A stretch of 45,814 bases of DNA from Oscillochloris sp. ZM17-4 (lineage in GTDB: Bacteria > Chloroflexota > Chloroflexia > Chloroflexales > Chloroflexaceae). Shown here piece after piece: positions 1 to 45,814 of the stretch. Where the stretch lies: NCBI RefSeq assembly GCF_019599295.1, contig NZ_JAIEWN010000020.1, positions 24,853 through 70,666 of the forward strand, given 5' to 3'. Every line of letters starts with the position of its first letter. Positions within the stretch are counted from its first letter, which is position 1. The notes under the pieces are model-generated. The model was not told the DNA's origin and ran no database searches. It saw only the letters and a list, made by a program, of their open reading frames with translations. Made by a program: the position numbers and the translations under genes.

Positions 1-125
1 TCATGCGCCAGGGCCAGGTGATCGAGCAGGGCGACCACGACGCCCTGCTGGCGGCGGGCGGCCACTACGCCGAGCTCTACTCGGCCTACTTCCGCCACCA
101 GGATGCCGGCTACCGGCCGTGGTAA
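1..125 (+). CDS. ABC transporter ATP-binding/permease protein, C-terminal end (partial)
   Basis: Only the last 40 or so codons are in the window; the gene starts upstream. The tail contains RQGQVIEQGDHDALLAAGG followed by HYAELYSAYFR. This matches the region after the H-loop in exporter-type ABC ATPases of the MsbA/LmrA class, where a G-x-I/V-x-E-x-G-x-H-x-x-L-L motif is followed by Y-x-x-L-Y/W. These proteins couple ATP hydrolysis to export of lipids, drugs or peptides at the cytoplasmic membrane. The substrate cannot be inferred from this fragment. Transcription is convergent with the exosortase locus, and the two are separated by a large inverted-repeat structure. Confidence 0.85.
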   Translation, partial: MRQGQVIEQGDHDALLAAGGHYAELYSAYFRHQDAGYRPW

Positions 126-175
126 TGCCGGCGGCGGGGGTTTGGGGGTGGCACTGCCACCCCCAAGAGATCTTT

Positions 176-385
176 GTTAGCGCGAATAAGCCTTGGGTCA
201 AGCCCCCGGCTGGCGACTGAAGTCGCGCCGGAGCGGCGCTGCGCGCCGGGCGTCGGCCTGCGCCGACGCCGGAACCGCCCGCGGAGGCGGGCGGTTGGCC
301 GCAGGCCCCCGCGCTGCGACTTCAGTCGCCAGCGGGGGGCACGCCCAGCGTGGCACCGCTTGACCCAGCGCTTATTCGCGCCAAC
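176..385. repeat. Large nested inverted repeat between convergent genes
   Basis: Outer arms of about 28 bp (176-203 and 358-385) are near-perfect complements, sharing GCGCGAATAAGC and GGGTCAAGC. Inside them lies a second perfect 17-bp pair (210-226 and 316-332) around GCGACTGAAGTCGC. The centre holds two further GC-rich stems, one around 255-275 and one around 276-297 (AACCGCCCGC against GCGGGCGGTT). The element sits between convergent ends. It could be a non-autonomous mobile element (MITE-like), a dispersed structured repeat, or a bidirectional terminator. No coding potential is apparent in 126-410. Confidence 0.7.
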
Positions 386-410
386 AGAAAGCTAGGTCTG
401 GGCGGCAGCC

Positions 411-1709
411 CTAGCGTAGCCGCCGGCGCAGATCGGCGATCCCGTCGCGCACTTGGCTCAGCGGGTCGGTGACGCTCCAGGTGCCGGGCTCGGCCGTGGC
501 GTGGATGAAGCCGCTCAGGCGGAACCAGAAGATGCCCATGCGGTAGAGCGGCATGATCGGCAGCAGCCACAGCGTGCGCAGCAGCCGCCGCTGGCTGGCG
601 GCGTCAACCCCGATCAGCGCGACGGCGACCCAGCCGACCTCGACCAGCAGGTAGAACCCGTAGAGCACCAGCAGCGCGCTGACGATCAGCGCGGACGAGT
701 AGCCGAAGCCGATCAGCACCGGCAGCAGCATCGTCCAGATCAGGCGCGGGAAGGCCAGGGTGTGGTCGACCAGCAGCACCCGGCTGGGCACGAAGCCGAA
801 CGGCTGCCAGAATGGCCGGCGCATCAGGCGCGTGTAGCGCGCGCTGACCTCGAGCTGGCCGCGCTGCCAGCGCACCCGCTGCGCGTAGAGCCGCGCGAGC
901 GACTCGATCGGGTGGACGTAGGCGATCGCCTCGGTGATGCAGCTGATCCGCTCGTCGGTCAGCACCTCGTAGAGCTGGAAGGTCAGGTCGGTGTCCTCCG
1001 TCACCGTCTCCTGGCTGTAGAGCAGCGTGCGCAGCAGCACGCTGCGCCGAAAGAACGAGAAGGCCCCCGAGAGCGTGTAGAGGTTCTGCTGGAGGGTCTG
1101 GTAGGTGCGCCCGACGTTGAAGGCGGTCAGGTACTCCAGAAACTCGCACTCGCCGAGCAGGCGCGGGATGGGCGGCGCGCCCGGCTCCGGCTCCAGCACC
1201 TGGATGGCGCCCGTCCCCGCCGCCAGCTGCGGGTCGGCCTCCATCACCGTGACGATCTGCGCGATCGCGTCGGGCGCGAGGGCGGCGTCGCTGTCGAGGT
1301 TGCAGATATACTGCCCGCGCGCCATGTGGATGCCGGCGTTGAGCGCGCGCGACTTGCCGCGCCCGATCAGGGTGTGCCAGTGCATCGCCAGCCGCAGCTC
1401 GCCGTGTACGCGGGAGAAGATCGCAAACGAGTCGTCGCTGGTCCCGTTGTCGATCAGCAGCACATCGATCTGGCCGGTCGGGTAGGTCTGCGCCGCGATC
1501 GAGCGCAGGCATGTCTCAAGCGTGTCGGCGCTGTTGTAGACCGGCACGATGATCGTGACCAGCGGGAAGTGAGCGAGCGCAGGGTAGCGGCGGCGGCGCC
1601 GCTGCGCGAGCGTGCCGACCAGGCTGGCCAGGGTGGTCAGCCCATCGACCAGCATCGGCGCCAGCAGCCAGACGCCCCAGAAGATCAGGTTGGTGATGAG
1701 ATCGCTCAT
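411..1709 (-). CDS. Family 2 glycosyltransferase, exosortase-G-associated type
   Basis: A 432-residue membrane glycosyltransferase. An N-terminal membrane segment (residues 5-30) is followed by a GT-A catalytic domain with PVYNSADTLETCLRSI, the DNG nucleotide-sugar motif, a DSD (DxD-type) metal site, TEDTDL and the processive-type QRVRW motif. C-terminal hydrophobic segments follow. Known: GT2 enzymes move sugars from nucleotide donors to lipid or protein acceptors at the membrane. It lies immediately downstream of the exosortase gene, with only a 7-bp repeat array between them. That arrangement matches the GT2 of XrtG loci, so it may glycosylate the sorted protein or make its glycan anchor (inference). 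The start is the ATG at 1709. Confidence 0.85.
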   Translation of the reverse strand: MSDLITNLIFWGVWLLAPMLVDGLTTLASLVGTLAQRRRRRYPALAHFPLVTIIVPVYNSADTLETCLRSIAAQTYPTGQIDVLLIDNGTSDDSFAIFSRVHGELRLAMHWHTLIGRGKSRALNAGIHMARGQYICNLDSDAALAPDAIAQIVTVMEADPQLAAGTGAIQVLEPEPGAPPIPRLLGECEFLEYLTAFNVGRTYQTLQQNLYTLSGAFSFFRRSVLLRTLLYSQETVTEDTDLTFQLYEVLTDERISCITEAIAYVHPIESLARLYAQRVRWQRGQLEVSARYTRLMRRPFWQPFGFVPSRVLLVDHTLAFPRLIWTMLLPVLIGFGYSSALIVSALLVLYGFYLLVEVGWVAVALIGVDAASQRRLLRTLWLLPIMPLYRMGIFWFRLSGFIHATAEPGTWSVTDPLSQVRDGIADLRRRLR

Positions 1710-1710
1710 A

Positions 1711-1738
1711 TATCGGCTATCGGCTATCGGCTATTGGC
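1711..1738. repeat. Heptanucleotide tandem repeat (TATCGGC)4
   Basis: Four head-to-tail 7-bp units, three identical (TATCGGC) and one TATTGGC, lie directly between the glycosyltransferase start and the exosortase end. The exosortase stop codon (1731-1733) falls inside the array. It is one of about twelve 7-bp-period arrays in the window and is not paired with an inverted copy. Confidence 0.8.
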
Positions 1739-2330
1739 TATTCTCCCGCCCCAGCATCCGCACGGTCGGGGCGGTGAGCAGGTACCAGTAGATGCTGATC
1801 GTGAGGATGAAGAAGACGCCCTTGCCGACCAGCGAGTGCGCAATCACCAGCGCCTCCTTGCCGAACAGCTGGAGCATGGCGATGATCAGCAGCACCCGCA
1901 GCACGTTGGCGATCCAGGTGAGGCCGCAGCCGATCAGGATCGCGCGGGCGCGCTGCGCGCGACTCTGCCCGGGGTAGAACAGCAGCAGGCTGATGAAGAC
2001 GATCATCTCCAGCAGGCCCGATGACTCAACCCCGACCTTGAGCAGCGTCCAGCCCACATCCTGGCTCACGACCATCACCAGCAGAGATGTCGGCGCACCG
2101 GCGAAGATGCGGGTCGGCAGGTTGAGCGGCACAGAGAGCTGATGCACGCTCCATGCGATCGACTGGCCGAGCAGCAGGTCCAGGTTCAGCGGGTCGCGGG
2201 CCAGCATGGTCAGCCCATAGGCGCAGCCGATCGTCGCCACCACGTAGAAGAGGATCCATACGCGGTACACGCGCAGGAAGAGGACCACGCCGCCCCAGAT
2301 CAGGGCGGTCGGGATGAGCCACAGGCTCAC
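1731..2330 (-). CDS. xrtG: Exosortase family protein, XrtG-like
   Basis: A 199-residue polytopic membrane protein. Exosortases are membrane transpeptidases that cleave C-terminal sorting signals and transfer the protein to an anchor. Their triad is Cys, Arg and His. Here the Arg motif is NVLR (Asn142-Arg145) and the His motif is IAHSLVGKGVFF (His165). The usual C-[ST]-G nucleophile motif reads S-S-G (Ser103-Gly105, in VGVESSGLLEM), so Ser replaces Cys. The GTG start at 2330 overlaps the upstream stop by four bases (GTGA), which indicates translational coupling to the putative substrate gene. The family call rests on these motifs plus the neighbours (GT2, PTPS, PTPS-related membrane protein). 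The exact subfamily needs an HMM search. Confidence 0.82.
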   Translation of the reverse strand: MSLWLIPTALIWGGVVLFLRVYRVWILFYVVATIGCAYGLTMLARDPLNLDLLLGQSIAWSVHQLSVPLNLPTRIFAGAPTSLLVMVVSQDVGWTLLKVGVESSGLLEMIVFISLLLFYPGQSRAQRARAILIGCGLTWIANVLRVLLIIAMLQLFGKEALVIAHSLVGKGVFFILTISIYWYLLTAPTVRMLGRENSQ

Positions 2331-3052
2331 GCCTGCCTCGCCCGCATGCGCGCCGCCAGCCCGGCGACGCCCAGCACGATCACCAGCAGCAGCCCCAGCC
2401 CGAGCGCGTCGGCGGGGCTCCACTGCACCTCCTGGCTGCTGTCGCACCAGCCGCTGCCGCCGCCGTTGCCCTGCTTCGAGTCCAGAGTCATCCGCATGGT
2501 CTGCCCGGCCTGGATGCCGAGCTGCGCGAAGCTGACGCCCCACTCGACACGGTGGCCGCCATCCGCCTGCGACTCGCCCCAGTCTACGTCGCGGGAGATC
2601 TCCGCCACCTTCTCGCCCCGCCCGTCCAGCACATCGATGTCAACCTTCGAGCTGTTCTTGCCCGGCTTATAGCTCACCACCACGATCCGGTCGGCGGCCG
2701 AGCTGTAGCTCCCATCGTTGTTGGTGTCGATGCGCAGCTGCAGGCTCAGCGTCTGATTGCTGCCGCCGAAGGTCTCCGCCATAAAGTAGGCCGTCGGGTC
2801 ATCTGCCACCGTCGCAAAGAAGAAGCCGGCCAGGTCGGCCCGGCTGCTGCTACAGTCGTCAGCGGGGTCGGGGATGCAGGACTGACCGCCCCAGTCGCCG
2901 AACTGCCCGTCGAGCACGATTGCGCCGCCCGAGGTGCCGGTGGCCCCGCACGAGCCAGCGCCCTGGGCGCGCGCCGGGGCCGGCGAGAGCAGCAGGGCCG
3001 CGCCGAGCGCGATCAGGAGGACGGCAGATGTCCAGGGCTGGGCATGGGTCAT
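2327..3052 (-). CDS. Secreted protein with C-terminal exosortase sorting signal (putative XrtG substrate)
   Basis: A 241-residue protein. Residues 1-29 form a signal peptide ending ARAQG. The body carries a beta-rich domain beginning VLDGQFGDWGG, like the DG-x-F-x-DW domains of CBM9-like surface proteins, with six Cys (e.g. SCGATGTSGG, SCIPDPADDC, GWCDSS). The C-terminus has the tripartite form of exosortase substrates: a short motif (WSPADALG), one hydrophobic segment (LGLLLVIVLGVAGLAA) and a basic tail (RMRARQA). A good Shine-Dalgarno site (GCAGGAGGG) precedes ATG 3052. The ATG overlaps the upstream stop (ATGA), and the exosortase start overlaps this gene's stop. Placement between exosortase and membrane partner makes it the obvious dedicated substrate (inference). 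Confidence 0.8.
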   Translation of the reverse strand: MTHAQPWTSAVLLIALGAALLLSPAPARAQGAGSCGATGTSGGAIVLDGQFGDWGGQSCIPDPADDCSSSRADLAGFFFATVADDPTAYFMAETFGGSNQTLSLQLRIDTNNDGSYSSAADRIVVVSYKPGKNSSKVDIDVLDGRGEKVAEISRDVDWGESQADGGHRVEWGVSFAQLGIQAGQTMRMTLDSKQGNGGGSGWCDSSQEVQWSPADALGLGLLLVIVLGVAGLAARMRARQA

Positions 3053-5565
3053 GGCGTGCTCCCTCCTGCGGCGGGGTATGGGTGCCTGATCGGGGCGGCG
3101 GCGTGCGCCATACCCCACCGGTCGAGCATGATTATTAGCGCAAGGGTCGCGGCGCTCAGCAGCCAGCCCGCTGCCTCGATCGGCGTGCGCCCGACGGTCA
3201 TCGTCACCGTGTGGGTGCCGGCCGGCGCGTCGAAGGCCAGCAGCCGATCATACGAGGTGTTCGGCACGTTGGTGTCATCGACTCGCACCCGCGCGCCATC
3301 AAAGGCGGCGACCGGCACCAGCAGCCGCTGGGGGGCGTCGAGCGTGTAGGTAAAGATGTAGCCCTGGTCGTCGGCCCGATAGTCGGCGAGCGGGATGGCG
3401 CGGCGGGGCGGCGCGGCGTCCGGCGTCAGGCCCAGCAGCTCGGACAGCAGCTGCGCGGCGGCCGGGTCGCGGGTCAGGCTGGCGTGGTAGGGCAGGTTCA
3501 TCCCGACAAACCAGACCTGCGCCGGCCCGATCTGGCGGTAGCCGACGGCGGCGGCCCGCTCGCCGAGGTAGTCGAAGCTCAGGGTGGCTTCGTCCAGCCC
3601 CTGCGGCACGCTGGCGTACCAGCGCTCGCCCGCGCTGCCGAGCGGGAGCAGCCGGTAGCTGGCCCCCGCGCCCTCCACCAGCGGCGGCTCAGCGCCAAGC
3701 TCAACCGGCTCGCCCCAGACCCCGAGGAAGCGCGGGATGTGGGCCAGCGGGTCGGGCGCCACCCCGGTCAGATCGACCACGACGCGCACGCCGGCGGCGG
3801 CGGCGGCGCGGGCCAGCTCCTCGGCGGCGGCCCGGTCGTGCCAGCGGAAGCCGGCGAGCACCACGCACTGGTAGCGCTCCAGCTCATCGAGCGTGTAGTC
3901 GTCGAGGTAGGGCGAGTCGCCGTGCATCAGGCCGGGGAATAGCAGCGACAGCCCCTGCGTGCCGCGGCCGATCCCGAGCGCCGGCCAGTCGGCCAGCGTC
4001 GCCCGCGGCCCGCCCCCCCGCGTGTAGAGTGTCGCCTCGGGGCCAGGGGTGTCGGCGCGGAAGCCGCGCTGCGCCAGCGCCGCCGCGATCTGCTGGCGGC
4101 GCGGCTGGCGGTTCAGCAGCACCACCGCATCGACGCCATAGAGGTCGAGCCGGTCGGCCAGGTAGCTGGGCGCGCCCGTGACGAGCGCCTCATTGAGCAT
4201 GGCGACCGTGCTGGCGGTGTGGGCGCCCTGGTAGGCCCAGCCAAAGATCTGCTCGCGCCCGGCGTCGGCGCTGAAGGCGTAGGAGGCGCTGGAGCCGAGC
4301 CGGCTCTCGTCGAGGGTGGCCACCCGCCAGCCGTCCGTCGTCGCCAGGCGCTGGGCGATGCCGGCCACGTCGGGGGCGAGCGGGCGGGTGTGGATGAGCG
4401 GCAGCGAGCCGACGCCCTCGGCGGCGATCAGCAGGCCGATCACCACCCGGAAGCCGAGGGCCAGGGCGGGCAGTCGCCAGATGATCGCCAGCAGCAGCAT
4501 GAAGCTGGCCGCGCCGAGGAAGCGCAGCGGCCAGAAGAGCTGGTGGAAGGGCAGGCTGCGCCACAGATCATTTACGCCCGGCGCGGTCATCAGGATCGCC
4601 CCGAGGCCGACGAGGCTGAGGGCGACCGGCTGGGCCCGGCGGCCGGCCCGCACGAAGAGCAGCGCCAGCGGCAGCACCACCAGGGTCAGGCCGACATAGA
4701 TCGCCTCCGGGTCGCCGATCCGCCCGCGCGGGTTCAGGTACTGGAGCAGCGGGATGACCGCCAGCGCCTCGCTCATGGCGTCGGCGTTGAGCTCGGTGAT
4801 CCCGCCGGTCAGGCTGGGCAGCAGCCACCAGCCGCAGAGCATAATGCCGAAGGCCGCCGCGGCCAGCGCGCGCGCCGCCCTGGCCGGCGTGCTCAGGCCG
4901 GAGGCCGCCCAGAGCGCGGCCAGGGCAAAGGCGCAGACGCCATAGATCGCGGCCATCATCGCGTGGCTCAGCACCAGCGCGGCGAAGATCGCCGTCAGCG
5001 CCAGCAGGTGTCGCCGGCGGCCGCCCGGCTCAAGCGCGCGGAGCAGCGCGTAGACGGCGGCCGGCAGCAGCGCCGTGGCCAGGGCGCGCGGCAGGTTGCC
5101 CTCGGCCAGCCCGACCCGCAGGTTGTCCGGCAGGATCATGAACAGCGCCCCGCCCAGCGTGGTCGCCCACAGCCCGACCCAGCGCCGGTAGAGCAGCCAG
5201 CTGAGGCCGCCGAGCAGCGCGCAGAGCATGACCATCCAGCCCGCCGCGGCCACGCTGTCGCCGAGGGGCAGCGTGATCGCGACGAGCAGGTAGTAGGGAA
5301 GGGGCGGGTAGTAGCGCAGCATCTGGGTGCCCATATACCAGCTGGGCAGCAGCGCGGGGTAGAGCGAGCCTGAGCGGATGCGCTCGCCAAGGTACTTGGC
5401 CTTCAGGACGTGGCCCAGGGTGTCGGAGCCCCAGGGGAAACGCGCAGCGCCGCCGGGCGCGAGCAGGGGGAGAAAGATCGCTAGGGCGAGGGCGGTAAGA
5501 ATGGCCGACGCCACCAAGAGGCGTCGGCCATCGTCGCTGTGGGCTGATTGTTGATTGCTTTGCAT
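3049..5565 (-). CDS. Large polytopic membrane protein, PTPS-related (GT-C-like)
   Basis: An 838-residue protein. The N-terminal half (about residues 15-400) holds about ten membrane helices; the C-terminal half is a soluble, probably extracytoplasmic part ending in one more helix. The first loop has WGSDTLGH and then YPPLPYY. This resembles the 6-pyruvoyl-tetrahydropterin-synthase-related membrane family found beside XrtG and more generally the GT-C fold. The likely role is glycosyl or lipid transfer in the same pathway as the exosortase (inference). The stop overlaps the substrate gene start (ATGA). No clear Shine-Dalgarno precedes ATG 5565; the PTPS-like gene ends 50 bp upstream and probably supplies the transcript. 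Confidence 0.75.
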   Translation of the reverse strand: MQSNQQSAHSDDGRRLLVASAILTALALAIFLPLLAPGGAARFPWGSDTLGHVLKAKYLGERIRSGSLYPALLPSWYMGTQMLRYYPPLPYYLLVAITLPLGDSVAAAGWMVMLCALLGGLSWLLYRRWVGLWATTLGGALFMILPDNLRVGLAEGNLPRALATALLPAAVYALLRALEPGGRRRHLLALTAIFAALVLSHAMMAAIYGVCAFALAALWAASGLSTPARAARALAAAAFGIMLCGWWLLPSLTGGITELNADAMSEALAVIPLLQYLNPRGRIGDPEAIYVGLTLVVLPLALLFVRAGRRAQPVALSLVGLGAILMTAPGVNDLWRSLPFHQLFWPLRFLGAASFMLLLAIIWRLPALALGFRVVIGLLIAAEGVGSLPLIHTRPLAPDVAGIAQRLATTDGWRVATLDESRLGSSASYAFSADAGREQIFGWAYQGAHTASTVAMLNEALVTGAPSYLADRLDLYGVDAVVLLNRQPRRQQIAAALAQRGFRADTPGPEATLYTRGGGPRATLADWPALGIGRGTQGLSLLFPGLMHGDSPYLDDYTLDELERYQCVVLAGFRWHDRAAAEELARAAAAAGVRVVVDLTGVAPDPLAHIPRFLGVWGEPVELGAEPPLVEGAGASYRLLPLGSAGERWYASVPQGLDEATLSFDYLGERAAAVGYRQIGPAQVWFVGMNLPYHASLTRDPAAAQLLSELLGLTPDAAPPRRAIPLADYRADDQGYIFTYTLDAPQRLLVPVAAFDGARVRVDDTNVPNTSYDRLLAFDAPAGTHTVTMTVGRTPIEAAGWLLSAATLALIIMLDRWGMAHAAAPIRHPYPAAGGSTP

Positions 5566-5615
5566 GGGTACACAACATACGTGGTTGCGAATCAGGTTGT
5601 CACTGCGAGAAGGGG

Positions 5616-6161
5616 CTATCCTGCCTCCTCCGCCTCGCTATATGAGATAGAGACTGTCGGCGACTCCCAGAGGGTGATCTTGGTAAGCTTCACGCCCGCC
5701 GGCCGCAAGATGGCGCGCATCTGCAAGTAGAGCAGGTGGCTCAGCACCTCAGCCGTCGGCTGGATGCGCTGGAAGGGCGGGAGCTCGTTGAGCAGGCAGC
5801 CATCGTAGGCGCGCACCGTCTGGATCATCGCGGCGCGCACCTCGCGGTAGCCGATGGTCACATGCTCATCGGCGCTCAGGCTGCTGTGCGAGCAGTTGAT
5901 CTGGAGCCGAAAGGTATGCTCGTGGATGGGGCCGTTCGACCCGGCGATGCGCACGTAGTGGCGGGCCTGAAAGTAGGTGTCCATCACCAGATCGTAGCGC
6001 GCGCCGGCGGGGGGGGCGATCAGCTCTTCTTCAAATTGCCAGAATACCTCTGGTAGCGGCGCTGGGCTGCGGGGGCTTTGGGGCGCAGGCGGCGACGCAG
6101 GCGCGGGGCGGTACTCAGTCGGGGATCGGAAGCCAAATATCTGTCCAAACGTCTTGATCAT
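5616..6161 (-). CDS. 6-pyruvoyl-tetrahydropterin synthase-like protein (XrtG-associated)
   Basis: A 181-residue protein. After a Pro-rich N-terminus (residues 14-37) comes a T-fold domain with the three zinc-ligand histidines of the PTPS/QueD family: His68 (FQARHY), His80 and His82 (IHEHTF). PTAE and LWESPT are present near the C-terminus. The catalytic Cys that normally lies between the first His and the HxH motif is absent (the stretch reads RIAGSNGPI), so classical PTPS or QueD chemistry is doubtful. PTPS-like proteins are regular members of XrtG loci. It is probably the first gene of the five-gene operon, with an extended -10 element at 6214-6222. Start ATG 6161; the Shine-Dalgarno is weak. 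Confidence 0.82.
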   Translation of the reverse strand: MIKTFGQIFGFRSPTEYRPAPASPPAPQSPRSPAPLPEVFWQFEEELIAPPAGARYDLVMDTYFQARHYVRIAGSNGPIHEHTFRLQINCSHSSLSADEHVTIGYREVRAAMIQTVRAYDGCLLNELPPFQRIQPTAEVLSHLLYLQMRAILRPAGVKLTKITLWESPTVSISYSEAEEAG

Positions 6162-6213
6162 CGCCTTGCGCCTACTCGTCGCTGGTTCACCGACGGCCTC
6201 TATTGAGACCGGG

Positions 6214-6222
6214 GTATTAGCA
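6214..6222 (-). promoter_or_regulatory. Extended -10 promoter of the exosortase operon
   Basis: TGCTAATAC on the minus strand, about 52 bp upstream of the PTPS-like gene. It fits the extended -10 form (TGn then TAnnnT-like hexamer) seen upstream of several genes here. No -35 box was recognised. Confidence 0.4.
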
Positions 6223-6338
6223 TACTGCGCGGCACACTACTCCACAATAGCTCTGATGGCAGGCATTGGTATGGGTGACAGGGGGATGATCATGCGTTAC
6301 CTACGGGCCATGTAGTAGGTTGTGGCGAATGGCCATAG

Positions 6339-6397
6339 ATCGCTCGTATCGCGCAGACGTGCCAGCAAAGCTGGCACGTCTGCGCGATACGAGCGAT
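6339..6397 (-). terminator. Perfect 28-bp hairpin with AAA loop
   Basis: Arms 6339-6366 and 6370-6397 are perfect complements separated by three bases. The hairpin lies 3' of the M29 aminopeptidase gene and before the exosortase operon, so a terminator role is likely. It lacks a T-tract on the minus strand. The rest of 6162-6474 shows no gene, apart from the promoter-like site above. Confidence 0.6.
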
Positions 6398-6474
6398 CAT
6401 GAAATAGCGGTGGGCCGAACAGCTGAGCCCGCGTTGGTGCGCCTGATCGCGTTCTGATGCGATCTGGTTCTTCG

Positions 6475-7716
6475 CTATGCGGAGAACGCCCACTCGCCGG
6501 CGCGCATCAGCGGCTCGGCGTTGCCGTCGGCGTCGAGGCCGTCGATGTCGATCTCCGCCGAGCCGATCATGAAGTCCACGTGGATGGCGCTCTCGTTGCC
6601 GCCGGCGGCCGCGAACTGCGCGTTGTCCATGGCCACGCCGCCGTCGATGTTGAAGCGGTAGGCCCGGCCGAGGGCGATGTGGCTGGCCGCGTTCTCGTCG
6701 AACAGCGTGTTGTAGAAGATCCGGTTGGCGCGGGCGATCGGCGAGCTCTCGGGCACTAGGGCCACCTCACCCAGGCGGGCCGCGCTCTCGTCGGTGGCGA
6801 TCAGGCGGCGCAGCACATCCTCGCCCGTGTCGGCGCGCACATCCACCACCCGGCCCTCGCGGAAGGCCAGGCTGAAGTCGTCGATCAAGCTGCCGCCCAG
6901 GTTCAGCGGCTTCGAGGCCCGCACGACCCCATCGACCCGGGCGCGGTGCGGCGCGGTGAAGACCTCTTCGGTGGGCAGGTTTGCCACGAACTCCACCCCG
7001 TTCTCGGCCCGCATCTTGCCGCTCACCCAGCGGTGGCCGTCGGCCAGGCCGAGGGTGAGGTCGGTGCCGGGGCCGCGGTAGCGCAGGGCGGCGTAGCGCT
7101 TGGCGTTGAGGTAGCCGCTGCGGGCGGCCAGGTCGGCGGTGTGCTGGAGCCAGGCGTCCACCGGGTCGGCCTCGCCGGTGCGGCAGGCCGCGAGGATGGC
7201 CTCCCAGAGCTTCGCCACCGCCTCGTCGGCCGGCAGGCCGGGGAAGACCTTGACGGCCCATCCCGGCGAGGGCGCGGCGATCACCAGCCAGTTCACGGCG
7301 GGGCGCGAGACGCGCTGGCCGATCGGCTGGCTCTTGTGGGCCGCCGTCTGCTGGACCATGCTGATCAGCTCCTGGTCCTGGCCGACCAGCAGGTCGGGGT
7401 CGCCCGAGGCGACGCTGATCAGGGCCGCGCCGGCGTCGATCAGCTCGACCTGGGCGCGCACCCGCCAGTCGGGGAACTCGCCGAACGAGTCGCGCGGGGC
7501 GTGCTGGAAGCGGGCCAGGGTCAGCGACTCATCATCGTAGAAGACGTGGACGTAGCGCGCGCCGGCCTGGTAGGCGCTGCGGGTGATCTCGCGCACCAGC
7601 GGGGCGACCCGCACATCGGCGCGCAGCAGCAGGTGCTGGCCGGGCTGGAGGTTCACGCCGACCTGCACGGCGATGTCGGCGTAGGCGGCCAGGGCAGAGT
7701 CTGCCGGGTTGCTCAT
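6475..7716 (-). CDS. M29 family aminopeptidase
   Basis: A 413-residue protein, the usual length for thermophilic aminopeptidases of family M29 (AmpS/PepS). These are cytoplasmic metallo-exopeptidases that remove N-terminal residues using two metal ions. The metal-ligand regions are visible: NLPTEEVFTAPH, then LVPESSPIA and DENAASHIALG, then IHVDFMIG with the His/Asp pair. ATG 7716 is chosen over the longer reading frame because a clear Shine-Dalgarno site (GAAGGAGC) lies just upstream and the N-terminus then aligns with the family. An extended -10 site is at 7756-7764. It is probably monocistronic, flanked by hairpins on both sides. Confidence 0.93.
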   Translation of the reverse strand: MSNPADSALAAYADIAVQVGVNLQPGQHLLLRADVRVAPLVREITRSAYQAGARYVHVFYDDESLTLARFQHAPRDSFGEFPDWRVRAQVELIDAGAALISVASGDPDLLVGQDQELISMVQQTAAHKSQPIGQRVSRPAVNWLVIAAPSPGWAVKVFPGLPADEAVAKLWEAILAACRTGEADPVDAWLQHTADLAARSGYLNAKRYAALRYRGPGTDLTLGLADGHRWVSGKMRAENGVEFVANLPTEEVFTAPHRARVDGVVRASKPLNLGGSLIDDFSLAFREGRVVDVRADTGEDVLRRLIATDESAARLGEVALVPESSPIARANRIFYNTLFDENAASHIALGRAYRFNIDGGVAMDNAQFAAAGGNESAIHVDFMIGSAEIDIDGLDADGNAEPLMRAGEWAFSA

Positions 7717-7755
7717 CGAGGGGCTCCTTCGGATCCGTGCGAGTTCATTGTGACT

Positions 7756-7764
7756 ATTGTAGCA
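7756..7764 (-). promoter_or_regulatory. Extended -10 promoter of the aminopeptidase gene
   Basis: TGCTACAAT on the minus strand, giving a predicted leader of about 33 nt before ATG 7716. No -35 box was recognised. Confidence 0.5.
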
Positions 7765-7830
7765 CCGGTGATCGGTGTGAGCGATCATGCTACGTCAGGT
7801 CTCAATCCCGCCTTATAGCTTCCCCGACAG

Positions 7831-7878
7831 CCCGACAGCCCGACCGATCCCTCATTGAGGATCGGTCGGGCTGTCGGG
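7831..7878 (-). terminator. Hairpin downstream of the OpgC-like gene
   Basis: A 20-bp perfect stem (7831-7850 with 7859-7878) built on repeats of GCCCGACA, which occurs in tandem at 7824-7845. It lies between the OpgC-like stop codon and the aminopeptidase promoter. It is a likely factor-independent or Rho-assisted termination site, without a T-tract. Confidence 0.5.
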
Positions 7879-7897
7879 GGAGCCGTAAGGTCGGTCA

Positions 7898-9088
7898 TTA
7901 CGTCTGCTTTTGACGCACGCCAGCTACCTCACCGCTTGACACCTTGCCGGTTGAGCCGCTTGTGAGTAGGCTGCTTGTTAACATAATGATCAGCCAGGCC
8001 AGCAGCGGTGGGACAATCGGGAAGAATCGGTTGACCCAGACCTGGCCGAAGAATCCTGGCAGCATATTCACCAGGGCCTGGAAGACGACGATCAGCGGCA
8101 GATGGGCGATATAGGCGATCAGCGCGTGCTGGCCCAGGGGGAGGAAGAGCCATCCCGTCGCCCGGTACAGTGGCTGCCAGTAGCGCGTGGTGATCACCCA
8201 GGCGCCCGGGAAGGTGATGAGCGCCAGGAGCAGGCGCCCGGGCCGCACATCGAACTTGGAGAAGAAATCCCCGGAGTTTTCAATGGCGGGCGGGACGAAG
8301 TAGAGCAGGTTGGCCACGAACAGCACGCCGACAAGCATCACCCCAACCACGGCCATGCTGCCAATCATCGAGATACGCCGCCAGTTGAGCCAGTCGCGAA
8401 TCCGCATCAGATAGTAGCCCAGCACGATCCCGTGGACATAGTAGATCTGCCAGCACGACGGGTGAAACTCGACATAGACCATCGAGCCGTCGAAGATCTG
8501 GGGGGCAAGCTGGTGGCCGAGCCATAGCCCCCATGATCCCGCCAGCAGCACCCACCACAGGTTACGTTTAAGGAGCCACAAAAATACGGGCGTGGCCAGC
8601 GTCAGGATGGTGTAGAGCAGCAGCACATCAGTCATGTAGTAGTGCGGAGAGTCGATCATGAGCACCTGCCAGATGAGCACAGCGGGCTGGATCTGGTCAA
8701 TCGGCGGAGCCCACGCTAGCCCAGCCAGCCCGCCCAGCACCGCGACCATCCCGGTGAGCACAACCAGCAGCACATACATCTTGAATGCCCGCAGCAGATT
8801 CCGGCGTACCGCCAACCCAAAGTGCCCCTGCTCGATGTGGGCTAGCCCGCTCAGGCCGCTGAGCATGCCGGCAAGCAAAATGAATGCCTCGGCCCCAAGG
8901 ATGTATTCTGATGCGATCCAGACAATCCGTAGCGGATAGAGCCCAGGGATATGCACCATAATCATCGCGAACACACAAAAACCGCGCAGCAGATCGATCC
9001 TGAGATCGCGCGGCCCTTCATTCTGATAGCGCCAGCTATGAAACAGCTCTCCCCAATGGATCGCGTCGCGTTGCTTGCTCGGGTTCAT
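7898..9088 (-). CDS. OpgC-like membrane acyltransferase
   Basis: A 396-residue integral membrane protein with about ten hydrophobic helices. The N-terminal RDLRIDLLRGF...MVHI motif is typical of the OpgC/acyltransferase-3 superfamily; the conserved Arg/Asp and His lie in the first membrane region. A later F-x-P-x-x-WQ motif (EFHPSCWQIYYVHG) is OpgC-specific. In proteobacteria OpgC succinylates periplasmic glucans. Here it more likely acylates a surface polysaccharide (inference). It has no operon partner: the aminopeptidase starts 180 bp downstream behind a hairpin. Start ATG 9088, though the alignment-relevant sequence begins near residue 25. Confidence 0.85.
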   Translation of the reverse strand: MNPSKQRDAIHWGELFHSWRYQNEGPRDLRIDLLRGFCVFAMIMVHIPGLYPLRIVWIASEYILGAEAFILLAGMLSGLSGLAHIEQGHFGLAVRRNLLRAFKMYVLLVVLTGMVAVLGGLAGLAWAPPIDQIQPAVLIWQVLMIDSPHYYMTDVLLLYTILTLATPVFLWLLKRNLWWVLLAGSWGLWLGHQLAPQIFDGSMVYVEFHPSCWQIYYVHGIVLGYYLMRIRDWLNWRRISMIGSMAVVGVMLVGVLFVANLLYFVPPAIENSGDFFSKFDVRPGRLLLALITFPGAWVITTRYWQPLYRATGWLFLPLGQHALIAYIAHLPLIVVFQALVNMLPGFFGQVWVNRFFPIVPPLLAWLIIMLTSSLLTSGSTGKVSSGEVAGVRQKQT

Positions 9089-9547
9089 GCGCAGCCCCTC
9101 GCTGGATCATTGCTCACCCGGTACAGGTATTTGAGTCGTGAGCAACACCGGGGGAGGCAAAATAAGTACAAAATGATGTTGCCGCACCCCAAGCTTAGGG
9201 CGGGAGCGCATAGTTGAGATTAACACAGGCGGGGTTTGAGATGATTATTATGACATCTTACGCCCCGCCTAACCTCGACGGTATCCATTTTACACAGTAG
9301 CGTAGGAGGAACACTGTCACCCTGAGCGAGGCGAAGGGCACCGACCGGAATTCCTCGCTTCGACAAGGTTCAAACCAGCTTGACCGTCTGCCGCCGGACG
9401 GCCCTCACCCCTAGCCCATCTCCCTTTACGCATACCTTTACCACATCTTTCTTTACCGTATCACTGTATTACAATGCGATAAACGGAGCAGTGGGCCAGA
9501 CCTGCGGAGCGCGGCTGGGGCGGCTCCGCCGATGAAAATCTGCCAAT
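9089..9547. other. Gene-free intergenic stretch with degenerate repeats
   Basis: No convincing reading frame. A weak inverted repeat (AGGCGGGG with CCCCGCCT) spans about 9227-9270. At 9313-9340 a CACCCTGAGCGAGGCGAAGG sequence resembles dispersed intergenic repeats of many genomes, and at 9400-9425 a CCCTCACCCCTAGCCC stretch recalls the ACCCTCACC end of the composite repeat. The promoter of the OpgC-like gene should lie here, but I could not fix it. Confidence 0.4.
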
Positions 9548-9681
9548 TATGTTGCCAGCAACAACACTGCGCATGGTGAGGGTGTGGGAGAGCGAAGCTC
9601 TCCCATAAAAAAACTAATGGTGCTGCGGCGCGACGTAGCCGCGCCGCAGCACCATCAGTGCAGCATGTCCCTGCTGGGCAC
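9548..9681 (-). repeat. Composite hairpin repeat, copy A
   Basis: Read on the minus strand: GTGCCCAGCAG, a hairpin of about 22 bp with a TAC loop, T7, a second hairpin (GGGAGAGC-TTC-GCTCTCCC), ACCCTCACC, and a third small stem (TTGTTGCTGGCAACA). Copy B at 35506-35640 is homologous throughout, with paired changes in hairpin 1. It is oriented so that hairpin 1 plus T7 could terminate transcription from the aminotransferase gene. Confidence 0.75.
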
Positions 9682-9695
9682 AAAAATTCGCCAAT

Positions 9696-9736
9696 GCGTA
9701 TTCATGTTGGCGACGAAGTCGCCAACATGAATACGC
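9696..9736 (-). terminator. Perfect 19-bp hairpin with GAA loop
   Basis: Arms 9696-9714 and 9718-9736, immediately 3' of the aminotransferase gene and just before composite repeat copy A. Likely part of a double termination signal. Confidence 0.55.
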
Positions 9737-9769
9737 AAACAGGTGGTCTTTATCTGAGAGGTCGTGCTG

Positions 9770-10942
9770 CTAGCTCGCCAGCCCCTCCAGGGCGGCGCGC
9801 ATGCGGCCGAGTCCGTCGAGCAGCATAGGGCGCGGGCAGGCGAAGTTCAGTCGCACAAAGCCATTCCCATTCTCGCCGAAGGCCGCGCCGTCGGAGAGTG
9901 CCACCTTGGCCTGGTCTAGGAAGAACGTGCCGGGGGCACCCTCGATCCCGGCCTCGCGGCAGTCGATCCAGGCCAGATAGGTGGCGTTGGGCACCGTGGT
10001 GTGCAGCTGCGGCATATGCTCGGCGATATAGCGCACCAGCGTGTCGCGGTTCTCGGTCAGGTAGGCCAGCACGGCCTCCAGCCAGGGGCCGCCCTCGCTG
10101 TAGGCGGCGTAGGCGCCGATGTAGCCGAAGGCGTTCACGTGGGGCACGATCCCAGCCTCGGTCTGGGCGATCTTCTTGCGCAGCTCCTCGTTCTGCACGA
10201 TCGCGATACCGCAGCCCAGCCCGGGCAGGTTGAAGGTCTTGCTGGGGGCCAGCAGCGTGACGGTGTTGGCGGCGATCTCCGGCGAGAGGGTGGCCGTCGG
10301 GGTATGGCGCGTGCCGCCGAGCATCAGGTCGCAGTGGATCTCGTCCGAGCAGATCACGATCCCGCGCTCGGTGCAGACCTCGGCCAGGCGGGCCAGGGTC
10401 TCGCGGTCGTACTCGATGCCGACCGGGTTGTGGGGCTGGCTGAGCAGGATGAGCCGCGTCTGCGGGTGCAGGCTGGCCGCGAAGGCGTCCACGTCCAGGC
10501 TGTAGCTGATCGTGCCGTCATCGCGGCGCTCGTAGGTCATATCGAAGGTGTCGCAGACCCGGCCCTGGTTTGCGGGGGCGCTGAGGAAGGGCATGTAGGC
10601 CGGGGTCATGGTGACGACGTGGTCGCCCGGCTCGCCGGTGGCCCGGCAGAGCACGTTGATCGCCGAGACCAGGCCGGGCAGGAACATGACCTGCTCGGGC
10701 GTCACCTGCCAGCCGTACAGGTCGGCCATGCGCCGGCAGATCAGCGGCACCAGGTCGGCGGGGGGCATGGCATAGCCGAAGAGGCCGTGCTCGGCGCGCT
10801 CGCGCAGGGCGCGGATCACCGGCTCGGGCGAGGCGAAGTCCATGTCGGCGACCCACATGGGTAGGACGCCATCGGGGTGAAGCTCCCACTTGGCGCTTCC
10901 GGTGCCGCGGCGGGGCGTGATCTGGTCGAAGTCGAAGGACAT
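9770..10942 (-). CDS. patB: PLP-dependent aminotransferase / cystathionine beta-lyase of MalY-PatB type
   Basis: A 390-residue fold-type I PLP enzyme. Family landmarks are LPMWVADMDFASPEPV near the N-terminus, the QPHNPVG segment, CSDEIHCDLM (Asp that pairs with the PLP pyridine) and SKTFNLPGL with the Schiff-base Lys, plus a C-terminal FVRLNFACPR with the substrate carboxylate-binding Arg. MalY/PatB enzymes cleave C-S bonds (cystathionine, cysteine) and have some transaminase activity. Length is normal. ATG 10942 is followed directly by the conserved FDFD start. Transcribed alone, with hairpins downstream. Confidence 0.92.
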   Translation of the reverse strand: MSFDFDQITPRRGTGSAKWELHPDGVLPMWVADMDFASPEPVIRALRERAEHGLFGYAMPPADLVPLICRRMADLYGWQVTPEQVMFLPGLVSAINVLCRATGEPGDHVVTMTPAYMPFLSAPANQGRVCDTFDMTYERRDDGTISYSLDVDAFAASLHPQTRLILLSQPHNPVGIEYDRETLARLAEVCTERGIVICSDEIHCDLMLGGTRHTPTATLSPEIAANTVTLLAPSKTFNLPGLGCGIAIVQNEELRKKIAQTEAGIVPHVNAFGYIGAYAAYSEGGPWLEAVLAYLTENRDTLVRYIAEHMPQLHTTVPNATYLAWIDCREAGIEGAPGTFFLDQAKVALSDGAAFGENGNGFVRLNFACPRPMLLDGLGRMRAALEGLAS

Positions 10943-11010
10943 GGTGAGTCTCTACTCTCTCTGCTGGTGGGCGACGTGGCCCTATGTCGAATATCCAGGG
11001 GTATTGTATG

Positions 11011-13725
11011 TTATCCGTCCGCCGGGGTGGTTCTGTCAAGCTTGGCGAGCAGCGCCTCGGTGATCGCGATCTCGCTGGGGATCTCCATGCGTCGGAAGGC
11101 GGCGAGGGCGCTGAGGATATGCTCGCGGCCGGCCTCGGCGTCGGCGCCGGCGATCAGCGCCTCGCCGAGGGCGCGCTGGGCGTAGGCGGCCATATAGGCG
11201 TCGTCATTCTGCGCGGAGCTCTGCATCGAGGCCGAGAAGTGGGCCGCCGCCGCGATCAGGTTGTGGCGATCCATCTCGACCTGCCCGAGGGTGAAGCGGG
11301 CGTAGGGGATGCTGAAGGGCTGCGCGTAGGCCAGCACCTCGTTGGCGTAGCGGCTGGCCGCCTCAAGGTCGCCCAGATCGCGCGAGGCCACGGCCAGGTT
11401 GGCCGCCGTCGCCGAGGCGTAGTAGGGGTCGCGCACCACCTGGAAGAAGGCGTATGCCGGGACCCCGGCCTCCAGGGCGGCCTCGTTCTGGCGGTTCTGC
11501 ACATAGATCGACGCCAGGTTGCTGCGCATCTTCTCCAGGTTCAGCCGGTCGCCCATGCGCTCGTAGATGCTGATCGAGTTGCTGGCGTGGGTTATCGCCG
11601 CGTCAAGCTGCTCAAGGCGGCCGTAGACCGTGGCCAGCCAGCGCTCGGCCTGGGCGCGCAGGCTGTCGTCCTCAAGCTGGTCGGCCAGGCTGCGGGCGCG
11701 CTGGAAGGCCTCCAGGGCGTCGCTGTAGAGCCCCTCCTCGTCGCGCAGCAGGCCGCGCAGCACCTCAAGCTCAAACTCGGCCCGCTCGACCTCGCGCCAG
11801 CTCAGCTTGAGGTCGCGCCGGCGGTTGAAGAGCATGCCGCTGCGCTGGTGCAGCGCGGTCAGCTGGCCGAGCAGCCGCGCCGTCACCCGCATGCCCTCGG
11901 TATAGCTGGCCACGGCCCGGTCGGGGTAGCCCAGGGCGTCCTCCAGCTCGCCGCGCAGCATCCACAGGCGGGCGGTGGCCTCGCTCTGCTCGCCCCAGTC
12001 GGCCTGCTCCAGATCGCGCAGGCCGACCTCGTGCTCGCCGGCGTACTGGCGCAGGGTGGCGCCGATCAGATCGAGGGCCTTGCGCTCGGCCTTGTCGAGC
12101 CCCTGGCGGGGCATGCCCAGGAAGATCGGGCCGGCCACATCGGCCTCGCCACGGGCCAGAGCCTGGGCCATCTGCGGGAACCAGACCTGCACCGCCCGGC
12201 CGCCCTGCCCGGCCTGGGCGAAGTGGTAGGCGGCGGCGGTGTGCTCGCCGCGCTCCAGGCGCACGATCGCCGCCTCGCCGTGCAGGGCCTGGCGCAGCTC
12301 GGGCGTGAGGTCATCGTGGACGACCGGGGCCAGGGCGGGCAGCAGGGCCGCGCCGCCCGCGCCGTCGACCTCGATCAGGCGCATCTGGGCCAGCGACGTG
12401 AGCACTGCCGCGGGCAGGATGTCCTCGGGGGCGTAGCCCCGGTAGACCGCCAGCCGCTGGAGCGCCCGCCGCTCCTCCGGGGTCAGCCGCCGCCACAGCC
12501 GCTGGAAGGCCGGCAGCAGCGAGCGGGCCGCCTCGCCGGTGTCGAGGTCGCCGGTCAGCTCCTCGCCCGAGCGCTGGAGGGCCAGCAGCAGCAGCAGCAG
12601 GCGCGGGTTGCCGCCGGTGTAGGTGTGGAGGCGCTGCGCCTCGCCGGGCGTGATCGGCAGCCCCGCATCGCCCCAGAGCATGGCCACCCCTGCCGCGTCC
12701 AGGCCGCCCAGCTCCAGGCGCAGGTCGGCGGCCGGCAGCGGGCGCTGGCTGATCAGCAGCATCACCGCGCTGCCGCGCAGCCCCTCGATCAGATCCGTCA
12801 GCTGGGTGTGGGCCGGCGGGGCTGGCTCCAGGCCGACGGGCGACAGGTGCTCCATGTCGTCGACGCAGAGGATCGGCGGGCGCGCGCCGAGGCCGGCCAG
12901 ATCCTGGCGCAGCAGCCCGGCCGCCAGGTTCAGGTCGGCCACCATGCCGTTGGCGGCGGCCAGGTACTGCCAGAGGTTCGTCGCGCCCTGCTCGTGCAGG
13001 AAGGCGCCCAGGGCGAAGAGCAGGCTGCCCACGCTGTCGTTGAAGCCCGGGCGCAGGGTGTGCCAGAAGGCCGGCCGGTCGCCCAGCCGGCCCAGGGCCG
13101 TGGCCGCGAGGCTCGTCTTGCCCACGCCGCCGGGGCCAACCAGGGCCACGCTCTGGCCGCGCCCGAGCGCCTCGACCAGCTGGCCCAGGGCGCGCTCGTA
13201 GCCGTAGAGCGCCTCCGGCGGCTGCGGGCGCTCCGGGCGGATCGCCGGGCGCAGCTCGTCGAGCAGCACCCCCGCCACCCGCCTGACCGTCGCGTCGAAG
13301 TCGCGGTAGTGCTGCGACTTCGAGCCCGGCAGCAGGTGCGGCTGCTCCCAGATGTCGGAGGTGCGGTTCGGCGCGATATAGTCGTTAAAGCAGCGCAGCT
13401 CCAGCACCACATAGGCGAAGCGCGGGTCGTCGGGGTTGCGCCGGGCCTCGGTGATCGCGTCGAGCATCTCCTGGCGCGAGGCGGGCGGCGGGCCGCCCCA
13501 GAGCCGGCCGGCGGCCGTGCGGATGCGCGCGCAGAGCAGCTCGCCGCGGGCCTGCGGCGTGACGGGGCCGGACAGGTCGCGCAGCGCCCGGCCGAGCACG
13601 TAGGGGCTGGCCAGGGGCGACTCTAGCCCCAGCCGCTCGGGCTGGCCGAAGAGCCGCAGCGCCTGCTTGACGTGGCGATCAAAGAGCGAGAGGGCGAGGC
13701 TGTCGCTCGCCGGTGCGATGGTCAT
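11011..13725 (-). CDS. STAND-type ATPase with TPR repeats
   Basis: A 904-residue cytoplasmic signalling-type ATPase. Residues 1-170 form an N-terminal domain without a clear assignment. The NTPase region has a Walker A motif (GPGGVGKTS, about residue 197) and a Walker B motif (ILCVDDMEHL), followed by RISC-like helices (LLISQRPLP). From about residue 450 to the end there are helical TPR-type repeats with Ala/Leu/Tyr spacing. STAND proteins are switch ATPases in regulation, defence or cell death; the target here is unknown. ATG 13725 has a strong Shine-Dalgarno site (GCAGGAGGTGCC). Composite repeat copy C sits directly upstream, separating it from the sugar ABC operon, so it is probably transcribed independently or by read-through. 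Confidence 0.85.
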   Translation of the reverse strand: MTIAPASDSLALSLFDRHVKQALRLFGQPERLGLESPLASPYVLGRALRDLSGPVTPQARGELLCARIRTAAGRLWGGPPPASRQEMLDAITEARRNPDDPRFAYVVLELRCFNDYIAPNRTSDIWEQPHLLPGSKSQHYRDFDATVRRVAGVLLDELRPAIRPERPQPPEALYGYERALGQLVEALGRGQSVALVGPGGVGKTSLAATALGRLGDRPAFWHTLRPGFNDSVGSLLFALGAFLHEQGATNLWQYLAAANGMVADLNLAAGLLRQDLAGLGARPPILCVDDMEHLSPVGLEPAPPAHTQLTDLIEGLRGSAVMLLISQRPLPAADLRLELGGLDAAGVAMLWGDAGLPITPGEAQRLHTYTGGNPRLLLLLLALQRSGEELTGDLDTGEAARSLLPAFQRLWRRLTPEERRALQRLAVYRGYAPEDILPAAVLTSLAQMRLIEVDGAGGAALLPALAPVVHDDLTPELRQALHGEAAIVRLERGEHTAAAYHFAQAGQGGRAVQVWFPQMAQALARGEADVAGPIFLGMPRQGLDKAERKALDLIGATLRQYAGEHEVGLRDLEQADWGEQSEATARLWMLRGELEDALGYPDRAVASYTEGMRVTARLLGQLTALHQRSGMLFNRRRDLKLSWREVERAEFELEVLRGLLRDEEGLYSDALEAFQRARSLADQLEDDSLRAQAERWLATVYGRLEQLDAAITHASNSISIYERMGDRLNLEKMRSNLASIYVQNRQNEAALEAGVPAYAFFQVVRDPYYASATAANLAVASRDLGDLEAASRYANEVLAYAQPFSIPYARFTLGQVEMDRHNLIAAAAHFSASMQSSAQNDDAYMAAYAQRALGEALIAGADAEAGREHILSALAAFRRMEIPSEIAITEALLAKLDRTTPADG

Positions 13726-13739
13726 AGGCACCTCCTGCA

Positions 13740-13808
13740 CCGGTTCTGCCGCGCTGCAGCAGAACCGGTTTTTTGTGCGAGCGCGAAGCGCTCCCGCACC
13801 CTCACCGT
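13740..13808 (+). repeat. Composite hairpin repeat, copy C (diverged)
   Basis: Hairpin 1 (13740-13752 with 13756-13768, 12 of 13 paired, GCT loop), T6 (13769-13774), hairpin 2 (GTGCGAGCGC-GAA-GCGCTCCCGCAC) and ACCCTCACC. The architecture matches copies A and B, but the primary sequence of hairpin 1 differs. The end of the element carries the stop codon of the solute-binding protein (13802-13804). Confidence 0.65.
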
Positions 13809-15064
13809 GCAAAGAACGGCGCGGTGCGCCGGGCCGCCTCGGCGATCACCTCGTCCACGCTGGCGTTCCCGTAGAAGGCCCGCTCGATCTCCTCGCCCAC
13901 GGCGTCCTCAATATCGGCCCAGGACTCCATCACCGGCACGGCGCGGATCACCGGGATGGTGTCGATGAAGACGCGGCTGCGGCTCGGGGCGACCTGCGGG
14001 TCGAGGAAGGCCGGCGACTCGGCCACGGCCCGGATCGAGGGCACCGTGCGCCCGCTCCGCGCGATGATCGCCTGGCCCTCGCTGGCGTTGGCGAACTCGA
14101 TCAGCGCCCATGCCAGCCCCTTCTGCCGGCTCGCCGAGGGCAGGCAGTAGGCGTCGGCGTGCAGGATGCCGGCCGCCTGGCGGCCCCTCGGCAGCGGGGC
14201 CACGTCCCACCCGAAGCCCGTGATCGTCCGGTAGGTCGGCACGCCGCGCCGGCTGTTCAGGTACATGCCCAGCCGGCCGCTCAGGAATCGGCTCTCGCTC
14301 GACTCGGCCTGCTCCTGCACGGCGTCGGGGGCCACGTGGTGCCGCACCTGAAGATCCACAAACCACTGCAGCGCCTCGCGGGCCTGCGGGCTATCGAGGG
14401 CGAGGCGCGTCGGCGCGGCCGGGTTGTCCACCAGGTCGCCGCCGTTCTGCCAGATGAAGGGCGCGACCCGGAACAGCGAGGCGTCGGTGCCGACGCCGTA
14501 CTGGTCGACGCGCCCGTCGCCGTCGGTGTCGCGGGTGAGGGCCTGGGCCGCCCGCAGGAAGTCGTCCCAGGTCCAGTCATCGGCCGGCTCGGCCAGGCCG
14601 GCCTCGGCGAAGAGCGCCTGGTTATAGTAGACCACCAGGCTCGACAGGTTCTGCGGGATGCACATCAGCTCGCCGCCCCAGCGGAACGGCCCCAGCGCCT
14701 GCGGGTAGAAGTCGTCCTCCTGGATCAGCTCGCTGCGGGCCAGGTAGGGGCCGAGCGGCTCCAGGGCGCCGCCGGCCGCGAACCCCGCGTAGCGCCGGTA
14801 GTTGATCAGCACCACGTCGGCGGGCTTGCCGGCGGCCAGGTCCACCCCCAGCCGCTTGCGGTAGTCGCTCTGGCTGGGCACGTAGATCAGCTCGACGGCG
14901 ATATCCGGGCGGCGCTCGCGGAACGCCGCGACGAGATCCGCGTAGGCCGCCCGCTCGGCCGGGTCGCCAAAGATCATAAACGAGACCGGCGCGGCCGGGG
15001 CGGCGCAGGCCCCCGCGAGCAGCGCGGCGGCGAGCAGGGCCAGCAAGAGACAGATCCGACGCAT
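13802..15064 (-). CDS. Sugar ABC transporter extracellular solute-binding protein (family 1)
   Basis: About 420 residues. A hydrophobic N-terminus ends LLAGACAAPAAP, a near-lipobox (Cys follows Gly-Ala but Leu is not at -3), so lipoprotein anchoring is likely but not certain. The mature part has the pattern of family-1 sugar-binding proteins: FGDPAERAAYADLVAAF, KPADVVLINY, GELMCIPQNLSSLVVYYN, DDWTWDDFLRAAQALT and a calcium-like DTDGDGRVD segment. Three ATG codons occur in a row at 15062-15070. The third (15064) is chosen because GGGAGG lies directly before the first, which gives proper spacing only to the third. Last gene of a permease-permease-binding protein operon. Confidence 0.9.
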   Translation of the reverse strand: MRRICLLLALLAAALLAGACAAPAAPVSFMIFGDPAERAAYADLVAAFRERRPDIAVELIYVPSQSDYRKRLGVDLAAGKPADVVLINYRRYAGFAAGGALEPLGPYLARSELIQEDDFYPQALGPFRWGGELMCIPQNLSSLVVYYNQALFAEAGLAEPADDWTWDDFLRAAQALTRDTDGDGRVDQYGVGTDASLFRVAPFIWQNGGDLVDNPAAPTRLALDSPQAREALQWFVDLQVRHHVAPDAVQEQAESSESRFLSGRLGMYLNSRRGVPTYRTITGFGWDVAPLPRGRQAAGILHADAYCLPSASRQKGLAWALIEFANASEGQAIIARSGRTVPSIRAVAESPAFLDPQVAPSRSRVFIDTIPVIRAVPVMESWADIEDAVGEEIERAFYGNASVDEVIAEAARRTAPFFAR

Positions 15065-15066
15065 CA

Positions 15067-15897
15067 TCATCCTCCCTGGGCGCGCGCGGGCGCCTCGGCG
15101 AGCCAGAACAGCCGCTGCAGCGACAGAAAGAGCGCGACCACCGGCAGCAGCATCACCACCGCGCCCGCCAGCAGCAGCGGCATGCCGGTCGGGTCGAGCT
15201 GCTGGAGCGCGCGCAGGCCGACCGCCAGCGTGTAGGTGCGGTCGGAGCGCAGGTAGAGCAGCGGGTTGATAAAGTCGCTCCAGTAGTGGACGAAGGAGAG
15301 AGCCGACACCGCCGCCGCCGTGGGCGCGGCCAGGGGCAGGGCCACCCTGGCCCAGGTCGCGAGCGCCCCGGCGCCATCCAGCCGCGCCGCGTCGAAGACC
15401 TCGGACGGGAGCCGCCGGAAGGACCAGTAGAACAGCAGCACATAGAACGGGCTGGTGCCCATCCAGGCCGGGGCCACCAGCGCCCAGAGCGTGTCGGTCA
15501 GCCCGACCTTGGCGAAGATCAGGAAGCGCGGCAGCCAGAGCGTCGTCAGCGGGACGAGGCGCAGGCCGACCGCCAGCAGCACCAGCCAGCCGCGCAGCGG
15601 GCTGGGCAGGAGCGCCATCGCGAAGCCGGCCCACGAGGCCACCACCACGGTGATCGGCACCGCCACCGCCGCCACCAGCAGCGAGTTGAGCAGGTAGCGC
15701 GCCATCGGCAGCAGCGTGAAGATGTCGCGGTAGTTCGACAGCGCGACGGCATCGGGCAGCCAGGCCACCGTGCGCGGCGGCGGCAGGCCCGCCGGGCGCA
15801 GCGACGCGACGACGGCCCAGAGCAGCGGCAGGGTGAAGATCGCCGCCGCCCCGCCCGCCAGGGCGTGGAAGCTCAGCCGACGGAGCTTAGACCTCAT
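15067..15897 (-). CDS. Sugar ABC transporter permease (MalG-type)
   Basis: A 276-residue membrane protein with six helices and the cytoplasmic EAA loop (VFDAARLDGAGALATWARVALPLAAP) typical of MalG/CUT1 inner-membrane permeases. It forms the translocation channel with the neighbouring MalF-type permease and takes sugars from the binding protein. No ATPase is encoded here; a shared MsmX-type ATPase elsewhere is expected (inference). ATG 15897 is preferred to ATG 15927 because it overlaps the upstream gene by only 11 bp. The stop overlaps the ATG triplet run of the binding-protein gene. Confidence 0.9.
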   Translation of the reverse strand: MRSKLRRLSFHALAGGAAAIFTLPLLWAVVASLRPAGLPPPRTVAWLPDAVALSNYRDIFTLLPMARYLLNSLLVAAVAVPITVVVASWAGFAMALLPSPLRGWLVLLAVGLRLVPLTTLWLPRFLIFAKVGLTDTLWALVAPAWMGTSPFYVLLFYWSFRRLPSEVFDAARLDGAGALATWARVALPLAAPTAAAVSALSFVHYWSDFINPLLYLRSDRTYTLAVGLRALQQLDPTGMPLLLAGAVVMLLPVVALFLSLQRLFWLAEAPARAQGG

Positions 15898-16819
15898 CGT
15901 CGTAGCCCCAGCCGCCGACGAGCCCATAGAGCAGCGCCAGGGTCGCGGCGAGCCCCAGCAGGCCCACCAGAGTCATCGCGGCGCCCTGGCCGAAGCGCAG
16001 CCGGTCGAAGCTCACCTCATAGATAAGCTGCGGCAGAAAGAGCGTCGCGTAGTACGGGCCGCCCCCGGTCATCAGCATGGCGGGCGTAAAGTTGCTCTGG
16101 GCGCTCGCGATCAGCTCGCGCATCGTCGTGAGCAGCAGCCAGGGGGCGAGCAGCGGCAGGGTGATCGCGGTGAGCCGCTGCCAGCGCCCCGCGCCGTCGA
16201 TCTCCGCCGCCTGATCGTACTCCGCCGGGATGGCGTCGAGGCCGGCCAGCAGCACGACGAAGCTCTCGCCGAGCTGGAAGAGGCCGGCGAGCACCAGGGC
16301 CGGCAGCGCCGTCGCCGGGTCGGTGAGCCAGGCCGGCGCCGGCAGGCCGATGGCGGCCAGCAGCGCGTTGAGCGGCCCGTAGATCGGGTTGAGCACCCAC
16401 AGCCAGATCAGGGCGTAGGCGACGCCGGGGATGATCGTCGGCACATAGATCGCCGTGCGGTAGAGGGCGACGCCGCGCCGCGCCCGGCGCAGCAGCAGCG
16501 CCAGGGCCAGGGCCGCCGTCACCCGCAGCGGCACCAGCAGGGCCGTGAAGAGCAGCGAGTTGCGCAGGGCCGTGGTGAAGAGCGGGTTCCCCGGCAGCGC
16601 GCGCAGGTTGCCCAGCCCCACCCAGCGCGGCGGCGAGAGCCCGTCGTACGATGTCAGCGCCAGCGGCGCGGTCAGCAGCAGCGGCAGGATGATCAGCACC
16701 ACGCTCCCGATCAGATAGGGCGCGAGCAGCGCGCACAGGGCCAGCTGGTGGCGCAGCGAGATGCCGGGCACCAGCCGGCGGCGCGGGCGCAGGGCCGGGT
16801 GGTGTTGGGTGCGCGTCAT
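15887..16819 (-). CDS. Sugar ABC transporter permease (MalF-type)
   Basis: A 310-residue permease with six helices. An N-terminal basic segment (RPRRRL) precedes LLAPYLIGSVVLIILPLLL, and the EAA loop reads EYDQAAEIDGAGRWQRLTAITLPLL. CUT1-family partner of the MalG-type permease, first gene of the operon. ATG 16819 begins MTRTQHH; upstream codons in the same frame lack a ribosome site. Its promoter should lie in 16820-16990, which it shares with the divergent secreted-protein gene and which contains a 12-bp direct repeat. Confidence 0.9.
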   Translation of the reverse strand: MTRTQHHPALRPRRRLVPGISLRHQLALCALLAPYLIGSVVLIILPLLLTAPLALTSYDGLSPPRWVGLGNLRALPGNPLFTTALRNSLLFTALLVPLRVTAALALALLLRRARRGVALYRTAIYVPTIIPGVAYALIWLWVLNPIYGPLNALLAAIGLPAPAWLTDPATALPALVLAGLFQLGESFVVLLAGLDAIPAEYDQAAEIDGAGRWQRLTAITLPLLAPWLLLTTMRELIASAQSNFTPAMLMTGGGPYYATLFLPQLIYEVSFDRLRFGQGAAMTLVGLLGLAATLALLYGLVGGWGYDDEV

Positions 16820-16922
16820 AGGTGCCACATCCCCGCGCGGGTCGTCGTCAGGCCACTTCGCCGCACGCGGGATCCCAATCGAGAGGCGCGGTGCCTCATC
16901 TCCAATCGACAACCAGCTATCC

Positions 16923-16955
16923 TCCTGGGAACTTTGCCCCCGATCCTGGGAACTT
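16923..16955. promoter_or_regulatory. 12-bp direct repeat, candidate operator
   Basis: TCCTGGGAACTT occurs at 16923-16934 and again at 16944-16955. The copies start 21 bp apart, two DNA turns. They lie between the divergent sugar ABC operon and a secreted-protein gene, the usual place for a shared regulator site. No regulator gene is adjacent. Confidence 0.45.
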
Positions 16956-16973
16956 CTCGCCCGCGCCGGAGGC

Positions 16974-16979
16974 TATAAT
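16974..16979 (+). promoter_or_regulatory. Consensus -10 box (TATAAT)
   Basis: A perfect TATAAT, 66 bp upstream of the secreted-protein start codon and 19 bp after the direct repeat. No good -35 box is visible at 16-18 bp, so activator dependence through the repeat is possible. Confidence 0.4.
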
Positions 16980-17044
16980 CGATAGAGAAACTGTATGGAT
17001 GTCATTCGTTTTAGGTAGACCCTATTATACCCGAGGAGGTCCCG

Positions 17045-17914
17045 GTGGACGTATCATCATACCATCGCTCCAAGCTGCTCGCTCTGATCGCAGCGATTAT
17101 CGCCCTTACGCTCTGCGCCGCGCCCGCCCCGCAGGCCCAGGCCCAGCCGGCCCCGCCCGACTGGTACGCCTGGCACCTGAAGGTCGACTTCCCCGGCCCG
17201 AGCCCGCGGGTGATCATGACCAGCTACTGGGGCCTGAGCGCCCCCACGCTGAACCAGCCGGTGTCCGTCACCGGCTCGTCCCAGCTCGATATCTCGACCC
17301 GCTGCACGGTTGTCGGCAGCCTGCCGGTTGTCGCCGGGACGGCCACCTTCGACGGCAGCAGCTACATCCGCTGCAGGATACCGAGCAGCGCGGTCAGCGC
17401 GATGGACGAGCAGTGCGCTGGCTCCTCCGCGCCGTTCTTCTGGGGCGCGCTGCGCGGCACGATCGCGCCCGGCTCGATCAGCAACCCGATCTTCACCCTG
17501 AGCAACTCCGTAACCCACACCCCGGTGAGCGCGTTCAGCCTGCCGAGCAACGGCGTGACCGCACAGTCGAGCCTCAGGCTTCCGTCTACGACCTACACCT
17601 CGGCGGCGTGGAACCTGAACGCCGCCGAGAACCGCGTCCTGATGAGCAGCGACGGCGTCTCGATCGCCGAGATCACCAGCTACTTCGCCGCCGACAGCTG
17701 GCTGAGCTTCATGAACACGATCAGCAGCCCGAACCGCACCAAGGTGGGGAACTGGGCCGAGCCCTCGCTGATGTACTGGCAGACATCCCGCAAGCCTGAG
17801 GGATATCGGCTCAGCGACACCTTCGACATCGGCTACAACCCCGCCACCGGCAGCTACTTCGCCGGCACCATGTCGGACGGCGAGTTCGACCCGCCCGGCT
17901 GCACCGCCAAGTAG
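17045..17914 (+). CDS. Secreted protein of unknown function
   Basis: A 289-residue protein, not recognised. The N-terminus (LLALIAAIIALTLCAAPAP then QAQAQP) is a classical signal peptide with an AQA-type cleavage site. The mature part is rich in Ser, Thr and Asn, has five Cys (e.g. TRCTV, IRCRI, DEQCAG, PPGCTAK) that could form disulphides, and shows no membrane anchor. GTG 17045 is selected for its strong ribosome site (GAGGAGGTCCCG). It is divergent from the sugar ABC operon, so a role in handling the same extracellular substrate is possible but unproven. A triloop hairpin follows the stop codon. Confidence 0.75.
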   Translation: MDVSSYHRSKLLALIAAIIALTLCAAPAPQAQAQPAPPDWYAWHLKVDFPGPSPRVIMTSYWGLSAPTLNQPVSVTGSSQLDISTRCTVVGSLPVVAGTATFDGSSYIRCRIPSSAVSAMDEQCAGSSAPFFWGALRGTIAPGSISNPIFTLSNSVTHTPVSAFSLPSNGVTAQSSLRLPSTTYTSAAWNLNAAENRVLMSSDGVSIAEITSYFAADSWLSFMNTISSPNRTKVGNWAEPSLMYWQTSRKPEGYRLSDTFDIGYNPATGSYFAGTMSDGEFDPPGCTAK

Positions 17915-17925
17915 CTTCTTCTGAT

Positions 17926-17964
17926 ATGCCGAAGGGCGCCGGCCAAGCCGGCGCCCTTCGGCAT
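17926..17964 (+). terminator. Perfect 18-bp hairpin with CAA loop
   Basis: Arms 17926-17943 and 17947-17964, 11 bp after the stop of the secreted-protein gene, GC-rich and without a T-tract. It ends only about 20 bp before the next promoter. Confidence 0.65.
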
Positions 17965-17983
17965 GTCCTTCGCCCCCAACCCC

Positions 17984-17992
17984 TGCTATAAT
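17984..17992 (+). promoter_or_regulatory. Extended -10 promoter giving a probable leaderless mRNA
   Basis: TGCTATAAT ends six bases before the ATG at 17999. A start site 6-8 bp after the -10 would coincide with the A of the ATG, and no Shine-Dalgarno is present. Confidence 0.6.
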
Positions 17993-17998
17993 GCCCGA

Positions 17999-20161
17999 AT
18001 GCCCCGCCGACTCACATACCTGGCCATGCTGGCCGCCATCCTGCTCGCCGGCTGCGCGCAGGATGCCCCCACCGCGCCCGCCGTCGGCCCCCACGGGATC
18101 GTCGAGCCCTTCCTGCGGGCCTGGCGCGACGCCGGGGGCGACTCGGCCCTGGGCGCGCCCCTCGGCCCGCCGCGCTGGGTCGATGACTACCAGGTGCAGT
18201 TCTTCCCCGCCGCCAGCGTCACCGCCGTGGACACGGCCCGCGCCGTGGTGCAGCCGCTCGACGCCGGCTGGCGGGCCGGCTACCCCGCCGACCTGCTTGA
18301 CCTGCCGGCCGCGCCCCTGCGGGCATCGATCTCCCTTGCCGACGGCCACGACTCTGTGGCCCAGCCCCTCGCCCCGCTCACCGCCACCCTGCGCCTGGAG
18401 GGCTACAGCGGCCCGGCCGAGCTGCGCCTCTACGACGCCCAGCTGCGCCCCGCCGGCTCCGTCGCGCTGGAGGTGGCGGATGGCCGGGGCGAGGCGGCCG
18501 TCCTACCCAGGGGCCGGCTCGGCCCCCAGTGGGCGATCGCCCTGGTCGACGGGCAGGTCGCCGGCGCCCGCAGCCGGCTCTTCACCCTCGACGCGACAAC
18601 CTCGATCACGACCGGCGACGCCGAGCTCGACGCGCTCTACCCGCGCATCCTCGGATTCATGCAGCAGGATGTGGTCAGCTACGAGCTGAACGGCCGCGCC
18701 GTGCGCGGCTACCGCTCGCCCGACAACCCGCTGCTCTGGCTGCGCGACCACGTCTACCAGGGGCGGGCCTTCCGCTACTTCGAGCCGGATATGACCAGCC
18801 TGCTCGACGCCTTCCGCGACGCCCAGCGCCCCGACGGCAGCTTCCCCGATGTGATCGACTACCCCGAGCGCTTCGTGACGGCCACCCGCAAGGAGGTCGA
18901 GTCCGACCTGGAGTTCCTCTTCGTCCAGGGCGTCTACGAGGCCTGGCAGGCCACCGGCGATGACGCCTGGCTGTCCCAGAATATGGCGGCGATGCGCAGG
19001 GCGCTGCGTTACATAACGAGCGACCCGCTGCGCTGGGACGCGGCGCGCGGCCTGGTGCGCCGCCCCTACACGATCGACATGTGGGACTTCGCCTACGGGC
19101 CGACGACGCTCAGCCCCGACGGCAAGCCCGCCCCGCGCCACTGGATCGCGCCCGACACGATCTGGGGCACCTTCCACGGCGATAACACCGGGCTGGCCCA
19201 GGCGCTGCGCCTGATGGGCGAGATGGAGCGCCGGGTCGGCGACCCGGCCCTGGCCGACGGCGACGACCAGCAGGCCGACGGGATCATGGCGCGGCTGAAC
19301 GCCCTGAGCTGGAACGGGCGCTTCTTCACCCACTTTGTGCCCGAGGACCCGAGCTTCCAGCCGGCGGGGGTCGACGCCGGCAACCAGCTGAGCCTCTCCA
19401 ACGCCTACGCGCTCAACCGGGGCGTGCTGAGCAAGCAGCAGGGCGAGCTGATCGTCAAGCGCTACTTCCAGCGGCGCGACTTTAGCAGAGCCTTCGCCGA
19501 GTGGTACAGCATCGACCCGCCCTTCCCGGCGGGCAGCTACGGCATGGCCGGCGGCAAGGGCGAGCTCCCCGGCGAGTACGTCAACGGCGGGATCATGCCC
19601 CTGGTGGGCGGCGAGCTGTCCCGCGGGTCCTTCCGCTACGGCGCCGAGGCCTACGGCTTCGACATCCTGCGCCGCTACGCCGACCTGACGCGGCTCACCG
19701 GGGCCAGCTACCTCTGGTACTACCCCGATGGCCGCCCCGGCATCTCCGGCCCCGACACCATCGGCACCGATGGCTGGGGCGCGGGCTCCATGCTTGCCGC
19801 CCTGATCGAGGGCGCCGCCGGGGTGAGCGACAAAGACCGTGGCCTCCGCGACCTTATCCTCAGCCCGCGCTGGGCCGCCGACCCGGCCTTCACCCAGGTG
19901 CGTGCCGTGGCCCGCTACGCCGCCTCCGACGGCTACGTGGCCTACACCTGGCGGCGCGATGGGCGCGCGATCAGGATCAGCCTGAGCAGCAGCTCCGACG
20001 TGGCCTTTGTGCGCGTCCTGCTGCCCGACGACGCCCCCCAGGACGTGCGCATCGCCCTCGATGGCGTCGAGCAGCCGGCGGCCTTTAGCACGAGCCAGCG
20101 GAGCCGCTATGCCACCATCTCGCTCTCCGGCGGCAGCGCCGAGATCGTCGTGAGCTGGTGA
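17999..20161 (+). CDS. Lipoprotein with (alpha/alpha)6 glycoside-hydrolase-like domain
   Basis: A 720-residue protein. Signal peptide with lipobox LLAGC gives a membrane-anchored lipoprotein. Residues from about 20 to 190 form a beta-rich N-terminal part; the rest is helical with WLRDHVYQGRAFRYF, DAQRPDGSFPD, LEFLFVQGVYEAWQATGD, DMWDFAYGP and a C-terminal beta domain, as in six-hairpin glycosidases (GH15/GH63/GH78-like). A role in extracellular oligosaccharide breakdown is inferred; the specificity is not visible. The start at 17999 is preferred to 17963 because the -10 box lies between them. A sugar ABC transporter is encoded just upstream on the other strand. Confidence 0.75.
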   Translation: MPRRLTYLAMLAAILLAGCAQDAPTAPAVGPHGIVEPFLRAWRDAGGDSALGAPLGPPRWVDDYQVQFFPAASVTAVDTARAVVQPLDAGWRAGYPADLLDLPAAPLRASISLADGHDSVAQPLAPLTATLRLEGYSGPAELRLYDAQLRPAGSVALEVADGRGEAAVLPRGRLGPQWAIALVDGQVAGARSRLFTLDATTSITTGDAELDALYPRILGFMQQDVVSYELNGRAVRGYRSPDNPLLWLRDHVYQGRAFRYFEPDMTSLLDAFRDAQRPDGSFPDVIDYPERFVTATRKEVESDLEFLFVQGVYEAWQATGDDAWLSQNMAAMRRALRYITSDPLRWDAARGLVRRPYTIDMWDFAYGPTTLSPDGKPAPRHWIAPDTIWGTFHGDNTGLAQALRLMGEMERRVGDPALADGDDQQADGIMARLNALSWNGRFFTHFVPEDPSFQPAGVDAGNQLSLSNAYALNRGVLSKQQGELIVKRYFQRRDFSRAFAEWYSIDPPFPAGSYGMAGGKGELPGEYVNGGIMPLVGGELSRGSFRYGAEAYGFDILRRYADLTRLTGASYLWYYPDGRPGISGPDTIGTDGWGAGSMLAALIEGAAGVSDKDRGLRDLILSPRWAADPAFTQVRAVARYAASDGYVAYTWRRDGRAIRISLSSSSDVAFVRVLLPDDAPQDVRIALDGVEQPAAFSTSQRSRYATISLSGGSAEIVVSW

Positions 20162-20177
20162 GCGCGCGGCGCCGCCG

Positions 20178-20186
20178 TGCTATACT
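20178..20186 (+). promoter_or_regulatory. Extended -10 promoter
   Basis: TGCTATACT, about 30 bp upstream of the ATG at 20218. It is followed by the ribosome site AAAAGGAG. Confidence 0.5.
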
Positions 20187-20217
20187 TGAGCGAACAAGTG
20201 GAAAAGGAGCACCGCCC

Positions 20218-20997
20218 ATGCCCCGCACAGGCTTTCAGGCCGAGGTGAACGGCTTCGCCTTCGTCAACTCGTGGCAGCTCGATAAGGGCGAGAGCGACCA
20301 TATGCGCCAGACCCTCACCGGCTCAGCGGGCCAGGCCAGCAACTCGGCGGCCGGCGGGCTCGGCGGGCTCCTGAGCAACCGCATCGCCCCGCAGCTTGAG
20401 GAGTGGATCGACGCCGCCCTGCCCGACTACTACGGCATGTGCGGCGGCATGGCCTTCGCCGCCGCCGACCACTTCGCCGCAGGCGTGCCGCTGCCCCGCG
20501 GGCGCGGCTACGACGACATCCCCCAGGACAGCACGCCCCACGGGCGCGCCCTGCGCGACTACCTCTGGGAGCGGCAGATCCAGAGCCTCCAGCTGAATGC
20601 GCCGCAGCTGCTGCACTGGATGCTGATGCTCCACCTGCCCCTGCCCTTCGCCGGGCCGGGCTGGCTGCTCGACCGCGCCCGCGAGGAGTGGGCCGAGCTG
20701 AAGCGCCACATCGACACCGGCCACCCCTGGCCGCTCTGCCTGATCGGCAGCTCGATCTCGCCCTTCGACAACCACCAGGTGCTCGCCACCGGCTACGACG
20801 ACCACGGCGACGGCACCGGCGTGATCTATGTCTACGACATGAATAGCCCCGGCAAGGAGCAGACGATCACCATCGACACCCGCTTCGGCCAGCTCGCCGC
20901 CGTCGAGAGCGTGCCCAACGCCGAGCGCGGCCCCCTGCGGGCCTTCTTCTGCGAGCGCTACGAGCCGGCCCCGCCACCCACGCTGCCTGACGCGTAG
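20218..20997 (+). CDS. Putative papain-like cysteine-peptidase-fold protein (C39-like)
   Basis: A 259-residue soluble protein with no signal peptide or membrane helix. Not recognised with certainty. It has YYGMCGGMAFAAADHF (Cys75), then about 110 residues later FDNHQVLATGYDD (His186) followed by IYVYDMNSPG with Asp/Asn. The Cys ... His-x-V-L-A-x-G-Y ... Y-D-x-N order is that of C39-like and related papain-fold proteins, so thiol hydrolase activity is possible. The ATG at 20218 has a clear Shine-Dalgarno (AAAAGGAG). It is transcribed from its own promoter and followed by a palindrome. It could equally be a catalytically inactive binding domain. Confidence 0.6.
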   Translation: MPRTGFQAEVNGFAFVNSWQLDKGESDHMRQTLTGSAGQASNSAAGGLGGLLSNRIAPQLEEWIDAALPDYYGMCGGMAFAAADHFAAGVPLPRGRGYDDIPQDSTPHGRALRDYLWERQIQSLQLNAPQLLHWMLMLHLPLPFAGPGWLLDRAREEWAELKRHIDTGHPWPLCLIGSSISPFDNHQVLATGYDDHGDGTGVIYVYDMNSPGKEQTITIDTRFGQLAAVESVPNAERGPLRAFFCERYEPAPPPTLPDA

Positions 20998-21008
20998 AGG
21001 CTGATTCT

Positions 21009-21045
21009 GTAAGGGCGCAGCAGCGCCGCGCTGCTGCGCCCTTAC
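21009..21045 (+). terminator. Palindrome with GTAAGGGCGCAGCAG ends
   Basis: Perfect 17-bp arms (21009-21025, 21029-21045) with a CCG loop, 12 bp after the preceding stop codon. A member of the palindrome family also seen at 29917, 32593 and 34740. Confidence 0.65.
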
Positions 21046-21070
21046 GCTACGCTATAGAGAAGAGCTACCT

Positions 21071-21553
21071 GTGACCCTGACAAGCAGCGCCTACGCGACC
21101 CTGATCGCGCGCTACATCCTCAACACCTACCAGAGCCGCGGCGTCGCGATCTACCGCGAGGTCTTCGCCGGCAAGTCGATCATCGGCAAGAACCGCCGCG
21201 TCGATATCATGCTCGTCTGCGAGGAGACGCGGCTGGCCTACGCTGTCGAGTGTAAGTTCCAGGCCACCCAGGGCACCGCCGACGAGAAGATACCCTACGC
21301 CCTGGACGATATCCAGGCCATGCGCATGCCCGGCTGCATCGTCTACGCCGGCGAGGGCTGGTCGGAGGGGGTGCTGCACATGCTGCGCGCCTCGGCCTTC
21401 GCCGCCTACTGCCTGCCCGGCGAGGCCCTGCGGCCATCCGAGGCCACCCGCGAGCTCGACCACCTGCTGGCCATGAACTTCGGCTGGTGGGACGTGCTCG
21501 TCGGCGGCAAGCAGCCCTTTGTGGACGCCACCCCTCATAAGCTCTCCTGGTGA
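21071..21553 (+). CDS. PD-(D/E)XK nuclease-like protein
   Basis: A 160-residue protein with the core of the PD-(D/E)XK nuclease superfamily: KNRRVDIMLV supplies the Asp, and AVECKFQATQG supplies the E-x-K pair after one beta strand. A following helix contains EKIPYALDDIQAM with the Gln often found in this fold. It would be a Mg-dependent DNA-processing or restriction-like enzyme, yet no methyltransferase or specificity gene is nearby. Start is GTG 21071 after a weak ribosome site (AGAAGAG). It is the first gene of a three-gene transcription unit: the hydrolase begins 4 bp after its stop codon and the EamA gene overlaps the hydrolase. Confidence 0.72.
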   Translation: MTLTSSAYATLIARYILNTYQSRGVAIYREVFAGKSIIGKNRRVDIMLVCEETRLAYAVECKFQATQGTADEKIPYALDDIQAMRMPGCIVYAGEGWSEGVLHMLRASAFAAYCLPGEALRPSEATRELDHLLAMNFGWWDVLVGGKQPFVDATPHKLSW

Positions 21554-21557
21554 GGCA

Positions 21558-22529
21558 ATGACAGCGACGACACGCACCCCGCCCGCGGCGACATGGGCGC
21601 CCGACGCGCTCCTGCCCGGCTTCGAGGCCCTGACCCTGGCCTTCCCCGACGACTACGACGGCCCGGTGACGGCCACCCTGGTGCGCCGGCCCGCCCCCGC
21701 GCCGGCGGGCCGCGCCGTGCTCTACATCCACGGCTTCATCGACTACTTCTACCAGGCCCACATGGCCGACGCCTACAGCGCCCACGGCTTCAGCTTCTAC
21801 GCCCTCGACCTGCGCAAGTCCGGGCGCTCGATGCTGCCCCACCAGCGCCCCTACTTCTGCCGCGACCTGCGCGAGCACTTCGCCGAGATCGACGCCGCGA
21901 TCGACCTGATCCTCGCCGACGAGGGCGACGTCCGGCTGCTGCTGAACGGCCACTCGGCGGGCGGCCTGCTGGCGGCGCTCTACGCCAGCGAGGGCGCGCG
22001 GCGCGGCCAGATCGACGCGATCTTCCTGAACAGCCCCTTCTTCGACTTCAAGGTCGACCCGCTGACGAAGGCGATCAGCCCGCTGCTGGCCGCCCTCGGC
22101 GGGATGCTGCCCAACCTCAACGTGGGCGGGCTCTCGCCGCTCTACGGCCAGAGCATCCACCGCTCCGGGCGCGGCGCGTGGGACTTCGACCTGCGCCTCA
22201 AGCCGATCATGGGGCCGCGCCCGCGCCTGGGCTGGGTGCGCGCCACCTACCAGGCCCAGCGCACGGTGCGGGCCGGCCTGCGCATCCCGCAGCCCATCCT
22301 GCTCATGCACGCGGCCCGCTCGGGCGGCGGCGCCCAGTGGAACGAGAGCTTCACCAACAGCGACTGTGTGCTGGATGTGGACGACATGCGGCGCTACGGC
22401 CCCGGCCTGGGCGACAGAGTCACCATGATCAGCGTCGAGGGCGCCATGCACGACCTGGTGCTCTCGGCGCCCCCGGTGCGCGCGCGGGTGTTTGATGCGC
22501 TCTTCGCCTGGGCTGAGGCCACCCTATGA
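21558..22529 (+). CDS. Alpha/beta hydrolase (lysophospholipase/monoacylglycerol-lipase-like)
   Basis: A 323-residue alpha/beta-hydrolase. The strand-turn HGF (LYIHGFIDYFYQ) forms the oxyanion hole. The nucleophile elbow is NGHSAGG (Ser). The acid is probably the Asp in LDVDDM, and the base is the His in EGAMHDLVLS. The overall pattern resembles serine aminopeptidase S33/monoacylglycerol lipases; no signal peptide, so a cytoplasmic lipid esterase is likely. ATG 21558 follows the nuclease stop by 4 bp. The stop overlaps the ATG of the transporter gene (ATGA), which implies coupled translation. Confidence 0.88.
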   Translation: MTATTRTPPAATWAPDALLPGFEALTLAFPDDYDGPVTATLVRRPAPAPAGRAVLYIHGFIDYFYQAHMADAYSAHGFSFYALDLRKSGRSMLPHQRPYFCRDLREHFAEIDAAIDLILADEGDVRLLLNGHSAGGLLAALYASEGARRGQIDAIFLNSPFFDFKVDPLTKAISPLLAALGGMLPNLNVGGLSPLYGQSIHRSGRGAWDFDLRLKPIMGPRPRLGWVRATYQAQRTVRAGLRIPQPILLMHAARSGGGAQWNESFTNSDCVLDVDDMRRYGPGLGDRVTMISVEGAMHDLVLSAPPVRARVFDALFAWAEATL

Positions 22530-23440
22530 TCGGCGGACAGGCCCGCCCGGCGGCCCGGCACATCTACGACCGGCCCTACGTCCTGCTGACGATCGCCGTG
22601 CTCTGCTGGGCCGGCAACTTCGTGCTGGGCCGCGCGGTGAGCGGCGCGGTGCCGCCGGTGGGCCTGGCCTTCTGGCGCTGGCTGGGCGGTGCCCTGGTGA
22701 TCGCCGGCTTCGCCGCGCCCCACCTGCGCCGCGACTGGCCCGTGGTGCGCGCCCAGATCGGCGTCGTCCTGCTGCTCTCGCTGCTCGGCATCGCCATCTT
22801 CAACACCCTGATCTACACCGGGCTGCACTTCACCACCGCGATCAACGCCCTGCTCATGCAGTCGGCCCAGCCGGTGGTGATCATCATCTTCTCGTTCCTG
22901 CTCTTCCGCGACACGGTGACGCCCCGCCAGCTGCTGGCGGTGGCGATCTCGCTCTGCGGCGTGGTGACGATCATCGCCCGGGGCGACCCGGCGGTGCTGC
23001 GGGCGCTCTCGCTGAACGTGGGCGACATGATCGTGCTGGCGGCGGTGTTCGCCTACGCGGCCTACACCACCCTGCTGCGCCGCCGCCCGCGCATCCACCC
23101 GCTGAGCTTCCTCTTCGTCACCTTCAGCATCGGCGCGGCCATGCTGCTGCCGCTCTCCCTCTGGGAGGGACTCGCGGGCCAGCCCATGCGGCTGAACCCG
23201 GTGACGCTGGGCGCGGTGGGCTACGTGGTGCTCTTCCCGGCCATCCTGGCCTACCTCTGCTACAACCGGGGCGTCGAGCTGATCGGGGCCAACCGGGCCG
23301 GCCACTTCTTCCACCTGCAGCCGGTCTTCGGCACCGCCCTGGCCATGGCCTTTCTCGGCGAGCAGTTCCAGGCCTTCCACGCCGTCGGCATCGCGCTCAT
23401 CCTGGGCGGGATCGCCCTGGCGACCTTGCGGCGGGCGTAG
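22526..23440 (+). CDS. EamA/DMT family transporter
   Basis: A 304-residue membrane protein made of two EamA repeats of five helices each (about residues 18-150 and 165-302). Typical motifs are AGNFVLGRAVSG in the first helix, PPVGLAFWRWL, the TAINALLMQSAQPVVI helix, and GANRAGHFFHLQPVF in the second repeat. DMT proteins export amino acids, metabolites or drugs across the cytoplasmic membrane; the substrate is not predictable. Its ATG overlaps the hydrolase stop. Its own stop codon lies inside a perfect 32-bp palindrome shared with the convergent ribokinase remnant. Confidence 0.92.
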   Translation: MIGGQARPAARHIYDRPYVLLTIAVLCWAGNFVLGRAVSGAVPPVGLAFWRWLGGALVIAGFAAPHLRRDWPVVRAQIGVVLLLSLLGIAIFNTLIYTGLHFTTAINALLMQSAQPVVIIIFSFLLFRDTVTPRQLLAVAISLCGVVTIIARGDPAVLRALSLNVGDMIVLAAVFAYAAYTTLLRRRPRIHPLSFLFVTFSIGAAMLLPLSLWEGLAGQPMRLNPVTLGAVGYVVLFPAILAYLCYNRGVELIGANRAGHFFHLQPVFGTALAMAFLGEQFQAFHAVGIALILGGIALATLRRA

Positions 23441-23466
23441 GGGCGGCGCGCGCGCCGCCCCTACGC
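23435..23466. terminator. Perfect 32-bp palindrome between convergent genes
   Basis: GCGTAGGGGCGGCGCG followed by its exact reverse complement, no spacer. The EamA stop codon (23438-23440) and the stop of the ribokinase tail (23461-23463, minus) occupy symmetrical positions in the two arms. It could terminate both transcripts. Confidence 0.65.
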
Positions 23467-24268
23467 CGAGTGCTCGGCGAGCAGCGCCAGCACCTCATCG
23501 CGGCGGGGCAGCGACGACTCCGGCGGCGGTCGAGTCCACGGCGCTCACCCGGAAGGCCGGGTGGTAGGCGGAGCCATCGACCCCGGACAGGACGGCGCCG
23601 AACTCGCCGAGGGTGATGATCGCGTTCGGCACGCCCGTCACGGCGGAGAGTGCGCGGGCCAGGATCTTCGGCGGCGCGCCGCTCGGCTCATCGAGGAAGG
23701 CCGCCGCCTCGCTCTCGTTTGGCACCAGGTAGTCCACATTCGCCAGGAGCTCGGCGGGGAGGCGTGTGACCGGGGCGGGGGCCGGGTTCAGGATGACGAT
23801 CGCCCCGGCGGCGCGGGCGATGGCGGCGGCGCGGGTCACCACGGGCAGCGGCACCTCCAGCTGGAGCAGCAGCACGCGGGCCGAGGTGATCAGCGGCGCG
23901 GCCGCCTCCACATCCTCGGGCGTCAGGGCCGCGTTGGCCCCGTGGGCGATCACGATCGTGTTCTGTCCGCCATCCTCCACCGTGATCAGGGCCACCCCGG
24001 TGGACAGGCCCGGCGTGTCGATGACCCGCGCGATATTGACCCCATCGACCTCGGCGGCGATCCGCAGCATCTGGCCGAATCCGTCGGACCCCACCCGCCC
24101 GACCATCGCCGTGGGCGCGCCGAGGCGGGCGGCGGCCACCGCCTGGTTCGCGCCCTTGCCGCCGGGGTAGGTGGCGAACGGCCCGCCGCTCAGCGTCTCC
24201 CCCGGCTTCGGCAGCCTCGGCGAGCGCACCACCAGATCCATGTTCAGCGAGCCGACCACGACAATCAT
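23461..24268 (-). pseudogene. rbsK: Ribokinase (PfkB family), internally deleted
   Basis: The N-terminal about 245 codons encode a normal ribokinase: VVVGSLNMDLV, the YPGGKGANQAVAAARLG signature, NPAPAP and LVPNESEA. The conserved DTTAAGD motif breaks off as VDSTAAG and then reads out of frame to a stop at 23495. In another frame the correct C-terminal end follows (SLPRRDEVLALLAEHSA, stop at 23461). So about 40-50 codons, including the catalytic Asp of GDAF and the ATP-binding region, have been deleted with a frameshift. The ATG at 24268 still has a good ribosome site (GAGGAGACC). The product would be inactive. An assembly error should be excluded. Confidence 0.8.
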
Positions 24269-24306
24269 AGGTCTCCTCAGGCTAAGCCCGTCATTGGGCG
24301 CTGACG

Positions 24307-24359
24307 TAGCGCTTTGACAAAGGCTGCCAGCATCGCTGGCAGCCTTTGTCAAAGCGCTA
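24307..24359 (-). terminator. Perfect 25-bp hairpin with ATC loop
   Basis: Arms 24307-24331 and 24335-24359, 11 bp after the stop of the PAP2 gene and before the ribokinase remnant. No T-tract. Confidence 0.6.
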
Positions 24360-24369
24360 AGATCTGATT

Positions 24370-25011
24370 CTACAGTAGTCCAAAGGCCATATACGACCCG
24401 ACCACGCAGGCGCAGGCGAGGGCCAGGCCGGCCGCCACCTGCATCGGCGTGTGGTTGCGCGTGCGCACCCGCGCCCAGCCGAGGCTCAGGGCGCAGACCC
24501 AGAGCAGCAGGCCGAGCGGCTTGGAGTAGAGCGCGGCGATGGTGGCGCAGGAGCCAATCCCGGCCGAGTGGATGCTGATCTTCCAGAACAGGTTGATCAG
24601 CCAGGATGTGCCGTTGAGCAGGGCCGCGCTGGCGAGCAGGGCCACCAGCGGCGTCGGCGCGCCCAGGAAGCTCAGCAGGCCCACGCCCGCCAGCACCGTG
24701 GCCATGCCGAACAGGTAGAGCTCGTTGCGCTGCGAGCGCACCGAGACATCGTCGTCGGTGTAGGCTCCCTGGCGCAGCCGGATGCTGAAGAAGATCGTCG
24801 GCGGGAGCACCTGGATCAGCGTGCAGAGCGCGGCCCACCCCAGCCCGTGCATTGTCGGCGCGACGCCCATAAGCCCGACGATGAAGATGCTGATGATGCT
24901 CAGGATGACGGGGTGGAAGATCTGCGAGATCGTGCGGGCGATGGCGTAGCCCCTGCCGGGGACGGCGCCGCGCCGCAGCGCCTCGGCGGTCAGGTCGTTC
25001 TGCTGTGTCAT
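24370..25011 (-). CDS. PAP2 superfamily membrane protein
   Basis: A 213-residue protein with about six membrane helices. It carries degenerate forms of the phosphatidic-acid-phosphatase signature: KISIHSAG in place of PSGH, and RVRTRNHTPMQVAAG in place of S-R-x5-H-x3-D. The His residues are kept and the final Asp is replaced by Gln. In a polysaccharide cluster such proteins often recycle undecaprenyl pyrophosphate, or act in prenyl-lipid metabolism, so that is the likely role (inference). The gene starts 10 bp after the GT4 stop and is the last intact gene of the cluster. Confidence 0.78.
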   Translation of the reverse strand: MTQQNDLTAEALRRGAVPGRGYAIARTISQIFHPVILSIISIFIVGLMGVAPTMHGLGWAALCTLIQVLPPTIFFSIRLRQGAYTDDDVSVRSQRNELYLFGMATVLAGVGLLSFLGAPTPLVALLASAALLNGTSWLINLFWKISIHSAGIGSCATIAALYSKPLGLLLWVCALSLGWARVRTRNHTPMQVAAGLALACACVVGSYMAFGLL

Positions 25012-25021
25012 GTCGTGTCCG

Positions 25022-26176
25022 TCAGTAGCGCGGGCCGGCCAGCGCGCGGTAGGTGTCGATCAGGTCGGCGGCGGCGGTCCCCCAGCTGAAGCGCCGGGCC
25101 TGTGCGGGGCCGGCGGCGCGCAGCCGCACGGCGTCGTCAAGCGCGCGCAGGATGCCGCCCGCGATTGCGCCGGGGTCGAGCGGGTCGACCAGCACGGCCG
25201 CGTCGCCGACCACCTCCGGCAGGCTCGACACGTCCGCCGTGACCACCGGGGTGCCGCAGGCCATCGCCTCCAGGGCCGGCAGGCCGAAGCCCTCGTAGAG
25301 CGATGGGTAGACGAAGGCCCTGGCCAGATTATACACCCCCGGCAGATGTGCATCGTCGATAAAGTCGACGAAACGCACGCGCTCGGTCAGCCCCAGGCGG
25401 CCCACGGCGGCGAAGATCTCCTCGTAGAGCCAGCCGCGCCGCCCGGCGATCACCAGGCTCAGCTCGGGCGGCCCGCCCATAGCGCTTAGACGATCGAATG
25501 CCTCGATCAGGCGCACCAGATTCTTGCGCGGCTCCAGGGTGCTCACGAAGAGCAGGAAGGAGTCGGGCAGGCCCAGCTGCGCCCGCAGCGGCTCGCACGC
25601 GGCGGCGGGCAGCGGGCGGAAGCGCGGGCTGACGCCGGGGTAGAGCACGCGCACGCGGCCCGCGCCCACGCCCAGCAGCCGGCCCAGGTCGGCGCGGGTG
25701 GCCTGCGAGTCGGCCAGCACCATGTCGGCGCGGCGCAGCGAGCGCGGCACGGCCGCCATCAGGTAGCGGCGCAGCCTGGCGTCGGCCGTCTCCGGCCGCA
25801 CCATGAAGGTCAGGTCGTGGACGGTGAGCAGGGTGCGGGCGCGGGTGGGCGGCAGCACGAAGTCGGGGGCGTGCAGGATGTCGATCCTGCCGATCATGGC
25901 CTCGACGGGGATGGGCATGCGCAGGCGCTGCCAGATGATCGTCAGCAGGCGCGGGCTGATCGGGATGGGCCTGGCCCGCACGTTGGGGTTGGCCGCGCAG
26001 AGGGCGGCCAGATCGCGCAGGTAGGGGCTCTCGGGCGGCAGGCCGCCCGCCGCGTAGAACAGCACATAGCGCAGCGCCCGGTCGCGCGGGATGGCCGCCG
26101 CCAGCAGCTCGCGGGTGTAGCGGCCGATCCCGGCGCCCTGCCAGGCCGCCGCCGTGTAGTCGACTCCGATGATCAT
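25022..26176 (-). CDS. Family 4 glycosyltransferase
   Basis: A 384-residue GT-B enzyme. The N-terminal Rossmann domain has GIGRYTRELL, and the C-terminal donor domain has FVSTLEPRKNLVRLIEAF, VIAGRRGWLYEEI and the catalytic EX7E segment YEGFGLPALEAMACGTPVV. It would add a sugar (mannosyltransferase-like) to the lipid-linked exopolysaccharide repeat unit at the cytoplasmic face of the membrane. The ATG at 26176 begins the family-like MIIGVDYTA. It has no Shine-Dalgarno because a heptamer repeat array abuts it (26178 onward). A longer reading frame through the array exists but is probably not translated. Confidence 0.9.
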   Translation of the reverse strand: MIIGVDYTAAAWQGAGIGRYTRELLAAAIPRDRALRYVLFYAAGGLPPESPYLRDLAALCAANPNVRARPIPISPRLLTIIWQRLRMPIPVEAMIGRIDILHAPDFVLPPTRARTLLTVHDLTFMVRPETADARLRRYLMAAVPRSLRRADMVLADSQATRADLGRLLGVGAGRVRVLYPGVSPRFRPLPAAACEPLRAQLGLPDSFLLFVSTLEPRKNLVRLIEAFDRLSAMGGPPELSLVIAGRRGWLYEEIFAAVGRLGLTERVRFVDFIDDAHLPGVYNLARAFVYPSLYEGFGLPALEAMACGTPVVTADVSSLPEVVGDAAVLVDPLDPGAIAGGILRALDDAVRLRAAGPAQARRFSWGTAAADLIDTYRALAGPRY

Positions 26177-26177
26177 C

Positions 26178-26247
26178 AGGCTACAGGCGGCAGGCGGCAG
26201 GTGGCAGATGGCGCTCCTGCCGCCTGCCACCTGCCGCCTGCCACCCT
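26178..26247. repeat. Inverted heptamer arrays (AGGCGGC)n / (GCCGCCT)n
   Basis: Left array of five 7-bp units (26178-26212, with AGGCGGC, AGGTGGC and AGATGGC variants) and right array of four complementary units (about 26219-26246). They face each other and can form one long hairpin. The block fills the gap between the flippase-like gene's stop and the GT4 start codon. Confidence 0.8.
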
Positions 26248-26249
26248 AC

Positions 26250-27323
26250 TCACTTTCGCTTACTGATCAAATACACCACAAACCCGCCGATCACGATGCT
26301 CCAGAAGTTGATCAGCCTATCCAGCAGGGTGACGGCGATGCCCAGGTGCTTATCGACGCCGAAGAAGGTCAGCACCACGGTGATCGTGCCCTCGACGACG
26401 CCGAGGCCGGCGGGGGTGATCGGCAGGGCGGTGAGCAGCGAGGAGGACAGGGCCACGAAGATCACCGCCGGCAGGTCGAGCGAGAGCCCCTCGTGGCCGA
26501 GGGCCAGGATCACGAAGTAGAGCCGGGCGCCCTCCAGCAGCCAGACGGCGCCGGTGAGCAGGACGAGGCGCGGCAGGATGGCCGGGCTGAACGAGCTCAG
26601 GGCGGCGTGCTCGAAGCGGCCGTAGAAGTCGTGCAGGCGGGCCGGCATAAACCGGCGGATCAGCGGGCTCAGCCAGCGCATGCCGGCCAGCCCGGCCAGG
26701 ATGGCCACCACCAGCGCCGCCCCGAAGCCGAAGACGATCTGCGTGCCCTCGGGCATGTGCGCGCCGAAGGTGACCCAGCCCGAGATCAGCAGCATCGCGA
26801 ACAGGCCGATCATGTCGAGCAGCCGCTCGGCGAAGATCGTCCCGAAGGCCGACGAGAACGACACCCTGCCGTTGTGCTTGAGCAGGTAGGCCCGGTAGGC
26901 GTCGCCCAGCTTGGCCGGCACGATGCAGTTGGCGAACCAGGAGAGGTAGAGGTACTCCATCAGCGCGGGCAGCGCGGCCCAGCTGCCGGGGCGCTCATCC
27001 AGCGGCACGTCGGCGTTGCGCAGCAGCATGCGCCAGCGCAGCGCCCGTAGCGGGAAGGTGGTGTAGAACACCGCCAGCCCCATCAGCATCAGCCAGGGGT
27101 TGGCCGCCCGCATGTACTCCCAGGTCTGCGCCACGTCGATGTTCAGCCCGCGGAAGGCGAAGACGACGAGGGCGAAGGCCAGCCCGAACGAGATCAGGGT
27201 GCGTGGGCTGCGCAGCCGCTGCCAGAGCGAGAAGCCCCCGCGCTCGACCTCGATGTCACTTGGCGAGCCCGCCGGGGCGTCCGACTCGCCCAATATCTGG
27301 CCCTCGGTCTCATCTAGCATCAT
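26250..27323 (-). CDS. Flippase-like membrane protein (LPG synthase transmembrane/UPF0104 family)
   Basis: A 357-residue protein with about eight helices and the family hallmarks FYTTFPLRALRWRMLL, the NCIVPAKLGDAYRAYLL segment, ERLLDMIGL and LPITPAGLGVVEGT. The family covers the membrane half of lysylphosphatidylglycerol synthase and AglD-type proteins and is common in glycan clusters, where it may translocate a lipid or lipid-linked sugar. No Lys-transfer domain follows. Several starts are possible (27341, 27323, 27320); 27323 is preferred because GGAGGG lies about 10 bp upstream. A heptamer array precedes the start. Confidence 0.85.
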   Translation of the reverse strand: MMLDETEGQILGESDAPAGSPSDIEVERGGFSLWQRLRSPRTLISFGLAFALVVFAFRGLNIDVAQTWEYMRAANPWLMLMGLAVFYTTFPLRALRWRMLLRNADVPLDERPGSWAALPALMEYLYLSWFANCIVPAKLGDAYRAYLLKHNGRVSFSSAFGTIFAERLLDMIGLFAMLLISGWVTFGAHMPEGTQIVFGFGAALVVAILAGLAGMRWLSPLIRRFMPARLHDFYGRFEHAALSSFSPAILPRLVLLTGAVWLLEGARLYFVILALGHEGLSLDLPAVIFVALSSSLLTALPITPAGLGVVEGTITVVLTFFGVDKHLGIAVTLLDRLINFWSIVIGGFVVYLISKRK

Positions 27324-27346
27324 CCTTGTGGTTCCCTCCATACGAA

Positions 27347-27456
27347 ATTGCAGATTGCAGATTGCAGATTGCAGATTGCCTTTCATCGAGAGAAGAGATT
27401 GCTGCTGCCCTATCAGGTAAGAGCTTGCCAATCTGCAATCTGCAATCTGCAATCTA
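27347..27456. repeat. Inverted heptamer arrays (ATTGCAG)4 / (CAATCTG)4
   Basis: Four ATTGCAG units plus a partial one (27347-27380) face four CAATCTG-type units (27429-27456) across a 48-bp spacer. The unit is identical to arrays at 36962 and 43138. The block lies between the epimerase stop and the flippase-like start. Confidence 0.85.
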
Positions 27457-27465
27457 CAATTGCTG

Positions 27466-28425
27466 CTACGCCGGCAGCACCTCGGCCTGGTACCACTCCC
27501 AGAAGCGGGCCAGCCCCGCCTCGACGCTGGTCGTCGGCGCGAAGCCGAGCAGGCGCTGGGCCTTCTCGGTGCTGGCGAAGGTGATCGGCGGCTCGGTGGC
27601 CGGCAGCGGCCGGCTCTCGATGGTCGCCGCGCGGCCGGTGATCTGCTCGAGTAGCCCCACGAAGTGTCGCATCTCCACCGGCTGGGCGTTGCCCAGGTTG
27701 AAGATCTCGTAGCCCAGCGGCCGGTCGACGGCGGCCATCACCCCGGCCACAATATCGTCCACGTAGGTGTAGTCGCGGAAGAGCTCCACGCCGCCGTTGA
27801 ACAGGACGAACGGCTCGCCGCGCACCATTTTATCCACAAAGAGGTACGGTGTCATATCGGGGCGGCCCCGCGGCCCGTACACGGTGAAGAAGCGCACCAC
27901 GTTCACCGGCATCCCGTACAGGCTGTGGAAGGTGTAGGCCAGCACCTCGGCGGCCTTCTTGGTGGCCGCGTAGGGCGAGAGCGGCCGGTCGGTGCGGTCC
28001 ACCTCCTCAAACGGCAGACGCTCGGCCTTTCCGTATACCGACGAGGTCGATGCGAGGACGAAGCTCTCCACCTCGTAGCGCCGGGCCAGGTCGAGCATGC
28101 GCACGCTGCCGCCCACATTCACCGCCTCGTAGAGCGCCGGGTCGGCGATCGACGGGCGCGGCCCCGGCATGGCCGCCAGGTGGACCACCCGGCTCGGCCG
28201 GTGCGTGGCGAAGACATCCTCAAGCGCCTCGGCGTCGCGCAGGTCGGCCTCGGCCAGGGTGTAGCCCGGCTGCGCCGCGGCCCAGGCGATGTTGCGCCGC
28301 TTGCGCGCCGGGGTATAGTAGCTCGTGAAGTTGTCCAGGCAGACGACCCGCTCGCCTCTGCGGAGCAGGGCGTCGACGAGAGTGCTGCCGATAAAGCCGG
28401 CCCCGCCAGTGACGAGGTAGGTCAT
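27466..28425 (-). CDS. NAD-dependent UDP-sugar epimerase/dehydratase (SDR family)
   Basis: A 319-residue extended SDR enzyme. The N-terminal NAD-binding motif is TGGAGFIGS; the catalytic set is Ser/Thr in ASTSSVYG and YAATKKAAE (YxxxK). RFFTVYGPRGRPDMTPYLF is typical of UDP-glucuronate 4-epimerase-like enzymes. It would supply an activated sugar (e.g. UDP-galacturonate) for the polysaccharide; the exact epimer is not certain. ATG 28425 is used because GCATAAGGAGCG lies 8-10 bp upstream and the protein then begins at MTYLVTGGAG. Sits 13 bp downstream of the O-antigen ligase gene. Confidence 0.92.
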   Translation of the reverse strand: MTYLVTGGAGFIGSTLVDALLRRGERVVCLDNFTSYYTPARKRRNIAWAAAQPGYTLAEADLRDAEALEDVFATHRPSRVVHLAAMPGPRPSIADPALYEAVNVGGSVRMLDLARRYEVESFVLASTSSVYGKAERLPFEEVDRTDRPLSPYAATKKAAEVLAYTFHSLYGMPVNVVRFFTVYGPRGRPDMTPYLFVDKMVRGEPFVLFNGGVELFRDYTYVDDIVAGVMAAVDRPLGYEIFNLGNAQPVEMRHFVGLLEQITGRAATIESRPLPATEPPITFASTEKAQRLLGFAPTTSVEAGLARFWEWYQAEVLPA

Positions 28426-28438
28426 AGGGGTACGCTCC

Positions 28439-29998
28439 TTATGCAGACGATGACGTCTCGGCGACAACCAGCAGCGCCCAGGTTGTGCCGAGCTGCAGCC
28501 CCATATTTAGCACGTGCAGGTTCTCGAAGAGATTGTGGACGGCCAGGGCCGCCGTCACGCCGGCGCAGCCGACGGCCACGCCGCGCCAGAGCAGGCCGCG
28601 CGCGTGGCGGATGGCCCTGGCCGCCTGGAGGCCGACGGCGCCCAGCAGCAGCAGGTAGGCTGCCGCGCCCAGGGCGCCGGCCTCGGCGGCCATGTTCAGG
28701 TAGTAGTTGTGGGCGTGCCCGCGCGACGCGTACCAGGGCCGCACCGTGGTCGGCGGCTCGAAGGCGGCCGGCGTCCGCTCGAAGGCGATGCTGTAGTTTC
28801 CCGGCCCCACCCCGGTGATCGGGTGGCGCACGAACATGTTCCAGCCGGCCTGGATGTGGGCCATGCGCTCGACGACGGCGAAGTTCTCGGGGGTGATCAG
28901 CACCCCGCGCACGTCGAAGATGCGCAGGTTGCTGGTGATGCTCCCCAGCCGCCCGGCCAGCGCGCCCGGCAGCAGGCCTCCGCCGCCGAGGGCCAGGGTG
29001 AGCGCCAGCCCGCCCGCCGCCAGGGCCACGCCCCGCCAGGCGACTCGGCGCAGGCGCGGGGCGAGCAGCGGGATGCTCGCCAGGGCCATGGCCGCCGCGC
29101 CGCCCAGCGCGCCCACCCAGCCGCCCCGCGAGAAGCTGGTCAGCAGCGCGGCCAGCAGCAGCCCGGCCGCGCCTCCCGCGGCGGCCAGCGCGATCAGCCC
29201 CCGCCGCCGCGGTGCGCCCCGCCAGAGCCAGATCAGCGCGCACAGCGTCAGGCTGACCGCCAGGGGCCAGGCCTGGTTCATATAGCCGGCGAACGAGTTG
29301 GGCTGCCCGATCGTCCCGTAGGCCCGCACGTGCCCGCCGCCGACCCCGAAGCTCGCCGGGCCGATGCCGTACCAGAACTGGACGAGCCCCACCGCTGCGT
29401 CGATCGCCGGGGCCAGCAGCAGGCAGGCCAGCAGGCCGATGAGCCGCCACAAGGGGATAGGGGACAGGGGACAGGGGACAGATTCAGAACCTGTCCCCTG
29501 TCCCCTGTCCCCTGTCCCCTGGAGCGACCGCAGCGTCAGCACATAGATCAGCGGCACCGTGGCCCAGCGCAGCGTCTCGCGCAGGGCCTCGGCGCGGCTG
29601 TAGGGGGTGAAGACCGTGGCCGCAGCGAGGGCCAGCAGCAGCAGGGCCATGGGCGGGAAGAGCCGGCCGAGCGGCAGGGGGCGCTCCGGTTCGGCCAGCG
29701 TGTGCATCGCCAGGGCGGCCGCCGCCACGAGCAGCGCCGCCTGGGTCACGGTGAGGCCGCCGGGCAGCGCGACCAGATCCTGCACCGGCACCGACAGGAT
29801 GGCCGCGTAGACCGCCCAGATCGGGTGGATCAGGGCCAGCAGTGCCACCGCCGCCGCCAGCGCGGCCCCGGCCGCGTAGGGCAGCGGCAGCAGCGCCAGG
29901 GGGATGGCCAGAGCAGGGGCGCAGCAGAGGAGCAGGAGCAGCGGCGTAGCGCCGCTGCTCCTGCTCCTCTGCTGCGCCCTTACGTCAGTACGCCCCAT
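28439..29998 (-). CDS. O-antigen ligase/polymerase (Wzy_C family) with repeat-encoded insertion
   Basis: A 519-residue membrane protein with about twelve helices. The Wzy_C region has the periplasmic HPITGVGPGNY and RGHAHNYYLN motifs of WaaL/Wzy proteins, which join or polymerise lipid-linked glycans on the outer face of the membrane. Two oddities. First, about 23 residues (from QGTGDRGQGTG to PCPLSPIP) are encoded by a heptamer hairpin array, in frame, in a loop between helices. Second, the N-terminus (RAQQRSRSSGATPLLLLLCC) is encoded by a 63-bp palindrome, the right arm forming part of helix 1. ATG 29998 overlaps the upstream stop by 14 bp. Confidence 0.85.
   Translation of the reverse strand: MGRTDVRAQQRSRSSGATPLLLLLCCAPALAIPLALLPLPYAAGAALAAAVALLALIHPIWAVYAAILSVPVQDLVALPGGLTVTQAALLVAAAALAMHTLAEPERPLPLGRLFPPMALLLLALAAATVFTPYSRAEALRETLRWATVPLIYVLTLRSLQGTGDRGQGTGSESVPCPLSPIPLWRLIGLLACLLLAPAIDAAVGLVQFWYGIGPASFGVGGGHVRAYGTIGQPNSFAGYMNQAWPLAVSLTLCALIWLWRGAPRRRGLIALAAAGGAAGLLLAALLTSFSRGGWVGALGGAAAMALASIPLLAPRLRRVAWRGVALAAGGLALTLALGGGGLLPGALAGRLGSITSNLRIFDVRGVLITPENFAVVERMAHIQAGWNMFVRHPITGVGPGNYSIAFERTPAAFEPPTTVRPWYASRGHAHNYYLNMAAEAGALGAAAYLLLLGAVGLQAARAIRHARGLLWRGVAVGCAGVTAALAVHNLFENLHVLNMGLQLGTTWALLVVAETSSSA
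29453..29518. repeat. Inverted heptamer arrays inside a coding region
   Basis: Four GGGGACA units (first is GGGGATA; 29453-29480) and four CTGTCCC units (29491-29518) flank a 10-bp loop. Total 66 bp, a multiple of three, so the O-antigen ligase frame is kept. The unit is the same as in arrays at 41214 and 42342. Confidence 0.9.
29917..29979. repeat. 63-bp palindrome with GGGCGCAGCAG ends and TAG loop
   Basis: Perfect 30-bp arms (29917-29946, 29950-29979). The right arm is followed by TTAC, completing the CTGCTGCGCCCTTAC end found in related palindromes. It lies in the first codons of the O-antigen ligase gene. Confidence 0.8.
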
Positions 29999-31496
29999 GG
30001 CCGCCAAGCACCGCCGGGATGATCATAATCAGGATGCGCAGATCCATGCCCACCGACCAGTTCTCGGCGTAGTAGAGGTCGAGTCGCACCTGCTCGTCGA
30101 AGGAGACATCGCTGCGGCCGAGGGCCTGGCTGAGGCCGGCGCAGCCGGGGACGACCTCAAGGCGGCGGTGCTGCCAGTGCTCGTAGCGCTCCACCTCCTC
30201 GGGCAGGGCCGGCCGCGGCCCGATCAGGCTCATCTCGCCGCGCAGCACATTCCAGAGCTGCGGCAGCTCGTCGAGGCTGCGGCGGCGCAGGAATCCGCCG
30301 ATCCGAGTGACCCGCGGGTCGTCGCGCATCTTAAAGAGCGGGCCGTCGGCCTCATTCAGCGCGTGCAGGTCGGCCTTACGCGCCTCGGCGTCGGGCACCA
30401 TCGTGCGGAACTTATAGCAGGCGAAGAGCTGCCCGTCCTTGCCCACCCTGGTCTGGCGGAAGAGCGCCGGCCCGCGCGAGTCGAGCTTGATCGCGATGGC
30501 GATCAGCAGGGCCACGGGCAGGATGAACGGCGCGCTGAGCAGCACCAGCCCCACATCGATCAGCCGCTTGAGCGCCAGGTTCGCGCCCTTCAGTGAGATC
30601 TCCTTAGGGCGCAGCAGGGGCACGCCGCTCAGCTGGAGCATATCGACGCGGTCGAAGCTGAGCTGGTAGAAGTCGGGGGCCACCTGGTAGCCCACCCCGA
30701 GGTCGCGGCATGTCTGCACCAGATCGGGCATGCGCCCATGCTCCCAGAAGGGCAGCGCGATGATCACCTGCTGCACCTGGTGCTTGGCGATCACGATCTC
30801 CAGATCCTCAACCTGGCCGATGTGGCGGTAGATCCGCGGGGCGCGCCCGTTCGCCACGATCGGCCGGTCGTTCAGGTAGCCCACCAGGGCGTAGCCGAGG
30901 CCGGGCGAGGCGGCCAGGCCGTTCATCACCTGCTGGCCAAGCCCGGTGCCGCCCACCACCAGCACCCGCTCCTGCGCCACCCCGCGCGACCAGCGCCAGT
31001 GGCGGTAGCCGGAGAGCAGGATGCGCCAGATGCTCAGCAGCAGCGTGATCGCCGCGCCCACGAACACGAAGATCAGGCGCGAGTAGTAGAACGGCTTGTA
31101 GAGGAAGACGAAGACGATCAGCAGGGCGATCCCGGTCAGCGTGCTGCTCAGGATGATGCTGATCTGGTCGATCAGGCTGATCCGGCGCGAGCTGCGGTAG
31201 AGCCCGCGCGCGGCGAAGCGCAGGCTGAGCAGTACCATCAGGGGGAAGATGATCGGCAGGAAGGCCAGAAAGTCGACCTGGTTCTTGTCCTCCACCTCAA
31301 CGATGATCCGGTTGAGCGGCTCGGGCCAGACGGCCAGGTAGCGCATCCAGTAGGCGATCGCAAAGCCAATCAGGATCAGCGCCTGATCCGCGAGAATCAG
31401 GCCGATGACGGCCATCCGCCGGGATCGTCGGCTTATCCAGTGCGGGGGCTCTACGGTGATCGCCGGCCCGACTGGCGGGCGCAGGCTGCTGTCCAT
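29985..31496 (-). CDS. Polyprenyl glycosylphosphotransferase (initiating exopolysaccharide sugar transferase)
   Basis: A 503-residue protein. Four N-terminal helices (about residues 28-150), a CoA-binding-like Rossmann domain ([13 protein letters not shown]) and a C-terminal bacterial sugar-transferase domain with KRLIDV, the [10 protein letters not shown] segment, [27 protein letters not shown] and [11 protein letters not shown]. These enzymes transfer a sugar-1-phosphate from a UDP-sugar to undecaprenyl phosphate and so start repeat-unit assembly. It is the first gene of the leftward cluster. ATG 31496 has a ribosome site (ATGGAGACGCC) and a TGGTACAAT promoter about 77 bp upstream. Confidence 0.93.
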
Positions 31497-31572
31497 GGCG
31501 TCTCCATGTGCCCGATAGGATGATAGGCGTGTGACGGTAGCGTCCACACGCCCGCATGCGCCATCGGCGTGG

Positions 31573-31581
31573 ATTGTACCA
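31573..31581 (-). promoter_or_regulatory. Extended -10 promoter of the exopolysaccharide cluster
   Basis: TGGTACAAT on the minus strand. It predicts a start near 31566 and a leader of about 70 nt before the sugar-transferase ATG. No -35 match. Confidence 0.45.
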
Positions 31582-31622
31582 CACTGCACAGGGTCGGTTG
31601 CCATACGCGCTGGGCGGCTGGC

Positions 31623-31769
31623 CTAGCGCTTGGGGAGGGGGTCGGCACCGGTTGAGGGGCTGGCATTGACCGAGGGTCTGGCCGCGTCGCTGCGGTGCTC
31701 GACATATATCGAGATCCCGGGCGCGGCGGCGATGAGCAGCATGAGTACAAGGAGGCTGAGCCAGAGCAT
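31623..31769 (-). CDS. 48-residue single-pass membrane protein
   Basis: Small reading frame starting ATG 31767-31769 after a Shine-Dalgarno-like ATCGGAGAGTCTC. It has one hydrophobic segment (residues 2-17, LWLSLLVLMLLIAAAP) followed by a short polar Ser/Pro tail (HRSDAARPSVNASPS) ending PKR. No family was recognised. It lies about 40 bp upstream of the promoter of the exopolysaccharide cluster, on the same strand. It may be a small membrane regulator or a chance frame; the ribosome site and clean membrane helix favour the former. Confidence 0.45.
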   Translation of the reverse strand: MLWLSLLVLMLLIAAAPGISIYVEHRSDAARPSVNASPSTGADPLPKR

Positions 31770-31974
31770 GAGACTCTCCGATAATCCGTATGAGGGTGCG
31801 CGCTTCCCAAGGCTATGGTACGCAGCAGATGAAGCTACTGTATCTATAGCAACTCGTGGGCCACGCCGTGATCTGCTTGCATCGTCAGGATGCGTGATAT
31901 CCTACCATATGTTACCGCTCTCTGCGCGGGAGCTCATCGCTGGCGGGGTGATATGTAGCTGATACGGGTCTGAT
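31770..31974. other. Gene-free stretch
   Basis: No convincing reading frame or structured repeat. It probably holds the promoter of the small membrane protein on the minus strand. Relatively AT-rich compared with the surroundings. Confidence 0.35.
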
Positions 31975-32050
31975 GTTGGGGGTTGGAGGGTTGGGGGTTG
32001 GGAGTTGGGATGCAGCGACACCAACTCCCAACCCCCAACTCCCAACTCCC
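31975..32050. repeat. Inverted heptamer arrays (GTTGGGG)n / (CCAACTC)n
   Basis: Five G-rich units (GTTGGGG, GTTGGAG, GTTGGGA variants, with one extra G) at 31975-32010 face four CCAACTC/CCAACCC units at 32021-32050 across a 10-bp loop. It ends 7 bp before the extended -10 promoter of the DUF1992 gene. The G-run side could also fold into a quadruplex. Confidence 0.8.
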
Positions 32051-32056
32051 GTCCTG

Positions 32057-32065
32057 TGCTATTAT
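32057..32065 (+). promoter_or_regulatory. Extended -10 promoter
   Basis: TGCTATTAT, giving a leader of about 33 nt to ATG 32105. The leader carries the ribosome site GAGAGGAGGC. Confidence 0.5.
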
Positions 32066-32104
32066 TCACACACTATACATCCAGATCGCGAGAGGAGGCA
32101 CCTC

Positions 32105-32596
32105 ATGAGCGAGCCGCCCCGTGACGAGCGCGACCGTGAGGAGGAGCGCGACAGCCACCCGCTGCGCCGGGTGACGCAGCGCACCTTCGAGGGCCTGATC
32201 GACCAGCACGTCCGCGCGGCCGAGGAGGCCGGCGAGTTCCGCGACCTGCCCGGCGCCGGCAAGCCGCTCAAGCTCGACGACGACGCCCACGTCCCCGAGG
32301 AGCTGCGCACCGGCTTCCGCATGCTCAAGAATGCCGGCTACGCCCCACCCTGGATCGAGCTCCAGAAGAGCATCCGCGAGGAGCAGGGGCGCCTGGCCGC
32401 CTGGCTCGCCCAGTCCAACCGCCGCTGGCCCGCCCTCGGCCCCACCGACCGAGGCCAGCTGCGCGCCGAGTATGAGCAGCGCCTGCGCGACCTCAACAAG
32501 CAGATCTCCAGCTATAATCTGACCGCGCCGCCCGTCGCCGGCCAGCTCCCGCTGCTCCAGCCCTGGCGCGAGCTGCGGAAACTGGGCGATGAGTAA
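32105..32596 (+). CDS. DUF1992 (DnaJ homologue subfamily C member 28-like) protein
   Basis: A 163-residue soluble, charged protein. The DUF1992 domain is clear: FEGLIDQHVRAAEEAGEF, then DLPGAGKPLKLDDD, VPEELRTGFRMLKNAGYAPPWIEL. The C-terminal half is helical. The function is unknown; the eukaryotic relatives carry a J-domain, but none is seen here. ATG 32105 is chosen for the strong ribosome site and the promoter at 32057; the longer frame would run through the repeat array. Its TAA stop lies in the left arm (GTAAGGGCGCAGCAG) of a degenerate palindrome. Confidence 0.9.
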   Translation: MSEPPRDERDREEERDSHPLRRVTQRTFEGLIDQHVRAAEEAGEFRDLPGAGKPLKLDDDAHVPEELRTGFRMLKNAGYAPPWIELQKSIREEQGRLAAWLAQSNRRWPALGPTDRGQLRAEYEQRLRDLNKQISSYNLTAPPVAGQLPLLQPWRELRKLGDE

Positions 32597-32668
32597 GGGC
32601 GCAGCAGCCGCTGGCGCATGGGATCTGCTGTACCCTCATATCTATGGCTGCGACTGCTGCGCCCCTAC
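32593..32668. repeat. Degenerate palindrome with GTAAGGGCGCAGCAG ends
   Basis: Arms 32593-32607 and 32654-32668 (14 of 15 paired) with a 46-bp spacer, between DUF1992 and nadE. The left arm supplies the DUF1992 stop codon, and the right arm ends 9 bp before the nadE start. Confidence 0.6.
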
Positions 32669-32677
32669 AGGACGCCA

Positions 32678-34739
<2,062 letters not shown>

Positions 34740-34762
<23 letters not shown>

Positions 34763-34803
34763 GGCGCAGCGCGCTGCGCCTCATCGCGCCTCCTGCTGCG
34801 CCC
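34740..34803. repeat. 64-bp perfect palindrome at the nadE 3' end
   Basis: Arms of 30 bp plus a CGCG centre, so the whole 64 bp is self-complementary. The ends (GGGCGCAGCAG / CTGCTGCGCCCTTAC) match the palindromes at 21009 and 29917. It may terminate nadE transcripts; the cytochrome gene starts 8 bp after it. Confidence 0.85.
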
Positions 34804-34811
34804 TTACACCT

Positions 34812-35165
34812 ATGCGACAGATTATCTTCATCCTGATGCTGATCACCCTCGCCGCCTGCGGCGCCCCAGCCGCGCCGGTCGACCCGGTGGCCGCCGGCGG
34901 GCGCGCCTTCACCATCCAGTGCGGCGGCTGCCACGCCATCTCCGAGGTGGGCTCCGCCGCCCTCGGCCCGCGCCTCGACGCGATGGTCGCCCGGGCCAAC
35001 GCCACCCCCGACCCGGCGGCATGGCTGCGCATGTCGATCACCAACCCGGCCGCCGAGATCGCACCCGGCTACCGGCCCGGCCTGATGCCGATCAGCTATG
35101 GCCAGAGCCTCAGCCCTGCCGAGCTTGACGCGCTGGTGGCCTATATGCTGAAGGTGGGCGGCTAA
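34812..35165 (+). CDS. Lipoprotein c-type cytochrome
   Basis: A 117-residue protein. The N-terminus ([14 protein letters not shown]) is a signal peptide with lipobox LAAC, so it should be anchored on the outer face of the membrane. One haem-binding motif CGGCH (residues about 37-41) and a distal Met in [12 protein letters not shown] make it a class I cytochrome c with His/Met ligation. It presumably carries electrons in the respiratory or photosynthetic chain; no partner oxidase is adjacent. ATG 34812 lies just beyond the palindrome with no Shine-Dalgarno. Confidence 0.9.
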
Positions 35166-35166
35166 A

Positions 35167-35447
35167 TCAGTGACTCAGTGACTCAGTGCTCGCCCCGGCC
35201 ATGAGCAGCCCGATCCGCTCGGGGTCGGCCTCGGCGCGCGGCATGATCGCCGCGATCTCGCCGTGGTGAAGACCACATAGAAGCCGACGTAGGCCCCCAT
35301 CAGCATCATGCCCTCGACTCCCAGGTTCAGCAGCCCCGAGCGCTGTCCGATCGTCTCGCCGATCGCCGCGTAGAGGTAGGGCGTCGCCAGGCGGATCGTC
35401 GAGTGCAGGACGCCGAGCAGGGTCCCGATTGTGAAGAGTTGTTCCAT
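35167..35447 (-). pseudogene. ABC permease start fused to ABC ATPase end (deletion remnant)
   Basis: From ATG 35447 the frame encodes the first about 60 residues of a BPD_transp_2 permease (TIRLATPYLYAAIGETIGQR, LLNLGVEGMMLMGAYVGFYVVFTT). The next codons in another frame encode the typical last residues of a simple-sugar ABC ATPase (GEIAAIMPRAEADPERIGLL then MAGA). So a deletion joined permease 2 to the end of the ATPase gene. The stop region overlaps an 8-bp tandem repeat (TCAGTGAC). The product is not functional. The intact-looking permease 35644-36603 is the other member of this decayed transporter. Confidence 0.75.
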
Positions 35448-35505
35448 CAGCCCTTTGTCTGCCTTCTTCGTCGGTAAGCCCCCCAACCCCCAATCCCTAC
35501 AAATC

Positions 35506-35640
35506 TGTGCCCAGCAGGCACATGCTGCACTGATTGTGCTGCGGCGCGGCATAGCCGCGCCGCAGCACAATCAGTTTTTTTGTGGGAGAGCGGAGCTCTC
35601 CCACACCCTCACCGCGCAGTGGTGTTGCTGGCAACACCAG
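35506..35640 (+). repeat. Composite hairpin repeat, copy B
   Basis: GTGCCCAGCAGGCACATGC, hairpin 1 (35530-35550 with 35554-35574, perfect 21 bp, ATA loop), T7 (35575-35581), hairpin 2 (35582-35591 with 35595-35604, GGA loop), ACCCTCACC and a third stem (35621-35638). Homologous to copy A on the opposite strand. Inserted between the two permease genes of the decayed transporter, antisense to them. Confidence 0.8.
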
Positions 35641-35643
35641 CCC

Positions 35644-36603
35644 CTACAAATCCGGCGTGAGCTGCGGGTCGAGCGGGCCGCCCTCGGCCTCGCGGTCTTT
35701 CGGGCGGGCGGCCTCGCTCTGGCGGCGGGCGGCGCGGCGCTGGGTGGCGTAGGTGCTGCTCACCACCATCAGCACGACCAGCCCGTTGAGCGCGGTGATC
35801 AGGGCGGCGGGCACCTGCACCGTGCGCTGCATCTGGTCGGCGCCCACCAGCAGGCCGCCGAAGAGCACGGCCGCCGGGATGGCCCCGATCGGGTGCAGCC
35901 CGCCGAAGAGCGCCACCACGATCCCGCTGAAGCCGTAGCCGCCGGAGATGCCCTCGACCACCCGGTGGTGGACGCCCATCACCTCGACGGCCCCGGCCAG
36001 CCCGCAGAGGCAGCCGCTGAGCACCATGCTGGTGGCGGTGATCGTGGCCACCGGGATGCCGGCGTAGCGCGCCGCCGAGGGGCTGAGGCCAACGGCGCGG
36101 ATGCGGTAGCCCAGGGTGGTGCGCCAGAGCAGCAGGGCCACCACGACGGCCAGCGCGAGCGCCAGGATGAACCCGGCGTGGAAGAGCGTGCGCGGCACCA
36201 GCCGCACGATCCATGCCGCCTCGGGCCGCGCCGCTGACTGCGGGATGTTCGTGCCCGCCGCGACCTGGGCCGGGTCGAGCATGGGGCCGCGCAGCAGATA
36301 GTTCATCAGCTGCACGGCGATCGCGTTCATCATCACCGTGCTGAGGATCTCGTTCACGTCGAGGCGGGCCTTGAGCAGGCCGGGCACCAGCCCCCACAGC
36401 CCGCCGGCCATCGCCCCGGTCAGCGCGGTGATCGGCAGCAGCAGCCAGCCCGGCAGATCGCGCAGGGCCAGCGAGCAGGCCGTGGCCGCCAGCGCCCCCA
36501 CCACCAGCTGGCCCTCGCCGCCGATGTTGATCACCTGCGCGCGGAAGGCGATGATCACCCCCAGGCCGACCAGCAGCAGCGGCGTGGCCTTCGCCAGCGC
36601 CAA
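35644..36603 (-). CDS. ABC transporter permease, nucleoside/simple-sugar type (N-terminus damaged)
   Basis: A 319-residue membrane protein of the BPD_transp_2 family: KATPLLLVGLGVIIAFRAQVINIGGEGQLVVGALAA, then DVNEILSTVMMNAIAVQL, GGYGFSGIVVALFGG and the PVQVPAAL-like end. Such permeases pair with a second permease and an ATPase to import nucleosides or sugars with a BMP-type lipoprotein. The first about 50 residues expected in the family are missing: the frame opens only at a TTG without a ribosome site, while another frame upstream (ATG 36682) ends in DALLPL. This suggests a frameshift or small deletion. With its partners decayed, it is probably non-functional. Confidence 0.75.
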   Translation of the reverse strand: MALAKATPLLLVGLGVIIAFRAQVINIGGEGQLVVGALAATACSLALRDLPGWLLLPITALTGAMAGGLWGLVPGLLKARLDVNEILSTVMMNAIAVQLMNYLLRGPMLDPAQVAAGTNIPQSAARPEAAWIVRLVPRTLFHAGFILALALAVVVALLLWRTTLGYRIRAVGLSPSAARYAGIPVATITATSMVLSGCLCGLAGAVEVMGVHHRVVEGISGGYGFSGIVVALFGGLHPIGAIPAAVLFGGLLVGADQMQRTVQVPAALITALNGLVVLMVVSSTYATQRRAARRQSEAARPKDREAEGGPLDPQLTPDL

Positions 36604-36797
36604 GGGGCAGGAGCGCGTCGGCGACGACGGCGCCTGTGCGGCGGATTGTGCCTCGGTTCGGGGAGGCGGGGGTTCGTGTCATGTGTCTTCTATCACAATC
36701 CTGGGATCTTCCCCCATTCTAGGGCCGGCCTGCCCGTTGTCCATCGGAAGACATGTCTAAAAAGGAGGATGGGATTTCTGGTGGTTTGTGCTAACAA

Positions 36798-36825
36798 GGG
36801 TACAGGGTGTAGGGCACAGGGTACA
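36798..36825. repeat. Heptamer array (GGGTACA)4
   Basis: Units GGGTACA, GGGTGTA, GGGCACA, GGGTACA, head to tail. Same unit as the array at 44663. No facing inverted copy nearby. Confidence 0.75.
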
Positions 36826-36961
36826 GGCCGAGCGCATCAGCAAGCGATCCGTGACGCCAGATTGTAAAGTAGCCCGAAACCTTGTCTAAATTATAGGATG
36901 CCGTATCCTCCCTCCCCCCTCCGGCGGTACACATGCGAGGCATTGGCGCATAGCCTGCGCC

Positions 36962-36989
36962 CAATCTGCAATCTGCAACCTGCAATCTG
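36962..36989. repeat. Heptamer array (CAATCTG)4
   Basis: Three exact units and one CAACCTG, directly upstream of the comM ribosome site. Same unit as the arrays at 27429 and 43173. Confidence 0.8.
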
Positions 36990-37006
36990 CAATCGGAGTG
37001 TGTCAC

Positions 37007-38527
37007 ATGCTCGCAAAAGTGTACAGCTGCGCCATCGTCGGCCTGGAGGGCGTGCTGGTCGAGGTGGAGGTCGATATCGCCGGCGGCCTGCCCGCCTTCA
37101 CCGTGGTCGGCCTGGGCGACGCGGCGGTGCAGGAGAGCCGCGAGCGGGTGCGCTCGGCCATCCGCAACTCGGGCCTGAGCTTCCCGCTCAAGCGCCTGAC
37201 CGTCAACCTGGCCCCGGCCGACCTGCGCAAGGTCGGGCCGGCCTACGACCTGCCGATCGCCGTGGGCCTGCTGCTGGCCGGCCAGCAGGTCGAGGGCGAC
37301 GCCGGCGGCGCGGTCTTCATCGGCGAGCTCGGCCTCGACGGCGGCCTGCGCCACACCGACGGCGTGATCTCGATGGCCGCCGTGGCCCGATCCCGCCAGA
37401 TCAAGACGATCTACCTGCCCGCCGAGGACGCCGCCGAGGCCGCCCTGATCGAGGGGCCGCAGATCGTACCCGTGCGCACCCTGGCCGAGCTGGTAGACCA
37501 CCTGACCGGCGCGCAGCCGATCACCCCCCATCTGGTCAGCGCCCGCTTTGAGGACGCCGAGCTGACCTACCCAGTGGACTTTCAGGATGTGCGGGGGCAG
37601 GAGCACGTGAAGCGATCCCTGGAGGTGGCCGCCGCAGGTGGACATAATATTTTGATGGGCGGCACGCCCGGCTCTGGCAAGACCATGATGGCCCGCGCGC
37701 TGCTCTCCATCCTGCCGCCCCTGGCCCTAGAGGAGGCCCTGGAGGTGACGAAGATCTACAGCGTGAGCGGCCAGCTCCCCCGCGACACGCCGCTGATCCG
37801 CCGGCGGCCCTTCTGCTCGCCGCACCACACCACCTCGCAGCCGGGCCTGGTCGGCGGCGGTGCCGGCCGTGTCAAGCCGGGCATGGTCTCGATGGCCCAC
37901 CGAGGCGTGCTCTTCCTCGACGAGCTTCCCGAGTTCGGCCAGAAGCTGGAGGTGCTGCGCCAGCCGATGGAGGACCGCGTGGTGACGCTGAGCCGGGCCA
38001 TCGGCAGCGTGACCTTCCCGGCCAACTTTATGCTGGTCGCGGCGATGAACCCATGCCCCTGCGGCTGGCATGGCGACTCAGAGCGCCAGTGTACCTGCTC
38101 GCCGGCCCTGGTGAGCCGCTACCAGAAGAAGATCAGCGGGCCGCTGCTCGACCGGATCGACATCCACGTCGAGGTGCCGCGCGTCCAGTACGAGAAGCTC
38201 AGCGGCGACCGGCTGGGCGAGCCGAGCGCGGCCATCCGGGCGCGGGTGGTGGCCGCCCGCGAGCGCCAGGCCCGGCGATTCCAGGGGCACCCGCGCTGCC
38301 TGAGCAACGCCGACATGGGCGCCGGCGAGATCCGCGAGCACTGCCAGCTCGACGGCGCCGGCCAGAGTCTGATGAAGGCCGCCGTGCGCCAGCTCAACCT
38401 CTCGGCCCGCGGCTACCACCGGGTGCTCAAGCTCTCGCGCTCGATCGCCGACCTGGCCGGCAGCGACAGCATCGGCGCGGCGCACCTGGCCGAGGCCATC
38501 CAGTACCGGCCGAGAAGGGCGGAGTGA
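37007..38527 (+). CDS. comM: YifB/ComM family Mg-chelatase-like AAA+ protein
   Basis: A 506-residue protein, full family length. The N-terminal ChlI domain begins KVYSCAIVGLEGVLVEVEVD with GLGDAAVQESRERVRSA and NLAPADLRKVGPAYDLPIA. The AAA+ domain has Walker A (GGTPGSGKTMMAR) and Walker B (GVLFLDELPEF), followed by a Cys-rich segment (PCPCGWHGDSERQCTCSP) and a C-terminal helical part (SARGYHRVLKLSRSIADL). ComM is a hexameric helicase that promotes branch migration in natural transformation. ATG 37007 follows the ribosome site CGGAG. A heptamer array lies 17 bp upstream of the start. Confidence 0.95.
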   Translation: MLAKVYSCAIVGLEGVLVEVEVDIAGGLPAFTVVGLGDAAVQESRERVRSAIRNSGLSFPLKRLTVNLAPADLRKVGPAYDLPIAVGLLLAGQQVEGDAGGAVFIGELGLDGGLRHTDGVISMAAVARSRQIKTIYLPAEDAAEAALIEGPQIVPVRTLAELVDHLTGAQPITPHLVSARFEDAELTYPVDFQDVRGQEHVKRSLEVAAAGGHNILMGGTPGSGKTMMARALLSILPPLALEEALEVTKIYSVSGQLPRDTPLIRRRPFCSPHHTTSQPGLVGGGAGRVKPGMVSMAHRGVLFLDELPEFGQKLEVLRQPMEDRVVTLSRAIGSVTFPANFMLVAAMNPCPCGWHGDSERQCTCSPALVSRYQKKISGPLLDRIDIHVEVPRVQYEKLSGDRLGEPSAAIRARVVAARERQARRFQGHPRCLSNADMGAGEIREHCQLDGAGQSLMKAAVRQLNLSARGYHRVLKLSRSIADLAGSDSIGAAHLAEAIQYRPRRAE

Positions 38528-38536
38528 GGCCGCATG

Positions 38537-38545
38537 TGCTAGAAT
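38537..38545 (+). promoter_or_regulatory. Extended -10 promoter before a truncated gene
   Basis: TGCTAGAAT, 10 bp after the comM stop. It is followed at the proper distance by the ribosome site TGGAGGATCTG and ATG 38590. Confidence 0.45.
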
Positions 38546-38589
38546 CGAGTCGGCCCTTCGGCATATCCGCTCCGCACCTGGAGGATCTG

Positions 38590-38643
38590 ATGAGCATTGA
38601 CTCGCAATCGAAGATTGACCCCGCCATTAGCCCGTATCCTCAA
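38590..38643 (+). pseudogene. 5' remnant of an unidentified gene
   Basis: A good ribosome site (CTGGAGGATCTG) precedes ATG 38590, which opens with MSIDSQSKIDPAISPYP. After about 16-18 codons the sequence becomes the antisense strand of the leftward M28-like gene, whose stop is at 38627. The start region thus appears to belong to a gene whose body was lost in a rearrangement; the end given here is approximate. The original function is not recognisable. Promoter and ribosome site may still be active and would give an antisense transcript of the neighbour. Confidence 0.45.
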
Positions 38644-39595
38644 GCTGCCCCACGATCGCGACGATCAGGCTGGCGGCCGTCTCGCTCAACTGCGGGTCGG
38701 TGCGACGGAGGCCTCGCTCATCGTGGCCATACAGCGTCATGGCCCGCATCCCCCTGCGGCGGAGCGGCCCTGCGAGCGCGCCGACATCCCCTGGCCCGCC
38801 ATTGCTGATGGTGAGCGCGATGGATGCCGATGCAGCTGTGACGAGCGCGTCGACCTCGCGGCGCGACTCCCCCGCGCTCACTCGATAGCGCAGCGTCCCG
38901 TCGGTGATCTGCTCCAGCGCGATCACCAGGGTATGATCGCGCTCGAAGGGGTAGGTGGTGAGCAGATCCTCCACGCCAATGCTATCGAGCGAGGTGGCGC
39001 CTACGGCCACGGCCCAGACCTCCACATGCTCCAGGTCGTGCAGTCGCTGTGCGGCGAGCAGCATGGCGGCCAGTGCGCCGACCCCGCCGTCGCGCGGGTC
39101 GGGCTGCGGGTCGCGCAGCGCGGCCACGATCTGGAGGGCGAGCAGGATGGATGCCGGCACGACCAGCAGAACCCACCCACGGTGTGGGGCGAGCTGATCG
39201 GTCAGCGCCGCGAGGGCCACCAGCGCGAGCGCGATGATGCGGGACATGGCGGCCGCAGGCCTTGGCCCGGCGAGGGCGGTGATGCCCGTCGCGACGACCG
39301 GCGATTCGAGCGGTGCGACCAGCACAACGCGCCAGCTTGGCGCGCGCGAGCCTTCGCCCGCATCCCCGGCGATCGCCTGTGTGCCGATAATCGTCTGGCT
39401 GATGCGTGTTGGCCCGAGGCTGAGCAGGGGTGCGCCAGCGGCATCGAGGATGAGGACAATGATCGCCGCGAGCGAGAGCGCAATTGCGGGTATGGGCAGA
39501 ATAATCGCCGTGAGGGCGGCGAAGATACCGGCGGCGGCGGCGGCGACATAGAGGCGGCGGTGGCGCGGCGCGGCGCGTAGCGGGTGGGTGGTGAC
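38627..39595 (-). pseudogene. Membrane-anchored M28-peptidase-like protein, N-terminally truncated
   Basis: The open frame runs from just after a TAG at 39596-39598 to the stop at 38627 (about 322 codons). It encodes three hydrophobic helices and then a soluble domain with EVWAVAVGATSLDSIGVEDLL, the YPFERDHTLVIALEQI segment and TISNGGPGDVGALAGPLRRRG. This layout resembles membrane-associated M28-type peptidase domains. The metal ligands of M28 (HxD, DD, EE) are not visible, and the N-terminal part and a normal start codon are missing. The only start codon with some length is GTG 39325 (232 residues), which lacks a ribosome site. Probably a remnant. Confidence 0.5.
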
Positions 39596-39642
39596 CTAAT
39601 CGTCTGGGCCTCATCACGCGGGCTACTACTCAAGCTGCGCCC

Positions 39643-41124
39643 CTATGGTGTGGGCGTGGCCGTCGGCTGCGGCGTGTTTGTCGGGTCGAGCACAAACTCG
39701 CTGGCCGGTGTGCCCGTTGGCTGCGGCGTGATCGGCTGCACCGGCGCGGTTGTCGAGGCATCACCTCGGCCGCAGTCGGTCTGCCCAGGCAGGCAGAGCT
39801 TAAGCGTCAGATCATAGCGGATGAACTGGTTGCCGATATCGCCCACATTCTTGATCTGCACGAAGTAGAAGCCATCCACCTCGGGGGTGAACTCGATCTG
39901 TGAGTCGAGCGTCCTGCCGCCTGGGATGTCATCATTCACATCGAGCAGGCTCACCCCATCGCGGTCGGTGAGCACCATCACCGTATCGGCGCCGGCCTGG
40001 GCATCTTCATTGACCTTGGTGGTGCCGACGTAGCGCCGCGTATCGGTGAAGATGATATAGCGCTTGCCAGTCTTGCCGAAGAAGACAACCCAGTCGGCGT
40101 CGCCAGTGGGGCAGAGCCGGCGATTCTCCTGGATCTCATTCGAGGTGATCAGGCGGGCCTGCTCGGGCAGACCGTCCGGCTCGAAGAGATCCAGGCAGAT
40201 CTCGCGCACCAGGGTCGGCGTCGGGCCGTAGCTCTCGTCGAGCAGGGCGATATCGTAGATGTAGTTCACCCCGCCGCGGCCGGCCGCGTCGCGCACCTTA
40301 ATATAGTACGGCCCGTCGAAGGGGATGCGGATGGTGATCCGCGGCTTCGTGTCGCCTGGGTTCGGGTTGGCCGGGTCACGGTTATAGAAGTCATCGTTGA
40401 AGGCGATGCTGTTCAGATCCTTGTCGAAGATCTCCAGGGTCAGGTCGATGCCCGGGTCCTGCCGTGAGATATCGACCGTGTAGACCTTGCCGGCCACGCC
40501 GCCGAAGACCAGCCAGTCCTCGTCGCCGGCCGGGCAGATCGCGCGCTGCTGGGCCGTGTTCACATCGAGGGCGCGCGCGGCGGCCGGGCTGTTGTCGGTC
40601 TCAAAGCCATCCTGGCAGACCGGGCCGGGCGTCCGCGTGGCCGTGGCCGGCCCGGTGGTTGGGGTGAGCGTGGTGGTTGGGGTGAAGGTCGGCCCGCCGA
40701 CCACCACAGTGAAGAACTCAGATATTCCCAGACTTGGAGTGGGGGTGGTTGAGTTGGCGAACATTGTCTGGGTGAGGCTGGCGCCCGGGATCGCGCTCGA
40801 AGGGGCAAGGACGGACGCTGTAAAATCGGCAGAGCTGCCATCGGCGACGGACACCTGCGTGCCGCTGGGGAAGATGACGGTCACCCCGCCAGTGGCGCTT
40901 GTCGTGAGGTTGAATATCCGGTCGCTGCCGCTGGTGTTCGTGATCCGGAAGACGAAATCGCCGGTGCCCCCTGGGAGGATCGACGCCGGGGCTGTGACGA
41001 CAATGAGCGTTGCCCCCGTTCCCTGCGCCTGCACGGGCGTGCCCCGCCACTGTGCGCCAAGGAGGATGGCGAGAACGATCAGGATGGCGAAGAAAGCGTT
41101 ACGTAGCTGAGAGGAGCTATTCAT
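39643..41124 (-). CDS. Secreted protein with two PPC (pre-peptidase C-terminal) domains
   Basis: A 493-residue exported protein. Signal peptide about residues 9-33, ending VQAQG. Residues 35-145 form a beta-sandwich (ASILPGGTGDFVFRITNTSG). A Thr/Pro linker (TFTPTTTLTPTTGP) leads to two PPC domains, about 175-300 and 315-450, each with the signature ...A..L......RAICPAGDEDWLVF or RRLCPTGDADWVVF. A second Thr/Pro tail (TNTPQPTATPTP) ends the protein. PPC domains usually accompany secreted hydrolases; none is present, so a binding or surface role is likely. The stop codon overlaps a CTGCGCCCCTA piece like the palindrome ends. Confidence 0.85.
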   Translation of the reverse strand: MNSSSQLRNAFFAILIVLAILLGAQWRGTPVQAQGTGATLIVVTAPASILPGGTGDFVFRITNTSGSDRIFNLTTSATGGVTVIFPSGTQVSVADGSSADFTASVLAPSSAIPGASLTQTMFANSTTPTPSLGISEFFTVVVGGPTFTPTTTLTPTTGPATATRTPGPVCQDGFETDNSPAAARALDVNTAQQRAICPAGDEDWLVFGGVAGKVYTVDISRQDPGIDLTLEIFDKDLNSIAFNDDFYNRDPANPNPGDTKPRITIRIPFDGPYYIKVRDAAGRGGVNYIYDIALLDESYGPTPTLVREICLDLFEPDGLPEQARLITSNEIQENRRLCPTGDADWVVFFGKTGKRYIIFTDTRRYVGTTKVNEDAQAGADTVMVLTDRDGVSLLDVNDDIPGGRTLDSQIEFTPEVDGFYFVQIKNVGDIGNQFIRYDLTLKLCLPGQTDCGRGDASTTAPVQPITPQPTGTPASEFVLDPTNTPQPTATPTP

Positions 41125-41213
41125 CGGGGCGCAGTGCTCCCGGGCATGTTATGTGGGGGGCGGAACCTGCCGCATTATAGCTTTCCAATGCGGTGAGTGT
41201 CAAGCTATGAACA

Positions 41214-41277
41214 GGGGACAGGGGACAGGGGACAGATGCTCTCTGTCCCCTGTCCCCTGTCCCCTGTGCCCTGTCCC
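41214..41277. repeat. Inverted heptamer arrays (GGGGACA)3 / (CTGTCCC)5
   Basis: Three GGGGACA units (41214-41234) face five CTGTCCC units (41243-41277; one is CTGTGCC) across an 8-bp loop, 8 bp downstream of the aroF stop. It can serve as the aroF terminator hairpin. Confidence 0.85.
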
Positions 41278-41284
41278 CCGATAG

Positions 41285-42301
41285 CTAGCGACCCCGCCCG
41301 ATAGCGCCGGCCACGGCGGCGATCTTCGGCATCAGGGCGGCGAAGTTCTCGGGGTTGAGCGACTGGCCGCCGTCAGACTTGGCGCGGTCGGGGTCGGGGT
41401 GTACCTCCAGGATGACCCCGTCGGCGCCGGCGGCGATGCTGGCCAGGGCCAGGGGCTCCACCAGGTACCACTTGCCGGTGCCGTGGCTGGGGTCGGCGAT
41501 CACCGGGAGGTGGGTGCGCCGCTTGGCCACCGCCACCGCGTTCAGGTCCATCGTGTTGCGGGTGGCCGTCTCGAAGGTGCGGATGCCGCGCTCGCAGAGG
41601 ATGACGTTCGGGTTGCCCTGGGCGATCACATACTCGGCGCTGAGCAGCCACTCCTCGATGGTGGCCGAGAGGCCGCGCTTGAGCAGGACGGGCATGCCGG
41701 TGCGGCCGACCTCCTCCAGGAGCTGGTAGTTCTGCATATTGCGCGCGCCGATCTGGAGCATGTCGGCGTAGCGCGCCACCAGATCCACATCGCCGGGGGT
41801 CATCACCTCGGTGACGATCGGCAGCCCGGTCTCCTCGCGGGCCTGGGCCAGCAGCTTGAGGCCCAGCTCGCCGAGGCCGCGGAAGGTGTAGGGCGAGGAG
41901 CGGGGCTTGAAGGCGCCGCCGCGCAGCATGGTGGCGCCGGCCTCGCGCACGACCCGCGCCGTCTCGATGATCTGCTCCTCGCTCTCGACGGAGCAGGGGC
42001 CGGCGATCACCGCCACGCTGCCGCCGCCCACCTTCACCCCGCGCACGTCGACGATCGTGTCCTCGGGGCGCACCTCGCGGGAGACGAGCTTGTAGGGCTG
42101 GGTGATCCGCACCGTCCCCTTCACCCCGCGAAAGTGCTCCATCTCCTCGCGCAGGGTGGGCGGGATCGTGGCGCCGACCACGGCCACCACTGTGCGCTCC
42201 GCGCCGACGGTCAGGTGCCCCTGCAGGTCGTACTCTTTAAGCCGCTCAAGCACGGCGTCGATATCGGCCCTGGTCGATCCGGTCTGCATGATAACGATCA
42301 T
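41285..42301 (-). CDS. aroF: 3-deoxy-7-phosphoheptulonate synthase (DAHP synthase)
   Basis: A 338-residue enzyme that condenses phosphoenolpyruvate with erythrose 4-phosphate, the first step of aromatic amino-acid synthesis. It has the N-terminal ferredoxin-like regulatory domain of the Bacillus/Thermotoga-type synthase (residues 1-70, [21 protein letters not shown]) and the TIM barrel with [53 protein letters not shown] and DPSHGTGK. The ATG at 42301 has a strong ribosome site (GAAGGAGGAGGACC). In-frame ATG 42445 upstream could add 48 residues read through a repeat array. It follows aroH and is probably co-transcribed under the leader-peptide control region. Confidence 0.95.
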
Positions 42302-42341
42302 AGCGCGGTCCTCCTCCTTCATAGGCGTATCACAGGCGATA

Positions 42342-42376
42342 GAACAGGGAACAGGGGACAGGGAACAGGGGACAGG
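42342..42376. repeat. Heptamer array (GRACAGG)5
   Basis: Five units alternating GAACAGG and GGACAGG between aroF and aroH. Same unit family as the arrays at 29453 and 41214; no facing inverted copy. Confidence 0.8.
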
Positions 42377-42471
42377 GTGATCCGCCTCCGTCTCAGGTTG
42401 ATCCCATACGATGGCGGTTGCGGCCTCGGGGATTGGTGGTGGCATCTCGTTCTCTCCCAGTGGATGGCGCG

Positions 42472-42885
42472 CTACGCGCCGCCGGCGGGGTCGGGCGACG
42501 TGCGGAGGGCCGCCATCCTGGCGGCGTGCTCGGGGCGCAGGTTGCTCGCGCCACGCAGGTAGACGTGGATGACCTCGCTGGCCTGGCGCTCGGTGTTCCA
42601 GTGGACGAGCACGCGGACGCAGCGCGGCAGGCTGCCGGGCACGGTCATCTCGTGGCCACACATCAGGGCGGTGTCGACCCAGCCCAGCTCGCGGGCGGCG
42701 ACGGCGGGGAACTCGGCGTTCAGGTCGGGCGTGGTGGTGAAGATCGCGCTGGCGATATCCTCGGGCCGCAGGCCGTTGGCCGCGATCATGGTCTGGAGCA
42801 TCTCGCGGGTGGCGGTGAGGATGGCCTCACGGCTGTTCTCGTCGCAGGTGATCGCCCCGCGGACGCCTCGGCACCAGATAGTCAT
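42472..42885 (-). CDS. aroH: Monofunctional chorismate mutase, AroH class
   Basis: A 137-residue enzyme converting chorismate to prephenate, the branch point to Phe and Tyr. AroH-class landmarks: [15 protein letters not shown] at the N-terminus, [40 protein letters not shown] (active-site Glu and Arg), the [13 protein letters not shown] end with Tyr. The C-terminal tail after LRPEH is ordinary for the family. ATG 42885 has the ribosome site GATGAGGGGAC. It is the first structural gene after an aromatic-rich leader peptide and hairpin, and precedes aroF. Confidence 0.95.
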
Positions 42886-42925
42886 AGTCCCCTCATCTCT
42901 AGTCTGCGTGTGGCCGGGAACACAG

Positions 42926-42959
42926 AGAGGGCGTGAGGCTCGGTTGCCTCACGCCCTCT
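42926..42959 (-). terminator. Attenuator-type hairpin before aroH
   Basis: Perfect 14-bp stem (AGAGGGCGTGAGGC with its complement) and six-base loop, 28 bp after the leader-peptide stop and 41 bp before aroH. The RNA downstream (CUGUGUUCC) is only moderately U-rich. I could not work out an antiterminator by eye. Confidence 0.55.
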
Positions 42960-42986
42960 GAACGAGTTGTCTGTTGACAGAAGTTT

Positions 42987-43064
42987 CTAGACAGTGCGAA
43001 GCGACCGGGCCATATGTGGGCCGGTAAAGTAATAGCCGTAGAAGCTGTTGGCCAGAGCTGGCAT
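42987..43064 (-). CDS. Aromatic-rich leader peptide of the aroH-aroF operon
   Basis: A 25-codon frame, ATG 43064 to TAG 42987, whose residues 7-13 are SFYGYYF: two Phe and three Tyr codons in six consecutive codons, followed by TGPHMARSLRTV. It lies between a strong promoter (43105-43133) and a hairpin (42926-42959) upstream of chorismate mutase and DAHP synthase, enzymes of Phe/Tyr synthesis. By the known logic of pheA/trp leaders, ribosome stalling at Phe/Tyr codons would decide whether the hairpin forms. The ribosome site (AAAGTGAG) is weak. The peptide is too short for family assignment; codon content and position are the evidence. Confidence 0.7.
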   Translation of the reverse strand: MPALANSFYGYYFTGPHMARSLRTV

Positions 43065-43104
43065 TGGCTCACTTTACTTCATTGCTGCGCATCGCTACGG
43101 GCTG

Positions 43105-43133
43105 ACTATAGCATAGGGGGCGCGGGGCGTCAA
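43105..43133 (-). promoter_or_regulatory. Promoter of the aro leader operon
   Basis: On the minus strand: TTGACG (43128-43133), 17-bp spacer, TGC, TATAGT (43105-43110). This is the only promoter in the window with both a good -35 and an extended -10. It predicts a start near 43098, about 34 nt before the leader-peptide ATG. Confidence 0.7.
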
Positions 43134-43137
43134 GGGG

Positions 43138-43200
43138 ATTGCAGATTGTAGATTGCAGATTGCAGATTGGCCCAATCTGCAATCTACAATCTACAATCTG
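43138..43200. repeat. Inverted heptamer arrays (ATTGCAG)4 / (CAATCTG)4
   Basis: Four units on each side (43138-43165 and 43173-43200) with a 7-bp loop, the cleanest paired array in the window. It lies between the ANTAR regulator stop and the aro promoter, only 4 bp from its -35 box. Confidence 0.9.
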
Positions 43201-43208
43201 CAATCACG

Positions 43209-43793
43209 CTAGGAGCCGAGCAGCTCCTCGGCCTCGATGATCGCCTGGGCGATATCCTTCATCTTGGCGCGCTTGTCGCGGGCGCGCTGGCGCAGGCGCT
43301 CGTAGGCGTCGCGCTCATTGAGGCCGAGGCGCTGCATGAGGATGCCCTTGGCGCGCTCGATCAGCTTGCGTGCCTCCAGCGAGTCCTCAAGCTCGTCGAC
43401 GTGGGAGCGCAGGCCCTGGATCTCTCTGAAGCGGGCCAGGGCGATGTTGATCGCGGGGGGCAGCTCGTTCTCGTTCACCGGCTTGACGAGGTAGGCCAGG
43501 GCGCCGGCCGCCTCGGCCTTGCGCACCGTCTCCTTGTCCGCGTAGGCCGTCAGCATAATGATCGGCACGGGCATCTGGTCGCGGATGCGGGCGGCCGCCT
43601 CGGTGCCCTCCATCTCGGGCATGCGGATGTCCATCATGATCAGGTCCGGCTTCAGGCGGTTGGCCAGCGTGATCGCCTCGGCGCCGTTGCGCGCGATCCC
43701 GATCACATCGTAGCCGAGGCCCTTCAGCTGCTCCTCAAGGGTGAGCGAGACAAGGTCGTTGTCCTCGACGATCAGGATCCTGGTTACAGCCAC
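43209..43793 (-). CDS. Response regulator with ANTAR RNA-binding domain
   Basis: A 194-residue protein. Residues 1-120 form a receiver domain with the acidic pair Glu10-Asp11, phosphoacceptor Asp55 (LIMMDIRMPEM), Thr82 and Lys104. A coiled linker (about 122-140) leads to an ANTAR domain (about 141-192, RKLIERAKGILMQRLGLNERDAYERLRQRAR). ANTAR proteins of the AmiR/NasT/EutV class bind paired hairpins in RNA and prevent termination when phosphorylated. No histidine kinase is adjacent, although a GAF sensor is encoded about 1 kb away. GTG 43793 has a GAGG ribosome site. Target RNAs are unknown. Confidence 0.93.
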   Translation of the reverse strand: MAVTRILIVEDNDLVSLTLEEQLKGLGYDVIGIARNGAEAITLANRLKPDLIMMDIRMPEMEGTEAAARIRDQMPVPIIMLTAYADKETVRKAEAAGALAYLVKPVNENELPPAINIALARFREIQGLRSHVDELEDSLEARKLIERAKGILMQRLGLNERDAYERLRQRARDKRAKMKDIAQAIIEAEELLGS

Positions 43794-43895
43794 GGTTCTG
43801 TACCTCGAACTAAGACGAGCGAATCGCTAAGGATGATACCATATTTCATGGGGGCTGCCTAGACTGACAGAGCGGGTGAAATGGCCCGCCGTTTA

Positions 43896-43904
43896 TGATA
43901 CAAT
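43896..43904 (+). promoter_or_regulatory. Extended -10 promoter of the O-methyltransferase gene
   Basis: TGATACAAT, predicting a GC-rich leader of about 100 nt before GTG 44012. No -35 box was recognised. Confidence 0.45.
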
Positions 43905-44011
43905 CAGCCTGGATAATGCGGCAGGCCGGAGGCGGGCCGGGCCTAGTCCGGCGCGCCGCGCCGCCGGCTCCACTCGCCGGGCTCCCTAGAAATAGTTGAG
44001 GAGGCACAGCA

Positions 44012-44662
44012 GTGCGCTACGACATCACCAACATCGAGATCGAGGATTACCTGACCGCGCTGATGCCGCCCCGCGATCCGGTGCTGGCTCAGCTTGAGGA
44101 GCGGGCGCGCCAGCAGGGTCTCTCGCTGGTCGGGCCCGTCCAGGGCCAGTTCCTCTACCTGCAGGCGCTCGCGATGAACGCGCGCAAGGCGCTGGAGGTG
44201 GGGATCACCACGGGCTACGCGGCCCTCTACCTGCTCCGCGCGCTCCAGCAGACAGACGGGCACCTGACGGCGATCGAGCGCCACTCGGACCGCATCGAGA
44301 TCGCCACGGGCATCATTGGCCAGGCCGGCCTGAGCGACCGGATCACGCTGCTGCACGGCGAGTGGACCCAGCTCCTGCCCACGCTGGAGCACAGCTACGA
44401 CCTGATCTTCCTCGACGTGCTGCGCAGCGCGGCCAACTCCGGCCAGGCCACCGAGGCGCTGGAGCTGTGCGTCCCCCTGCTGCGCCCCGGCGGCGTGCTG
44501 ATCGCCGACAATGTGCTCTGTAGCGCCCAGGTGCTTGAGGATGATGCGCCGCCCGTCGTCCGCGGCATCCAGGAGTTTAATAAGGCTCTCATGAGCCACC
44601 CGCAGCTCGAGTCGGTGATCATCCCGCTGCGCGACGGCGTGGCGATCTGCCGGAAGAAATAA
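44012..44662 (+). CDS. Class I SAM-dependent O-methyltransferase
   Basis: A 216-residue enzyme of the caffeoyl-CoA/catechol O-methyltransferase family. Order of motifs: QGQFLYLQALAMNARKALEVGITTGYAAL (SAM-binding loop with the acidic residue), LTAIERHSDRIEIA (acidic residue that binds the ribose), YDLIFLDVLR (metal-binding Asp), and GGVLIADNVL (second metal-site Asp-Asn). The substrate is unknown. Start is GTG 44012, favoured by the ribosome site GAGGAGGCACAGCA; no ATG lies close by. It is followed by a paired heptamer array and then by the sensor gene. Confidence 0.93.
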   Translation: MRYDITNIEIEDYLTALMPPRDPVLAQLEERARQQGLSLVGPVQGQFLYLQALAMNARKALEVGITTGYAALYLLRALQQTDGHLTAIERHSDRIEIATGIIGQAGLSDRITLLHGEWTQLLPTLEHSYDLIFLDVLRSAANSGQATEALELCVPLLRPGGVLIADNVLCSAQVLEDDAPPVVRGIQEFNKALMSHPQLESVIIPLRDGVAICRKK

Positions 44663-44749
44663 GGGTGCAGGGTACAGGGTATAGGCCGCTGCGGCAACGC
44701 TGTGTGCGCCCTGGTGTACCCTGTACCCTGTACCCTGTACCCTGTACCC
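44663..44749. repeat. Inverted heptamer arrays (GGGTACA)3 / (TGTACCC)5
   Basis: Three GGGTACA-type units start immediately after the methyltransferase stop (44663-44683); five exact TGTACCC units (44715-44749) end one base before the next ATG. They fill the whole intergenic gap. Confidence 0.9.
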
Positions 44750-44750
44750 T

Positions 44751-45814
44751 ATGCCGCAACCCGACTCACAGCAGCGCATCGCCGAGCTGACGACGCTGAA
44801 CGCGCTGGCCCAGACGCTGAACAGGGCGCTGGATCTGCGCGACGCGCTGGACAGCGCCCTGCCGCATATTGTCGAGCTGATGGGCCTGAGCACGGGCTGG
44901 ATCTTCCTGCGCGGCGAGGGCGGCAGCTTCGCCCTCGCCGCACGCCACAACCTGCCGCCGGCGATCATCTACCCCGGCCCAGCCTGGGATGACGAGTGCG
45001 ATTGTCAGGAGCAGTGCTACAGCGGGCGCCTGGAGAAGGCGGTGAACATGATCCGCTGCTCGCGCCTGCGCGGCGCCGTCGGCGATAAGCGCGGCCTGGC
45101 CCAGCACGCCTCGGTGCCCCTGCGCAGTGGCGACGAGGTGCTCGGCATCCTGAACGTGGCCACCACGCAGTGGGGCCGGATCTCGGCGCCGGAGCTGCAG
45201 CTGCTCTCGGCGGCGGGCTTCCTGCTCGGCACGGCGATCGCCCGCGCCCAGCTCTACGAGCATGTGAAGGTGCGCCGGGTGCAGGAGCAGCGCGCCCTGC
45301 TCTCGCTCTCGCAGGAGCTCATGGTCAGCGAGGAGCTTGAGCCGGCCCTCCAGCGCCTGGCCCGCGTCGGCGCGCGCCTGCTGGAGGCCGACGCCTGCGC
45401 CTTCGTCGAGGCCGATGAGCTCGGCGGGCGGGCGGTGCTGCGCGCCGCCTTCGGCTGGAGCCTCCCCGCCGACCTGGCCTGGCCCGCCCCGCTCGACCCG
45501 GCCAGCCCGCACCTCTGGTACCTGCCCGAGCGGGCCAGCAGCCTGGCCGACGAGTCGCTCAGCGACCTGCCGCCGCTTCTGTGCCGCCAGGGCTTCCTCG
45601 GCCACCTCGGCATCCCGGTGGAGCTGGGCGGCGCGCCGGTGGGCATCCTGATGGTGAACAGCCGCACGCCCCGCCAGTTCCTCGACGATGAGGCCCAGCT
45701 GCTCGGCCTGCTCGCCAACCAGCTCGCCCAGACCCTGGAGCGCGAGCGGCTGCACCAGGAGGCCCAGGCCCGCCAGCGCCTTGAGCAGGAGCTCGACCTG
45801 GCCCGTGAGATCCA
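44751..45814 (+). CDS. GAF-domain sensor protein (partial), probable PP2C/SpoIIE-type phosphatase or kinase
   Basis: The start ATG 44751 is in the window; the gene runs off the 3' end after 354 codons. Two GAF domains are visible, residues about 10-165 and about 180-340. The first carries four Cys in a C-x-C-x3-C ... C pattern (Cys83, 85, 89, 103: ECDCQEQCYSG and IRCSRL), which might bind a metal or Fe-S cluster or act in redox sensing. A coiled segment (LHQEAQARQRLEQELDLAREI) at the edge is typical of the linker before SpoIIE/RsbU-type phosphatase domains. No Shine-Dalgarno is present since a heptamer array abuts the ATG. Confidence 0.85.
   Translation, partial: MPQPDSQQRIAELTTLNALAQTLNRALDLRDALDSALPHIVELMGLSTGWIFLRGEGGSFALAARHNLPPAIIYPGPAWDDECDCQEQCYSGRLEKAVNMIRCSRLRGAVGDKRGLAQHASVPLRSGDEVLGILNVATTQWGRISAPELQLLSAAGFLLGTAIARAQLYEHVKVRRVQEQRALLSLSQELMVSEELEPALQRLARVGARLLEADACAFVEADELGGRAVLRAAFGWSLPADLAWPAPLDPASPHLWYLPERASSLADESLSDLPPLLCRQGFLGHLGIPVELGGAPVGILMVNSRTPRQFLDDEAQLLGLLANQLAQTLERERLHQEAQARQRLEQELDLAREI

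Follow-up and report, generated by a model that had tools for sequence, protein, structure and literature searches.

A classical ribosome-mediated transcription attenuator very probably controls the aroH-aroF genes of Oscillochloris sp. ZM17-4 through the supply of charged Phe and Tyr tRNA. By every feature that can be tested in sequence, the 1:2 helix excepted, the locus is such an attenuator, and because the leader and its two competing hairpins are conserved in every relative that could be checked, a shortage of charged Phe/Tyr tRNA most likely switches the genes on. The source genome is a 6.69-Mb draft from the order Chloroflexales, and the window (the whole stretch of 45,814 nucleotides that was analysed) has a GC content of 69%. 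A sequence-only reading had described, on the minus strand, a promoter, a 25-codon frame containing Phe-Tyr-Gly-Tyr-Tyr-Phe, a 14-bp hairpin, and then genes for chorismate mutase and DAHP synthase; each element lies where it had been placed, and profile matches bear out both enzymes (Table 1). The range given for the observation, 42472-43133, takes in aroH along with the switch, which by itself spans approximately 43133-42919 on the minus strand.

Table 1. Features of the aroH-aroF leader region and its neighbours, in minus-strand order, with the basis for each.
Feature	Position	Strand	Basis
Receiver-ANTAR response regulator gene (RNA-binding antiterminator type)	43209-43793	-	PF03861
Sigma-70-type promoter TTGACG-N17-TATAGT (putative)	43105..43133	-	10/12 consensus matches, extended TG
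Leader ORF, 25 codons MPALANSFYGYYFTGPHMARSLRTV, stop TAG	42987..43064	-	ORF translation; aromatic run conserved
Putative sensor codons F-Y-G-Y-Y-F	43026..43043	-	translation; run conserved across order
Region 1, pre-emptor arm ACCGGCC, immediately 3' of last Phe codon	43019..43025	-	complementary to region 2 CCGGT
Region 2, antiterminator 5' strand CCGGTCGCTTCGC, within leader frame	42996..43008	-	duplex, covariation, folding
Region 3, terminator 5' arm and loop GAGGGCGTGAGGCAACCG	42941..42958	-	complementary to region 2 or region 4
Terminator hairpin 3:4, 14 bp, GC-rich, loop AACCGA	42926..42959	-	folding and covariation
Weak U-tract CTGTGTTCC 3' of terminator	42917..42925	-	sequence; many relatives have better U-tracts
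aroH, monofunctional chorismate mutase	42472..42885	-	TIGR01796 132.8 bits (cut-off 82), PF07736 158.7 bits
aroF, DAHP synthase, ferredoxin-like N-terminal domain type	41285..42301	-	NF006421 496.5 bits, TIGR01361, PF00793/PF18152

Conservation of the Phe/Tyr-rich frame had been set beforehand as a test, and the aromatic run proved to be kept across the order. The aroH gene was found in 59 of 61 Chloroflexales genomes, from which 60 aroH loci were fetched; at all 60, aroH is preceded by a short frame of 22-32 codons in which aromatic codons form a dense run. When a leader is defined as a frame of 20-33 amino acids with at least five aromatics within eight codons, one is present at 54/54 non-redundant loci, as against 0.4% of these upstream regions after dinucleotide shuffling. 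The run varies by synonymous and F/Y/W exchanges, and Phe and Tyr are each encoded by both of their codons. Variants include NSFSFYYF in Oscillochloris, FYTYFFYF in Chloroflexus-type genomes, YFFWFWYF in Roseiflexus, and FFSSYFYYF in family f3, which is probably Herpetosiphon-like. The Shine-Dalgarno sequence of the Oscillochloris leader is weak (3/6).

Of the 324 codons that make up the last six positions of the run at these 54 loci, 277 (85%) encode F, Y, or W (141 F, 118 Y, and 18 W). The enrichment for Phe plus Tyr had been read as matching the pathway branch, and chorismate mutase and DAHP synthase as targets do fit these sensed amino acids. Roseiflexus-type leaders (L017, L018, L020, L021, L029, and L038) additionally carry Trp codons within the run (FWFWYF), which suggests that sensing may extend to all three aromatic amino acids in these leaders. 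We put at about even the chance that the leader is a joint sensor of Phe and Tyr (and, in some genera, of Trp) that would respond when either amino acid runs short, and not to Phe alone; on this reading it would be an ancestral point of control over the aromatic branch in several Chloroflexota classes. A sub-case of the attenuator, and compatible with it, is that the switch in practice senses only Phe and tolerates the Tyr codons as neighbours; we regard this as possible but rather unlikely. The final codon of the run is Phe in 48/54 loci, each time TTT (48/48), and in Corynebacterium glutamicum the leader AroR, with its Phe-Tyr-Phe, reportedly reacts when Phe, but not when Tyr, is limiting (Neshat et al. 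2014, as summarized in PMC11802643). However, a Phe-only sensor would have no need of the 118 Tyr codons, nor of Tyr at position -1, where it stands in 47/54 loci. The fixed TTT (43026-43028 here) contrasts with the equal use of TTT and TTC in aroH of the same genomes (55 to 55).

The minus strand reads, in order, ANTAR response regulator gene, palindromic repeat, promoter, leader frame, hairpin, aroH, and aroF. By consensus scan, shuffles contain a mean of 0.1 promoter sites of equal quality, and a promoter-like pair (at least 9/12 matches, 17-18 nt spacing), judged on sequence consensus only, lies 5' of the leader in 56/56 loci. With its end at 43209, the ANTAR-domain regulator gene lies some 76 bases 5' of the promoter, and the RNA could in principle be the target of this regulator, with the ORF incidental. 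We consider that very improbable: the gene adjoins the aroH leader in only 29/59 assessable loci of the order, whereas the leader is present in all of them and so persists without an adjacent ANTAR gene, and an RNA-protein target would not preserve aromatic codons through synonymous changes. The near-perfect palindromic repeat immediately 5' of the promoter (GATTGCAGATTG...CAATCTGCAATC, 43137-43205) has dozens of dispersed copies in the genome (94 matches, both strands counted), with relatives just upstream of pheA and of a second DAHP synthase gene. Short repeats of the CCCTGTTCCCTGTCCC type are found both in the aroH-aroF gap, at 42339-42373, and after aroF, at 41220-41284.

The putative terminator, helix 3:4, is both very stable and supported by covariation. 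Folded alone, the hairpin reaches -32.4 kcal/mol (z -5.89), and 0/200 shuffles do as well. Across 54 sequences, 8 of its 14 pairs show changes on both sides; 92.5% of cells are paired, compared with 31-65% in slid alignments, and cells with both-side changes number 97 versus 27 in shuffles. A consensus terminator scan of the Oscillochloris sequence did not call the hairpin; its U-tract is poor. At one locus upstream of aroH (L034), the leader is present and the 5' arm of the terminator is missing, through either a deletion or an assembly collapse of the hairpin.

Pairing that would exclude this hairpin, the other half of the proposed switch, is present in the Oscillochloris sequence itself and in its relatives, as seen in duplex energies, covariation, and folds. 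Near the end of the leader frame, CCGGUcGCUUCGC is complementary to the 5' arm and loop of the terminator, with a duplex energy of -24.4 kcal/mol that is reached by 1/200 shuffles. Folding of the segment that spans region 2 through the hairpin loop yields the exact 2:3 helix (-29.4 kcal/mol, z -2.94, 69% ensemble frequency), and 83.1% of 2:3 cells are paired among the 54 sequences, versus 27-50% when alignments are slid. Covariation of 2:3 is modest, with 13 both-side cells versus 7 in shuffles and 4/500 shuffles scoring as high. When region 2 and the terminator are swapped across families, the cognate 2:3 helix is clearly better in f1 and f2, slightly better in f3, and no better in f4. Three leaders (L042, L043, and L050) provide a natural control: the C-terminal part of the peptide is in another frame (TGCFPLHT and SGCFALYQ versus WLLRVG), yet the region 2 RNA is retained as GGTTGCTTCSCGTTG (GGTTGCTTC(G/C)CGTTG), which supports a role for region 2 as RNA.

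The 1:2 helix is the exception among the features of the attenuator. Region 1 (ACCGG or ACCAG) pairs with region 2 (CCGGU or CUGGU) across the leaders, and 77.6% of 1:2 cells are paired versus 10-51% in slid alignments, but 55/500 shuffles reach its covariation score. Read by eye, columns 42 (region 1), 58 (region 2), and 133 (terminator loop) tend to co-vary, with G-C-G in L009 and L027 and A-U-A in L028, L030, and L037; such co-change is what a strand with two alternative pairing partners should show.

The conserved frame and the competing antiterminator argue for the classical attenuator layout that had been proposed. They also bear on a rival account, in which the hairpin is a constitutive terminator of an upstream transcript or an ordinary 5' UTR hairpin and the ORF is fortuitous. 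The hairpin lies 40 nt before aroH, and genomes as rich in GC as this one are rich in ORFs and hairpins; against this stand the rarity of such leaders in shuffled regions, the promoter-like pair 5' of the leader at every locus scored, and the conservation of the antiterminator. We judge this rival account to be highly unlikely.

The geometry of the attenuator was modelled by thermodynamic folding with a masked ribosome, in which a footprint was assumed and the RNA beyond it was folded. With the ribosome masked at the last aromatic codon, the antiterminator 2:3 forms in 55/55 leaders; with the ribosome masked at the stop codon, region 2 is covered and the terminator 3:4 forms in 55/55 leaders. 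The median distance from the last aromatic codon to the start of the antiterminator strand is 16 nt, and the median distance from the 3' end of this strand to the end of the stop codon is 3 nt; in the same geometry, the spacing of 1:2 fits a region 1 that lies beneath the stalled ribosome.

From the sequence, its conservation, and these competing helices, we infer a transcription start, translation of the leader, termination, and a response to Phe/Tyr that would proceed as follows. Transcription would begin just 5' of the 25-codon leader. When charging of Phe- or Tyr-tRNA is low, the ribosome would stall on F-Y-G-Y-Y-F and cover region 1 (ACCGG...), leaving region 2 (CCGGUcGCUUCGC) free to pair with the nascent 5' arm and loop of the hairpin; once this 2:3 antiterminator has formed, the polymerase would continue into aroH-aroF. 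When the amino acids are ample, the ribosome would reach the stop codon just 3' of region 2 and cover that region, the 14-bp terminator 3:4 would form, and transcription would stop before aroH. Without a stalled ribosome, region 1 could also lock region 2 in the 1:2 helix.

Extremely improbable, finally, is a T-box, riboswitch, or other leader that binds tRNA or a metabolite. Both T-boxes and riboswitches are known in Chloroflexi (PMC3766115), and both readings were rejected because no relevant Rfam family appeared for the region at the gathering threshold or at an E-value of 10; matches below threshold comprised only miRNA/snoRNA-type noise. Neither the window nor the related loci gave a gathering-score match to the amino acid leader families of Rfam (Trp, His, Leu, Thr, and others), and the T-box model had no match in the sequences searched. 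The strongest of the weak matches, to miRNA models, correspond to the upstream palindromic repeat.

A covariance model of the region (R1) identified one strong site in the Oscillochloris genome (E 6.8e-24). Weaker matches in the same genome are terminators of other genes or lie on the reverse strand, and do not represent further copies; likewise, no such leader was found upstream of this genome's pheA, trpE, tyrA, or second DAHP synthase gene. Across the phylum, the model matches 35/251 genomes, although a few of the weakest matches are terminators of other genes. Elsewhere in Chloroflexota, similar leaders can stand 5' of aroH; Anaerolineae-type genomes carry aromatic leaders followed by terminators in the upstream regions read, for example MLKSARWFAYFYFYGFRNSVAVGGA. 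Outside the order, aromatic leaders also lie 5' of an aroH-prephenate dehydratase operon (L134), of aroF (L136), and of another DAHP synthase type (L137). Among these leaders from outside the order, the antiterminator is convincing only in some; the duplexes of the Anaerolineae-type leaders are mostly no better than shuffles, so alternative pairing in them is at most putative. No leader was seen where aroH directly follows a trpA-type gene (trpA being read from flanking sequence), nor at the examined aroH loci of Planctomycetota, Desulfobacterota, and Acidobacteriota, with the exception of one MAG contig labelled Singulisphaera (Planctomycetota). This contig (L178) bears a Roseiflexaceae-type aroH leader and is probably misbinned Roseiflexaceae.

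The closest known systems are aroR-aroF of C. glutamicum, the nearest described case, and pheL-pheA of Escherichia coli. The enterobacterial trpL-trpE attenuator follows a four-region logic (1:2, 2:3, and 3:4). The Chloroflexales leader would have that logic in common with it, the 1:2 helix being a putative element, and differs in the amino acid sensed and in having regions 1 and 2 inside the leader frame, with the stop codon directly after region 2. In E. coli, Phe is the sole amino acid that pheL senses, and the PheA enzyme unites chorismate mutase and prephenate dehydratase in one fused protein. Similar features of pheL-pheA are a Phe-rich leader, competing antiterminator and terminator hairpins, and a first gene with chorismate mutase activity, whereas the locus described here has a Phe/Tyr run in front of genes for a monofunctional chorismate mutase and a DAHP synthase. 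As described in PMC11802643, which also names the pheL-pheA attenuator, aroR-aroF likewise places an aromatic leader peptide 5' of the DAHP synthase gene aroF, and ribosome stalling raises transcription of the operon. The C. glutamicum system comes from another phylum, and chorismate mutase takes the place of the first gene in the Oscillochloris locus; set against the Phe-Tyr-Phe given in that description, the Chloroflexales run is richer in aromatic codons, which include Tyr and, in some genera, Trp. Similarly, the uORFC-13-1 motif 5' of Acholeplasma aroF is a proposed Phe-sensing uORF with a terminator upstream of a DAHP synthase gene; its uORF is U-rich with at least one Phe, it is found in Acholeplasma and environmental sequences, and no mixed Phe/Tyr run is reported for it (PMC8632094).

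The kind of mechanism is already textbook attenuation; what is new is its clade-wide occurrence in Chloroflexales. According to a 2010 survey, which itself added a case in Firmicutes, leader peptide systems had until then been demonstrated in no phyla other than Proteobacteria and Actinobacteria (PMC2965389). A 2013 survey, restricted to the four leaders of this kind that Rfam contained at the time, suggested that gamma-proteobacteria may be where leader-peptide attenuation arose and that its horizontal transfer has been very rare (PMC3766115). The sequence-only reading knew of no described example in this lineage; consistent with this, we found no description of leader-peptide attenuation in Chloroflexota in the literature searched, mostly outside subscription journals, and Rfam annotates nothing at these loci. 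The leaders reported here would thus extend the known range of leader-peptide attenuation to a deep-branching phylum, Chloroflexota. Approximately 60 aligned leaders with two competing helices and a covariance model are now defined, and this family yields a prediction, Phe versus Tyr sensing, that may be tested in cultured Chloroflexus or Roseiflexus.
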